Assembly: GCA_031292555.1 (NCBI GenBank)
Contig: JARLGV010000066.1
Span: 1 to 43,181 of the forward strand
Source: Fimbriimonas sp.
Lineage (GTDB): Bacteria > Armatimonadota > Fimbriimonadia > Fimbriimonadales > Fimbriimonadaceae
Reading direction: 5' to 3'
Length of the DNA stretch: 43,181 bases
A program made the position numbers and the translations under genes. Below are positions 1 through 43,181 of the stretch, piece by piece. Under the pieces are notes generated by a model that had not been told where the DNA came from, did no database searches, and worked only from the letters and a program-made list of their open reading frames with translations. Position 1 is the stretch's first letter, and each line of letters begins with the position of its first letter.

Positions 1-785
1 TCACGCAACGAGACGAACATGCCGATCTTCGTGGGCCTCTGTTTGGCACTGTCAATCTCACTCGCAAGTGCTTCGAATGCGTCGGGGCTCTCCCAGGCAT
101 TCCCCAGCACAATCAACCCGATCAGTCCTTTGATGTTCTTGTTCCGTAGAGTCTCTCGAACTTCGTTCGTGGGTTTGACCTTGTCAATAACGTATTCGAG
201 CGACTCGCCAAGCGACCTCGTTTCGGTACCGAGTTTGCGGCCGATCATCCATCGCATCGCCTCCAACTGAACCACTTCGCGTCCGAAGTGGGCATCCGGG
301 TTTATCTCAAGGGCCCGTACGATCAGGTCGCAGGCGTGTTCGGCGGGATCGATGTCTTGGACCTTTGCACCATGTCTGACCCACTGGTGAAACATGAAAG
401 TGCCCATGTTCGCATAGAAACGGTAAGCCGCTTCTGAGAACGCATCTCGTTTGCTATTGACCGTCTTTGCACGTCTGAGATCGCCCATTCGCTGGGCCTT
501 TTTGAGCATGTACACCATTGCCGAATCGTCATCGCCGACGCTGTCGTAGGCGACACCTATATCGTCGTAGAGGTCCAGACGATCGGGATGCGCAGTGACC
601 TCCTTCGACTCCCGATCAATGCGCATTCGGTAGTAGAGAGGAGGATTGCGGGCAAACCGTCCGGTCGTCGCTTCAATGACATCGGGCATTCCCGTCGCTT
701 CATGTACGAGCGTATCGCGGTCCCAGCGGCAAGCATAAAGCGAACTTGTACTCGCAAATAGGACGCTTACGACAATTGCCTTCAT
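1..785 (-). CDS. Secreted TPR-like protein, 3' end beyond window
   Basis: An open frame runs leftward from ATG 785 (or ATG 791, two codons earlier) to the window edge without a stop, so at least 261 residues are present and the C-terminus is missing. The N-terminus is a hydrophobic export signal ending in L-Y-A-C, a plausible lipobox, followed by C-R-W-D-R-D-T-L. From memory, secreted TPR-like proteins of Planctomycetes and Verrucomicrobia share a C-x-W-D-x-D-T-L start and a following 'YDD-x-x-VAYD' helix; here 'LDLYDDIGVAYDSVGDDDSA' fits a TPR helix pair at about residues 70-90. The rest is helical with no catalytic motif seen. It lies 22 nt downstream of the small membrane ORF on the same strand, probably in one transcript. 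Function unknown; a cell-envelope scaffold role is inference. Confidence 0.72.
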   Translation of the reverse strand, partial: MKAIVVSVLFASTSSLYACRWDRDTLVHEATGMPDVIEATTGRFARNPPLYYRMRIDRESKEVTAHPDRLDLYDDIGVAYDSVGDDDSAMVYMLKKAQRMGDLRRAKTVNSKRDAFSEAAYRFYANMGTFMFHQWVRHGAKVQDIDPAEHACDLIVRALEINPDAHFGREVVQLEAMRWMIGRKLGTETRSLGESLEYVIDKVKPTNEVRETLRNKNIKGLIGLIVLGNAWESPDAFEALASEIDSAKQRPTKIGMFVSLR

Positions 786-807
786 GAGCATGTGTAAATA
801 GAATGAC

Positions 808-1002
808 TCAGGACCTAGGCGGTTCGTTCTTCTTCTGTTCGTGGAGTCTACGCATTTCCGCTCGCTGCTCCGAGTCTCGTACCTGGTTAGCCCGAAAGAG
901 AAACGCCCCGCCAATGATGATGCCGGTGACGATCAATAGGCTGGCAAATACAATCAGTACCCCTTGCGGTGTATTCAGTTGATCGAAACCGGCATGTTCC
1001 AT
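808..1002 (-). CDS. Small single-span membrane protein
   Basis: A 64-residue protein with one clear transmembrane helix at about residues 14-37 (VLIVFASLLIVTGIIIGGAF) and a short charged tail rich in Arg, Glu and Lys. The tail is probably cytoplasmic by the positive-inside rule. No family is recognised. It sits between the TIGR00300-family gene and the secreted TPR-like gene, all leftward, so it is likely part of the same transcript. A TAAGCT hexamer lies 8 nt before the ATG (plus-strand 1011-1016) and no Shine-Dalgarno is evident. The textbook membrane-helix composition and its fit between same-strand genes support it as real, but short length limits certainty. Confidence 0.6.
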   Translation of the reverse strand: MEHAGFDQLNTPQGVLIVFASLLIVTGIIIGGAFLFRANQVRDSEQRAEMRRLHEQKKNEPPRS

Positions 1003-1063
1003 GGCGGCATAGCTTACCGGTTCGCCAAACGAAGGGCGGGCGGAATTTATACGAACGGGTCCA

Positions 1064-2290
1064 TCAGTGGCAGAGCGCGTTCACTAATTCGTATAAGAAA
1101 AACTCGCAATCCGTAACTAAACCGATAGCCTGATGCGTTCCTCGGTCGGTTAGCTTGATCACGGTGTCCGCATCACTGTCGACGCAATAGGTCTTCACGG
1201 AGGCTGGGAGGATATTGCCCGTCGCCACGCTGTGAAGCGTTGTCGCGACCATAAGGCAGACGCCGACGCCGACAATATGATCTCTCATCGCGTCTTGAGC
1301 TACCACGTTGTCGGTGATCACGTCTGGAAGCGGACCGTCGTCGCGAATGGAGCCGCATAAAACAAAGGGAACTCCCTTGCGCACGCATGTGAACATTACG
1401 CCGGCAGTGATCGTTCCCTCTTCCACCGCTTGCGCGATCGAACCGGCTCGCCTAACACGATTGATAGCACGCAAGTGATGTGTATGCCCGTGCGGACCGC
1501 TGCTTCCAGTGGTCAGATCGACGCCTAGCGACGTGCCGAGCATATTGGACTCGATATCGTGTGCGGCAAGAGCGTTACCGGCAAACAGGACGTCGATCCA
1601 TCCGGTATCGATCAGTTGGGCCAGCAGTGGCGCGCTTCCACTGTGGACGATGGCCGGTCCCCCAACCAACAAGACACGCTTTCCCTCGCCCTTTGCTCTT
1701 CGAATCGCGTCGGCGGCATGACCGATCATCCTCCGCTTGGGTCGCTCGGAACTCACATCATTGCTCATAAATCGAAATTCGTCGTCGTCGCGTTGCTCCT
1801 CGTCCAAAGGAGTGATGCGAACCCCCTGGAATCCCACGACAAATCGATCTCCCTGCCTGACGCGATGCATGGGGCATGTGGACGCGCGCCAGCGCCCATC
1901 GTCGCTCCACACCCGGATTCCGCAATCCATCTCTAGGTTCTCGACTTCGATCCATTGGTTGTCCAGAAGGATGTGCGTCGTGAAGTTGGTGGTCGAATGA
2001 AAGTCCTCTGGCAAAACCCCATCGCGATCGGCATCCACAAGGGTGACCTCGTCAATATTGAAGATCGCCCCATGCTCCTTGCACGCGGTCAGTGCCGCCC
2101 GCATTGAGACAAGGTCAGGCGCGGTGAGAAAGAGCTCGATCAGCGACGGCTCCGTCGAGAACTCGCCTACCCTAAATCGTCGGATCTTAAATTTGACGCC
2201 ATGCAAATTCAACAAGTCGAGGACTTTGGCGAGAGTATTGTCGTCCAGCAGATCGCCGTTCAGACTCAATCTATCCGTTACCACATCCAA
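1064..2290 (-). CDS. TIGR00300-family protein, ornithine cyclodeaminase-like (LOR/SDH domain)
   Basis: A 408-residue protein of the TIGR00300 / 'LOR/SDH bifunctional enzyme conserved domain' type. The family includes archaeal ornithine cyclodeaminases and the C-terminal half of cyanobacterial AgrE/ArgZ, which convert ornithine to proline and ammonia using bound NAD. The N-terminal roughly 100 residues match the small alpha/beta domain of the family (DLLNLHGVKFKIRRF). The C-terminal half has a nucleotide-binding-like strand 'VLLVGGPAIVHSG' and the segment 'GNALAAHDIESNMLGTSLG', typical of the family. There is no N-terminal guanidine-hydrolysing (ArgZ) domain. An in-frame stop at 2306-2308 limits the start to TTG 2290 or GTG 2284. 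It lies 23 nt after the upstream unknown gene. Family call is good; exact substrate is inference. Confidence 0.82.
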   Translation of the reverse strand: MDVVTDRLSLNGDLLDDNTLAKVLDLLNLHGVKFKIRRFRVGEFSTEPSLIELFLTAPDLVSMRAALTACKEHGAIFNIDEVTLVDADRDGVLPEDFHSTTNFTTHILLDNQWIEVENLEMDCGIRVWSDDGRWRASTCPMHRVRQGDRFVVGFQGVRITPLDEEQRDDDEFRFMSNDVSSERPKRRMIGHAADAIRRAKGEGKRVLLVGGPAIVHSGSAPLLAQLIDTGWIDVLFAGNALAAHDIESNMLGTSLGVDLTTGSSGPHGHTHHLRAINRVRRAGSIAQAVEEGTITAGVMFTCVRKGVPFVLCGSIRDDGPLPDVITDNVVAQDAMRDHIVGVGVCLMVATTLHSVATGNILPASVKTYCVDSDADTVIKLTDRGTHQAIGLVTDCEFFLYELVNALCH

Positions 2291-2313
2291 GAGTCTACCG
2301 GCGAGTCAGACCC

Positions 2314-2715
2314 TTACATCAACATGGCAAGTTCGCCCGGTTCGGCATCTGCCGAATGCAAACACTCCATCAAGTCCGATGCCAACAGTAACCCTTTGAC
2401 AGATGAGGCATCCTCGATGCTCTTGAACTCGAATTGGACGCATTCGCCCGATCGCCTTAGCAGAAGGTAGCCAGTATTCGTAGTGATCTGAAAGGCGCCG
2501 TAGACGATCGCAGACTTCAGATAGTCGACCGGAAGAGTCGACGATGTCATCCGGCTCAGCTTTCCTGGTAAGCAAAGGTCGGCAAGATGCAGCGTCACTT
2601 GTCCGTTCGAATGACGGCTTAAAGCTAACCAGCGAGTCTGATCGTACGCGCCCCGCTCCCAAACACGAATCTGCCTGTGTGACACTCTACACTCATTGGC
2701 TCGACCGCTCACCAC
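2314..2715 (-). CDS. Hypothetical protein, 133 aa
   Basis: Unknown small protein read leftward, ending 23 nt before the TIGR00300-family gene. The C-terminal 80 residues alternate hydrophobic and charged positions like a folded alpha/beta domain (YLKSAIVYGAFQITTNTGYL), and codon use resembles the neighbours. The first 25 residues look less protein-like, so the true start may be an internal GTG near residue 11 or later. There is no signal peptide or membrane helix, and no family recognised. It is the first leftward gene after the divergent intergenic region shared with pheS, so it may head the leftward operon. Confidence 0.55.
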   Translation of the reverse strand: MVSGRANECRVSHRQIRVWERGAYDQTRWLALSRHSNGQVTLHLADLCLPGKLSRMTSSTLPVDYLKSAIVYGAFQITTNTGYLLLRRSGECVQFEFKSIEDASSVKGLLLASDLMECLHSADAEPGELAMLM

Positions 2716-2860
2716 TGCCGGGTCAGGCCTTATGCAGGTAACTGTAACATGAACGAAGCATCTTCATTCCAGTAATCCTCATGCTTGCGCCGATCTCAGC
2801 ATCTTTGCGAATTAGGTACTTATTGCTTTCAGCCCCACAATTCGTGCACAACTATGTCCG

Positions 2861-3871
2861 ATGGACACCCCCGAACAGCTGCTAGCCGCCGCACTCGACG
2901 AGGTTTCGCATGCGAAGTCCTCGGTGGAGCTTCGCGAGATCGAATTGAAGTTTCTGGGCAAGAGCGGTTCGATCCCTGGACTGATGAAACAGCTTGGGGG
3001 CCTCGCGAAAGAAGACCGCCCAGCCTTTGGCCAGCGGACAAATACCGCTAAAGCTACCGTCGAAGCTGCCGTCGAAGCCCGCCGCGCGGATATTAAGTTC
3101 AAGGAACAGGTTGCCCAGTTCGAATCGGAGAGAATCGACGTTACAATGCCGGGCGAAAGCCCACGCATCGGCCGGGAGCATATCCTTCAGCAGGCGACAA
3201 ACAAGATAAAACGGGTGCTCGGAGGGATGGGATTCCTCTACTTGGAGTCTCCGGAACTCGAACTCTTCCAGTACAATTTCGCGGCTCTGAACTACCCGCC
3301 GGACCATCCCGCGATGGACGATCAGGATACGTTCTATGTCGACGATACGTATTTGCTACGTACTCAGTGCACCGCCCTGCAAGGACGCGTTTTCGAACGA
3401 ACGAAACCGCCTCTTAGAGCATTCACCGTTGGCCGTTGCTTTCGCAACGAGGCCGTCGATCGGACTCATGGGCATACTTTCCATCAAGTCGACTGCTTCA
3501 TGATCGACGAGGGCGTATCCATGGCACATCTCAAGGGAACCTTAGGTGTTTTTGCCCGGGCAATGTTTGGAGACGAGGTTTCGGTGCGATTCCGTCCGGA
3601 CTTCTTCCCATTTGTCGAACCGGGTGTCGACTATGCCATCTCGACTCCAAAGCTTTTCAACGGACGTTGGGTCGAACTCGGCGGAGCAGGTCTCATCCAC
3701 CCCAATATCCTGGAACGGTACGGAATCGATTCAGAGCGGTACAGCGGATTTGCCTTCGGGCTCGGAGTCGAGCGAATTCCGATGATGGCTTACGGCGTCG
3801 ACGACCTTCGACAGTTCTTGGAGAATGACCTGCGCTTTCTCAACCAGTTTCAATTCGAACCAATTCGGTAG
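2861..3871 (+). CDS. pheS: Phenylalanine--tRNA ligase alpha subunit
   Basis: Class II aminoacyl-tRNA synthetase alpha chain (336 residues, normal length), which activates phenylalanine and charges tRNA-Phe as an alpha2beta2 enzyme in the cytoplasm. An N-terminal coiled-coil arm (about residues 1-85) binds tRNA. The catalytic core follows with the 'HPAMDDQDTFYV' segment, motif 2 around 'FTVGRCFRNEAVDRTHGHTF', and motif 3 'GFAFGLGVERIPMMAYG' near the C-terminus. ATG 2861 gives the family's usual N-terminus; a nearby ATG at 2854 is out of frame. pheT does not follow: the next gene is ppx after a short gap, so alpha and beta subunits are apparently not adjacent on the downstream side. Confidence 0.97.
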   Translation: MDTPEQLLAAALDEVSHAKSSVELREIELKFLGKSGSIPGLMKQLGGLAKEDRPAFGQRTNTAKATVEAAVEARRADIKFKEQVAQFESERIDVTMPGESPRIGREHILQQATNKIKRVLGGMGFLYLESPELELFQYNFAALNYPPDHPAMDDQDTFYVDDTYLLRTQCTALQGRVFERTKPPLRAFTVGRCFRNEAVDRTHGHTFHQVDCFMIDEGVSMAHLKGTLGVFARAMFGDEVSVRFRPDFFPFVEPGVDYAISTPKLFNGRWVELGGAGLIHPNILERYGIDSERYSGFAFGLGVERIPMMAYGVDDLRQFLENDLRFLNQFQFEPIR

Positions 3872-3915
3872 GCACGGTGACGAGTGGAAGGGGATTCCTT
3901 CCATACTGGGAGCTA

Positions 3916-4815
3916 ATGACGCGCATCTTTGCTGCGGCCGACATCGGCAGCAACACCGCCCATCTGTTGATTGCTGCAACCGACGGCAACCTCGTTATGC
4001 GGGTCGACAACTTCAATGAGTGGATTCCACTTGGCGAGGTAGTGGCTCGGACCGGCGAGATTCCCAAAGAGATCGTCCAGCAACTCGTTCAAGCCGTGAA
4101 AGAGTTCAAAGCCATGGCGGCCAGCAAGCAGGTGGAGAGTTTGTATCTGTTTGCCACTGAAGGAATGAGGTCCGCGAGGAACCACGCGGCCGTCCTTAAG
4201 AAGATCATGGTCGAAACCGGCATCCGAGTCGAAGTCATCTCGCCTCAAAGGGAAGCCGAACTCAGCATGCGCGGCGTGCTCCTCGACACCAAGAACTTCG
4301 GTATCGACATGATGTTCGAGATAGGCGGAGGAAGTGCCCAAGTCGGTCGGGTCTCAGGCAACAAACTCGAGCAAAAGGAGTCACTTCCCCTCGGGACCGG
4401 CCGGATCATTGCGGAGTCCGGACTTCGAAGCCCTTGTCCTGAATATGCACTAAAGGCCGCAATCAATTATATTGAGAGTGTGTTGTCAACAAGCAGGATC
4501 GATGGGCGAGGCTCAGTAGGCGTCGCCAGTGGAGGAGTCGGGCGTGGATTGTGGCGCGCCTTGCATCCGGATAGCGAAAAGGTTGTGGCTCTTGAGGAAC
4601 TCGACTATATCGCCTGGTCGTGTACTCGACTTCCGATCGACCGGATCGTCGCCCGATTCGGCGTGAAGCAGAAGCGGGCGGGCACGCTGTTGCCGGGGGC
4701 GATGGTCTACGCCGCGTTAATGCGGCGTTTCGATCTGAAGGAAATCGTGATCAGCGAATTCGGTATCCGAGAGGGCGCGATCCTCGAAATGGCTTCAGGA
4801 AAGATCAAGCCGTGA
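3916..4815 (+). CDS. ppx: Ppx/GppA family exopolyphosphatase-type phosphatase
   Basis: About 299 residues of the actin-like ASKHA fold, Ppx/GppA family, which removes terminal phosphates from polyphosphate or hydrolyses pppGpp. The N-terminal phosphate-binding loop is 'AADIGSNTAHLLIA'. The central 'FATEGMRSARN' corresponds to the family's 'ATSAxRxAxN' segment, and 'FEIGGGSAQ' is the second nucleotide/phosphate loop. ATG 3916 is preferred because it starts directly before the first catalytic strand and follows GGGAG; a GTG at 3877 would add 13 residues without family precedent. The gene is short like other single-module Ppx proteins and lacks the C-terminal HD-like part of E. coli Ppx. Its stop overlaps the ppk1 start (GTGA), so both enzymes are translationally linked. 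Whether it prefers polyP or pppGpp cannot be told. Confidence 0.9.
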   Translation: MTRIFAAADIGSNTAHLLIAATDGNLVMRVDNFNEWIPLGEVVARTGEIPKEIVQQLVQAVKEFKAMAASKQVESLYLFATEGMRSARNHAAVLKKIMVETGIRVEVISPQREAELSMRGVLLDTKNFGIDMMFEIGGGSAQVGRVSGNKLEQKESLPLGTGRIIAESGLRSPCPEYALKAAINYIESVLSTSRIDGRGSVGVASGGVGRGLWRALHPDSEKVVALEELDYIAWSCTRLPIDRIVARFGVKQKRAGTLLPGAMVYAALMRRFDLKEIVISEFGIREGAILEMASGKIKP

Positions 4816-6950
4816 CTCGTCTCAAACCAATCGCCGATTCGAATACGAACCGGTACCTAAATCGGGAGCTGAGTTGGCTGCAGTTCAACCGCCGAGTCTT
4901 GGAGGAGGCGGCAAACGTTCACAACCCCCTCCTTGAGCGACTCAAGTTCCTTGCGATCTTTGAATCGAACCTGGACGAGTTCTACATGGTTCGTGTTAGC
5001 GGCCTAATCGAGCAGTTTGAAAGCAACGTTATCGAGACGTCTCCCGACGGCTTAAGTCCTAATGAGCAGTTGATCGCCATCTCTGAAGTCGCAGAACCCT
5101 TGCGCAGACGATGTGCCACTGTGTTCGATGAACACGTGAAACCCAGCCTCGAGAAGTCTGGCATCCACCTGAGACACTACGGCGAGCTTAACGACAAGCA
5201 GATCCGAGATCTACGGAGCTACTTTGAGCGTGAGATATTTCCCCTCTGCACTCCGCTCATCCTGCACCCCGCGCCAGTCGTGCCGTTCATCTCGAATCGA
5301 AGTTTGAACATCGCGGTAGAGCTGTCTGACAAGGGGACCGATGTCCGCTTGGCCCGAGTCAAGGTTCCCACCGTCATTCCTCGGCTAGTGCGAATTGGAA
5401 AGAGAAAGCAAGAGTATGTTCTGCTTGAAGAAGTGATTTCTCACAATATCCATGCACTTTTTCCTGGAGTCGAAGTGTTGGGGTCTCACTGCTTCCGCGT
5501 CATTCGCGATGCCGACATCGAAATCCGTCAACTGGAAGCCGCCGACCTGATCACGACGATCGAAGAGACCCTAAAGCTGCGTCGTTTCGGCGATCCCGTC
5601 ATGCTGCAGCACAACCCATCGATGCCCAACCACGTGCGAAAGCACCTGATGACGATGCTGAAGCTCGATGACGAAGACGTCTTTAGCGTCGAGGGCCTCC
5701 TCGGGCTCGAGGTGCTCTGGGAGTTAGCCAAAATCGATCGGCCCGGTCTTCGATTCTCGTCGCATTTGCCGTATGTTGCCGAACCGCTTGCGACATCCGC
5801 CGGGCTATACGAGACGATGACGACTCGCGACATTCTCGTTCACCATCCCTATGATGGTTTCCGTTCGGTCGAGGCGTTTGTGGGCTCAGCGGCGAACGAT
5901 CCAGACGTCGTTGGGATCAAACAGACGCTTTATCGAATGGGCAGCGAGTCTCCAATCGTCGAAAGCCTCCAGGACGCTGCCGAAAATGGCAAGCAGGTTG
6001 CTGCCGTCGTCGAACTGAAGGCCCGATTCGACGAAAGCAACAACCTCGTGTGGGCTCGTGCTCTGGAGCGTGCCGGCGTGCACGTCACCTACGGCTTCCC
6101 AGAAATGAAGACGCACTGCAAGTTATGCCTGGTAGTCCGCAAGGACCAAAACAGGATGCGATCCTACGCCCACATCGGCACCGGCAACTACAACCCAGGC
6201 ACTGCTCGAATGTATACGGATCTCGGCCTGTTCACTTGCGACGAGGCGATCACACAGGACATCTCCGAGTTGTTCAACTACCTCACCGGATTTAGCAAGC
6301 AGACACGTTACCGTAAGCTGCTTGTAGCTCCGCTCAATCTGCGAGAGGGAATTCTTCAGCGTATCAGGAATGAAATCTCGCTTCACCGGAAGGAGCGGCC
6401 GGGACGGATCATCTGGAAGCTGAATGCTCTCGTCGACCCAGAAGTTATTGAGGCACTTTACGATGCAAGCAAGGCCGGCGTCCGGATTGATCTGATCGTG
6501 CGTGGGATCTGCTGCCTAAGGCCGGGTGTGCCTGGAATGAGCGACAACATTCGGGTGATGAGCATCGTCGGCAGATTCCTAGAACATAGCCGAGTGTACT
6601 ATTTCAGTGGCGGCGACAAGCCCGACGTCCATATCGGCAGCGCCGATGCGATGCGGCGAAATCTCGACCGACGGATAGAAGTGCTCGTCCCTGTGAGCGA
6701 CCCAGCTCTTCAGTGTCATATCCGCGACCAACTTCTCGAGATCTGCCTCAAAGACAACGTTCAGAGCTGGGACTTGGATGCCAACGGCACCTATACGCGT
6801 CGGACAGCCGGCAAGGGCCAACGCCACTTCGATGCGCAACGCTGGTTCATGGACAACCCTTCAACCCGCACCTTCTTGGGTCGAACGAGCGCCTCAGGAA
6901 CGCAAAACGATAAAAAGACGAAGCCATCGTCAAATGACGCAATAGGTTAG
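4812..6950 (+). CDS. ppk1: Polyphosphate kinase 1
   Basis: A 712-residue PPK1, which reversibly polymerises the gamma-phosphate of ATP into inorganic polyphosphate. The N-terminal domain begins with the family hallmark 'YLNRELSWLQFNRRVLEEA', and 'FLAIFESNLDEFYMVRVSGL' follows. His435 in 'MKTHCKLCL' corresponds to the phospho-acceptor histidine of E. coli PPK1. 'HIGTGNYNPGTARMYTDLGL' and the second histidine in 'DVHIGSADAMRRNLDRRIEV' (about residue 607) complete the PLD-like active site. The GTG at 4812 is chosen because it gives the standard N-terminus and overlaps the ppx stop by four bases; a longer upstream frame exists but reads through ppx. Full length and apparently intact. Confidence 0.97.
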   Translation: MTRLKPIADSNTNRYLNRELSWLQFNRRVLEEAANVHNPLLERLKFLAIFESNLDEFYMVRVSGLIEQFESNVIETSPDGLSPNEQLIAISEVAEPLRRRCATVFDEHVKPSLEKSGIHLRHYGELNDKQIRDLRSYFEREIFPLCTPLILHPAPVVPFISNRSLNIAVELSDKGTDVRLARVKVPTVIPRLVRIGKRKQEYVLLEEVISHNIHALFPGVEVLGSHCFRVIRDADIEIRQLEAADLITTIEETLKLRRFGDPVMLQHNPSMPNHVRKHLMTMLKLDDEDVFSVEGLLGLEVLWELAKIDRPGLRFSSHLPYVAEPLATSAGLYETMTTRDILVHHPYDGFRSVEAFVGSAANDPDVVGIKQTLYRMGSESPIVESLQDAAENGKQVAAVVELKARFDESNNLVWARALERAGVHVTYGFPEMKTHCKLCLVVRKDQNRMRSYAHIGTGNYNPGTARMYTDLGLFTCDEAITQDISELFNYLTGFSKQTRYRKLLVAPLNLREGILQRIRNEISLHRKERPGRIIWKLNALVDPEVIEALYDASKAGVRIDLIVRGICCLRPGVPGMSDNIRVMSIVGRFLEHSRVYYFSGGDKPDVHIGSADAMRRNLDRRIEVLVPVSDPALQCHIRDQLLEICLKDNVQSWDLDANGTYTRRTAGKGQRHFDAQRWFMDNPSTRTFLGRTSASGTQNDKKTKPSSNDAIG

Positions 6951-6978
6951 GCGACGCGCAGCGGTTGGGATAACTGAA

Positions 6979-8130
6979 ATGTCCCAACTCACGGTTCCCC
7001 AACTGGTTGGCAGCCTTGTGACACTGGCGGCGCTCAGCGTATGCGGTTGTGGAGGAAATGGCTCCTCCACAAGTTCGTCATCGGGCTCCGCAGTCACTGC
7101 CATCCCAGGTTTCACCAAGACTCCCCTCGTTTCTGATCAAGCGGGAGTTGCGCCCGTAACAGACCCGAATCTCGTTAACCCGTGGGGCATAGCCTTCAGC
7201 CCCAGCGGCCCCTTCTGGCTCGCCGACAACAACTCCAACCTCGCAACGATCTATAGCGGGGGAAACGTTGGCGGATCGACGACCAACTTGTCTCCATCCG
7301 GCATCCAGATCCCGTTCGGCAACCCGACAGGGCAGGTCTACAACGCAACCACCGACTTTACGGTAACGAACGGAACGACTACCTCACCGGCCCTCTTCAT
7401 TTTTTCGTCTGAGACGGGATGGATCGACGGATGGAGCCCTTCCGTCAATGCATCCTCAGCAGAGGCGCCAGTTGACCTGTCGGGATCTGGAGCGGTCTTC
7501 AAGGGCCTGGCAATCGGCTCCAATGGCACTGGAAACTTCTTGTATGCTACGGATTTTGCCAATGCCAAAATCGACGTTTTCGACAGGAACTTCAACATGG
7601 TAACGATGCCCGGAGGCTTTGCCGATCCCACGATCCCTGCCGGATTCGCTCCCTTTGGTATCCAGGCAATCAACGGTTCCTTGTTCGTCACATACGCCAA
7701 GCAGGATTCCGCCAAGCATGACGACGTCAAGGGAAAGGGCAATGGATACGTCGATCAGTTCGACATGAATGGCAACCTGATTGGACGGGTCGCCACCAAA
7801 GGCAATCTAAATTCGCCCTGGGGATTGGCCATGGCGCCAGCCTCATTCGGACCGGCCGCAGGACTCCTGCTGATAGGGAACTTCGGAGACGGTTTGGTCA
7901 ACGTCTACGACCCGACAAACAAGTCGTATGTGGGGACATTAGCGGATGCGACTAGCACGCCAATCGTAATCGATGGGCTGTGGGGACTCGCGTTTGGGAA
8001 CGGAGGCAGCGCAGGCGACACGACCTCTCTATACTTCACGTCCGGCCCCGGAGGCGAATCGCACGGCGTGTTTGGCCGTTTGAACGCGCCGGCTACGGGA
8101 CCAACAAAGAACCGAACCGGGCGACGCTAG
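6979..8130 (+). CDS. TIGR03118 family secreted protein
   Basis: A 383-residue exported protein. A signal peptide covers about residues 1-24 with a candidate lipobox V-C-G-C, followed by a Gly/Ser-rich linker. The mature part matches the TIGR03118 pattern: 'LVNPWGIAFSPSGPFWLADN' near the start, then 'SPWGLAMAPASFGPAAG' and 'GLWGLAFGNGGSAG' near the end. These are blades of a predicted NHL-like beta-propeller. Family members are often PEP-CTERM proteins, but no PEP-CTERM tail is seen here. Molecular function is unknown. It starts 28 nt after ppk1, so it may be co-transcribed with it. Its stop overlaps that of the convergent GNAT gene in a CTAG. Confidence 0.85.
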   Translation: MSQLTVPQLVGSLVTLAALSVCGCGGNGSSTSSSSGSAVTAIPGFTKTPLVSDQAGVAPVTDPNLVNPWGIAFSPSGPFWLADNNSNLATIYSGGNVGGSTTNLSPSGIQIPFGNPTGQVYNATTDFTVTNGTTTSPALFIFSSETGWIDGWSPSVNASSAEAPVDLSGSGAVFKGLAIGSNGTGNFLYATDFANAKIDVFDRNFNMVTMPGGFADPTIPAGFAPFGIQAINGSLFVTYAKQDSAKHDDVKGKGNGYVDQFDMNGNLIGRVATKGNLNSPWGLAMAPASFGPAAGLLLIGNFGDGLVNVYDPTNKSYVGTLADATSTPIVIDGLWGLAFGNGGSAGDTTSLYFTSGPGGESHGVFGRLNAPATGPTKNRTGRR

Positions 8131-8135
8131 TCGCC
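8120..8135. terminator. Hairpin over the overlapping stops of two convergent genes
   Basis: GGCGAC-GCTA-GTCGCC forms a perfect 6-bp stem with a 4-nt loop. The loop and adjoining base hold CTAG, which is the TAG of both the rightward TIGR03118 gene and the leftward GNAT gene. There is no T-run, so intrinsic termination is not proven; a two-way terminator or 3'-end stabiliser is inference. Confidence 0.4.
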
Positions 8136-9062
8136 GAGAGAGAGGCTCATCGACGTGTAACGGCGGGTCGGCACAAAGCCGACCTTGCCGTAGAAGTCGA
8201 TAAGACCCGTCCAGTCGATGATGCACCGTTCGACTCCCCGTGCCTTCTGTTCTTCCAGGGCGGAGGCAAGCAAGGCAATTCCGCTGCCCCGCCCACGAAG
8301 ATGCTTTGCAACCCCGATCGCACCAAGCGCTCCCCAATTCTTACCGAGGCTCTTATGCCAAACGGCTCCGCCGATTGGCGCCTTATTCGACGAATCTTGG
8401 ATGAGAGCAAATCCCTCGAGTCTTCCGCCAATAAACAGGCCATAGACGCATCGAGGACCCTCGATCTCAACCTTCTTAGAGGTGTCGTACTTCCATCGCC
8501 CGGGAAACTCCCGATCGAAGAACTCGTTCAATGCGGGCAAATCGGCCTGTTCCACGACCCTCATTTCATCGCCATCGGGCACCGGGTAGGCGTTCACGTA
8601 GTCGGTCATATCGCGCTCGAGATCAACCGCTTCACCGCCCGCCAGAAACCCCTCGACCGTCAGAAAACTGGTGAGGGCATGGAAATCGGTTGGGCAGCCA
8701 GGAAAGAAGTGACGTGTATCCTGTCCAAACTGCAGTCGGGTACAGCCCCGGTTGGCGAGTAGCCGCTTTACCTCTGCCATCAGGTCAACCCCGTACTGGG
8801 ACTCGCAGTAGGCGATCATCGACAGGTGGGCCACATCCTTATCGGGCCCCTTGTAGAGCTTAGACGCCGCCTTCTTTACCGAGACGAATCCTAGGATCTC
8901 GCCATCGCCTTCGAGGATGCAGGAAGCTCCCCAATCGAAAGCTGGAGAATCGACAGTGTTCAGTCGAAGCTGCTCTCCATCGATCCAGTACTTTTCTGGG
9001 GCGAATCCGTTCCAGAAATAGGCGAGCCGATCGAAGTCGGCGCTTTGAAAACTTCGCTTCAT
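8127..9062 (-). CDS. GNAT family N-acetyltransferase, tandem-domain
   Basis: A 311-residue acyl-CoA-dependent acyltransferase with two GNAT-like halves. The C-terminal half carries the acetyl-CoA pyrophosphate loop (motif A) 'GVAKHLRGRGSGIALL' at about residues 252-267, followed by 'FYGKVGFVP', the usual last GNAT strand. The N-terminal half (about 1-150) has GNAT-like strands ('GEILGFVSVKKAA') but no clear CoA loop and may be structural. The substrate is unknown. ATG 9062 overlaps the stop of the upstream unknown gene (ATGA), so it is the third gene of a translationally coupled trio. Confidence 0.85.
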   Translation of the reverse strand: MKRSFQSADFDRLAYFWNGFAPEKYWIDGEQLRLNTVDSPAFDWGASCILEGDGEILGFVSVKKAASKLYKGPDKDVAHLSMIAYCESQYGVDLMAEVKRLLANRGCTRLQFGQDTRHFFPGCPTDFHALTSFLTVEGFLAGGEAVDLERDMTDYVNAYPVPDGDEMRVVEQADLPALNEFFDREFPGRWKYDTSKKVEIEGPRCVYGLFIGGRLEGFALIQDSSNKAPIGGAVWHKSLGKNWGALGAIGVAKHLRGRGSGIALLASALEEQKARGVERCIIDWTGLIDFYGKVGFVPTRRYTSMSLSLGD

Positions 9063-9511
9063 AACAATTGCGCCGCAAGCAGACGCAAATGCTCGCTATA
9101 GAGCGAGAGAGCTTCACGAGTTCGAGTAATGCGCGAGATCATAGTGCCGTCGTCACTCTCGATAAACTCCTGAAGGTCATTCGCTGCGACGAGCGCTTCA
9201 AACGCATCTAGCGGCCTCCCACTTAACTTTAGACCAGCTAGCTCGTCGTTTGGCACGAATTCCAGAAACGAAATCAGAAACGGTCGCTGCCCAGGATACT
9301 GCGCCTGAAACTTGGGACGTACCGACCCATAGGCATTCTCGAGCTTTGCGCTCGGCCCCAGTTGAGCCGCACTGCAAAGGACCTCGACTAAGTCCTCATA
9401 CGTCTCGATGAATTCATCGAATTCAATTCGTCGTCGGTTGACGCTGAGTCTTGCCGATTCAACGGCTGCCTGGTCGGCTCTTGCCTTGCGCGTAATCAGG
9501 CTCCTGCTCAA
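9059..9511 (-). CDS. Hypothetical protein, 150 aa, middle gene of coupled trio
   Basis: Unrecognised 150-residue, mostly helical, soluble-looking protein with a basic N-terminus and no signal peptide. It overlaps the DUF1844 gene upstream and the GNAT gene downstream by four bases each, which strongly supports it as a real gene and fixes its start at ATG 9511. The segment 'RRRIEFDEFIETYEDLVEVL' looks amphipathic. Conserved function cannot be assigned; genomic coupling to DUF1844 is the only clue. Confidence 0.75.
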   Translation of the reverse strand: MSRSLITRKARADQAAVESARLSVNRRRIEFDEFIETYEDLVEVLCSAAQLGPSAKLENAYGSVRPKFQAQYPGQRPFLISFLEFVPNDELAGLKLSGRPLDAFEALVAANDLQEFIESDDGTMISRITRTREALSLYSEHLRLLAAQLL

Positions 9512-9804
9512 GCCGATCCCGCCTGGCTCTTCTGTACGTAGTTGATTCGTAAGTCGCGTAATAGGCTGTGGAGACGGCGCTTATCGTCTTCGTCGAGTTG
9601 CGATTCCAACTGCTGGACCATGCTCGCCGTCACGTCGATAGCAACCTTCGCCTCAGCGAGGTCGGGCTCGATCTTTCCTGTCACGCTGTCAGGTTGTAGG
9701 CCCATCTTCTGCCATGCGACCGCCGCGAGCTGCTCGATCAGGATCGCTAGAATGTCGTAGATGCTGAGTGGTTTGGTCGGCTTTTCGGTCTCGTTCTCTG
9801 CCAT
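9508..9804 (-). CDS. DUF1844 domain protein
   Basis: A 98-residue protein matching DUF1844: 'SIYDILAILIEQLAAVAW' then 'MGLQPDSVTGKIEPDLAEAK', a helix 'AIDVTASMVQQLESQLDEDD' and the closing 'LLRDLRINYVQK'. Almost the whole length is the domain, as is usual for this family. Function is not established. First gene of a leftward trio; the start ATG 9804 faces the trxB promoter region divergently. Confidence 0.92.
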   Translation of the reverse strand: MAENETEKPTKPLSIYDILAILIEQLAAVAWQKMGLQPDSVTGKIEPDLAEAKVAIDVTASMVQQLESQLDEDDKRRLHSLLRDLRINYVQKSQAGSA

Positions 9805-9884
9805 GCTTTACCGGTTAATGACGTTCGCCGCATGCAGTTTGATGCACTCTCCGCTTCATGAGCCCACGATTCTATGTGCCGCTT

Positions 9885-9912
9885 TTGAACTCAAATTCCT
9901 CGTAGGTAGAAT
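9885..9912 (+). promoter_or_regulatory. trxB promoter
   Basis: TTGAAC (9885-9890), a 16-nt spacer and TAGAAT (9907-9912) form a good sigma70-type promoter. Start of transcription would be near 9919, giving a leader of about 14 nt with AGGA at 9924-9927 five bases before ATG 9933. This is a useful contrast to the leaderless-looking starts elsewhere in the window. Confidence 0.6.
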
Positions 9913-9932
9913 GGACAGTTTGTAGGAAACAT

Positions 9933-10865
9933 ATGGTGCACGACGTTATTATCATCGGTTCGGGACCGGCCGGCTACACTGCCGCCCTCTATACGGCGCG
10001 TGCCGATTTGAAGCCTGTCATGTTTGCAGGATTGCAGCCAGGCGGCCAACTGATGATTACGACGGATGTCGAGAACTACCCCGGCTTTCCGGAAGGCATT
10101 ATGGGTCCTGAGATGATGGACCTCTTTCGCCGACAAGTCGAGCGCTTTGGGGTCGAGATTCACGATGCTCAGGTCACAAAAGTTGACCTTTCCCGACGGC
10201 CGTTCAAAGTGTGGGTTGAGAACGAGCTATTCGAATCGCATGCGCTGATCATCACCACCGGCGCCAGTGCGAAGTGGCTCGGCCTCGAATCTGAGGTCGT
10301 CTATGGCGGCTTCGGCGTGAGCGCCTGCGCCACATGCGACGGATTCTTCTTCCGAAACAAGGAAGTCATGGTGGTCGGCGGTGGAGATACGGCGATGGAA
10401 GAAGCGAACTATCTGACCCGGCACGCAAGCAAGGTCTATTTAGTCCATCGGCGCGGCGAATTCCGGGCCAGCAAGATCATGCAGGATCGTGTTCTCTCCA
10501 ATCCAAAGGTCGAGGTGCTCTACAACACAACGATCGACGAAATCCTGGGTGAGGGACAGCCCAAGCGCGTAACCGGCGCCCGGTTGCGTGACACGGTCAC
10601 CGGAGAGACACGGGAGATGCCGATCAACGGCGTTTTTGTCGCGATCGGGCACAAACCGAACTCAGAACTGTTCGACGGCGTCCTTGAAATGGACTCGGTC
10701 GGTTATATCAAGACCCAACCCGGTTCAACCAAGACGAATATTCCTGGGGTTTTTGCCGCCGGCGACGTGGCGGACAGCGTCTACCGCCAAGCCGTAACGG
10801 CCGCCGGCACAGGTTGCATGGCAGCAATTGACGCTGAAAGATTTCTGGAAGCCGAAGAGCACTGA
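9933..10865 (+). CDS. trxB: Thioredoxin-disulfide reductase
   Basis: A 310-residue low-molecular-weight thioredoxin reductase, which passes electrons from NADPH through FAD to thioredoxin. FAD-binding '[18 protein letters not shown]' is at the N-terminus. The redox-active pair Cys132-Ala-Thr-Cys135 is followed by DG, as in the E. coli-type enzyme. The NADPH loop '[15 protein letters not shown]' and the C-terminal FAD segment '[20 protein letters not shown]' are intact. Length is normal. Its TGA shares one base with the ATG of the following secreted HExxH protein, so the two are co-transcribed. Confidence 0.97.
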
Positions 10866-11974
10866 TGATTGCGGCCCTGTTACTTGCCCACCTCCTGACA
10901 AGTTCACAACAGGACGGCGTACTCTGGAAGAAGGTCACTCTTCAGATGCCGCCCAAAAGCACGACTATTCTGATGTACCAGGGCCCGGTTGAGCCCCTTG
11001 ACCCTCCCAAGGAGTCTCCGAAGAAGTTCGGAGTCGACAAAACCCCCTGGCAGTTTCCATGGATGACAGATGGTTTTGCCCAGACGAGCCGGCTACGCCT
11101 TCAGAAGTACTTCCGAGTCTTCGCCCAAGAGCAAAAGGGAGATCGGATCGGCCAAGTCACGCAGATGCTTTTGCGCCTGTGGAACCTCAATTACGACCGT
11201 CTCGGCCTGACGCACAGTCCGCAATTCGACGGCGGCTTGGTCGAGGTGTACCTGTGCTTCGGTGGAAGACCGGGTGGCGAGCAGCTCTTTGATGTCGACA
11301 AGGGCATCGACCTCCGCACTCACAAACCGGTCGATGTGCCGGTCAACACGATCTACATCTACGACATGGCAAGCTTCACCGATCCGGTTGAGATGGCACG
11401 CGAAGTGGCTCACGAGTACGGACATGCGACTCTTCCTCCGATCGGCGGCTACACTTCACCCGAGTATTGGGCAGACGGCTATCTCGGCGAAAAGCTCATG
11501 CTCCGGTGGATTCGGGACGACATGGCCGCTGGTCGGTTAGGGCCCCTCGACGCGATGGGAGTCACAAAGGAACAACTTGATAAGTGGCTCGAGGCCAATG
11601 TCGATCCTCTCGTTCAGAAAGCCGCCGTCACATTCCCTTCCCCATCGTTGCTGGGCAAGAAGGACGATTCCGGCATGAATGCCTTCATCGGAGAGTCCCT
11701 TTACGTTGACACGATTCTGGGAGATGCCGTTTATGCCCGATCACTTAAAATGGGCGTTACCGACGTGCGTGACTATCCCGCGAATGCAGTGCTCGCTGCC
11801 GAGGAGCCGATCGAAGCCCCGCTCACGATTCCACCGTTCTTGTACGGCAAGTCCATCTGGATCCCCTTGGGCACTGGCAAGCTCAAAGGGGCCGTCTGGA
11901 CCAAGCGCGATCCCACCGGTTGGGTTCAAATAACCGCCAAACCCGGCCCAATCAGCATACTAAACCCGCAGTAG
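10865..11974 (+). CDS. Putative secreted zinc metallopeptidase-like protein (HEYGH)
   Basis: A 369-residue protein with a short export signal (about residues 1-15, '[16 protein letters not shown]'). 'VAHEYGHATLPP' contains H-E-Y-G-H at residues 183-187, fitting the HExxH zinc signature. 'SPEYWADGYLGEKL' about 15 residues later could supply a third ligand, as in gluzincins. No known peptidase family is recognised, and the rest looks like an alpha/beta envelope protein. The ATG overlaps the trxB stop by one base (TGATG), which is odd for a secreted protein paired with a cytoplasmic reductase. Activity is inference from the motif; an inactive relative is possible. Confidence 0.7.
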   Translation: MIAALLLAHLLTSSQQDGVLWKKVTLQMPPKSTTILMYQGPVEPLDPPKESPKKFGVDKTPWQFPWMTDGFAQTSRLRLQKYFRVFAQEQKGDRIGQVTQMLLRLWNLNYDRLGLTHSPQFDGGLVEVYLCFGGRPGGEQLFDVDKGIDLRTHKPVDVPVNTIYIYDMASFTDPVEMAREVAHEYGHATLPPIGGYTSPEYWADGYLGEKLMLRWIRDDMAAGRLGPLDAMGVTKEQLDKWLEANVDPLVQKAAVTFPSPSLLGKKDDSGMNAFIGESLYVDTILGDAVYARSLKMGVTDVRDYPANAVLAAEEPIEAPLTIPPFLYGKSIWIPLGTGKLKGAVWTKRDPTGWVQITAKPGPISILNPQ

Positions 11975-12126
11975 CCTGCTTGCAGGGCGAAGAGGTGTTT
12001 GGATGTCGCGTGAAGAAGCCATCTTGTGATGAACAAAGGGCAATAATGTCAGATACGCGATGGCCGTTTGGCGCCATTCCTTCCGACCCGTAACCCTCGC
12101 TCCACTCCCCCGGACCCGCAAGAAAA

Positions 12127-14196
12127 ATGCTAACCGAAACCCTTTCCCGAACCTACGCCGGAGTCCTTGGCAAGATCATCGGCGTCTACCTTGGCCGTCC
12201 ATTCGAGGGCTGGCCCTATCGCGAAATTCTTGCGAAGCTTGGAGAAGTCGAATATTACGTCCATGATCGGCTGAACGTACCGCTCGTCGTGACAGACGAC
12301 GATATCTCTGGGACCTTCACCTTCCTGCGCGCGCTTGAAGATTACGACTACTCTCCGAACTTGACCCCTGAACAGATCGGCCAAACATGGCTGAATTACA
12401 TCATCGAGAATCGGACCATTCTCTGGTGGGGCGGCATGGGGATGTCGACCGAGCACACCGCCTTCCTTAGGATGAAGCACGGCATCATGCCGCCGGCAAG
12501 CGGGTCTATTGCGACCAACGGACCGGTCGTCGCCGAACAGATCGGAGCCCAAATTTTCATCGACGGCTGGGGATTGATTCACCCGGGAGATCCAGAGAAG
12601 GCGGCCGACTTTGCGCGTCGCGCCGGATCGGTGAGCCACGATGGAATGGCCATTCACTGTGCCCAGGTCGTCGCCGCCCTCGAAGCGATGGCGTTCGTCG
12701 AAAGCGATTGGGATCGCCTCTTCGATACTGCCCTGACCTTTATTCCTGCCGACGGCGTGATTCGAAGGATGATCGACGACATTCGGGATTGGCATTCCCA
12801 GGGCCTCGACTGGCAATCCGGATTTGAGAAAATCGAAGCGCATTACGGCTACGACAAGTACGGCGGCAACTGCCATACGGTCCCGAATCACGCCATCATT
12901 ATTCACGCCCTCCTTCATGGCAATGGCGATTTCGGCCGATCGCTGATGATCGCCAACACCTGCGGTTGGGATACCGACTGCAACTCCGGCAACGTCGGCT
13001 GCATCATGGGGGTTCGCAACGGCCTCGACGGTCTAGCCGGTGGTCGCGACTGGAGAGGACCCGTTGCCGATAAGATCTACTTGCCCACCGCCGACGGCGG
13101 TCGTTGTGTGACCGACGCTGCGCGCGAAGCCCTATACGTATACAATTCAGGGCGCGTCCTGCGTGAGGAAACGCCTATAGCACCGAAATCGGGGGCCCGG
13201 TTTCACTTTGAGCTGCCAGGATCTGTACAAGGTTTTCGTGCCGAAAATTGCGAAATCGACAACATCGCCGGGCATTCTTTGGATGGCCACCGGTCCCTGG
13301 TCGTCCGCTGCCTGGGCAAAGTGGCACGTGTCCTCACCGAGACATTTCCCACGCCGACCGTTCAAAAGATGGGCGGTTACTCGCTACTGGCTTCACCGAC
13401 TGTTTACGCGGGACAAACCGTACGCCTGCGAGTCGAGGCCGATGAGTCGAACCAGGCTCAAGTTGCGATCTCGCTGATCCTGACCTGTTACCCAGACGGG
13501 GGAGAACCGCAGATCACGCGTCGGACGGCCGAACAACTGTTACCGGGAGGCGCCGGAATCGTGACGTGGGATTTACCCTTCGTTCACGGCAATCCGATCA
13601 CCGAACTGGGCATCGAGATCCAATCGAACGATGCCGGCGAGCGAGTCTACTTGGACTACCTCACATGGGATGGCGCTCCCTCAACCACCTTCCGGCAGGT
13701 TGCCGGCGACGCATGGAAGCAGCAATGGGTATGCGGCGTTTCCGAACACCTCTCGTGGGGCGAACCATTCAGGATCGTGCAAAACGAAGGAACCGGCTTA
13801 CTTATGACCGGATGCCGGGAATGGACTGACTACGAGGTCGAAGCGGCGATCACGCCTCATCTGGCAGAAACCGCCGGAATAGCTGCCAGAGTGCAGGGCA
13901 TGAAGCGCTACTACGCCTTGGAATTGGTTCGTGGCGGCGGCGTCCGGCTGGTCAAAGCCCTTGATGGCGAAGAATTGCTTCAAGAGGCGCTGTTTGAATG
14001 GGAATTGGGTGAGACCCACTTGCTCAGGCTCCAAGTCGTTGGGAACGACCTCGTCGGCATCGTCGACGGCAAACGCCTCTTGGAGGCCTCAGACTGGGAT
14101 CGGCCCCTGCTTCGCGGAGGTATTGCCCTTGTCCTCAAAGAGGGTCGGATGTCAACCGACGAGGTGAGAGTCGGACCGGTAATTGTAGGCGACTAG
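12127..14196 (+). CDS. ADP-ribosylglycohydrolase family protein with C-terminal beta-sandwich domains
   Basis: A 689-residue protein. Residues 1 to about 330 are an ADP-ribosylglycohydrolase (DraG/ARH) fold, whose known members release ADP-ribose using two magnesium ions. The entry helix is 'GVLGKIIGVYLGRPFEGW', the first metal site 'TDDDISGTF' is at 56-64, and the second 'GWDTDCNSGNVG' at about 280-291 matches the family's D-T-D pattern. About 355-540 looks like a beta-sandwich ('TVYAGQTVRLRVEADE'). About 545-689 resembles a LamG/DUF1080-type sandwich ('YEVEAAITPHLAETAGIAAR'). No signal peptide is seen. The two added domains suggest a glycan or nucleoside-conjugate substrate rather than a protein; this is inference. 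No clear Shine-Dalgarno precedes ATG 12127. Confidence 0.85.
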   Translation: MLTETLSRTYAGVLGKIIGVYLGRPFEGWPYREILAKLGEVEYYVHDRLNVPLVVTDDDISGTFTFLRALEDYDYSPNLTPEQIGQTWLNYIIENRTILWWGGMGMSTEHTAFLRMKHGIMPPASGSIATNGPVVAEQIGAQIFIDGWGLIHPGDPEKAADFARRAGSVSHDGMAIHCAQVVAALEAMAFVESDWDRLFDTALTFIPADGVIRRMIDDIRDWHSQGLDWQSGFEKIEAHYGYDKYGGNCHTVPNHAIIIHALLHGNGDFGRSLMIANTCGWDTDCNSGNVGCIMGVRNGLDGLAGGRDWRGPVADKIYLPTADGGRCVTDAAREALYVYNSGRVLREETPIAPKSGARFHFELPGSVQGFRAENCEIDNIAGHSLDGHRSLVVRCLGKVARVLTETFPTPTVQKMGGYSLLASPTVYAGQTVRLRVEADESNQAQVAISLILTCYPDGGEPQITRRTAEQLLPGGAGIVTWDLPFVHGNPITELGIEIQSNDAGERVYLDYLTWDGAPSTTFRQVAGDAWKQQWVCGVSEHLSWGEPFRIVQNEGTGLLMTGCREWTDYEVEAAITPHLAETAGIAARVQGMKRYYALELVRGGGVRLVKALDGEELLQEALFEWELGETHLLRLQVVGNDLVGIVDGKRLLEASDWDRPLLRGGIALVLKEGRMSTDEVRVGPVIVGD

Positions 14197-14488
14197 GGGC
14201 CCGATCCGAACTCAGCTGGCCGGGTCGTTCGACTCGACATGCGCCGTGTCCTGATTTCCCACTACAAGAGAAGAAATCCGTCATTTAGAAGCTGGCGGAC
14301 CAATCTGCATGCGTAATAATCGCGTTAGTGCTAAGTCACCGAACGGCCCGCGCAGAGGCGTGGCGTCAGGTTCGCAAGGGCGCCGCCGCCTCGACGACTA
14401 AGCTAGTCGACGCAACGTATTCCACGTGCGTACGCCCCCTAACTGTCCCGGACTGCACCTATTCCTCTCGACCACTTGGAGGTCAGCC
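14197..14488. other. Intergenic region before nifJ
   Basis: About 290 bases without a convincing gene. CGACTA-AGC-TAGTCG (14395-14409) is a small perfect dyad about 80 nt before the nifJ start and could be an operator or hairpin. A TAATAAT stretch near 14314 might be a -10 element but has no good -35 partner. GGAGG at 14478-14482 is the nifJ ribosome site. Confidence 0.4.
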
Positions 14489-17400
14489 GTGAAATCTTGG
14501 ATCACGATCGACGGCAATGAAGCCGCTGCCCGCATCGCCTATAGAGCGAGTGAAATCATCGCCATTTACCCCATCACTCCGTCAAGCAACATGGCGGAGC
14601 TATGCGACGAATGGAGCGTTCGCAAGTACAAAAACATCTGGGGAAGCATCCCCGTCGTGCAGGAAATGCAGAGCGAGGCAGGCGCTGCTGGCGCCTTGCA
14701 CGGCGCACTTCAGGCGGGATCGCTGAGCACAACGTTCACGGCCAGTCAGGGACTCCTCCTGATGATCCCGAACATGTTCAAAATCGCCGGTGAACTCACT
14801 CCGGCGGTCTTCCACATCGCGGCGAGGACAGTCGCCACCCACGCCCTGTCTATTTTTGGAGATCACTCGGACGTGATGGCCACCCGATCCACCGGATGGG
14901 CCATGGTTTTCGGCGGATCGCCCCAGGAAGTCCAGGATCTCGCACTCGTTGCTCACGCATCTACTTTAAGATCTCGAGTTCCGTTTCTGAATGCATTCGA
15001 TGGCTTCCGGACATCTCACGAGGTTCAGAAGATCCTTGAGATTCCAGATGAAACGATCCGAGAGATGATCGACGAGGACCTAGTCAAAGCGCACCGCGAA
15101 CGGGCTCTCAGTCCAGACCATCCTGTCCTAAGAGGCACTGCCCAGAATCCGGACGTGTTCTTCCAGGCTAGAGAAGCCGCAAACCCCTTCTACCAAAAGG
15201 TATCCGACATCGTTCAAAGCGAAATGGACAAGCTGCAGACGCTCGTCGGCCGCTCCTACCACCTATTCGACTATGTCGGCGCTCCGGATGCGGAGCGAGT
15301 CATCGTGATGATGGGCTCGGGCGCAGAGTGCGCAGAGGAGACGGTGGCCCACTTGACCGCCAAAGGCGAAAAGGTCGGTGTCGTCAAGGTCCGGCTATAC
15401 CGTCCGTTCGATATCCCGCGCTTCGTGGCATCTCTCCCCGCAACGGTCCGTTCCTTAGCGGTCCTAGACCGCTGCAAGGAACCGGGAGCAATCGGCGAAC
15501 CCCTTTATCAGGACGTGGTGACTGCCTTGGTCGAGCAGCCACACCGCAACCGGCCGATCGTGGTCGGGGGCCGATACGGACTGTCCTGCAAGGAGTTCAC
15601 GCCCGCGATGGTCAAGGCGGTCTTCGACAATTTGGCCGTCGAATCCCCTCACAACCACTTCACCGTCGGGATCGTAGACGACGTGACGCACCTCAGCCTT
15701 GATGTGGATTCCTCGTTCAGCGCCGAGGATAAGGACTCCTTCCGAGGCGTGTTCTGGGGACTCGGGGCGGACGGCACGGTGGGCGCCAACAAGAATTCGA
15801 TCAAGATCATCGGCGGCGAGACTGAAAACTGGGCGCAAGGGTATTTCGTCTATGACTCCAAAAAGTCTGGATCGGTCACCGTTTCCCACCTTCGCTTCGG
15901 CCCGAATCCGATTCGAAGCACCTATCTCATTCAAAAGGCGAACTTCGTCGCCATCCACCAATTCGGCCTAATCTACCGTTACGCTGTACTCGACCAAGCC
16001 GACATCGGTGCGACTGTTCTCGTCAACAGTCCTTACCAGCCAGGCGAGTTGTGGGAACATCTCCCGCTCTCATTCCAGCAGCAGGTGATCGCCAAGAACC
16101 TTTCCCTCTATGTTCTCGATGCCTATACGGTTGCTCACGAATCCAAAATGGGCGTGCGCATCAACACGATCATGCAGACGGCTTTCTTTGCGCTCTGCAA
16201 AATCCTACCGCCCGATGAAGCGATCGCAAAGATAAGGGAGGCGATCCAGAAGACCTACGGCAAGAGGGGACCACGCGTAGTTGAACAGAACTTCGCGGCG
16301 GTCGACCTTGCCCTTGCCGCACTTAAGCCGGTCATCGTACCCGCAAAGGCTTTCAGCCGAGTCGGTATGCGAGAATCAGTACCGGCAGAAGCTCCCGCAT
16401 TCGTGCGAGACGTTCTTGGCGAGATCATCTCGGGACGAGGCGACCAACTGCCGGTGAGCGCAATGCCGGTCGACGGCACCTTCCCGACCGGCACGACCCA
16501 GTACGAGAAGCGATCGATCAGTCTTGATATACCGTACTGGGATCCTGAAGTCTGCTCACAGTGCGGCAAGTGCGTGCTGAACTGCCCCCACGGCGTCATA
16601 CGCGCCAAGATGGTTGCCGAAGCGGACCTAATCGGCGCCCCGTCCGGATTCCGGTCCGCCACGCCGAAGTTCCGCGACGCCGAGGGATCAAGATTCACGA
16701 TCCAAGTTTCAGCCGAAGACTGCACCGGCTGTGCTCTCTGCGTCGAGGTCTGTCCGGAACGCGACAAGAGTGATTCCAGCCGTAGGGCAATCAACATGAA
16801 TCCGGTGATCGAAATTACCGACGAGCAGCGGGCGGCGTGGGGCTTCTTCCAGACTCTGCCGGACGAGCCGGCTATGGCTGAGGAACCGATCTACGACAAC
16901 GCGAAGTCGATCCAACTCCTCCGGCCCCTGTTCGAGTTCAGCGGTGCTTGTGCCGGATGCGGGGAGACGCCCTACCTCAAACTGCTCAGCCAATTGGTCG
17001 GAGACCGGTTACTAATGGCAAACGCAACTGGATGTAGCAGCATCTACGGCGGGAATCTCCCAACAACCCCATGGGCCAAGAACCATACGGGCCGCGGTCC
17101 AGCATGGAGCAATTCACTCTTCGAAGACAACGCCGAGTTTGGATTTGGAATGCGCATCGCTTTGGACGGACAACGACAGCAGGCACTTCACCTGCTTGAA
17201 CCGAACCGCGAGACCTTGGGCGACGAAGTGACCGATACCTTGGCCGCTCCCGAGAAAGCAGATGAAGCGACCCGAAGGAAACGTCGTGCTTGCGTGGACG
17301 AGCTAAAGGCGAGGCTGAAAGGCACAACCCGGCCAGACCTCGTCACGCTCCTCCAACTGGCCGACAGCCTCGTGGACAAGTCGGTATGGATTATCGGCGG

Positions 17401-18034
17401 GGACGGTTGGGCCTACGACATCGGTTATGGCGGTCTTGACCACGTCTTGGCATGTGGCAAGAAAGTCAGGTGCTTGGTCCTAGACACCGAGGTCTATTCG
17501 AACACCGGCGGCCAAGCCTCCAAAGGCACGCCGCGCGCCGCGGTTGCCAAGTTCGCTTCCGGAGGAAAGCCGACCGCGAAGAAGGATCTTGGACGAATGG
17601 CGATGACTTATGGCAACGTCTACGTCGCCCAAGTCGCGCTTGGGGCTGAGGACTCGCAAACGATCAAGGCATTCATCGAGGCAGAGGCCCACGAAGGACC
17701 GTCCCTGATCATCGCTTATTGCCATTGCATTGCCCATGCTATCGACATGCAGCGAGGTCTCGACCAGCAGAAATTGGCAGTCGAATGCGGATATTGGCCG
17801 CTGTATCGATACAATCCGGCTCGTGCGCTACGCGGCCGCAACCCAATGCAGCTTGACAGCAAACCTCCTTCAAGAAGGCTCCGTGAATACGCTGAGCGCG
17901 AAGGGCGTTACCGCATGCTTATGCAGAGTGATCCCGCCGCATTCGAGGAGTTGATCCAGAGCGCTCAGACGGACGTAGACGATCGATGGGCCGCCTACAC
18001 TCGCCTCGCAACCACTCAGGAGGTTAAGAAGTGA
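14489..18034 (+). CDS. nifJ: Pyruvate:ferredoxin (flavodoxin) oxidoreductase
   Basis: A single-chain PFOR of 1181 residues, oxidising pyruvate plus CoA to acetyl-CoA and CO2 and reducing ferredoxin or flavodoxin. The order is: pyrimidine-TPP domain ('EIIAIYPITPSSNMAE'), domains II and III, then a two-cluster ferredoxin domain with C-x2-C-x2-C-x3-C starting at about residue 689 (CSQCGKCVLNCP) and again at about 745 (CTGCALCVEVCP). The C-terminal TPP domain has 'GACAGCGETPYLKLL' and 'GGDGWAYDIGYGGLDHVL' near 970, then 'YSNTGGQASKGTPRAAVAKF'. GTG 14489 is chosen because GGAGG precedes it by 6 nt and it gives the canonical 'KSWITIDGNEAAARIAY' start. The GTGA overlap with the DHOD-like gene and a nearby flavodoxin argue for a flavodoxin-linked unit. 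Confidence 0.96.
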   Translation: MKSWITIDGNEAAARIAYRASEIIAIYPITPSSNMAELCDEWSVRKYKNIWGSIPVVQEMQSEAGAAGALHGALQAGSLSTTFTASQGLLLMIPNMFKIAGELTPAVFHIAARTVATHALSIFGDHSDVMATRSTGWAMVFGGSPQEVQDLALVAHASTLRSRVPFLNAFDGFRTSHEVQKILEIPDETIREMIDEDLVKAHRERALSPDHPVLRGTAQNPDVFFQAREAANPFYQKVSDIVQSEMDKLQTLVGRSYHLFDYVGAPDAERVIVMMGSGAECAEETVAHLTAKGEKVGVVKVRLYRPFDIPRFVASLPATVRSLAVLDRCKEPGAIGEPLYQDVVTALVEQPHRNRPIVVGGRYGLSCKEFTPAMVKAVFDNLAVESPHNHFTVGIVDDVTHLSLDVDSSFSAEDKDSFRGVFWGLGADGTVGANKNSIKIIGGETENWAQGYFVYDSKKSGSVTVSHLRFGPNPIRSTYLIQKANFVAIHQFGLIYRYAVLDQADIGATVLVNSPYQPGELWEHLPLSFQQQVIAKNLSLYVLDAYTVAHESKMGVRINTIMQTAFFALCKILPPDEAIAKIREAIQKTYGKRGPRVVEQNFAAVDLALAALKPVIVPAKAFSRVGMRESVPAEAPAFVRDVLGEIISGRGDQLPVSAMPVDGTFPTGTTQYEKRSISLDIPYWDPEVCSQCGKCVLNCPHGVIRAKMVAEADLIGAPSGFRSATPKFRDAEGSRFTIQVSAEDCTGCALCVEVCPERDKSDSSRRAINMNPVIEITDEQRAAWGFFQTLPDEPAMAEEPIYDNAKSIQLLRPLFEFSGACAGCGETPYLKLLSQLVGDRLLMANATGCSSIYGGNLPTTPWAKNHTGRGPAWSNSLFEDNAEFGFGMRIALDGQRQQALHLLEPNRETLGDEVTDTLAAPEKADEATRRKRRACVDELKARLKGTTRPDLVTLLQLADSLVDKSVWIIGGDGWAYDIGYGGLDHVLACGKKVRCLVLDTEVYSNTGGQASKGTPRAAVAKFASGGKPTAKKDLGRMAMTYGNVYVAQVALGAEDSQTIKAFIEAEAHEGPSLIIAYCHCIAHAIDMQRGLDQQKLAVECGYWPLYRYNPARALRGRNPMQLDSKPPSRRLREYAEREGRYRMLMQSDPAAFEELIQSAQTDVDDRWAAYTRLATTQEVKK

Positions 18035-19044
18035 ATCTGACCACCACTTACCTAGGGCTCACCCTTAGGAACCCAATCGTTCCCGCCTCATCGCCCCTAA
18101 GCCGAACTCCCGGCGAACTCCGCCGGATGGAAGACGCCGGCGCGGGCGCCGTCACCCTCTTCTCATTGTTCGAGGAACAGATCGAACACGAAACCGAGAT
18201 GATGGGACACTACCTTGACTACGGCGCAGAGAGCTATTCAGAGTCGCTAAGCTTCTTCCCGCCACCCGAAAGCTATCACCGGGGCCCCGAGCAGTATCTC
18301 GAGCTCATTCGCAAGGGCAAGGAATCTCTGGAGGTTCCGGTGATCGCGAGCCTGAACGGGGCTTCCATGGGTGGATGGACCCAGTATGCGAAGGAGATTG
18401 AGCAGGCAGGCGCCGACGCCCTTGAACTGAATATCTACTGGATTGAAACCGACCCTCTGGTCACCTCGAACCAAGTCGACGAAAGGTATCGGGAGATCGT
18501 CGCGGCGGTTGCCGGGGCGGTCAAGATCCCGGTGACGGTCAAAATCGGCCCCTATTTCAGTTCGCTCCCGAACTTGGCCAAGAACCTGTACGAGTCCGGT
18601 GCTCACGGCATGGTGCTGTTCAACCGGTTCTATCAGCCCGACTTCGATGTCGAGGCTCGAGAAGTAAGGCCCAAGATCGAGTGGAGCAGTTCGTATGAAT
18701 TGCGGCTACCGCTTCACTGGGTAGCGCTCCTAAGCGACTGGATCGATCTGGATTTCGCCGTCAGTTCGGGCGTTCACAACCGGACAGACGTGGTGAAAGC
18801 GATGATGGCGGGCGCCAAGGTCGCGACATGCGCATCGGTACTGCTCGACCGAGGAGTGGAATACGTGGGGAAACTCGTCAGCGGGCTGGAGGAGTGGCTG
18901 GAGTCGCACGAGTATACGTCGGTCGCCCAAATGCAGGGAAGCATGAGCTACAAGCGAGTGGCGAATCCCTCTGCATTCAAGCGGGCCAACTATATGAAGG
19001 AACTGCAGTCGTTCCCACCACCGCCCCCTGCTCTTCGCCGCTGA
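18031..19044 (+). CDS. Dihydroorotate dehydrogenase-like protein
   Basis: A 337-residue FMN-type TIM barrel related to class 1 DHOD. The N-terminus 'TYLGLTLRNPIVPASSPLSR' matches the family, as do barrel strands 'VPVIASLNGASMGGWTQYA', 'IPVTVKIGPYF' and the phosphate-binding end 'KVATCASVLLDRGVEYV'. The position that in true class 1 enzymes reads N-x-[SC]-C-P-N is here 'ELNIYWIETDP', so the catalytic base and orotate-binding asparagine context are missing. It probably does not make orotate. AGGAGG (18018-18023) precedes the GTG start, which overlaps the nifJ stop. Tight linkage to nifJ and flavodoxin suggests an electron-transfer or pyruvate-linked role; this is inference. Confidence 0.88.
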   Translation: MNLTTTYLGLTLRNPIVPASSPLSRTPGELRRMEDAGAGAVTLFSLFEEQIEHETEMMGHYLDYGAESYSESLSFFPPPESYHRGPEQYLELIRKGKESLEVPVIASLNGASMGGWTQYAKEIEQAGADALELNIYWIETDPLVTSNQVDERYREIVAAVAGAVKIPVTVKIGPYFSSLPNLAKNLYESGAHGMVLFNRFYQPDFDVEAREVRPKIEWSSSYELRLPLHWVALLSDWIDLDFAVSSGVHNRTDVVKAMMAGAKVATCASVLLDRGVEYVGKLVSGLEEWLESHEYTSVAQMQGSMSYKRVANPSAFKRANYMKELQSFPPPPPALRR

Positions 19045-19078
19045 TTTTGCAGATTGCTATTTCAAGAGGAAACATTTC

Positions 19079-19579
19079 ATGGAAGTCAAACTTTTCTTCG
19101 GAAGCTCAACCGGTAACACGGCAAAGTGTGCCAAAGCCATCGCCGCAAAGCTTGGAAACGTCGCCGCCGTTGTCGATATCCGCAAAGCCTCGATCGACGA
19201 CTTCGACTTCGTCGACGGCTACATTATCGGCCTATCGACGGTCGACGAAGGACTCCTCCAAGAGGACTGGCGTCGATTCTGGGATGACATCGACGATGTC
19301 GATTTCACCGATAAGCCGGTAGCAATATTCGGACTCGGCGACCAGGTCAAGTACGCCAAGTGGTTTGTGGATGCGATCGGCATCGTATACGACAAGGTGA
19401 CCGAGAAGGGAGCGAAGGTCGTCGGCGCATGGCCGACCGATGGGTATACGTTTGAGAACTCAGCCGGCGTTCGAGGCGGGAAGTTCATGGGCTTGGCCCT
19501 CGATGAGGACAATCAATCCGATCAGACGGAAGGTCGTATCGCCAAGTGGTGCGATATCATTCGACCTTCATTCTCCTAG
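19079..19579 (+). CDS. Flavodoxin, long-chain
   Basis: A 166-residue flavodoxin carrying one or two electrons on FMN. The phosphate loop 'FFGSSTGNTAKCAKAI' is at the N-terminus. 'STVDEGLLQEDWRRFWDD' lies in the tryptophan loop region and 'IFGLGDQVKYAKWFVDAIG' in the second FMN loop region. The inserted segment 'AWPTDGYTFENSAGVRGGKF' marks the long-chain subtype. AGAGGA lies just upstream of ATG 19079. It is the likely electron acceptor of the adjacent PFOR. No ferredoxin gene is visible nearby. Confidence 0.93.
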   Translation: MEVKLFFGSSTGNTAKCAKAIAAKLGNVAAVVDIRKASIDDFDFVDGYIIGLSTVDEGLLQEDWRRFWDDIDDVDFTDKPVAIFGLGDQVKYAKWFVDAIGIVYDKVTEKGAKVVGAWPTDGYTFENSAGVRGGKFMGLALDEDNQSDQTEGRIAKWCDIIRPSFS

Positions 19580-19606
19580 AACGGTAACTGCCATCTCGAG
19601 CCTACG

Positions 19607-19951
19607 ATGCATGAAGTCGGAATTCTGAATCAGGTGCTCGAGATGGCGATCGAAGCCGCCGAACAAGAGTGCGCGACCAAGATCGTCAGGCTCCATCTGC
19701 TGATTGGCGAACTGGCTGGAGTCGTTCCCGAGGCAATGGCGTTCGCCTTCGACGTTGCCTCCGCCGGAACAATGGCGGAGGGCGCCACGTTCGAGTGGGA
19801 TACTGTCAAGGTTCGATGCCGCTGTTCAAACGGGTGCCCCGATTTCGAGCCTGATAACTACGTCTATGCGTGTCCCCGATGCGGCGCCCTGGCCTCCGAG
19901 CTGCTGGCCGGTCGTGAGCTTCAACTGGTCGACATCGACATCGAGACCTAA
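19607..19951 (+). CDS. hypA: HypA-type nickel metallochaperone
   Basis: A 114-residue HypA/HybF family protein, which delivers nickel to [NiFe] hydrogenase (and urease in some species) and carries a structural zinc. The nickel-binding start M-H-E is intact ('MHEVGILNQVLEMAIEAAEQ'), as is 'IGELAGVVPEAMAFAFDVAS'. The zinc part is 'VRCRCSNGCPD' followed by 'YACPRCG', giving enough cysteines for the Zn site although the first pair is C-x-C...C rather than the usual C-x2-C. No hydrogenase, urease, hypB or hypCDEF is in the window. It lies 27 nt after flavodoxin, probably in the nifJ operon. Confidence 0.9.
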   Translation: MHEVGILNQVLEMAIEAAEQECATKIVRLHLLIGELAGVVPEAMAFAFDVASAGTMAEGATFEWDTVKVRCRCSNGCPDFEPDNYVYACPRCGALASELLAGRELQLVDIDIET

Positions 19952-19993
19952 GCGCCCCATTCGACGTGCCAGGAACTAGCCAAAGCCCGGTTC

Positions 19994-20021
19994 TTTGATG
20001 GTGGCGGGGCACAGGTAGGAT
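19994..20021 (+). promoter_or_regulatory. Leaderless-type promoter of EamA gene
   Basis: TTTGAT (19994-19999), 16 nt, TAGGAT (20016-20021), then 6 nt before the GTG start at 20028. Transcription would start at or within a base or two of the start codon. No Shine-Dalgarno is present. Confidence 0.5.
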
Positions 20022-20027
20022 GAACGA

Positions 20028-20858
20028 GTGTCTCCCCTCGTCGTTGCGGCTGTTTTGCTGTCCGCATCGCTCCATGCGGGGTGGAACGCACTGTTGCGAC
20101 AGAGCTCCGACCGTCAGTGGACGGTTGGCTGGATTGGAGTCTCAACACTTGTCGTCAGCGGACCGTTGCTTCCGTTAATCAGGTTTCCAACCACCGTCTG
20201 GCCGATGGTTCTTGCATCGTCTTCCCTCCACGTGTTGTATCTGATGCTGCTCGCCAAGGCGTACGAGGTGAATGAACTGTCCTTCGCCTATCCGATCGCC
20301 AGGGGCTCATCCCCAATCCTCGTGTCGACAGGTGGATTCCTGCTTGCATCCGAAAGGCCCGGCGCGCTGCAGGCGATTGGCATTGCGTCAATCGTGGGAG
20401 GCATCATCGGCCTTGGCTTAGGGTCGAAGCACTGGGATCGAACCGGCCTGCTCATTGCCCTTGCGATCGGATGCGTCATCGCCATCTACACCGTCATCGA
20501 CGGCATGGCGGCTCGTCGTAGCGGAATGCCAACCGAATACAATCTCTGGTGCTTTTCGGTATATGGGTTGGCCGTCCTGGCGATTCAACTCAAGAATGGC
20601 GGCCACCGGGCGCTCCACGGATCGCGAAAGGACGTCGTTCTTGCCTTTGGAGGCGGAGTGACCAGTGTCGTAGCCTATGCGATTGTCACATGGGCCATGG
20701 CCCGATCACCCATGGGCATGGTATCCGCACTTAGGGAGACCAGTACCCTCTTCGCAACCGCCATCGGCATCGTGATCCTTAGAGAACGATTCTCCAGACA
20801 GAAGCTCGCCTGTTGCGCTGCTATCGCCGCAGGCGCCATTATGATCGGAATCGGATAA
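20028..20858 (+). CDS. EamA/DMT-family transporter
   Basis: A 276-residue integral membrane protein with about 9-10 hydrophobic helices in two EamA halves (drug/metabolite transporter superfamily, inner membrane). The first-half loop 'LAKAYEVNELSFAYPIARGS' and second-half 'ARSPMGMVSALRETSTLFAT' are the repeated pore-lining segments, followed by 'VILRERFS' before the last helix, as is usual. Substrate unknown. GTG 20028 is the start, supported by the promoter placed 6 nt upstream. Convergent with the BlaR1-like gene, ten bases away. Confidence 0.87.
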   Translation: MSPLVVAAVLLSASLHAGWNALLRQSSDRQWTVGWIGVSTLVVSGPLLPLIRFPTTVWPMVLASSSLHVLYLMLLAKAYEVNELSFAYPIARGSSPILVSTGGFLLASERPGALQAIGIASIVGGIIGLGLGSKHWDRTGLLIALAIGCVIAIYTVIDGMAARRSGMPTEYNLWCFSVYGLAVLAIQLKNGGHRALHGSRKDVVLAFGGGVTSVVAYAIVTWAMARSPMGMVSALRETSTLFATAIGIVILRERFSRQKLACCAAIAAGAIMIGIG

Positions 20859-20877
20859 GCACACCCATTTAGTGCTT
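20857..20877. terminator. Shared hairpin between convergent EamA and BlaR1-like genes
   Basis: AAGCAC (20857-20862) and GTGCTT (20872-20877) pair over a 9-nt loop. The structure includes the last bases of the EamA stop and the whole BlaR1-like stop. Short stem, no long T-run; termination function is inference. Confidence 0.35.
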
Positions 20878-22845
20878 CTTGACGATATTGTAAACCCCGC
20901 CTTCGATGAGAAAGCTCGCGTCGACTTGTCGAACGAGGTTCTCAAGGGCGATATCGAACCTCACATTTTGCAGTTCGAGGCTTACGTTGCCTTGAACCTC
21001 CGGTGCGATCGTATAACTGGAGTTGACGGCTCGGAAGATCCGCCTGATTGCTTCTCGAACGTCCACCTGATCCATGCGCACATGCATCCTCTCCGGCGGT
21101 CCCAACACGAAACTCCCTTCCGATACCCCCTCGGCGCCAGCGTCCTTCGTTATCAAGTAGACGCCACCTTCCGTCCGAAAATTGGCATTGACCTGTTTGA
21201 CGATGTTCCGCACTGCAGTGTCAAGCGTCACTCCATTCACATCAACCGTAACCCAGCCCTGAACGTTAGGGTCGACGATACACGAGAATTGGCTCGTCGT
21301 GAACAGCGCCTTGAGTGCCGCTCGCACATCCTCGGCGTTGCACTTGAAGCTAAAGAGCCGCTCATGGTTGGCAGGCGGAAGTGGTCGGCCAAGTCCTTGT
21401 ACCGACATCACCGGTACGCCGACACCAATGGCTCCTTGGCCACGTATCTCATAGATGCCGTCTACAACTCGATAGGTCGCGTGGATTTGGCCCGTCATAT
21501 TTCGCAGGGCCTGCTCGAAAGTGACGTTGTGGGCAAAGATTGTGATGTTGCCCAATACGTTCGGCGCCAACGAGAGCGATCGCCGAAAGCTACGGAATAG
21601 GAGTTTGAACGCCTCGTGCGCCGGCATGTTGTCGATCGACAAGTCAGCGGTTAGCGGCGATGGAGAACCTGGAATATCGGGAAGGCTCCAAAGCCTGGCC
21701 AACAGTTTTTTCCCACTTCGAATTTCCAGAACTCGCATGCCCGCTTCGGCGTTCTTGCGAGGGGAAGTCTTGCGAGCGTGGGCGTTGGACGCCCGCTTGC
21801 TTTGACCTACGATCGGCTTCTTGGCCTGATGATGGGGCCGATCGGTTTGCGCCAACCGATAGCCAGGCACCATCGCCAAACACCCGGCCGATAGAACGAA
21901 CGCCACGACGATCTTCGCCGGGTTCGGCTTTGCGTTGAAGTGAGTCATGTCCTTTATCCTTTGTTTCATGCTTGACGTGGATCCAGCCATTGAGATTCCG
22001 ATCGATGCCGAAAGCAAACTGGGTCGTGCGACGACAGTTGCCCTGACGAGCATTTCGGCGTACCGACGTGGTGTGACCCTAGAGAGCCGGATTGCCGCCT
22101 GGTCGGCGGCCGACTCCTGGGCTTCCCGATAGCAACGAGAGGCTATCCACACAAGTGGATGAAAGAAGTAGAGCGCCTGAGCGACAAGGAACAGGCCGCT
22201 CCACTCCAAATCGCGGTGGTGAACGTGCGCCATTTCATGCGCCAAGACTAGCAGCACATCATTGGAATCGCCCACCTCCTTTGGAAGCAGAATCGTTGGA
22301 TTCAGGTATCCCGTCACCACGGCAGTGGGAATTTCATCCGACTCCATGAGAAGTGGCATCCTGGCCCGCCCTATCGTTTTTGCGAGCCCGGCCAAGTTGG
22401 CAAGCAACGCCTCGTCGGATATGGGCCTCGCAGTCTTCAGGTCATTTCTGAATAAGCGTGCCCTCCTGAAAGCAGCGCCGGCAAACATCAGGGCGCCCAT
22501 CCAGTAAAGTGCTGACCAAGCGTCGATCCGGTTCTCCTTCGGCGTCGATTTCGACGCAGGGCGTACTTGCTGAATCACACTGCCTAGAATCGAAGGCCCG
22601 GCGACCGGGATTGCTTCGTTTGTTAAGTGACCCATGACCGGTTCAGGAGGGCTCGGAAGTAGCTTGAGCGTAATCGGCTCCAGGGGAAGTAGCCCAAGCA
22701 ACAGTTTCAGGAAGACCAGACGCCATAGCCAAAGTCGAACCTTCGGAGGCACGGCGGGAAACAGTCTCGTGGCAACGTACAAGACCAGGATGGCGATTCC
22801 GCCCTGTATGGACGACTGAGCAAGCGAGTCAAGATACATGCTCAT
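20869..22845 (-). CDS. BlaR1-like M56 membrane metallopeptidase with three STN-type repeats
   Basis: A 658-residue inner-membrane sensor/peptidase. Transmembrane helices lie near 14-30, 37-57, 109-126, 216-232 and 311-328. The zinc motif H-E-M-A-H is at 203-207, and 'EAQESAADQAA' near 231 gives the downstream acidic residue of M56/BlaR1 enzymes. After the last helix, instead of a penicillin-binding domain, three related roughly 65-residue units (about 401-470, 497-567, 588-656) each end in a pattern like 'P-x-V-x-G-x-[VI]-[TS]' ... 'GGVYxI'. They resemble secretin/TonB short N-terminal (STN) domains. It overlaps the BlaI-type repressor by 17 nt. Known pairs cleave the repressor when the sensor binds a ligand; that mechanism here is inference, and the ligand is unknown. 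Confidence 0.88.
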   Translation of the reverse strand: MSMYLDSLAQSSIQGGIAILVLYVATRLFPAVPPKVRLWLWRLVFLKLLLGLLPLEPITLKLLPSPPEPVMGHLTNEAIPVAGPSILGSVIQQVRPASKSTPKENRIDAWSALYWMGALMFAGAAFRRARLFRNDLKTARPISDEALLANLAGLAKTIGRARMPLLMESDEIPTAVVTGYLNPTILLPKEVGDSNDVLLVLAHEMAHVHHRDLEWSGLFLVAQALYFFHPLVWIASRCYREAQESAADQAAIRLSRVTPRRYAEMLVRATVVARPSLLSASIGISMAGSTSSMKQRIKDMTHFNAKPNPAKIVVAFVLSAGCLAMVPGYRLAQTDRPHHQAKKPIVGQSKRASNAHARKTSPRKNAEAGMRVLEIRSGKKLLARLWSLPDIPGSPSPLTADLSIDNMPAHEAFKLLFRSFRRSLSLAPNVLGNITIFAHNVTFEQALRNMTGQIHATYRVVDGIYEIRGQGAIGVGVPVMSVQGLGRPLPPANHERLFSFKCNAEDVRAALKALFTTSQFSCIVDPNVQGWVTVDVNGVTLDTAVRNIVKQVNANFRTEGGVYLITKDAGAEGVSEGSFVLGPPERMHVRMDQVDVREAIRRIFRAVNSSYTIAPEVQGNVSLELQNVRFDIALENLVRQVDASFLIEGGVYNIVKKH

Positions 22846-23218
22846 CCCCTTCGAGTTTTTCCAGGAGCTTCCGCAATTCGCCTAACTGGGCGTCGTCGGC
22901 ATCCACCTTCTGCGTCAGATAGGCGACCAACGGAGTCACCGATCCGCCGAGAACCGTTTCGACGAAGTCATCGACAAGCCCCTCAAACAGACGGACCTTC
23001 CCTCCCGCCGGAAAGTACTTATAGACCCCATCCAACTTCTCCCGTCTGAGGAACCCCTTCTTTCGGAGCCGCTCCATTGTGTTGAGCGCGGTCGTTCGAG
23101 TCTGCCCTTTCGTCGCGGACAGGTGCTCGGCCACTGTACTCACCGCAACGCCCGGTCGATCGGCGACAAAGCGCAGCACTTCGACTTCTGCTCTCCCTAC
23201 CCCGTGTTTTTTGTCCAT
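22829..23218 (-). CDS. BlaI/MecI/CopY-family transcriptional repressor
   Basis: A 129-residue winged-helix repressor. About residues 8-75 form the DNA-binding domain ('VSTVAEHLSATKGQTRTTAL' covers the recognition helix, and 'LRREKLDGVYKYFPA' the wing), followed by a helical dimerisation tail. Family members repress the adjacent blaR1-type operon and are inactivated by proteolysis. It overlaps the downstream BlaR1-like gene by 17 nt. Two dyads lie 14-56 nt upstream of ATG 23218, consistent with autoregulation. Confidence 0.92.
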   Translation of the reverse strand: MDKKHGVGRAEVEVLRFVADRPGVAVSTVAEHLSATKGQTRTTALNTMERLRKKGFLRREKLDGVYKYFPAGGKVRLFEGLVDDFVETVLGGSVTPLVAYLTQKVDADDAQLGELRKLLEKLEGDEHVS

Positions 23219-23231
23219 CGCAATCCAGATT

Positions 23232-23274
23232 GACGACAGTCGTCGTCTGCTGTAGATTGTACGACAATTGTCGT
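23232..23274 (-). promoter_or_regulatory. Probable BlaI-type operator pair
   Basis: ACGACAATTGTCGT (23261-23274) is a perfect 14-bp palindrome, and GACGACAGTCGTC (23232-23244) is a 13-bp dyad around one central base. They share the half-site GACGACA/TGTCGTC. A TACAAT -10-like hexamer on the minus strand sits beside the first, so binding would block transcription of the repressor-peptidase unit. The half-site differs from the TACA/TGTA of classic BlaI sites. Confidence 0.6.
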
Positions 23275-23330
23275 CAGATTTCTAGATCTTCTTGGGTCAG
23301 TTTCTGGATGGCTATCGGCTGAACTCGGAC

Positions 23331-23966
23331 CTAGCCGTCCACGTTCTTAAGTTCAGGTAGAGCAAGGTAGATGACGAGCAAAAAGCACGTGCCAATCCCG
23401 ACCAGGGGATAGACGAAAGTGAGTCCGAACGCCGCGACATATAAGAAGAACACGATGCGAATCTTGCGCGACTGTCGGTCGAGCCATACCTCGTCTTCGA
23501 CGATCCCGAGCCTGCCATTCAGGCGTGTAATGTGTTTCCAAACCAAATACACCATTCCGACGATCATGGCGAACGAACCGGTGAACAGTGCGGCCGCGTA
23601 ACGGGCTTGAGGATGCACGATGAACAGGGCCAGAAGCGATGTCGGGAACGGGACAAGCGTCACCGGAAGCAGGAGCATCCCATTCAAGAACATCAATGCG
23701 TGATCCGCCTTCTGAACCCGTTCAAACATCATATGATGCTTGATCCACACGAGCAGGATCGTTACGAAACTGATAACGTAGGTCAGGTATTCGGGCCACT
23801 GCAAAGCAAGTTGCTCGAGCAAATAGCCCGAATGATTCCCCTCGGGAACCGATGGCACTTTGATCGTCAAGACGAGAAGCGTAAGAGCGATCGCGAAGAC
23901 GTTGTCGCTAAACGACTCGATCCTGGACGTTTCCTTCCCCGATTGCCCGTCGGCCGCCGACCTCAC
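23331..23966 (-). CDS. TMEM175-family (DUF1211) potassium channel-like protein
   Basis: A 211-residue membrane protein with six predicted helices. The family signature R-x3-FSD at the start of helix 1 is present: 'RIESFSDNVFAIALTLLVLT'. Bacterial TMEM175 proteins form tetrameric potassium channels with an isoleucine/leucine-lined gate; the hydrophobic helix 1 fits. GTG 23966 follows the aldo-keto reductase stop by 20 nt, with TAAACT (minus strand, plus positions 23973-23978) 6 nt upstream. It could therefore have its own leaderless transcript as well as read-through from the upstream gene. Confidence 0.9.
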   Translation of the reverse strand: MRSAADGQSGKETSRIESFSDNVFAIALTLLVLTIKVPSVPEGNHSGYLLEQLALQWPEYLTYVISFVTILLVWIKHHMMFERVQKADHALMFLNGMLLLPVTLVPFPTSLLALFIVHPQARYAAALFTGSFAMIVGMVYLVWKHITRLNGRLGIVEDEVWLDRQSRKIRIVFFLYVAAFGLTFVYPLVGIGTCFLLVIYLALPELKNVDG

Positions 23967-23984
23967 GCCAGCAGTTTACAGCGG

Positions 23985-24002
23985 CATCATGCCGGCATGA
24001 TG
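23985..24002. promoter_or_regulatory. Perfect 18-nt palindrome over the aldo-keto reductase stop
   Basis: CATCATGCCGGCATGATG reads the same on both strands and spans the TGA of the aldo-keto reductase gene and its last codons, just before the TMEM175-type gene. It could be a protein-binding dyad or, as RNA, a 7-bp hairpin with a CCGG loop. Function unproven; chance constrained by coding is possible. Confidence 0.4.
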
Positions 24003-24928
24003 ATCTTCTCGATGTCCGACAGTTCATCCGGAGTTATATCCCATCCAACAGCGGCGACGTTCTGCGCGACTTGCTCCGGCTTGGTGGCGCCGGCAATCAC
24101 GCTCGAAACCGTCGGTCTGGAAGCAAGCCAGCTAAACGCTAGTTCGAGCAAGGAATGGCCTCTTCGAGCCACAAAGGCCGATAGATCGTCAACGATCTGC
24201 CAATTCCGATCGTTCAAATATCGGTCGGCAAGGGATGGCGTGGAGGCAAGCCGGGTTCCTTCTGGCATCGTGTCCCTTGCGTACTTGCCGGTCAGGAGAC
24301 CGCATGCAAGGGGGAAATACGGCAGCAAACCCATTCCATATGCAGTCATAGCCGGTACCAGGTCCTTCTCGATGCCCCGAACGACCAAGCTGTACTCGTC
24401 TTGGCACGAAATGAAGCGATTGATGCCCAAGCTCTTCGAGATCCACTGGGCATCGGCAACTTGCCATGCAGGTACGTTCGAGCATCCGATATACCGGACT
24501 TTTCCCTGAGTGAGGAGATCGTCCATCGCCCGGAGAGTCTCCTCCATCGGCGTCGCGGAGTCAGGAGCGTGCAGTTGATACAGGTCGATCCAGTCCGTCT
24601 TGAGACGAGTAAGGCTGGCTTCAACCGCTGAGACGATGTATCGTCTCGATCCGCCGCTCTGTGTGCCGGCGTCGTTCATCGACATGCCAAACTTTGTCGC
24701 CAACACGATGTCCTGGCGACGGCTTCCGAGCACCTCTCCAAGGATAAGCTCCGAACCGCCCCGATCGCCATACACGTCAGCCGTGTCAAAAAGGGTGATA
24801 CCCTCGTCGAGCGCCTTGTCGATCACCGCCCGAGACGCTTCCAAGTCGATCCGCCTGCCGAAGTTGTTGCATCCCAGCCCGACGACCGAGACGCTTAGTC
24901 CAGAATTCCCAAGTTTCCTAAGCTGCAC
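23987..24928 (-). CDS. Aldo/keto reductase
   Basis: A 313-residue NADP(H)-dependent TIM-barrel oxidoreductase. The catalytic Asp and Tyr are in 'LFDTADVYGDRGGSE', Lys in 'VLATKFGMS' and His in 'DLYQLHAPDSATPMEE', so the tetrad is complete. The C-terminal 'SVIAGATKPEQVAQNV' is the nucleotide-phosphate loop. It resembles the YajO/Tas-type subgroup; substrate unknown. The start is GTG 24928 (MQLRKLGNSGLSVSVVGLG). The upstream 415 nt is non-coding and divergent toward the TPR operon. Confidence 0.94.
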   Translation of the reverse strand: MQLRKLGNSGLSVSVVGLGCNNFGRRIDLEASRAVIDKALDEGITLFDTADVYGDRGGSELILGEVLGSRRQDIVLATKFGMSMNDAGTQSGGSRRYIVSAVEASLTRLKTDWIDLYQLHAPDSATPMEETLRAMDDLLTQGKVRYIGCSNVPAWQVADAQWISKSLGINRFISCQDEYSLVVRGIEKDLVPAMTAYGMGLLPYFPLACGLLTGKYARDTMPEGTRLASTPSLADRYLNDRNWQIVDDLSAFVARRGHSLLELAFSWLASRPTVSSVIAGATKPEQVAQNVAAVGWDITPDELSDIEKIIMPA

Positions 24929-25343
24929 GTTAATGCAGTACTACGAAAGCAGCGCCACATCCTCTCAGACCACGGCTATCAACCAGTCGAGCCCATACTT
25001 TCCGCGACCTAGTAAGGCAAAGTCCACACTAATCGCCGGGCCCGATATGCGATGGCGACGAACAGGGCTCACCCATATTCACGAGTCTCTAGAAATCCAC
25101 ATTTGAGGTTCTTGCTGCCACAGTTACCTGGGTGTAGATCCTCCCAAGATGTTGGCTTGACGAATAGTCGCTTCTTCCAGGAACGTAGCCGCTTCGCCTG
25201 AAACTACCCGGCCTCAGTCTGTAGCCATTATTGCCGATTGTCGCTCAACTACAAGACATGCAAAACGATTGAGGCTAGAATAGCCTCGGAGGCGGTAACT
25301 GAAGGCACTGGAACTATCGATCGGCAAGGAATCGGTCACCAAA
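24929..25343. other. Divergent intergenic region (415 nt)
   Basis: No convincing gene; short frames here lack protein-like composition. It must hold the promoters of the leftward aldo-keto reductase and the rightward TPR operon. The only clear structure is GAGGCTA-GAA-TAGCCTC (25271-25287), a perfect 7-bp dyad about 57 nt before the TPR start. It could be an operator or a leader hairpin. GGAGG just after it (25288-25292) has no start codon at a suitable distance. Confidence 0.45.
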
Positions 25344-26141
25344 ATGCTAAGTGCGGGAGCGTTCTTGGTCGTCTCAATCGCCTACGCCCAACGTGGGTCG
25401 ACTGGGTATATCCCGCAGATCAACGAAGGCGAAAGAGCGTTCGCAAGACATGAGTACATCGCTGCGGCCTCACACTTTCGATCGGCCCTGCAGTGGAGAT
25501 CGGACGGCGTTGAAGCGCACATCGGTTTGGGGAATGTCTATCTGAAAATAGGCAGAAGCCAGCGTGCTCTCGAGGAGTTCGCAGCTGCTCTGAAAATCGA
25601 CCGTCACTCTGCGGACGCCGAACGGGGAATCCATGTGGCCCGCACGGAAGGACAAGAGCAAGAGTCGTTTCAACAGATTGAATCCGAGGCCGTACGCGAA
25701 CCGCGAAACGCCGATATCCACACGACATATGCAGAGGAACTCCTCGAACGAGATAGAGTGGCCGCAGCCAAGTTTGAAGCACAATACTCGCTAAAGCTAG
25801 ACGCCCATCAGTGGCACGCTATTGGGGTGTTGGGCGAAGTATCGCTCAAAGAGGGAAAGTTCGCCGAGGCGCGGCAGTACCTCGAAACCGCCTGCTTTCA
25901 CGATTCGCGAGATGACGACTCGGTGTTTGCCCTTGGGGAGGTCTATCTGAATCTCAAAGACTATCCTGCGGCGGTCAAGGCTTTTCGGCAATTGGTGAAA
26001 TTGGTACCCGAAGAGTCGGATGGGCACCGAAAACTCGCCGATGCCCTCGGCAAGTCTGGTGACAAGCCGGCTGCCCAGAAGGAGCTGGAGATTGCTCAGA
26101 CTATCGAAGCTGCAAATGGGCAAAAAGGAGGCAAGGATTGA
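25344..26141 (+). CDS. Secreted TPR-repeat protein
   Basis: A 265-residue periplasmic protein with a short signal peptide (about residues 1-15, ending A-Y-A-Q). At least five tetratricopeptide-like helix pairs are visible, for example 'VEAHIGLGNVYLKIGRSQRA', 'DSVFALGEVYLNLKDYPAAV' and 'DGHRKLADALGKSGDKPAAQ'. It probably acts as a protein-interaction scaffold. The next gene (putative barrel) starts inside its stop codon (TTGA), so it heads a three-gene envelope operon. An AAGGAA lies about 12 nt upstream of ATG 25344. Confidence 0.85.
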   Translation: MLSAGAFLVVSIAYAQRGSTGYIPQINEGERAFARHEYIAAASHFRSALQWRSDGVEAHIGLGNVYLKIGRSQRALEEFAAALKIDRHSADAERGIHVARTEGQEQESFQQIESEAVREPRNADIHTTYAEELLERDRVAAAKFEAQYSLKLDAHQWHAIGVLGEVSLKEGKFAEARQYLETACFHDSRDDDSVFALGEVYLNLKDYPAAVKAFRQLVKLVPEESDGHRKLADALGKSGDKPAAQKELEIAQTIEAANGQKGGKD

Positions 26142-27028
26142 GCCTACTGTCGATTGGGGTTTGCGTCTTGTCACTTATATGGCGGCAACCAAATGATTCC
26201 TTGCCGCAGACAGCCGAAAGCCAAGTCGTCAGTAAGAAATCCAGCCAACAAACCGGCTCGAATGCGGTTCCGCCGCCTGCCGGCCCATCCGCCCAGACGC
26301 CTCCGGCAGATTCACCTGATACCCACCCGCTTGGCGTGTCCGGCGGAACACCGACCGTGACGGACGCCGCGGAGCTTTCGGCGCCAGGATGGCTTGAATT
26401 CGACCCGGGTGCTCTCAAGGATCTCGACCTCGATTCCATCGCCGGCACACCGGTCACCTTCAAATATACGACGCTCAATAACCGGCTCCAATACTTGCTC
26501 GGATCCAGCGGCTATGTCTGGCAGGACGCCCATACCCGAGGATTGGGGGACACCTATCCGGGCATTCACTATCTGTTTTTCACCCAGGACAAGAAGGGAT
26601 TCGACGTTGCCGGGAAGATCCTCCTCAAGGTTCCCACCGCAAGCAAAGACATTGGAGGTACCGGACGCATGGACTATTCAGTGTTTGCCTTGGCTAGTCG
26701 AGACTTTACAAAGTGGGGATTCCATGGCGATTTCAACGCTGGAATCTCGACGCTCAGCCGGGCCGAGGGCCCTGGATACGACAACCAAGTGCTGCTGTCC
26801 GGCTCCACAACCAGCCCGATCCCAGGAGGCCGATGGCAGTATACGAACGAGTTGGTTTACTTCTCGCCTATGCCCGGTCAGGATTACCAATTGACGACGA
26901 TGCACGGCATCTCCTATGCGGCTCACCGCTATGCCACGTATAGTGCTGCGATTCAGATTGCGATTCACGGTGACATTGCTCGCTATCAGTTCCTTGTGGC
27001 GGCATCGTTCAACTGGAGCAGGTTCTAG
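26138..27028 (+). CDS. Putative outer-membrane beta-barrel protein
   Basis: A 296-residue exported protein of unrecognised family. A short hydrophobic N-terminus is followed by a Ser/Pro/Gln-rich linker (about 36-70). The rest has alternating polar/hydrophobic strands and aromatic girdle-like residues ('NRLQYLLGSSGYVWQDAHTR', 'QYTNELVYFSPMPGQDYQL'), ending 'AASFNWSRF'. The terminal Phe and strand pattern fit an outer-membrane barrel. The start is TTG 26138, with GGAGG at 26127-26131 and overlap with the TPR stop. It may be a transporter or surface protein; a soluble beta-protein is the alternative. Confidence 0.7.
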   Translation: MSLLSIGVCVLSLIWRQPNDSLPQTAESQVVSKKSSQQTGSNAVPPPAGPSAQTPPADSPDTHPLGVSGGTPTVTDAAELSAPGWLEFDPGALKDLDLDSIAGTPVTFKYTTLNNRLQYLLGSSGYVWQDAHTRGLGDTYPGIHYLFFTQDKKGFDVAGKILLKVPTASKDIGGTGRMDYSVFALASRDFTKWGFHGDFNAGISTLSRAEGPGYDNQVLLSGSTTSPIPGGRWQYTNELVYFSPMPGQDYQLTTMHGISYAAHRYATYSAAIQIAIHGDIARYQFLVAASFNWSRF

Positions 27029-27032
27029 AGTC

Positions 27033-28439
27033 ATGAATCTGATGCGCATTTCAATCGTCGTGTTCAGCATTGCTTCGCTCTGCTCTTCGGTGCCCTGCCG
27101 ACCAGACGATCATGACTTGAGACAGAGGCATGGCCGGACTCAAGCTCATCTAGACAAGGCCAACGACGTGGCGACGGCGCTCGTTGTCGATTCGTCTGGC
27201 AACTCCTACATCACCGGGTACTCGAAGGGCCAGGACACTGGATACGATTTTCTCACCCTCAAATACGACTCGGATGGCAGCCTCGTCTGGGCTCAAAGGC
27301 TAGACGGTGGAGTCGTCGGAGACGACAAGGCGGTTGCCGTGCAAGTCGACTCCACCGGAAACGTATTCGTCACCGGATCTTCACAGAGCAGTGCGAGTAA
27401 CGCCGACTACCTAACGGCGAAATACGATCCGACGGGCAAGTTGTTGTGGAAGCAACGCTTCAACGGAACAGGCGATGGCTTCGATACTCCTACGTCAATG
27501 GCGGTCGACGGTTCAGGTTGCGTTTACGTGACCGGCTTTTCACTGAGCAAGGGATCGGGGTATGACTGTGTGACGATCAAATATGACGCCGGTGGACGGT
27601 TGGTCTGGCAGAAGACGTTCAACGGCGCCGACAACGAGGATGATTTCTCAGAGGCGGTCGGAATCGATCGGACAGGAAACTGCTTCATCACGGGTTACTC
27701 CAAGACCGCGAAACAAGGCGCCAACTACCTCACCATCAAGTACGGCCCTGACGGAACCGCTTCGTGGGTCCGGCTATTCTCGATGCGGACCACCGATATC
27801 GCCAAAGCGACCGCATTGGCAGTGGATGGCCACGGCGGGGTTTGCGTGACCGGCTACGCCCAAGGCTCCCATCCCACCTACGACTACATGACGATCCGGT
27901 ACGACGACGACGGAAGGGCCCTTTGGTCTCGGCGCTTCGATGGTTCGGGCCACGGAAACGACAAGCCGGCCGCAATCGCGATGGACGACCATGGAAACTA
28001 CTTCGTCACGGGCGAATCATTTGGCGGTGGATCCGGCAGCGACTTCCTAACCGTCAAATACTCCCCCGACGGCTCCACCCTTTGGCAGCAACGCTATGAC
28101 GGCTCTGGGCTCTCGGATGCCGCATGCGCCATGACCTTGGCAGCCGGCAACGTCGTCGCGGTGACAGGCAGTTCAGTTTCAGCCGAAAGCGGGAGCGACA
28201 TCCTGACCGTCAAATACTCGGAAGACGGCCGGTTGAATTGGACCGAGAGGTTCAACGGAGCGACCAATGACGTCGACAAACCGGCAGGCATCGCATCTGA
28301 CACACTGGGTGACATCTACGTCGCCGGCTATTCCTGGGGTGGAAAGGGCAGCGGCTTCGACTATGTGGTAGTCAAATACAATCCCGACGGAAAGCTCCTT
28401 TGGCAAAGACGGTACGACGGCGGAGGCACACTCCAGTAG
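27033..28439 (+). CDS. Secreted SBBP-repeat beta-propeller protein
   Basis: About 468 residues: a signal peptide (near 1-22), then eight tandem repeats of roughly 50-53 residues. Each has the SBBP hallmark D-[FY]-x-T-[IV]-K-Y-x-x-D-G-x-x-x-W-x-x-R-[FY], for example 'DFLTLKYDSDGSLVWAQRLD' and, last, 'DYVVVKYNPDGKLLWQRRYD'. Between them runs 'GNxYVTGxS'. The protein is predicted to fold as an extracellular propeller. ATG 27033 is chosen, 4 nt after the barrel gene stop; a longer frame from 26916 would overlap that gene and lacks a signal peptide. Ligand unknown. Confidence 0.87.
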   Translation: MNLMRISIVVFSIASLCSSVPCRPDDHDLRQRHGRTQAHLDKANDVATALVVDSSGNSYITGYSKGQDTGYDFLTLKYDSDGSLVWAQRLDGGVVGDDKAVAVQVDSTGNVFVTGSSQSSASNADYLTAKYDPTGKLLWKQRFNGTGDGFDTPTSMAVDGSGCVYVTGFSLSKGSGYDCVTIKYDAGGRLVWQKTFNGADNEDDFSEAVGIDRTGNCFITGYSKTAKQGANYLTIKYGPDGTASWVRLFSMRTTDIAKATALAVDGHGGVCVTGYAQGSHPTYDYMTIRYDDDGRALWSRRFDGSGHGNDKPAAIAMDDHGNYFVTGESFGGGSGSDFLTVKYSPDGSTLWQQRYDGSGLSDAACAMTLAAGNVVAVTGSSVSAESGSDILTVKYSEDGRLNWTERFNGATNDVDKPAGIASDTLGDIYVAGYSWGGKGSGFDYVVVKYNPDGKLLWQRRYDGGGTLQ

Positions 28440-28467
28440 TGTTATCAACTGTAGTATCTTGAGCGAC

Positions 28468-28839
28468 ATGGTTAAGCAACTCAGCACGATTCTGTGCCAG
28501 GTCGCAAGCGTTGAGGCAGCGGCGGCGTTCTATCGAGATGTATTGAAGTTGACTCCGACGTTCGTTTCGCCGGGCTGGGGACAGTTCGATCTGCCAGGAG
28601 GGGGTTCAATCGGGCTCCATCCCCCGTTTGGCGACGGCCAAAAAGCCAACGGCTCCGGCTGGATTCTAGGAATCGAGGTCGAAAGCCTGAACGACCTCAA
28701 GAATGCCCTGATCCGTTGCGGGCATTGGACCGGTCCCTATCACGACGTGCCCGGCGGAGTCGTGTTGGATTTCACCGATGTAGACGGCAATCCGATTCAG
28801 GCAATTCAGACCGGGATCACGAAGGCAGCTTTGGATTGA
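28468..28839 (+). CDS. VOC (glyoxalase/bleomycin-resistance) family protein
   Basis: About 123 residues, one vicinal-oxygen-chelate module pair. 'VASVEAAAAFYRDVLKLTPT' is the typical first helix, and 'GQFDLPGGGSIGLH' and 'DFTDVDGNPIQAIQT' the metal-site strands. Many such proteins bind a divalent metal; substrate cannot be told. ATG 28468 is preferred to TTG 28459. The TGA overlaps the TTG start of tsaE, so the two are coupled. Confidence 0.8.
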   Translation: MVKQLSTILCQVASVEAAAAFYRDVLKLTPTFVSPGWGQFDLPGGGSIGLHPPFGDGQKANGSGWILGIEVESLNDLKNALIRCGHWTGPYHDVPGGVVLDFTDVDGNPIQAIQTGITKAALD

Positions 28840-29258
28840 CGTTGGAAACACGGTTTCTTCATTCGCTTGAAGACACTCTCGAATGGGCCGCAAGCCTACG
28901 CGGACGCTTTGCGGCGGGCGATACCGTCCTGATCGATGGTCCGCTGGGAGCCGGAAAGACCACTTGGGTTCGGGGCCTTATGAAAGGCTTGGGATACGCC
29001 GGCATCGTGCGCTCTCCGACGTTCAACCTGATCCAGACCTTCGACACCGAGCCGCCCGTGATGCACGCCGACCTCTATCGCGTCACAGGCTACGAGGGGA
29101 TCGGAATAGAAGACTATCTTGAAAGTCACCTTTGCCTGATCGAGTGGCCCGACCGTGCCGTCGGTCTTGTAGATGAACGAACCTGCTGGCGATTGAACAT
29201 CGATTTTACTGGGGAGGGTCGAACGGCCACCCTTTTGGCGCCAGACAGGAACGGGTAG
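28836..29258 (+). CDS. tsaE: tRNA threonylcarbamoyladenosine biosynthesis ATPase TsaE
   Basis: About 140 residues. TsaE is the ATPase that works with TsaB and TsaD to form t6A at position 37 of ANN-decoding tRNAs. The Walker A loop 'LIDGPLGAGKTTWVRGLMKG' is intact. 'VRSPTFNLIQTFDT' and 'MHADLYRVTGYEGIGIEDY' are the family's core segments, and 'LCLIEWPDRAVGL' follows as usual. The TTG at 28836 is chosen because it fits the family length and overlaps the VOC stop; a longer frame reads through VOC. No tsaB or tsaD is nearby. Confidence 0.92.
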   Translation: MTLETRFLHSLEDTLEWAASLRGRFAAGDTVLIDGPLGAGKTTWVRGLMKGLGYAGIVRSPTFNLIQTFDTEPPVMHADLYRVTGYEGIGIEDYLESHLCLIEWPDRAVGLVDERTCWRLNIDFTGEGRTATLLAPDRNG

Positions 29259-29332
29259 GAGATGATCAGCGGCCCCGCACTCATCCACCGACCACCGAAA
29301 TTGCAGGTGCATACGAACAAAACAATCCAGGG

Positions 29333-32200
29333 CTAGATCGATTGGGAAGCTGAAAGCAGCATCGGAACCGCTTTGTCGAACTCCGCTTCCAGCGAGGACA
29401 AGCGATCGGCGGCTCCCTGAACATTGCCTTCTCTACCCAACATCTCGATGTCAGCCGCAACACTCGCCAGCCGTACCGCACCCATCGTGGCGCTGGCGCC
29501 TTTCAGTTGGTGCGCGGCACGATACACCGCATCTGCATCCTGGGCAGATACGGCTGCTCGAACCTGGGCAACCATCCCAGGGCCGGTTTCCGCAAACTTC
29601 TGTGCGATTTTGTACACGAGGTCCTTGCTCCCGCCGCAGCGTTCCAAGAGTCCTTCAAGGTCGATCGTTCCGTCTGTGCTCATTTCGTTCTCGATATCGG
29701 GCGCCTGCTCTATTGAACAGAATTTTAACACGGTTGCGAGCAGTGTTTTCGCGTCGATCGGTTTTGATACGTAACCATCCATCCCGGCGTCGAGGCACTT
29801 CTGCCGATCGCCCTCCATCGCGTTTGCCGTGAGGGCGATAATCGTCGAGTGGCGCCCCGTCAAGTTCTCGAACTCGCGGATGGCGGCGGTTGCTTCAAAA
29901 CCGTCCATAACAGGCATTTGGCAATCCATGAGCACAAAGTCAAAGTGCTCCTTACGGATCTCATTCACTGCTTCCATGCCATTTTCAGCCTGAACGACCA
30001 CACATCCCCAGCGTTCCAGCATTGAGGCAGCCACGGCGCGGTTGATCATATTGTCTTCCGCAATCAACGCTTTCATGCCGATCATCTGTCGTTCGTCAGA
30101 GTCGGTTTCGATCGTTTCCTTAACGTTAGTCGCTCGGTAAACCGCCTCATGAACCAGTCGCCGCAATTCGGTACTTTGGGCCGGTTTGACCATCGCGCCG
30201 GCAAAGCCAACCGCCTGAAGCTCTTCCAGAGACGCGTTCGACGCATACGACGAAAGCAGGATCATCGGGATCTTGGCAAGTTGAGGATTGCTCATAACCC
30301 GCCTTGCAACCTCGATGCCATCGATGCCGGGCATCTGATGATCCACGATGACGAGGTCCAACTTCCCTTCCGCGCCGTCAGTCGCGATTATCGAAAGTGC
30401 CTCTTGACCCGACACGGCCTCCACTACCACCATTCCCCAGGATTTGAGCAATTCGCGCAACACCCAAAGGTTGGTCGGGTTGTCGTCGACGGCCAGCACT
30501 CGCAGCCCCGGAAAGTCCTCTGGAACGCCCTCGTCTTGAGTGCGCCCCCTTTCGAATGAGAGTTCGAACCAGAAAGTGCTGCCGTGCCCCAACTCGCTCT
30601 CGACGCCCATCTTCCCGCCCATAATCTCCACCAGGTTCTTGGTGATCGACAGGCCAAGGCCGGTCCCGCCGAATCGGCGGGTCGAGGTTCCGTCGACTTG
30701 GGTAAAGCTCTCAAAAATCGACTGAAGCTGGTCCCTAGGGATTCCGACTCCAGTGTCCTTAACCGAAAAGTGAGCCGTAATCCGGTCCCCGACGATTGAG
30801 ACGAGTTCCACTCTCGTGGCAACTTCGCCGTGTTCGGTGAACTTCACCGCATTGCCGACAAGGTTAGTAAGGATCTGCCGTAGCCTAACCGGGTCGGCGA
30901 GAACGTCGAGCGGCAGGCTGGGGTCAATCGATACCGCGAGTTCCAACCCCTTTTCGTGGGCGCGTGGAGCGAGAAGGCGTGCCACCTCTTCGACTACCAT
31001 TCGCAGATTCACGTCCGTCGGATTGACCGTCATCTTTCCTGCCTCGATCTTGGAAAAGTCGAGTATGTCGTTGATGATCGTTAGGAGCGCATCCGCACTG
31101 CGTTGGATCGTCCCGGCATATGCCCGCTGCTCTAGGGTCAGCGGCGTACCCAGAAGAAGTTCGGTCATGCCGATCACGCCGTTCATCGGCGTTCGAATTT
31201 CGTGGCTCATGTTAGCGAGGAACTCGGATTTTGCGCGACTGGCCTCTTCTGCCCTCTCGAAGGCATCGCGCAGGTTGGCCGCAAGTAAATCCTGCTCCTT
31301 GATCGCTCGCTTGCGCTGCTCGTCGGTACGGTTCAAGAATCCGGCCGCCGATCCAACTAGCACCGTCATCAGACCGACGTTAAGCACGACGAACAGGGAA
31401 TCCCCCATTTCGGGATCCACTAACCCGATTCGCTGGCCGATTATGCGGATTGCGCCGAGGCCAAATGGGAAGGTGATCGCAAGCGGTAGCACTTTGCGAG
31501 CCAAGATGCTCCCCGTGCCCCCGCCGTTGAACAACTGCATCGCGCCAACACCGGGCCTCGCGCTGAGAATTCCGACCGTCAGCAGCACGAAGCAAAACGC
31601 AGTCTGGATCGGCATATGCAACTGATTCTGAGCCTGAACTGTGTTGTAGATCGACATCGCACTGTATGCGAAACCTACAAGCGCGACCAGAGAAACACAT
31701 AGGGTGATCAGCCCAAGAGCCTGATAGACCTTGATCGCCGTCTTGTTCCTCGTCTTCAGCAGCAGTACGGCAAGGCCGACCATTAGGAGAGAAACAGCAG
31801 TGACCGGGTCCATCGAATAGGTTCGATAGGCCGAATCCGGTCCGAACCGGCTGGCAAACAAGAGTTGATCGATCCCGAGCGGGCTGTTCACCATGAGCAG
31901 AACGACTTTCACGCTCGCGACCGCCACCGACAGCCATCCGATTGCGTTTCCAGTTATCAGCAGCTTCGGCGACGCTGAGACGGCTTTTAACCTGAATCCA
32001 ACCGCAAGAAGAATGAGCAGCAGGGCAGCTGTCGGGTTCATGCGTACGAGCCAGTCGACTCGCTGATTGGAGTCCGAGTCGTTAAGAAGGAATCCCCATG
32101 CTAACAGGTCGACGACGCCGCACATCACGACCAAGGAGGTCACCGAATTGGTGATCATCCGAGAGATGTGCATTCCACGCTTATCAGCAGTTTTTGGCAT
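29333..32200 (-). CDS. Hybrid sensor histidine kinase with two receivers and HPt
   Basis: A 955-residue phosphorelay protein. Residues 1-290 are a membrane sensor with about eight helices and no extracellular domain of note. '[20 protein letters not shown]' begins a conserved membrane segment seen in many PAS-type kinases. HisKA has '[18 protein letters not shown]' with the phospho-acceptor His333. HATPase motifs include '[13 protein letters not shown]' and 'GGTGLGLSI'. Receiver 1 has Asp620 ('[13 protein letters not shown]'), receiver 2 Asp759 ('[12 protein letters not shown]'), and a C-terminal HPt has His897 ('[13 protein letters not shown]'). All four phospho-sites are present, so it can run an internal phosphorelay. 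No response-regulator gene is adjacent; a 14-bp palindrome lies 21 nt upstream. Confidence 0.95.
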
Positions 32201-32221
32201 CGAATCTGTCTTATTAATTTA

Positions 32222-32235
32222 ACCGTTTAAACGGT
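32222..32235. promoter_or_regulatory. Perfect palindrome upstream of the hybrid kinase gene
   Basis: ACCGTTTAAACGGT is a perfect 14-bp dyad 21 nt before the kinase ATG. Further copies of the CCGTT/AACGG half lie close by (near 32263-32283). An operator for the kinase gene is plausible; the binding protein is unknown. Confidence 0.5.
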
Positions 32236-32292
32236 ATATTGCGTACCCTGCGAGCGAAAAATGAGCCGTTCGGGCATAAAACGGTATTAACG

Positions 32293-32901
32293 CTAGAGTT
32301 CAAGCCCGCGCCCCTTCAGGGCCTCGCGAGTGGATTCCAAGTCACGGTGCCAGATGGCGTCCAAACCATATGCCTGTGCGCCCTGAGCCAGCATCTCCCG
32401 GTCATCCAGATACACTACTTCTTCCTTTCTCGCATCGGCGACCTCGAGGGCCAGCCGATAGATGTCCTCATACGGTTTTCTCCTTCCCACAAACGCGGAC
32501 ACGATAAAGATGTCGATGAAGGCGCTCAGATCGTACGTGTCGATGCGATACTTCGCGATCTCCCGTCCCTCGTTACTCACGGCAACCACCTTCAGTCCGT
32601 ATTTGGCCTTGAGCGCCTTCACGAACTCGATCATGTCGGGAAACGGCTTCGAGTGGCTCATGATAAAGTCCACAAACTCATCCTTCGAGAAGGGCCTCGG
32701 CAGATGAAACACGGCGAAATCCAGGTATTCGCTCAACGTGTTGAATCCCTGCTCGTAGTTCGGGAAGACCGCCTCGTGGCGACGCTGCAGTTCCCCTTCG
32801 TTCAATCCAAAATGATCGGCCGCACACTTGCGGGCGTTATGGTCCCACCCGTTGGTAAGCAGGACTCCTCCCAAATCTGTGAATAAGAACGTCGGTCGCA
32901 T
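32293..32901 (-). CDS. HAD-superfamily hydrolase
   Basis: A 202-residue HAD phosphatase-like protein. Motif I is 'FTDLGGVLLTNG' with the nucleophile Asp9; the second acidic residue is replaced by Gly, as in YihX/epoxide-hydrolase-like HADs. Motif II is 'VVAVSNEGR', Lys in 'RRKPYEDIY' is motif III, and 'VVYLDDREMLAQGAQAYGL' is motif IV. A small helical cap occupies about 20-85. Substrate unknown. It starts 76 nt after the Asp-box protein on the same strand and ends 92 nt before the kinase. Confidence 0.88.
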   Translation of the reverse strand: MRPTFLFTDLGGVLLTNGWDHNARKCAADHFGLNEGELQRRHEAVFPNYEQGFNTLSEYLDFAVFHLPRPFSKDEFVDFIMSHSKPFPDMIEFVKALKAKYGLKVVAVSNEGREIAKYRIDTYDLSAFIDIFIVSAFVGRRKPYEDIYRLALEVADARKEEVVYLDDREMLAQGAQAYGLDAIWHRDLESTREALKGRGLEL

Positions 32902-32956
32902 TTTTATCAGTAGTGTGCCTAAGTCTATAGTGGGTCCTTCCTCAAGTCTGAAGCAC

Positions 32957-32972
32957 TCACGTTTTTACGTGA
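32957..32972 (-). terminator. Hairpin after the Asp-box propeller gene
   Basis: TCACGT-TTTT-ACGTGA forms a perfect 6-bp stem with a 4-nt loop, just after the stop of the leftward Asp-box gene. On the transcribed strand the loop is AAAA and no T-run follows, so terminator function is uncertain. Confidence 0.35.
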
Positions 32973-32977
32973 CTAAC

Positions 32978-35914
32978 CTATTTCGACACCTTCCAGTTCT
33001 GGGTCACCGTCTTGGGGCCCACAAGAAGTTCAAGCGTGTATTGTCCTACCGGCACATAGGTTGCCCGGGTCGCCTCATACGGATCCAAGATCGCCTCCGC
33101 AGCTTTGACGTTCTGCCGCTTCGCTTGCTTGACCAGCTTTTGCGGGGTCAACTCGAGGTCCAGACTCAGAGTATTGAATCCGCGAACCGCATCGAACGTA
33201 GACTCCTTGACGACCTTTCCGTCCTTGCTCTTGATTCTGAAAGTTGCCTTACCTGGCACCTTCGTCCAGAAGGCGCCGGTGAGCTTCGGGGCGGACGGAG
33301 GGCTAGTGTCCCAACGTTGCTTACGGTCATAACCCCAACTCGTGGACGATGAGACGTCGTCAATCGGTTCGAGCTTGAGATCGGTATTGCGTAAGGCAGG
33401 TGTCAGGCTGAGCACCTTCTCCAACTGCAGAACCCAGATGCTTCTGGCGTGAGTCGCCGCGACCAATTCGTTGTCCCGTGCCTGGACCACTAGATCGTGA
33501 ACTGGAGTGTTTGGGATGCCTCCTTTTAGAATCTCCCATGTCTCGCCACCGTCGAAAGTAATGTACACGCCCATATCAGTTCCGGCATACATTACGTCCT
33601 TACGGTTCGGGTCCTCCCGCACGACGTTCACCGTCTCCATCGGCAGGTTTCCTGCGATCGATCTCCAACTCTTTCCGTAGTCCGTCGACTTCCAGATATA
33701 GGGCGTGAAATCGTCCTCCCGATAGCCCGATTGCGCAACGTATACCGTCTTCTCGTCCCACTTGCTCGCGACGACACGCGATACCCACTTGTCCGGAGTG
33801 GGAGTGGAGATCTTCGACCACTCGTAGCCTCCGTCCTGTGTCATCTGGACATTGCCGTCATCGCAGCCGACATAGATAAGACCGAACCTGATCGGACTCT
33901 CGCTGATGTCCTTGATCGTCGAGAATGGCACGTTGCCGTTTGGCTGGTTCTTCGTGAGATCGGGCGAGATCGGCTGGTAGTGCCTCCCCATGTCGAACGA
34001 TCTATAGAGTCGCTGCGCTCCACAATACAGGATGTCGGGATCGTGAGGCGACACGAGGATGGGGGAAATCCAGTTGAATCGCAACGCCGGATCCCCTTTT
34101 GGCGCCGAGGGTCGGGCGTTCCACGACTCGTTGGTCGTCAGGTTCAGGCCCGAATGTTCGCCGAACTGAGACGCAGTATAGACTGCCTCGCCGTCCTTCC
34201 GAGGATCGACTGCGACCGCGCTACCGTCTCCGCCTCCGATCGACTTCCACAATTCCGGATTGCTGATGCCGGGCCGATAGGTGCTAGGGCCACGCATCGT
34301 GCCATTGTCCTGAAGACCAGTGTAGATATTGTAGGGAATCTTGTTATCCACGGCGAGAGTCGTCGATTGGCCGACCGCCAAGTTGTTAAGGTGCTTGATA
34401 GTTGTCCCACCATCGTAAGAAAGGTAGAGTCCGCCGTCGTTGCCGACCCACACCTTACGAGAATCTCGCGGGTCGTTCCAGACCGCGTGATAGTCTACGT
34501 GGGCCCTTTGGAACACAGAAGACCAGGTCTTGCCCCCGTCCTTCGAACGAAGCAATGGAAGGCCCATTACGTACACGTCGTCCCGATCGACCGGATTCAC
34601 CCAGACTTTGCCCCAATAGTATCCACCAAACGGACCAAACTGCCCCCTGTCGGTGCGCCGCCAAGTTCTGCCACCATCGTCGGTACGGTACAGCTCGGCT
34701 CCGACCTCCGAGCCGAACGCGTTCGGCGACTTCTCCTTGAGCTTTTCGACCAACTGAGCCATCGTCAACTTCTTGGCCTTGATCTGGCCGAGAACGTCGT
34801 CGACCTTTAGGCTTGAATCGTAGGTCTTCAAAAACGACTGCAGTTTGTCCTTGTCGATCAACTGAACCTGTTCCTCGTCGAGCAGCACGAAACGACGTGG
34901 CGTCATGCGACCGCTGGGGACATGCTCATCGACGTCTGCCCAATCGGGGTCCTCCGATTGGTTATCGACGAACGCATAGACGGTATCCGGATGCGAGGCA
35001 CAAAGCGCAAGTCCGATACGTCCTGCGGCATCGCCAAACGGGACGTCGTTCACCTTGCTCCAGGTTCGCCCACCGTTCGCAGTGCGATAGAGCGCACTAC
35101 CGGGACCGCTCTCTAGAAAGTCCCAACTGCGGCGGTCCCTCTGCCACATGCTCGCGTATACGATCTCGGGGTTTCGCGGGTCCATTGCCAGGTCAACGGC
35201 GCCGGTCCATTCGTCCTGCTTGAGCACAAGGTCCCACGTCTTTCCCCCGTCGGTCGTTTTATAGACGCCCCGTTCCGGGTTCTCCGAGTACAAGTGCCCC
35301 AATGCTGCCACGTAAACCGTCTTCTCGTTCTTCGGGTCAATCAGGATTTTGCCAATGTGATGGCTCTCCGGCAGGCCCATCCATTGCCACGTCTTGCCCT
35401 CGTCTGTGCTCTTGAAGACGCCAGTGCCGGCGTAGCTTGTTCGTTGGCTGTTCTCTTCTCCGGTACCGACCCATATCGTCTTTCCATCCCGGCTCACCGC
35501 TACCGCCCCGATTCCGAACGAACTCTGGTTATCGAAGAGCGAAGTCCACGAGACGCCGTCGTCGTCGGTCCGATAGAGGCCTCCGGTGGCGAACGCGACG
35601 TAGACCTGGTTCGGACTACCGGCAGGCGCCACGATCACGTTAACCCGGCCGCTCTCCGTCTCCGGCCCGACGCTTCGCCACTTAATGCCGGAGAATGGGC
35701 TGTCAGCCTCAAGCTTCTCATGCTGTTTGAAGCCGTTAAGCCAATCAGCCGCCGACATGCCCTTTACGGGAGTGGGATGGTATTTACGGCGCTGCTCAAC
35801 TTTGGATACCCGCTTCTCGGGCGTGTCCTGGCCTTGATCCGGGTCGACCTGAGCCATAGCGGGCCGAACGAAAAGAACGGCCAGAAGGAGTGACGGCCAA
35901 AGGTAAGAACGCAT
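32978..35914 (-). CDS. Secreted Asp-box (BNR/VPS10-like) beta-propeller protein
   Basis: A 978-residue exported protein with a signal peptide (about 1-21, ending A-M-A-Q). About ten Asp-box motifs S/T-x-D-x-G-x-T-W are visible, such as 'FKSTDEGKTWQ', 'YKTTDGGKTWD', 'YRTDDGGRTWR' and 'ITFDGGETWE', which indicates a double or large propeller like sortilin/VPS10 domains. Such proteins are often labelled glycosyl hydrolase, but catalytic residues were not identified. A charged helical insert (about 335-400, including 'MAQLVEKLKEKSPNAFG') interrupts the propeller, and the last 120 residues form a separate beta domain. Ligand unknown; an envelope or extracellular role is likely. Confidence 0.88.
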   Translation of the reverse strand: MRSYLWPSLLLAVLFVRPAMAQVDPDQGQDTPEKRVSKVEQRRKYHPTPVKGMSAADWLNGFKQHEKLEADSPFSGIKWRSVGPETESGRVNVIVAPAGSPNQVYVAFATGGLYRTDDDGVSWTSLFDNQSSFGIGAVAVSRDGKTIWVGTGEENSQRTSYAGTGVFKSTDEGKTWQWMGLPESHHIGKILIDPKNEKTVYVAALGHLYSENPERGVYKTTDGGKTWDLVLKQDEWTGAVDLAMDPRNPEIVYASMWQRDRRSWDFLESGPGSALYRTANGGRTWSKVNDVPFGDAAGRIGLALCASHPDTVYAFVDNQSEDPDWADVDEHVPSGRMTPRRFVLLDEEQVQLIDKDKLQSFLKTYDSSLKVDDVLGQIKAKKLTMAQLVEKLKEKSPNAFGSEVGAELYRTDDGGRTWRRTDRGQFGPFGGYYWGKVWVNPVDRDDVYVMGLPLLRSKDGGKTWSSVFQRAHVDYHAVWNDPRDSRKVWVGNDGGLYLSYDGGTTIKHLNNLAVGQSTTLAVDNKIPYNIYTGLQDNGTMRGPSTYRPGISNPELWKSIGGGDGSAVAVDPRKDGEAVYTASQFGEHSGLNLTTNESWNARPSAPKGDPALRFNWISPILVSPHDPDILYCGAQRLYRSFDMGRHYQPISPDLTKNQPNGNVPFSTIKDISESPIRFGLIYVGCDDGNVQMTQDGGYEWSKISTPTPDKWVSRVVASKWDEKTVYVAQSGYREDDFTPYIWKSTDYGKSWRSIAGNLPMETVNVVREDPNRKDVMYAGTDMGVYITFDGGETWEILKGGIPNTPVHDLVVQARDNELVAATHARSIWVLQLEKVLSLTPALRNTDLKLEPIDDVSSSTSWGYDRKQRWDTSPPSAPKLTGAFWTKVPGKATFRIKSKDGKVVKESTFDAVRGFNTLSLDLELTPQKLVKQAKRQNVKAAEAILDPYEATRATYVPVGQYTLELLVGPKTVTQNWKVSK

Positions 35915-35974
35915 TAAGACCGGTTCTACCCCCGCAGCCTCGCCGGATTCCCTAAAAAGCTCTGAGAATTGCCG

Positions 35975-36733
35975 CTATTCGCCCGAACGATCGGTCAACC
36001 ATCGAACCGTCAAGATCGCTCCGGAAGCGATAGCGAGTAGGATTCCGGCAATCTTAGTGGCCAAATCGAGATCCGATTCGAAGCCCAGGTAGATGGCAAG
36101 AGGCATTGTCTGGGTCCTACCGACGAGGTTTCCGGCAAACAGGATCGTCGCGCCAAACTCTCCAAGCGCTCGTGCCCACGACGTGATCGCTCCGCTCAGC
36201 AAAGACTTTGAGCAAATCGGCAACGTCACCCGACCGAATATGTCAAGCGGGCGTGCGCCGTCCAGAGCCGCCGACTCCTCTAGGTCTCGGTTGAGCCCCT
36301 TGAACGCGATCGTGGCGGCCCGGATATAGAATGGGCTCGCCACGAATATCTGCGCCATAATGACCGCCGTTGTTGTGAACGCAAAGGAGGTAGCGACGAT
36401 TCCATGCCGCCCGAACGCCAAGAGCAATCCGATGCCGGCGGCGGCAGGTGGCAACACCACCGGAAGGTCGACCATAACGCCAACCAAGCGGCAAAACGGA
36501 AACCGGAATCGAGCCAGAGCAAATGCGAGCGGTGTCCCCAGAATTACGATCGCTACGATGCTGGCAAGTGAAGTCTCGAAGCTAAGCCGTACCGCCTGAT
36601 TGAACTCGTCGGTCGCCGCGACGCCGGCTCCCAGTGCCCGCCACGCGATCGCGAAGATCGGCAGGGCAAGGAAAGCAAGCAGGGGCACCCCTGCGACCAT
36701 CCAGCCTCCCCACCGACCGACGATCTTGCCCAT
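35975..36733 (-). CDS. modB: Molybdate ABC transporter permease
   Basis: A 252-residue inner-membrane permease of the ModB/CysT type with about six helices. The ABC-ATPase docking (EAA) loop is 'EESAALDGARPLDIFGRVTL', and 'WARALGEFGATILFAGN' is a hallmark of ModB. It follows modA by 3 nt. The ATPase gene modC is absent: the next gene on this strand is the unrelated Asp-box protein. Confidence 0.92.
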   Translation of the reverse strand: MGKIVGRWGGWMVAGVPLLAFLALPIFAIAWRALGAGVAATDEFNQAVRLSFETSLASIVAIVILGTPLAFALARFRFPFCRLVGVMVDLPVVLPPAAAGIGLLLAFGRHGIVATSFAFTTTAVIMAQIFVASPFYIRAATIAFKGLNRDLEESAALDGARPLDIFGRVTLPICSKSLLSGAITSWARALGEFGATILFAGNLVGRTQTMPLAIYLGFESDLDLATKIAGILLAIASGAILTVRWLTDRSGE

Positions 36734-36736
36734 GCT

Positions 36737-37807
36737 CTACCGCAAATCGATCGAACGCAGCCAGCGAACCCAGGCTTTAGGCGGTTGGTTGGGGAGGAAT
36801 ATCTCAAGGTTTCCGTCCTTCATCGTCACAAGATAGCATCCCCCTTCAAGGCATTGTCCAAGGTTTAGTTGCACTTCATATTGGTCGGCGCCTTTCAATT
36901 TCAACCTCCTTCCTCCAAGCTTCTGGAGGCTTGGGCGCAGGTCGTACCCGCGATAGCTTTCCCTATGACCATGCAACACGACAGTGAACGCGGTCGCCGG
37001 GAGGCGGGCGAGGGTGGAGGCATCGAAAAGCCTAACCAAGCTTCCCGATGTCAATCTAGTTGGACGTGGTTCAAGCGGCGAGCCGAATCCAGCCGCCTTG
37101 AAATCTCGCTGAGACGCGTCCGAAAACAACTCTTTGACGAACTGGGCGCCCCGATCATCCATTGACACCGCCGGATACTCAGCCTGTATATTCAGGTCGT
37201 TTGGAATCGGGACGACATTGACCTTTCCGCTGGCGGCCCGAGCGTCTGTTGTATAGACGATGCCGGCATCCGCTTCAGCCAGTTCTACCTTGGCGAGAAC
37301 CGACCGGACATCCTGCTCCCGCGACACGATATGCCCCTCAACTTGTGCGCGCCAATTGGCGCCGAAGCGCTTTGATGCGCTCGTTAGCATGATCTGGGTG
37401 TAGTTCCCGACCGGCACCGCCTTGTCCGCAACCACAATGCTCCCCAGCCGGTCAAGATCCCGGAAGGAATGGGCCGTCCGATCGCTCGACGGAACGATCG
37501 CAACCAGCCGGTTTAGCGCGAATAGCCGAAGAGAGTCTGGCTTGTAGGTGAGGTTCCGGATTGCCTCGAACCCGGCGCTAAGCATGACGTCCGCTTGGGC
37601 TCCTGAACGCAACTGAGCAACAAGTTGCTGAGATCCGGCGAAATTCAGAACGACGGTCGTGCCCGGATGGGTCGCCTCGAACCGCCGCGCGATCCGCGTC
37701 ACCGATTCCTTAAGAGAAGCGGCTGCAAACACAGTCAAAGTCTGCGCCTGTACTGCGCCTGCCGACGCCAGAGCTGCCAAAACCCACGAACATCGCTTCG
37801 GACTCAT
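36737..37807 (-). CDS. modA: Molybdate-binding periplasmic protein with C-terminal extension
   Basis: A 356-residue ModA, which captures molybdate in the periplasm for the ModB permease. A signal peptide covers 1-21. Ligand-site segments 'VFAAASLKESVTRIARRFEA', 'NFAGSQQLVAQLRSGAQADV' and 'EADAGIVYTTDA' are typical. The normal protein ends near residue 245 ('AAGFGSP'). Another roughly 110 residues follow, ending 'FLPNQPPKAWVRWLRSIDLR', faintly like the tail of a molybdopterin-binding oxidoreductase domain; that resemblance is weak. TACATT lies 7 nt before the ATG on this strand, so the transcript may be leaderless. Confidence 0.9.
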   Translation of the reverse strand: MSPKRCSWVLAALASAGAVQAQTLTVFAAASLKESVTRIARRFEATHPGTTVVLNFAGSQQLVAQLRSGAQADVMLSAGFEAIRNLTYKPDSLRLFALNRLVAIVPSSDRTAHSFRDLDRLGSIVVADKAVPVGNYTQIMLTSASKRFGANWRAQVEGHIVSREQDVRSVLAKVELAEADAGIVYTTDARAASGKVNVVPIPNDLNIQAEYPAVSMDDRGAQFVKELFSDASQRDFKAAGFGSPLEPRPTRLTSGSLVRLFDASTLARLPATAFTVVLHGHRESYRGYDLRPSLQKLGGRRLKLKGADQYEVQLNLGQCLEGGCYLVTMKDGNLEIFLPNQPPKAWVRWLRSIDLR

Positions 37808-37814
37808 GGGACAG

Positions 37815-37820
37815 AATGTA
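37815..37820 (-). promoter_or_regulatory. modA -10 element, leaderless spacing
   Basis: TACATT on the minus strand lies 7 nt upstream of the modA ATG (37805-37807). No good -35 is seen. It abuts the -35 of the divergent DinB gene. Confidence 0.35.
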
Positions 37821-37821
37821 C

Positions 37822-37851
37822 TTGATCACCAATAGCAGACGTGCGTATACT
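37822..37851 (+). promoter_or_regulatory. Leaderless-type promoter of DinB gene
   Basis: TTGATC (37822-37827), 18 nt, TATACT (37846-37851), then 6 nt to ATG 37858. Transcription should begin at or very near the start codon. Confidence 0.55.
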
Positions 37852-37857
37852 ATTCCT

Positions 37858-38334
37858 ATGGCAGTTACCAATGAGGATTTCATTATCGCCGTAGAAAAGT
37901 CCCGTGCCTACCTCCTCCGGCACTTGCAGGGACTGACGCTGGAACAACTCGACTGGAAGCCGTATCGGGAGTGCAAGAACGTGATCGAGACGATCCAGCA
38001 CCTGATCGTAGACGATCGCACGGCACTCGAATCGATGAAGACAATGTCGGAGCCCGACTATGACGATTGCGTCGTCGACGAGACGGACTACGATCGACTC
38101 CTCGAAATGCTCGACCAATCGCATCGCGAACTGATCCAATACCTCCGCGAACGGTTTGCAGACCAACCGCTCGATGCCCTGGGATGCTCGTGGGGGGCCG
38201 TAATGCCATCGCCTTTGGCAATCTCGCATCTCTCTGCCGAGGATTACTTCCACGCCGGACAGATCTCCTTTATCCGCCTCGCCACCGATCCGGCTTGGGA
38301 CTATTACGGTGCGATCTACGGGATAAGCGAGTAG
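37858..38334 (+). CDS. DinB-family protein
   Basis: About 158 residues forming the DinB/YfiT four-helix bundle. Metal-ligand histidines are in 'IETIQHLIVDDR' and 'YFHAGQISFIR', consistent with the three-histidine site of this family. Some relatives are thiol transferases or bacillithiol enzymes; the substrate here is unknown. ATG 37858 is chosen because the promoter TATACT ends 6 nt upstream and it gives the family-like start 'NEDFIIAVEKSRAYLLRHLQ'. It lies just upstream of uvrB but has no other visible tie to repair. Confidence 0.86.
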   Translation: MAVTNEDFIIAVEKSRAYLLRHLQGLTLEQLDWKPYRECKNVIETIQHLIVDDRTALESMKTMSEPDYDDCVVDETDYDRLLEMLDQSHRELIQYLRERFADQPLDALGCSWGAVMPSPLAISHLSAEDYFHAGQISFIRLATDPAWDYYGAIYGISE

Positions 38335-38372
38335 CTGGATTTGCCGTCCTTTTTGATATAATAAGTAGAATT

Positions 38373-40451
38373 ATGTCTATCGTCCCGTTCGACCGGCCGT
38401 TGGTGCTTTCGAAAGACTTTGAGCCCAAAGGCGATCAGGCGACCGCGATAGCCGGACTGGTCGATGGACTCGAGTCCGGCTATCGGTTTCAAACGCTGCT
38501 CGGCGCAACTGGAACAGGAAAGACCTATACAATGGCAAGCGTCATCGCCGAGACCCAGCGTCCGGCCCTGATCCTTGCCCACAACAAGACGCTCGCTGCC
38601 CAGCTTTGTCAGGAGTTTCGGGCGTTTTTTCCCGACAATTCCGTTCAGTACTTCATCAGCTATTACGACTATTACCAGCCGGAAGCGTACGTACCGGGCG
38701 CCGACCTGTATATCGAGAAGGATTCGTCGACAAACGAGGAGATCGAGCGCCTCCGGCACGCCGCCACTCACGCTTTGCTCGAGCGCCGAGACATAATCGT
38801 GGTCGCTTCGGTGTCTTGCATCTACGGCTTGGGATCGCCGAGCGAATATGCGGAAGCAGTCGTCACTTTCGAGACCGGTTCTACGTTCGATCTCGACGAA
38901 GCGCTCAAGAAACTCGTTTCCATGCAGTTCACGCGCAACGAAATGGTGCTCGACCGCGGCACATTCCGGGTCCGGGGCGATACCCTCGAGATCCAGCCCA
39001 AGGACGAGGAAATCGTGACGCGAGTCGAGTTCTTCGGCGACACAGTGGAGCGAATCCGGCTTTTCGATCCGTTGACCGCCGAGGTTCTCGACGAACCGGT
39101 CAAGGTGTCGATCTTTCCCGCCACCCACTACGTGACGCCGTGGGAGCGCATGGACGATGTCATCGAGCAGATCAAGGCGGAGATGGAGGCCCAGTGCGCG
39201 ATGTTCGTGTCCCAAGGGAAACTGCTGGAGGCCCAACGGTTGCGCCAGCGGACCGACTTCGACATCGAGATGATGAAGGAGGTCGGGTATTGCAGCGGCA
39301 TCGAAAACTACTCGCGGTACTTCGACGGTCGCGCACCTGGCACTGCCCCCTACACGCTCCTGGACTTTCTTCCGAGCGACGCGATCGTCTTCATCGACGA
39401 GAGTCATCAGACGCTTCCGCAGGTTCGAGCAATGTACAACGGAGACAAGCAGCGTAAGTCGATTCTCGTCGACTACGGCTTCCGGCTCCCGAGTGCACTG
39501 GATAACCGGCCACTTCGATTCGAGGAGTTCCTTGAGCGCGTGCCTCAGGTCGTCTACGTAAGCGCGACTCCCGGGCCTTTTGAGAAGGAAACCGAAAGCC
39601 AGGTCTGCGAACAGATCATCCGGCCAACCTATGTCATCGATCCCGAGATCGACGTCCGCCCGACCAAAGGCCAGATCGATGACCTGATCGGGGAGATCCA
39701 GAAGCGGGTCGCCCTTGGTCAGCGCACGTTGGTGACGACACTAACCAAAAAGATGTCGGAGGATTTGACCGGTTATCTTCAAGATCTCGGGGTAAAAGTT
39801 CAGTATATCCACTCAAACGTCCATTCGTTGGATCGGCCCGAGATCTTGCGCGACCTTCGCTTGGGCGTCTATGACGTCATCGTCGGAGTCAACCTGTTGA
39901 GAGAAGGACTCGACTTGCCGGAAGTCACCCTCGTCGCGATCCTCGATGCCGACAAGGAGGGCTTCCTTCGATCGGAGACGTCCCTGATCCAGACCATCGG
40001 ACGCGCTGCCCGCAACGTGAACGGTACCGTCATCATGTATGGAGACACGATAACCGGCTCAATGGAGCGCGCAATCGGTGAGACAAACCGGAGACGGGAG
40101 ACTCAAACGCGATACAACCGGGAACACGGCACATCGCCAACTACCGTCCATAAGGTCATTCGCGAGACGATTCGGTCGTATGAGTCGGTCGCCGAGGTTG
40201 TATCTCAATACAGCAATGAACTCAAGACCAAGATCGGGCAGGACGGTGCTCCGATTCGGATCGAGGATATCCCCCTGCTCATCGACAACCTGGAGAAGGA
40301 CATGAAGGACCTTGCGAAGGCGATGGAGTTCGAGAAGGCGGCGAACGTTCGAGATGAGATCCAGGCGCTCCGCGCACTGTTGGGAACAAGCGACGGGCGC
40401 CTCGGATCAGGCAAACGAAAGCTGAAGCGATATGCGGGGGGCCGCCACTAA
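38373..40451 (+). CDS. uvrB: Excinuclease ABC subunit UvrB
   Basis: A 692-residue UvrB, the damage-verifying helicase-like subunit of nucleotide excision repair. Walker A 'GATGTGKTYTMA' is at about 44-55. The beta-hairpin that inserts into DNA includes 'SYYDYYQPEAYVPG'. 'IVFIDESHQTLPQVRAMYNG' is motif II, 'QTIGRAARNVNG' is motif VI, and the C-terminal UVR domain 'MKDLAKAMEFEKAANVRDEI' contacts UvrC. ATG 38373 gives the standard N-terminus; a longer frame overlaps DinB. TATAAT at 38357-38362 ends 10 nt before it, so the leader is only a few bases. Confidence 0.97.
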   Translation: MSIVPFDRPLVLSKDFEPKGDQATAIAGLVDGLESGYRFQTLLGATGTGKTYTMASVIAETQRPALILAHNKTLAAQLCQEFRAFFPDNSVQYFISYYDYYQPEAYVPGADLYIEKDSSTNEEIERLRHAATHALLERRDIIVVASVSCIYGLGSPSEYAEAVVTFETGSTFDLDEALKKLVSMQFTRNEMVLDRGTFRVRGDTLEIQPKDEEIVTRVEFFGDTVERIRLFDPLTAEVLDEPVKVSIFPATHYVTPWERMDDVIEQIKAEMEAQCAMFVSQGKLLEAQRLRQRTDFDIEMMKEVGYCSGIENYSRYFDGRAPGTAPYTLLDFLPSDAIVFIDESHQTLPQVRAMYNGDKQRKSILVDYGFRLPSALDNRPLRFEEFLERVPQVVYVSATPGPFEKETESQVCEQIIRPTYVIDPEIDVRPTKGQIDDLIGEIQKRVALGQRTLVTTLTKKMSEDLTGYLQDLGVKVQYIHSNVHSLDRPEILRDLRLGVYDVIVGVNLLREGLDLPEVTLVAILDADKEGFLRSETSLIQTIGRAARNVNGTVIMYGDTITGSMERAIGETNRRRETQTRYNREHGTSPTTVHKVIRETIRSYESVAEVVSQYSNELKTKIGQDGAPIRIEDIPLLIDNLEKDMKDLAKAMEFEKAANVRDEIQALRALLGTSDGRLGSGKRKLKRYAGGRH

Positions 40452-40467
40452 GGACTAGCGGCGGGCC
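40440..40467. terminator. Shared hairpin between convergent uvrB and helicase genes
   Basis: GGCCGCC (40440-40446) pairs with GGCGGGCC (40460-40467) with one bulged G. The loop holds the TAA of uvrB and the TAG of the leftward helicase. No T-run; a bidirectional 3'-end structure is inference. Confidence 0.4.
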
Positions 40468-41747
40468 ATCGGCTTGGGTTTCGATCCCGATCGGGGACCG
40501 CTTTGCGGTTGCGAGTACGAATGGTTTCCCCGCGAGATTTGGGGTCGGCCGGTCTGGTGAGGAGTGCCCTTTCCTCGACCGAATGTCGGACGAGCGAACG
40601 GAGCCTGCCTCTCTCGGGGCAATTCGCTGTTCTCGGACAGAGGAATCTCGTTCTTTATTGCACGCTCGATATCGCGAATCCCGTTCATCTGCTCAGGAGT
40701 GGCGAGCGTGATGGCCCGGCCCGATTCGCCGGCTCGGCCAGTTCGTCCGATTCGGTGAACGTAATCGTCGGGATTGTCGGGCAAGTCATAGTTGATGACG
40801 AGCGAGATTTGTTTGACGTCGATGCCGCGCGCCGCGATATCGGTCGCCACGAGTACACGATAGTCGCCCCGCTTAAACCCTTCAAGTGCGCTGCGGCGCT
40901 GGGCCAAGGTCCGGTCGGCGTGGAGCTCGGCTGAAGGATGCCCCAACGTGTGCACATGGTGAGCGACCTTGCGGGCGCCGTGGCGAGTACGTGCGAAGAC
41001 GAGCACGCTTCCCTTGTTCTCGTCGAGAAGCCTGCTCAAGAGATTCCCTTTATCTTCGTGCCGAACGACATAGAGCTCTTGCGCGACGAGATCGGCGGTG
41101 ACGTTGGCTCTTGGCGCCTCGATCCGAACCGGATCGATCATGTAGTTCTTGGCGATTTCGACGATCTCACACGGCATCGTCGCGGAGAAGAGCATTGTCT
41201 GCCGCTCCTTCGTTACTTGGCCGAGGATCTCGCGGATTACTGGCGCAAAGCCCATGTCCAGCATCCGATCGGCCTCATCAAGGACCACGATGGATACATG
41301 ATTGAGCCGAGCTGTTCGCTGTTGGAGGTGATCCTTTAGGCGTCCCGGCGTAGCGATGATCGCATGGGGCCTGCCCTTCAACTGGCTGACCTGTCGGCCC
41401 ATTGGGGCGCCTCCGATCAGCAAAGCGGTGCGGAATCCCAACGGGCGTCCGACTTTCTGAAAAACCTCGTCTATCTGAATTGCCAACTCTCGAGTCGGCG
41501 CGATGATCAGGGCAACGCCGGGCTTTAACTGGAAATGTTGCAGGATGGGCAAGCCAAACGCAAGCGTCTTTCCGGTTCCGGTCTGAGCAACACCGGTGAC
41601 GTCGCGACCTTCCAGTGCGACCGGAATCGCCATTGCCTGAATGGGCGTTGGAGTAGTGAATTCTAGGCGATCGAGGATTTCGATCAGTGAGGGGGAGAGA
41701 TTTAGACTTCTAAAGCTGTTGTTAACGTTATTTTGTGGTGCGGACAT
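40455..41747 (-). CDS. DEAD-box RNA helicase (RhlE-like)
   Basis: About 430 residues with all DEAD-box motifs: Q motif 'FTTPTPIQ', I 'AQTGTGKT', Ia 'PTRELAIQ', Ib 'TPGRLKD', II 'DEADRMLD', III 'SATMP', and VI 'HRIGRTGRAG'. The C-terminus is a basic, Gly/Arg/Ser/Pro-rich tail that probably binds RNA, as in RhlE proteins. ATG 41747 is preferred; a GTG at 41783 adds 12 residues and lies in a region that can form a leader hairpin. Such helicases act in ribosome assembly, RNA decay or cold adaptation. Confidence 0.94.
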   Translation of the reverse strand: MSAPQNNVNNSFRSLNLSPSLIEILDRLEFTTPTPIQAMAIPVALEGRDVTGVAQTGTGKTLAFGLPILQHFQLKPGVALIIAPTRELAIQIDEVFQKVGRPLGFRTALLIGGAPMGRQVSQLKGRPHAIIATPGRLKDHLQQRTARLNHVSIVVLDEADRMLDMGFAPVIREILGQVTKERQTMLFSATMPCEIVEIAKNYMIDPVRIEAPRANVTADLVAQELYVVRHEDKGNLLSRLLDENKGSVLVFARTRHGARKVAHHVHTLGHPSAELHADRTLAQRRSALEGFKRGDYRVLVATDIAARGIDVKQISLVINYDLPDNPDDYVHRIGRTGRAGESGRAITLATPEQMNGIRDIERAIKNEIPLSENSELPRERQAPFARPTFGRGKGTPHQTGRPQISRGNHSYSQPQSGPRSGSKPKPMARR

Positions 41748-41754
41748 AAATGGA

Positions 41755-41778
41755 CTCGGGTCTCGGACGAAACCCGAG
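41755..41778 (-). promoter_or_regulatory. Leader hairpin before the DEAD-box gene
   Basis: CTCGGGT (41755-41761) and ACCCGAG (41772-41778) pair perfectly over a 10-nt loop, ending 7 nt before ATG 41747. In an mRNA starting upstream it could modulate ribosome access. Function is inference. Confidence 0.4.
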
Positions 41779-41892
41779 AACACCTATTATGACGTTTTTC
41801 CCGCCAAGAATGTTAGCGAGCATTGAGTCCTATCCTATCAAGTAATTTGAGTCTTTTCCGCAGACCCTCCCGGTTGGCCTCAAGCGGGGGCC

Positions 41893-42846
41893 TCAGTGCT
41901 GCTTTGGATGAGTCTTGAAAAACTGCCAAATGAGGTCGGTAGCGTTGACTCCAGTAGAGGTTTCTACACCGTGACGACCCATCCCTCCCGGCCAATCGTG
42001 AACCCCGTTGACGATTGACACAACAGTTACCTCAGTTCGATTCTTGCCTCCACTGAATGTGTCAGTGATCACGTTGTGGTTGGGGCTCGCCGTTTCGACC
42101 GGCGTCATCGTGCACCCGTCGCATCGAGCCCAGAACCGGCCCGAATCCAACGCGCCGATGTCGTGAAGTAGTGCCCGGGCGTGGGAGTCGTACTGCACCA
42201 TCGGATCGACTTTCCCATGCACGATCAACACGGATACCGGCTCACCTGGTCTGGGAATCTGCTTCATGCCGCCGTCACGTTGAGGAATCCCGATCGTTCC
42301 TGCCACTGCTGCAATCGCCGCAATCTTCTTCGAGAGGCGAGCGCCCAAGAGGTGGGCCAAAAACGCTCCGTTGGAGTGCCCCGCCACGAACACGCGATCG
42401 GGATCGATCCCCACTTCCCCTTCGACCTTGTCGATCAGCGAGTCGATGAACCCCACGTCGTTAGTGTCGGCCCCCGTCATGTTGAAGAAATCGGCATTCC
42501 AACCATGCAGTGGTTGATCGCCGGTACCTTCCGGCGTAACGAGAACGAACCCTTCGCGTTCTGCCAAACCAGGCATCCCCGTCGAAGCCTCGATCGCAGC
42601 GGCCGATCCCGCCAGGCCGTGGAGGAGGATGACCAGCGCTAACGGCTTGGTGGCATCGTAGGCGCGCGGGACATGAAGCACGTACGACCGGTTAAGGACG
42701 CCTGAAGCCATCCGTTCGATATAGAGTCCGGGCGCTCGCTCCGGTAAGTGGACCGCAGGAGCCAAAGCGGCAGGCGGACTCTGACCGCACCCGAACGAAA
42801 CAAAGCCGATTATCGCTAAGACCAGACAGGGGATTCGCGGACTCAC
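41893..42846 (-). CDS. Secreted alpha/beta-hydrolase esterase (LpqC/PHB depolymerase-like)
   Basis: About 317 residues; a hydrophobic export signal ends near 'SFGCGQS', possibly a lipoprotein although the lipobox is not canonical. The fold is alpha/beta hydrolase: oxyanion strand 'LVILLHGLAGSAAAIE', nucleophile Ser in 'VFVAGHSNGAFLAHLL', Asp in 'VLIVHGKVDPMVQY' and His in 'NGVHDWPGGMG'. These match the COG3509/LpqC group (feruloyl esterases, PHB depolymerase relatives). Substrate unknown. GTG 42846 is preferred over GTG 42870 because it gives a clean signal peptide and sits 6 nt after a -10 element. Confidence 0.87.
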   Translation of the reverse strand: MSPRIPCLVLAIIGFVSFGCGQSPPAALAPAVHLPERAPGLYIERMASGVLNRSYVLHVPRAYDATKPLALVILLHGLAGSAAAIEASTGMPGLAEREGFVLVTPEGTGDQPLHGWNADFFNMTGADTNDVGFIDSLIDKVEGEVGIDPDRVFVAGHSNGAFLAHLLGARLSKKIAAIAAVAGTIGIPQRDGGMKQIPRPGEPVSVLIVHGKVDPMVQYDSHARALLHDIGALDSGRFWARCDGCTMTPVETASPNHNVITDTFSGGKNRTEVTVVSIVNGVHDWPGGMGRHGVETSTGVNATDLIWQFFKTHPKQH

Positions 42847-42852
42847 AACGCT

Positions 42853-42883
42853 ATCGTACGCTTGTAACACCGCTTTGTGTCAA
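42853..42883 (-). promoter_or_regulatory. Leaderless-type promoter of the esterase gene
   Basis: On the minus strand TTGACA (plus 42878-42883) is followed after 19 nt by TACGAT (plus 42853-42858), then 6 nt to GTG 42846. The -35 is perfect; the spacer is long. Confidence 0.45.
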
Positions 42884-43006
42884 AGCCATAACTCGCTCGA
42901 GCATCGAATTCCGTCAGAAGCTACCGGACCGCTCTGATTTCACGTTTTCCATTGCGCCTGACGATAGGGAGATATCGCATCGGAGTCGCTGCATAATGGG
43001 CAGTCC

Positions 43007-43181
43007 GTGAACACTCTCAACAAGCGGATTGTTGTATGCCTGATCGTTTCCGGCTTCTGGGGCTATGGGTGCCCTGCCATCCACATTCCAAAGGAGGTCG
43101 ACCATATCGCTTGGGTATTCATGGTCTTAATGATGGTTTCCTGGTGTAAACAGGCCAACAAGGGACATGGCGCGTCTCAGA
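43007..43181 (+). CDS. Small membrane protein, partial at right edge
   Basis: An open frame from GTG 43007 runs 58 codons to the window edge without a stop. Two hydrophobic helices ('IVVCLIVSGFWGYGC' and 'IAWVFMVLMMVSWC') flank a short polar loop, followed by a Lys/His/Gly tail. CATAAT lies 9 nt upstream. No family recognised; a real gene is likely but not certain because of the truncation. Confidence 0.5.
   Translation, partial: MNTLNKRIVVCLIVSGFWGYGCPAIHIPKEVDHIAWVFMVLMMVSWCKQANKGHGASQ

Follow-up and report, generated by a model that had tools for sequence, protein, structure and literature searches.

The BlaR1/MecR1–BlaI/MecI systems of Staphylococcus and Bacillus licheniformis combine an M56 peptidase, with four membrane helices and an HExxH motif, with an adjacent BlaI-family repressor, palindromic operators and a penicillin-binding domain as sensor. 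BlaI/MecI operators are of the TACA/TGTA type, and receptors of the BlaR1 type are known mainly as antibiotic sensors. BlaR1 itself adopts an Nout/Cout topology, cuts BlaI directly and has its sensor shed by signal peptidase (PMC9834060).

The pair described here lies in a window of 43,181 nucleotides, the whole stretch of DNA analysed, from Fimbriimonas sp. (Armatimonadota; assembly GCA_031292555.1, contig JARLGV010000066.1, positions 1–43,181), to which all coordinates refer. It has in common with the known systems the peptidase with its four helices and HExxH motif, the adjacent repressor, palindromic operators, presumed cleavage of the repressor and a fold match to BlaR1 (8exq), but carries three N0/STN units in place of the penicillin-binding domain, has no linked resistance gene in sight and uses an operator, CGACAWWTGTCG, that differs from the TACA/TGTA type. 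Each tail unit resembles the N0 domains of secretins (PilQ, HofQ, GspD; PF07660, PF21305) in fold and sequence; unlike secretins, however, the protein has no secretin core, N1 domain or barrel, and its three N0 units stand in tandem on a peptidase. In TonB-dependent transducers and FecR/PupR, an STN-type periplasmic domain likewise serves transmembrane signalling (fold matches 2a02 and 6ovk), although in TonB transducers the STN domain belongs to an outer-membrane receptor and the output is a sigma factor, whereas the Fimbriimonas protein would be an inner-membrane peptidase acting through BlaI. Nothing in the literature searched joins BlaR1/M56 proteins with secretin or STN domains, and UniProt or InterPro may list the architecture without comment.

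Domain composition of the M56 protein

The gene at 20869..22845 (minus strand) encodes a 658-residue zinc peptidase of the M56 (BlaR1) type with a three-unit STN/N0 tail, as judged from the open reading frame, Pfam and an AlphaFold2 model. The Peptidase_M56 domain occupies residues 8–298 (21952..22824, minus strand; PF05569, E 9.2e-37, 127 bits against a cut-off of 31 in the Pfam scan, and E 2.8e-37 when scored in the genome-wide search). Its zinc motif, HEMAH, at residues 203–207 (22225..22239, minus strand; sequence and alignment of homologues), is where the first-pass annotation, made from the sequence alone, had placed it in calling this half an ordinary M56 peptidase, and the family match agrees with that description. 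H203, E204, H207, E244 and D248 are invariant across 15 aligned M56 homologues. The NCBIfam BlaR1 model scored 81 bits on the protein against a cut-off of 400, and the Pfam scan returned no match to a transpeptidase or penicillin-binding protein family or to the secretin core (PF00263).

In the full-length AlphaFold2 model the peptidase was predicted at high confidence, with four long hydrophobic helices (residues 2–28, 34–51, 109–137 and 309–324) and with tail units 2 and 3 folded; its best matches in the PDB were S. aureus BlaR1 (8exq, E 2.4e-6), followed by the N0 domain of PilQ (4ar0). The fourth membrane helix, at residues ~309–327 (21865..21921, minus strand; model helix 309–324, hydropathy peak of 1.91 near residue 319), leads into the tail, which starts near residue 329 as a basic linker, long and modelled at low confidence, that runs to about residue 397. 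Beyond the linker are unit 1 at residues 398–469 (21439..21654; local profile, AlphaFold2 and unit alignment), unit 2 at 496–567 (21145..21360; Pfam, local profile and AlphaFold2), which holds the best Pfam STN stretch, and unit 3 at 585–656 (20878..21093), whose identity to the genome's own free-standing STN proteins reaches 61%, all three being encoded on the minus strand.

Scanned alone, the 260-residue tail matched STN (PF07660) above the cut-off (33.1 bits, E 4.8e-8, cut-off 28.4), but in a scan of the whole protein the same family reached only 23.4 bits, so automatic annotation could miss the STN tail. GspD_N0 fell just under its cut-off on the tail (26.4 versus 27 bits), and the NCBIfam PilQ model matched it with E 3.5e-14. 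The three units are homologous to one another, with 34–44% identity over the aligned part and scores 19–25 standard deviations above shuffled sequences, and a local STN profile whose training set included these same units scored 87, 97 and 98 bits on units 1, 2 and 3. The first-pass annotation had described three homologous units of roughly 65 residues; their number and homology stand, but each is about 72 residues long. Modelled alone with AlphaFold2, the tail formed three confident beta-alpha-beta-beta-alpha-beta-beta folds of the N0/STN kind (~90 pLDDT), whose best PDB matches were PilQ N0 (4ar0, E 1.2e-4), LspD (7pmp) and PilQ (4av2), with GspD N0 (4jtm, TM 0.74) close behind; matches to the STN domains of FecA, PupA and FpvA and to the PupR anti-sigma domain (2a02, 6ovk) were weaker. 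The proposal that an STN-type tail replaces a penicillin-binding sensor is thus borne out, and the likeness to secretins or TonB receptors can be narrowed: the units are closer to secretin N0 than to the STN domains of TonB receptors, and their nearest relatives are products of a pilM...pilQ operon of the order.

An outward-facing tail is inferred from homology to BlaR1 and from the type of domain it carries. The charges of the short loops fit Nout/Cout; with 15 K/R among 60 residues, the linker beyond helix 4 is basic, and the positive-inside rule would put it in the cytoplasm, a mild argument against an outward tail.

Repressor, operators and neighbouring genes

A BlaI-type repressor of 129 residues is encoded at 22829..23218 (minus strand; PF03965, E 7e-19, 68.7 bits against a cut-off of 22.6 in the Pfam scan) and shares 17 bases with the peptidase gene, in agreement with the earlier claim of a repressor–peptidase pair. 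Upstream lie two candidate operators, supported by palindromy and conservation: ACGACGACTGTCGT on the minus strand at 23233..23246, and the perfect palindrome ACGACAATTGTCGT at 23261..23274. Between them is a -10-like box, TACAAT (23256..23261, minus strand; a consensus match only). The consensus of the twin operators at this promoter is CGACAWWTGTCG, and twin copies of this type, 25–41 bases apart, were present upstream of the matching blaI gene in all seven related promoters that were checked (G019, G005, two loci of G025, G008, G002 and G010). The architecture of the pair and its operators are well supported.

The exact operator motif occurs in its own genome only at this blaI-M56 promoter, which leaves the pair itself as the sole target found. 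In the Fimbriimonas genome and the related genomes searched, no copy of the operator was seen at genes for the pilus, secretins or free STN proteins, and in the regions upstream of free STN genes the best matches were no better than background. A relaxed search of the Fimbriimonas genome gave 52 matches against 29 with a reversed-pattern control, those inspected being mostly intragenic; single sites inspected in other genomes lay inside genes or at a terminator-like palindrome, in about the number expected by chance. On this evidence no regulon was recognised beyond the blaI-M56 operon.

The same genome holds thirteen M56 genes, most of them accompanied by a BlaI gene. An inverted repeat lies just upstream in 11 of the 12 blaI promoters called, and the repeats differ from pair to pair, including CTGTAG, TGACTA, CGACAA, GCCAGA, ATACGAA, ACCTACA, GTTGGA, TGCGAA and GTTAAAA. 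For example, the second M56-STN pair, on contig C87, has the twin operator TGACTA-N6-TAGTCA, which was found nowhere else in the genome even when one mismatch was allowed. Because the operators are pair-specific, the BlaI/M56 pairs look like insulated, self-controlling circuits, and the sequences suggest that they act as a set of mutually insulated switches, which is what such distinct operators would supply.

Downstream, the peptidase gene meets a convergent gene for an EamA transporter, and most related blaI-M56 loci are likewise two-gene operons followed by a convergent gene. On the upstream side of the blaI promoter, at 23331–23966 and on the same strand as the pair, is a homologue of TMEM175-type potassium channels.

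Free-standing STN proteins

When the whole protein was searched against 61 relatives, most of the order's genomes proved to hold short reading frames that match residues ~589–657, with identities of at most 61%. The products are exported proteins in which a signal peptide precedes a single STN unit, followed by the beginning of an N1-like strand and then by a Gly-rich tail. Within the local unit set, free STN proteins are the nearest relatives of units 1, 2 and 3 (43%, 49% and 57% identity) and match all three better than any other M56 unit does. A tree of single STN units, built on 72 columns only, left the branching and the direction and number of captures unsettled. Those relatives of the free STN protein that have a named source in the contig collection were from Armatimonadetes.

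In two genomes of different genera (G008 and G021), the free STN gene follows pilM, two further genes and a pilP-like gene, and precedes the secretin gene and shikimate kinase (aroK), so that a small exported STN and Gly-rich protein is encoded within a pilM...pilQ-aroK operon (L141:7972-8703 and L147:6376-7032). PilM and the secretin were clearly identified, and the pilP-like gene by a weak match (E 1.3e-4, below the cut-off); the two middle genes, at the places of pilN and pilO, gave no family match. This pil-operon protein is up to 61% identical to unit 3 and would share its exported setting, but lacks the peptidase. A second STN-bearing gene comes next after the STN gene at 11 sampled loci, and wherever this second gene was fully read it encodes a secretin. 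The pil operon of the Fimbriimonas genome itself is without a free STN gene; five free copies lie elsewhere, three in tandem on contig C87, one on C4 and one, with three units, on C106.

STN and secretin-type tails in related M56 proteins

For a survey of related proteins, 85 genomes of the same family were searched using just the peptidase half, so that the tail played no part, the results were pooled with earlier loci, and STN units were called with the local STN profile. M56 tails with one or two STN units were found in nine other genomes of the family: two units in proteins of G025, G008 and G061, and one in G002, G010, G004, G005, G019 and G036, as well as at the second locus of the Fimbriimonas genome, with a weak one in G008; three units were seen in the protein described here. 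No STN tail was seen in ~28 M56 proteins taken from other families in the phylum. The whole protein found no match in the contig collection, and a plasmid search returned only ordinary M56/BlaR1/MecR1 matches over the peptidase.

Other secretin pieces also occur in M56 tails. Secretin_N was found in two genomes, the Fimbriimonas genome (three stretches, E 1.2e-30) and G004 (E 4.7e-24), and a secretin-core motif was found in G008 (34.3 bits against a cut-off of 27.5), with further ones below that cut-off in the Fimbriimonas genome (23.3 bits) and G071 (21.5 bits). A tree of 37 M56 domains showed the label for secretin-type tails to be clustered, requiring 6 changes versus 12 when shuffled, and the branches starred in that tree force at least 5 changes for such tails, so that different secretin pieces seem to have been joined to the M56 peptidase more than once.

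Proposed switch and alternative readings

That the blaI-M56 pair has the architecture of a switch is almost certain, and its topology, the cleavage of BlaI and activation through the tail are inferred from BlaR1. At rest, BlaI would occupy the twin operators (23233–23246 and 23261–23274) and keep its own operon low. The M56 protein would lie in the inner membrane, with the zinc site in the cytoplasm and the three N0/STN units in the periplasm, where the units would bind a usual N0 partner, be it the pilP-like protein, an N0 ring or a free N0 protein. An altered contact with this partner would activate the peptidase, which would cut BlaI and allow the operon to rise. By analogy with BlaR1, the cleavage of BlaI is probable. 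Being built of pilus-type N0 domains, the units should bind what N0 domains bind, and because they are related to the N0 domain of PilQ, the secretin of the type IV pilus, and most of all to the small exported N0 protein whose gene lies beside pilQ in this order, the state of the pilus or secretin would be the most likely signal.

Even so, sensing of a pilus/secretin machine by the tail is a tentative proposal, for which likelihood falls a little short of even. The absence of the operator at pilus, secretin and free STN genes counts against it, as do the Gly-rich, STN-less tails of the two nearest M56 homologues (~40% identity; G019 and G005 loci). Tails of M56 proteins across the phylum are also extremely varied, including propellers, DUF881, DUF3466, LTXXQ and ankyrin, and tail identity may therefore be only loosely tied to function. 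Of the interpretation first offered for this gene, the M56/BlaI pair and the replacement of the penicillin-binding sensor by STN/N0 units have held up, but the sensing of an envelope or secretion state has not gained support from operators at pilus, secretin or STN genes. Taken whole, an autoregulated switch of the BlaI/BlaR1 type with a pilus/secretin N0 sensor that responds to pilus or secretin assembly is possible, and is the reading that we tentatively prefer.

The tail might instead bind another exported ligand, for instance a small molecule, a glycan or, as the STN domains of TonB receptors do, an outer-membrane transporter, its link to secretins being one of ancestry only. This is unlikely, though it draws on the N0/STN fold being common to the signalling domains of TonB receptors and their binding partner, the PupR anti-sigma domain (6ovk, 2a02), and on the existence of M56 tails of many unrelated kinds; the tail sequence, however, is closest to pilus-operon N0 proteins, and the Secretin_N and secretin-core tails of sister M56 proteins would be left unexplained. 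TonB-type STN signalling in particular was rejected, as only one TonB plug protein was found in the genome and a genome-wide Pfam STN search listed no frame of TonB-receptor length.

Frequent changes of tail on the peptidase tree, at least 5 for the secretin type alone, and the Gly-rich or featureless tails of close relatives would fit a tail that serves as a generic and exchangeable anchor, or as a means of dimerisation, in the periplasm, the real signal being sensed by the membrane helices or by the loop that joins helices 2 and 3. The well-conserved, folded units of several M56 proteins, and a recurrent reuse of secretin parts that is unlike a random sample, make this quite improbable. About equally doubtful is a tail that serves as the output, such that de-repression yields more M56 protein and the STN units, possibly shed after helix 4, act in the periplasm as free STN proteins do. 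Free STN proteins carry the same domain, no target was found besides the operon itself, most related loci are two-gene operons that end at a convergent gene, and the BlaR1 sensor is shed by signal peptidase (PMC9834060); moreover, helix 4 ends in V-x-A-Q/R in 14 of 87 M56 paralogues compared with 17 of 912 background blocks, some entries being repeated. Yet helix 4 of the protein itself ends in YRLAQTDR, a poor signal-peptidase site, and an effector alone would have no need of the peptidase. A beta-lactam receptor whose sensor domain has diverged strongly, which the BlaI/BlaR1 pairing might recall, is contradicted by the missing transpeptidase and penicillin-binding domains and by the clear N0 fold of the model, and is extremely improbable.

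If the sensors are indeed pilus/secretin domains, as we tentatively prefer, the M56 membrane peptidase module would have been redirected to monitor the envelope machinery of the cell itself, and the pilP-like protein, PilQ N0 and the free N0 protein become candidate ligands. A wider proposal, more speculative and on balance doubtful, is that the BlaI/M56 receptors of this lineage repeatedly took up secretin pieces (N0, Secretin_N and the core motif) as baits that report assembly of the type IV pilus or of other secretin machines, each receptor forming a one-step proteolytic envelope checkpoint with a private operator.

Other tails and STN-bearing proteins

M56 proteins with DUF3738 tails are found in acidobacteria; such tails were considered as relatives of the STN tail and set aside, the Pfam scans having given no DUF3738 match. 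Several further tails were characterised by eye. Carboxypeptidase-like and prepilin-like pieces are among the tails across the phylum, three tails (L004, L181 and L179) resemble the C-terminal part of DUF1559 prepilin-like proteins, with a weak, below-cut-off DUF1559 match in L179 only, and the tail at L008:256-1476 has a long coiled coil that ends in an HlyD/TolC-like hairpin motif, and no Pfam match. The Gly-rich tails of the G019 and G005 proteins resemble the Gly-rich half of free STN proteins, a likeness seen by eye and compositional in kind. In G008, one M56 tail (L131 / L055:1755-3458) carries two copies of a secretin signature, VPFLSEIPIVGHAF and VPVLSDIPIIGRLF, in a Pro-rich stretch.

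Besides its PilQ-type proteins, the Fimbriimonas genome encodes four long secretin-core proteins, in frames of 826–880 residues on contigs C36, C50, C85 and C137. Tandem STN units also occur in free-standing proteins in which a peptidase or secretin part is not apparent, with six units in G002 (L063:4062-5654) and three on contig C106 of the Fimbriimonas genome (L047:4536-5564). Just after the M56-STN gene of G036, a frame at L070:5108-5911 encodes a product without a Pfam match that looks like a detached M56 tail, its first residues resembling, by eye, the helix-4 region of M56 proteins.
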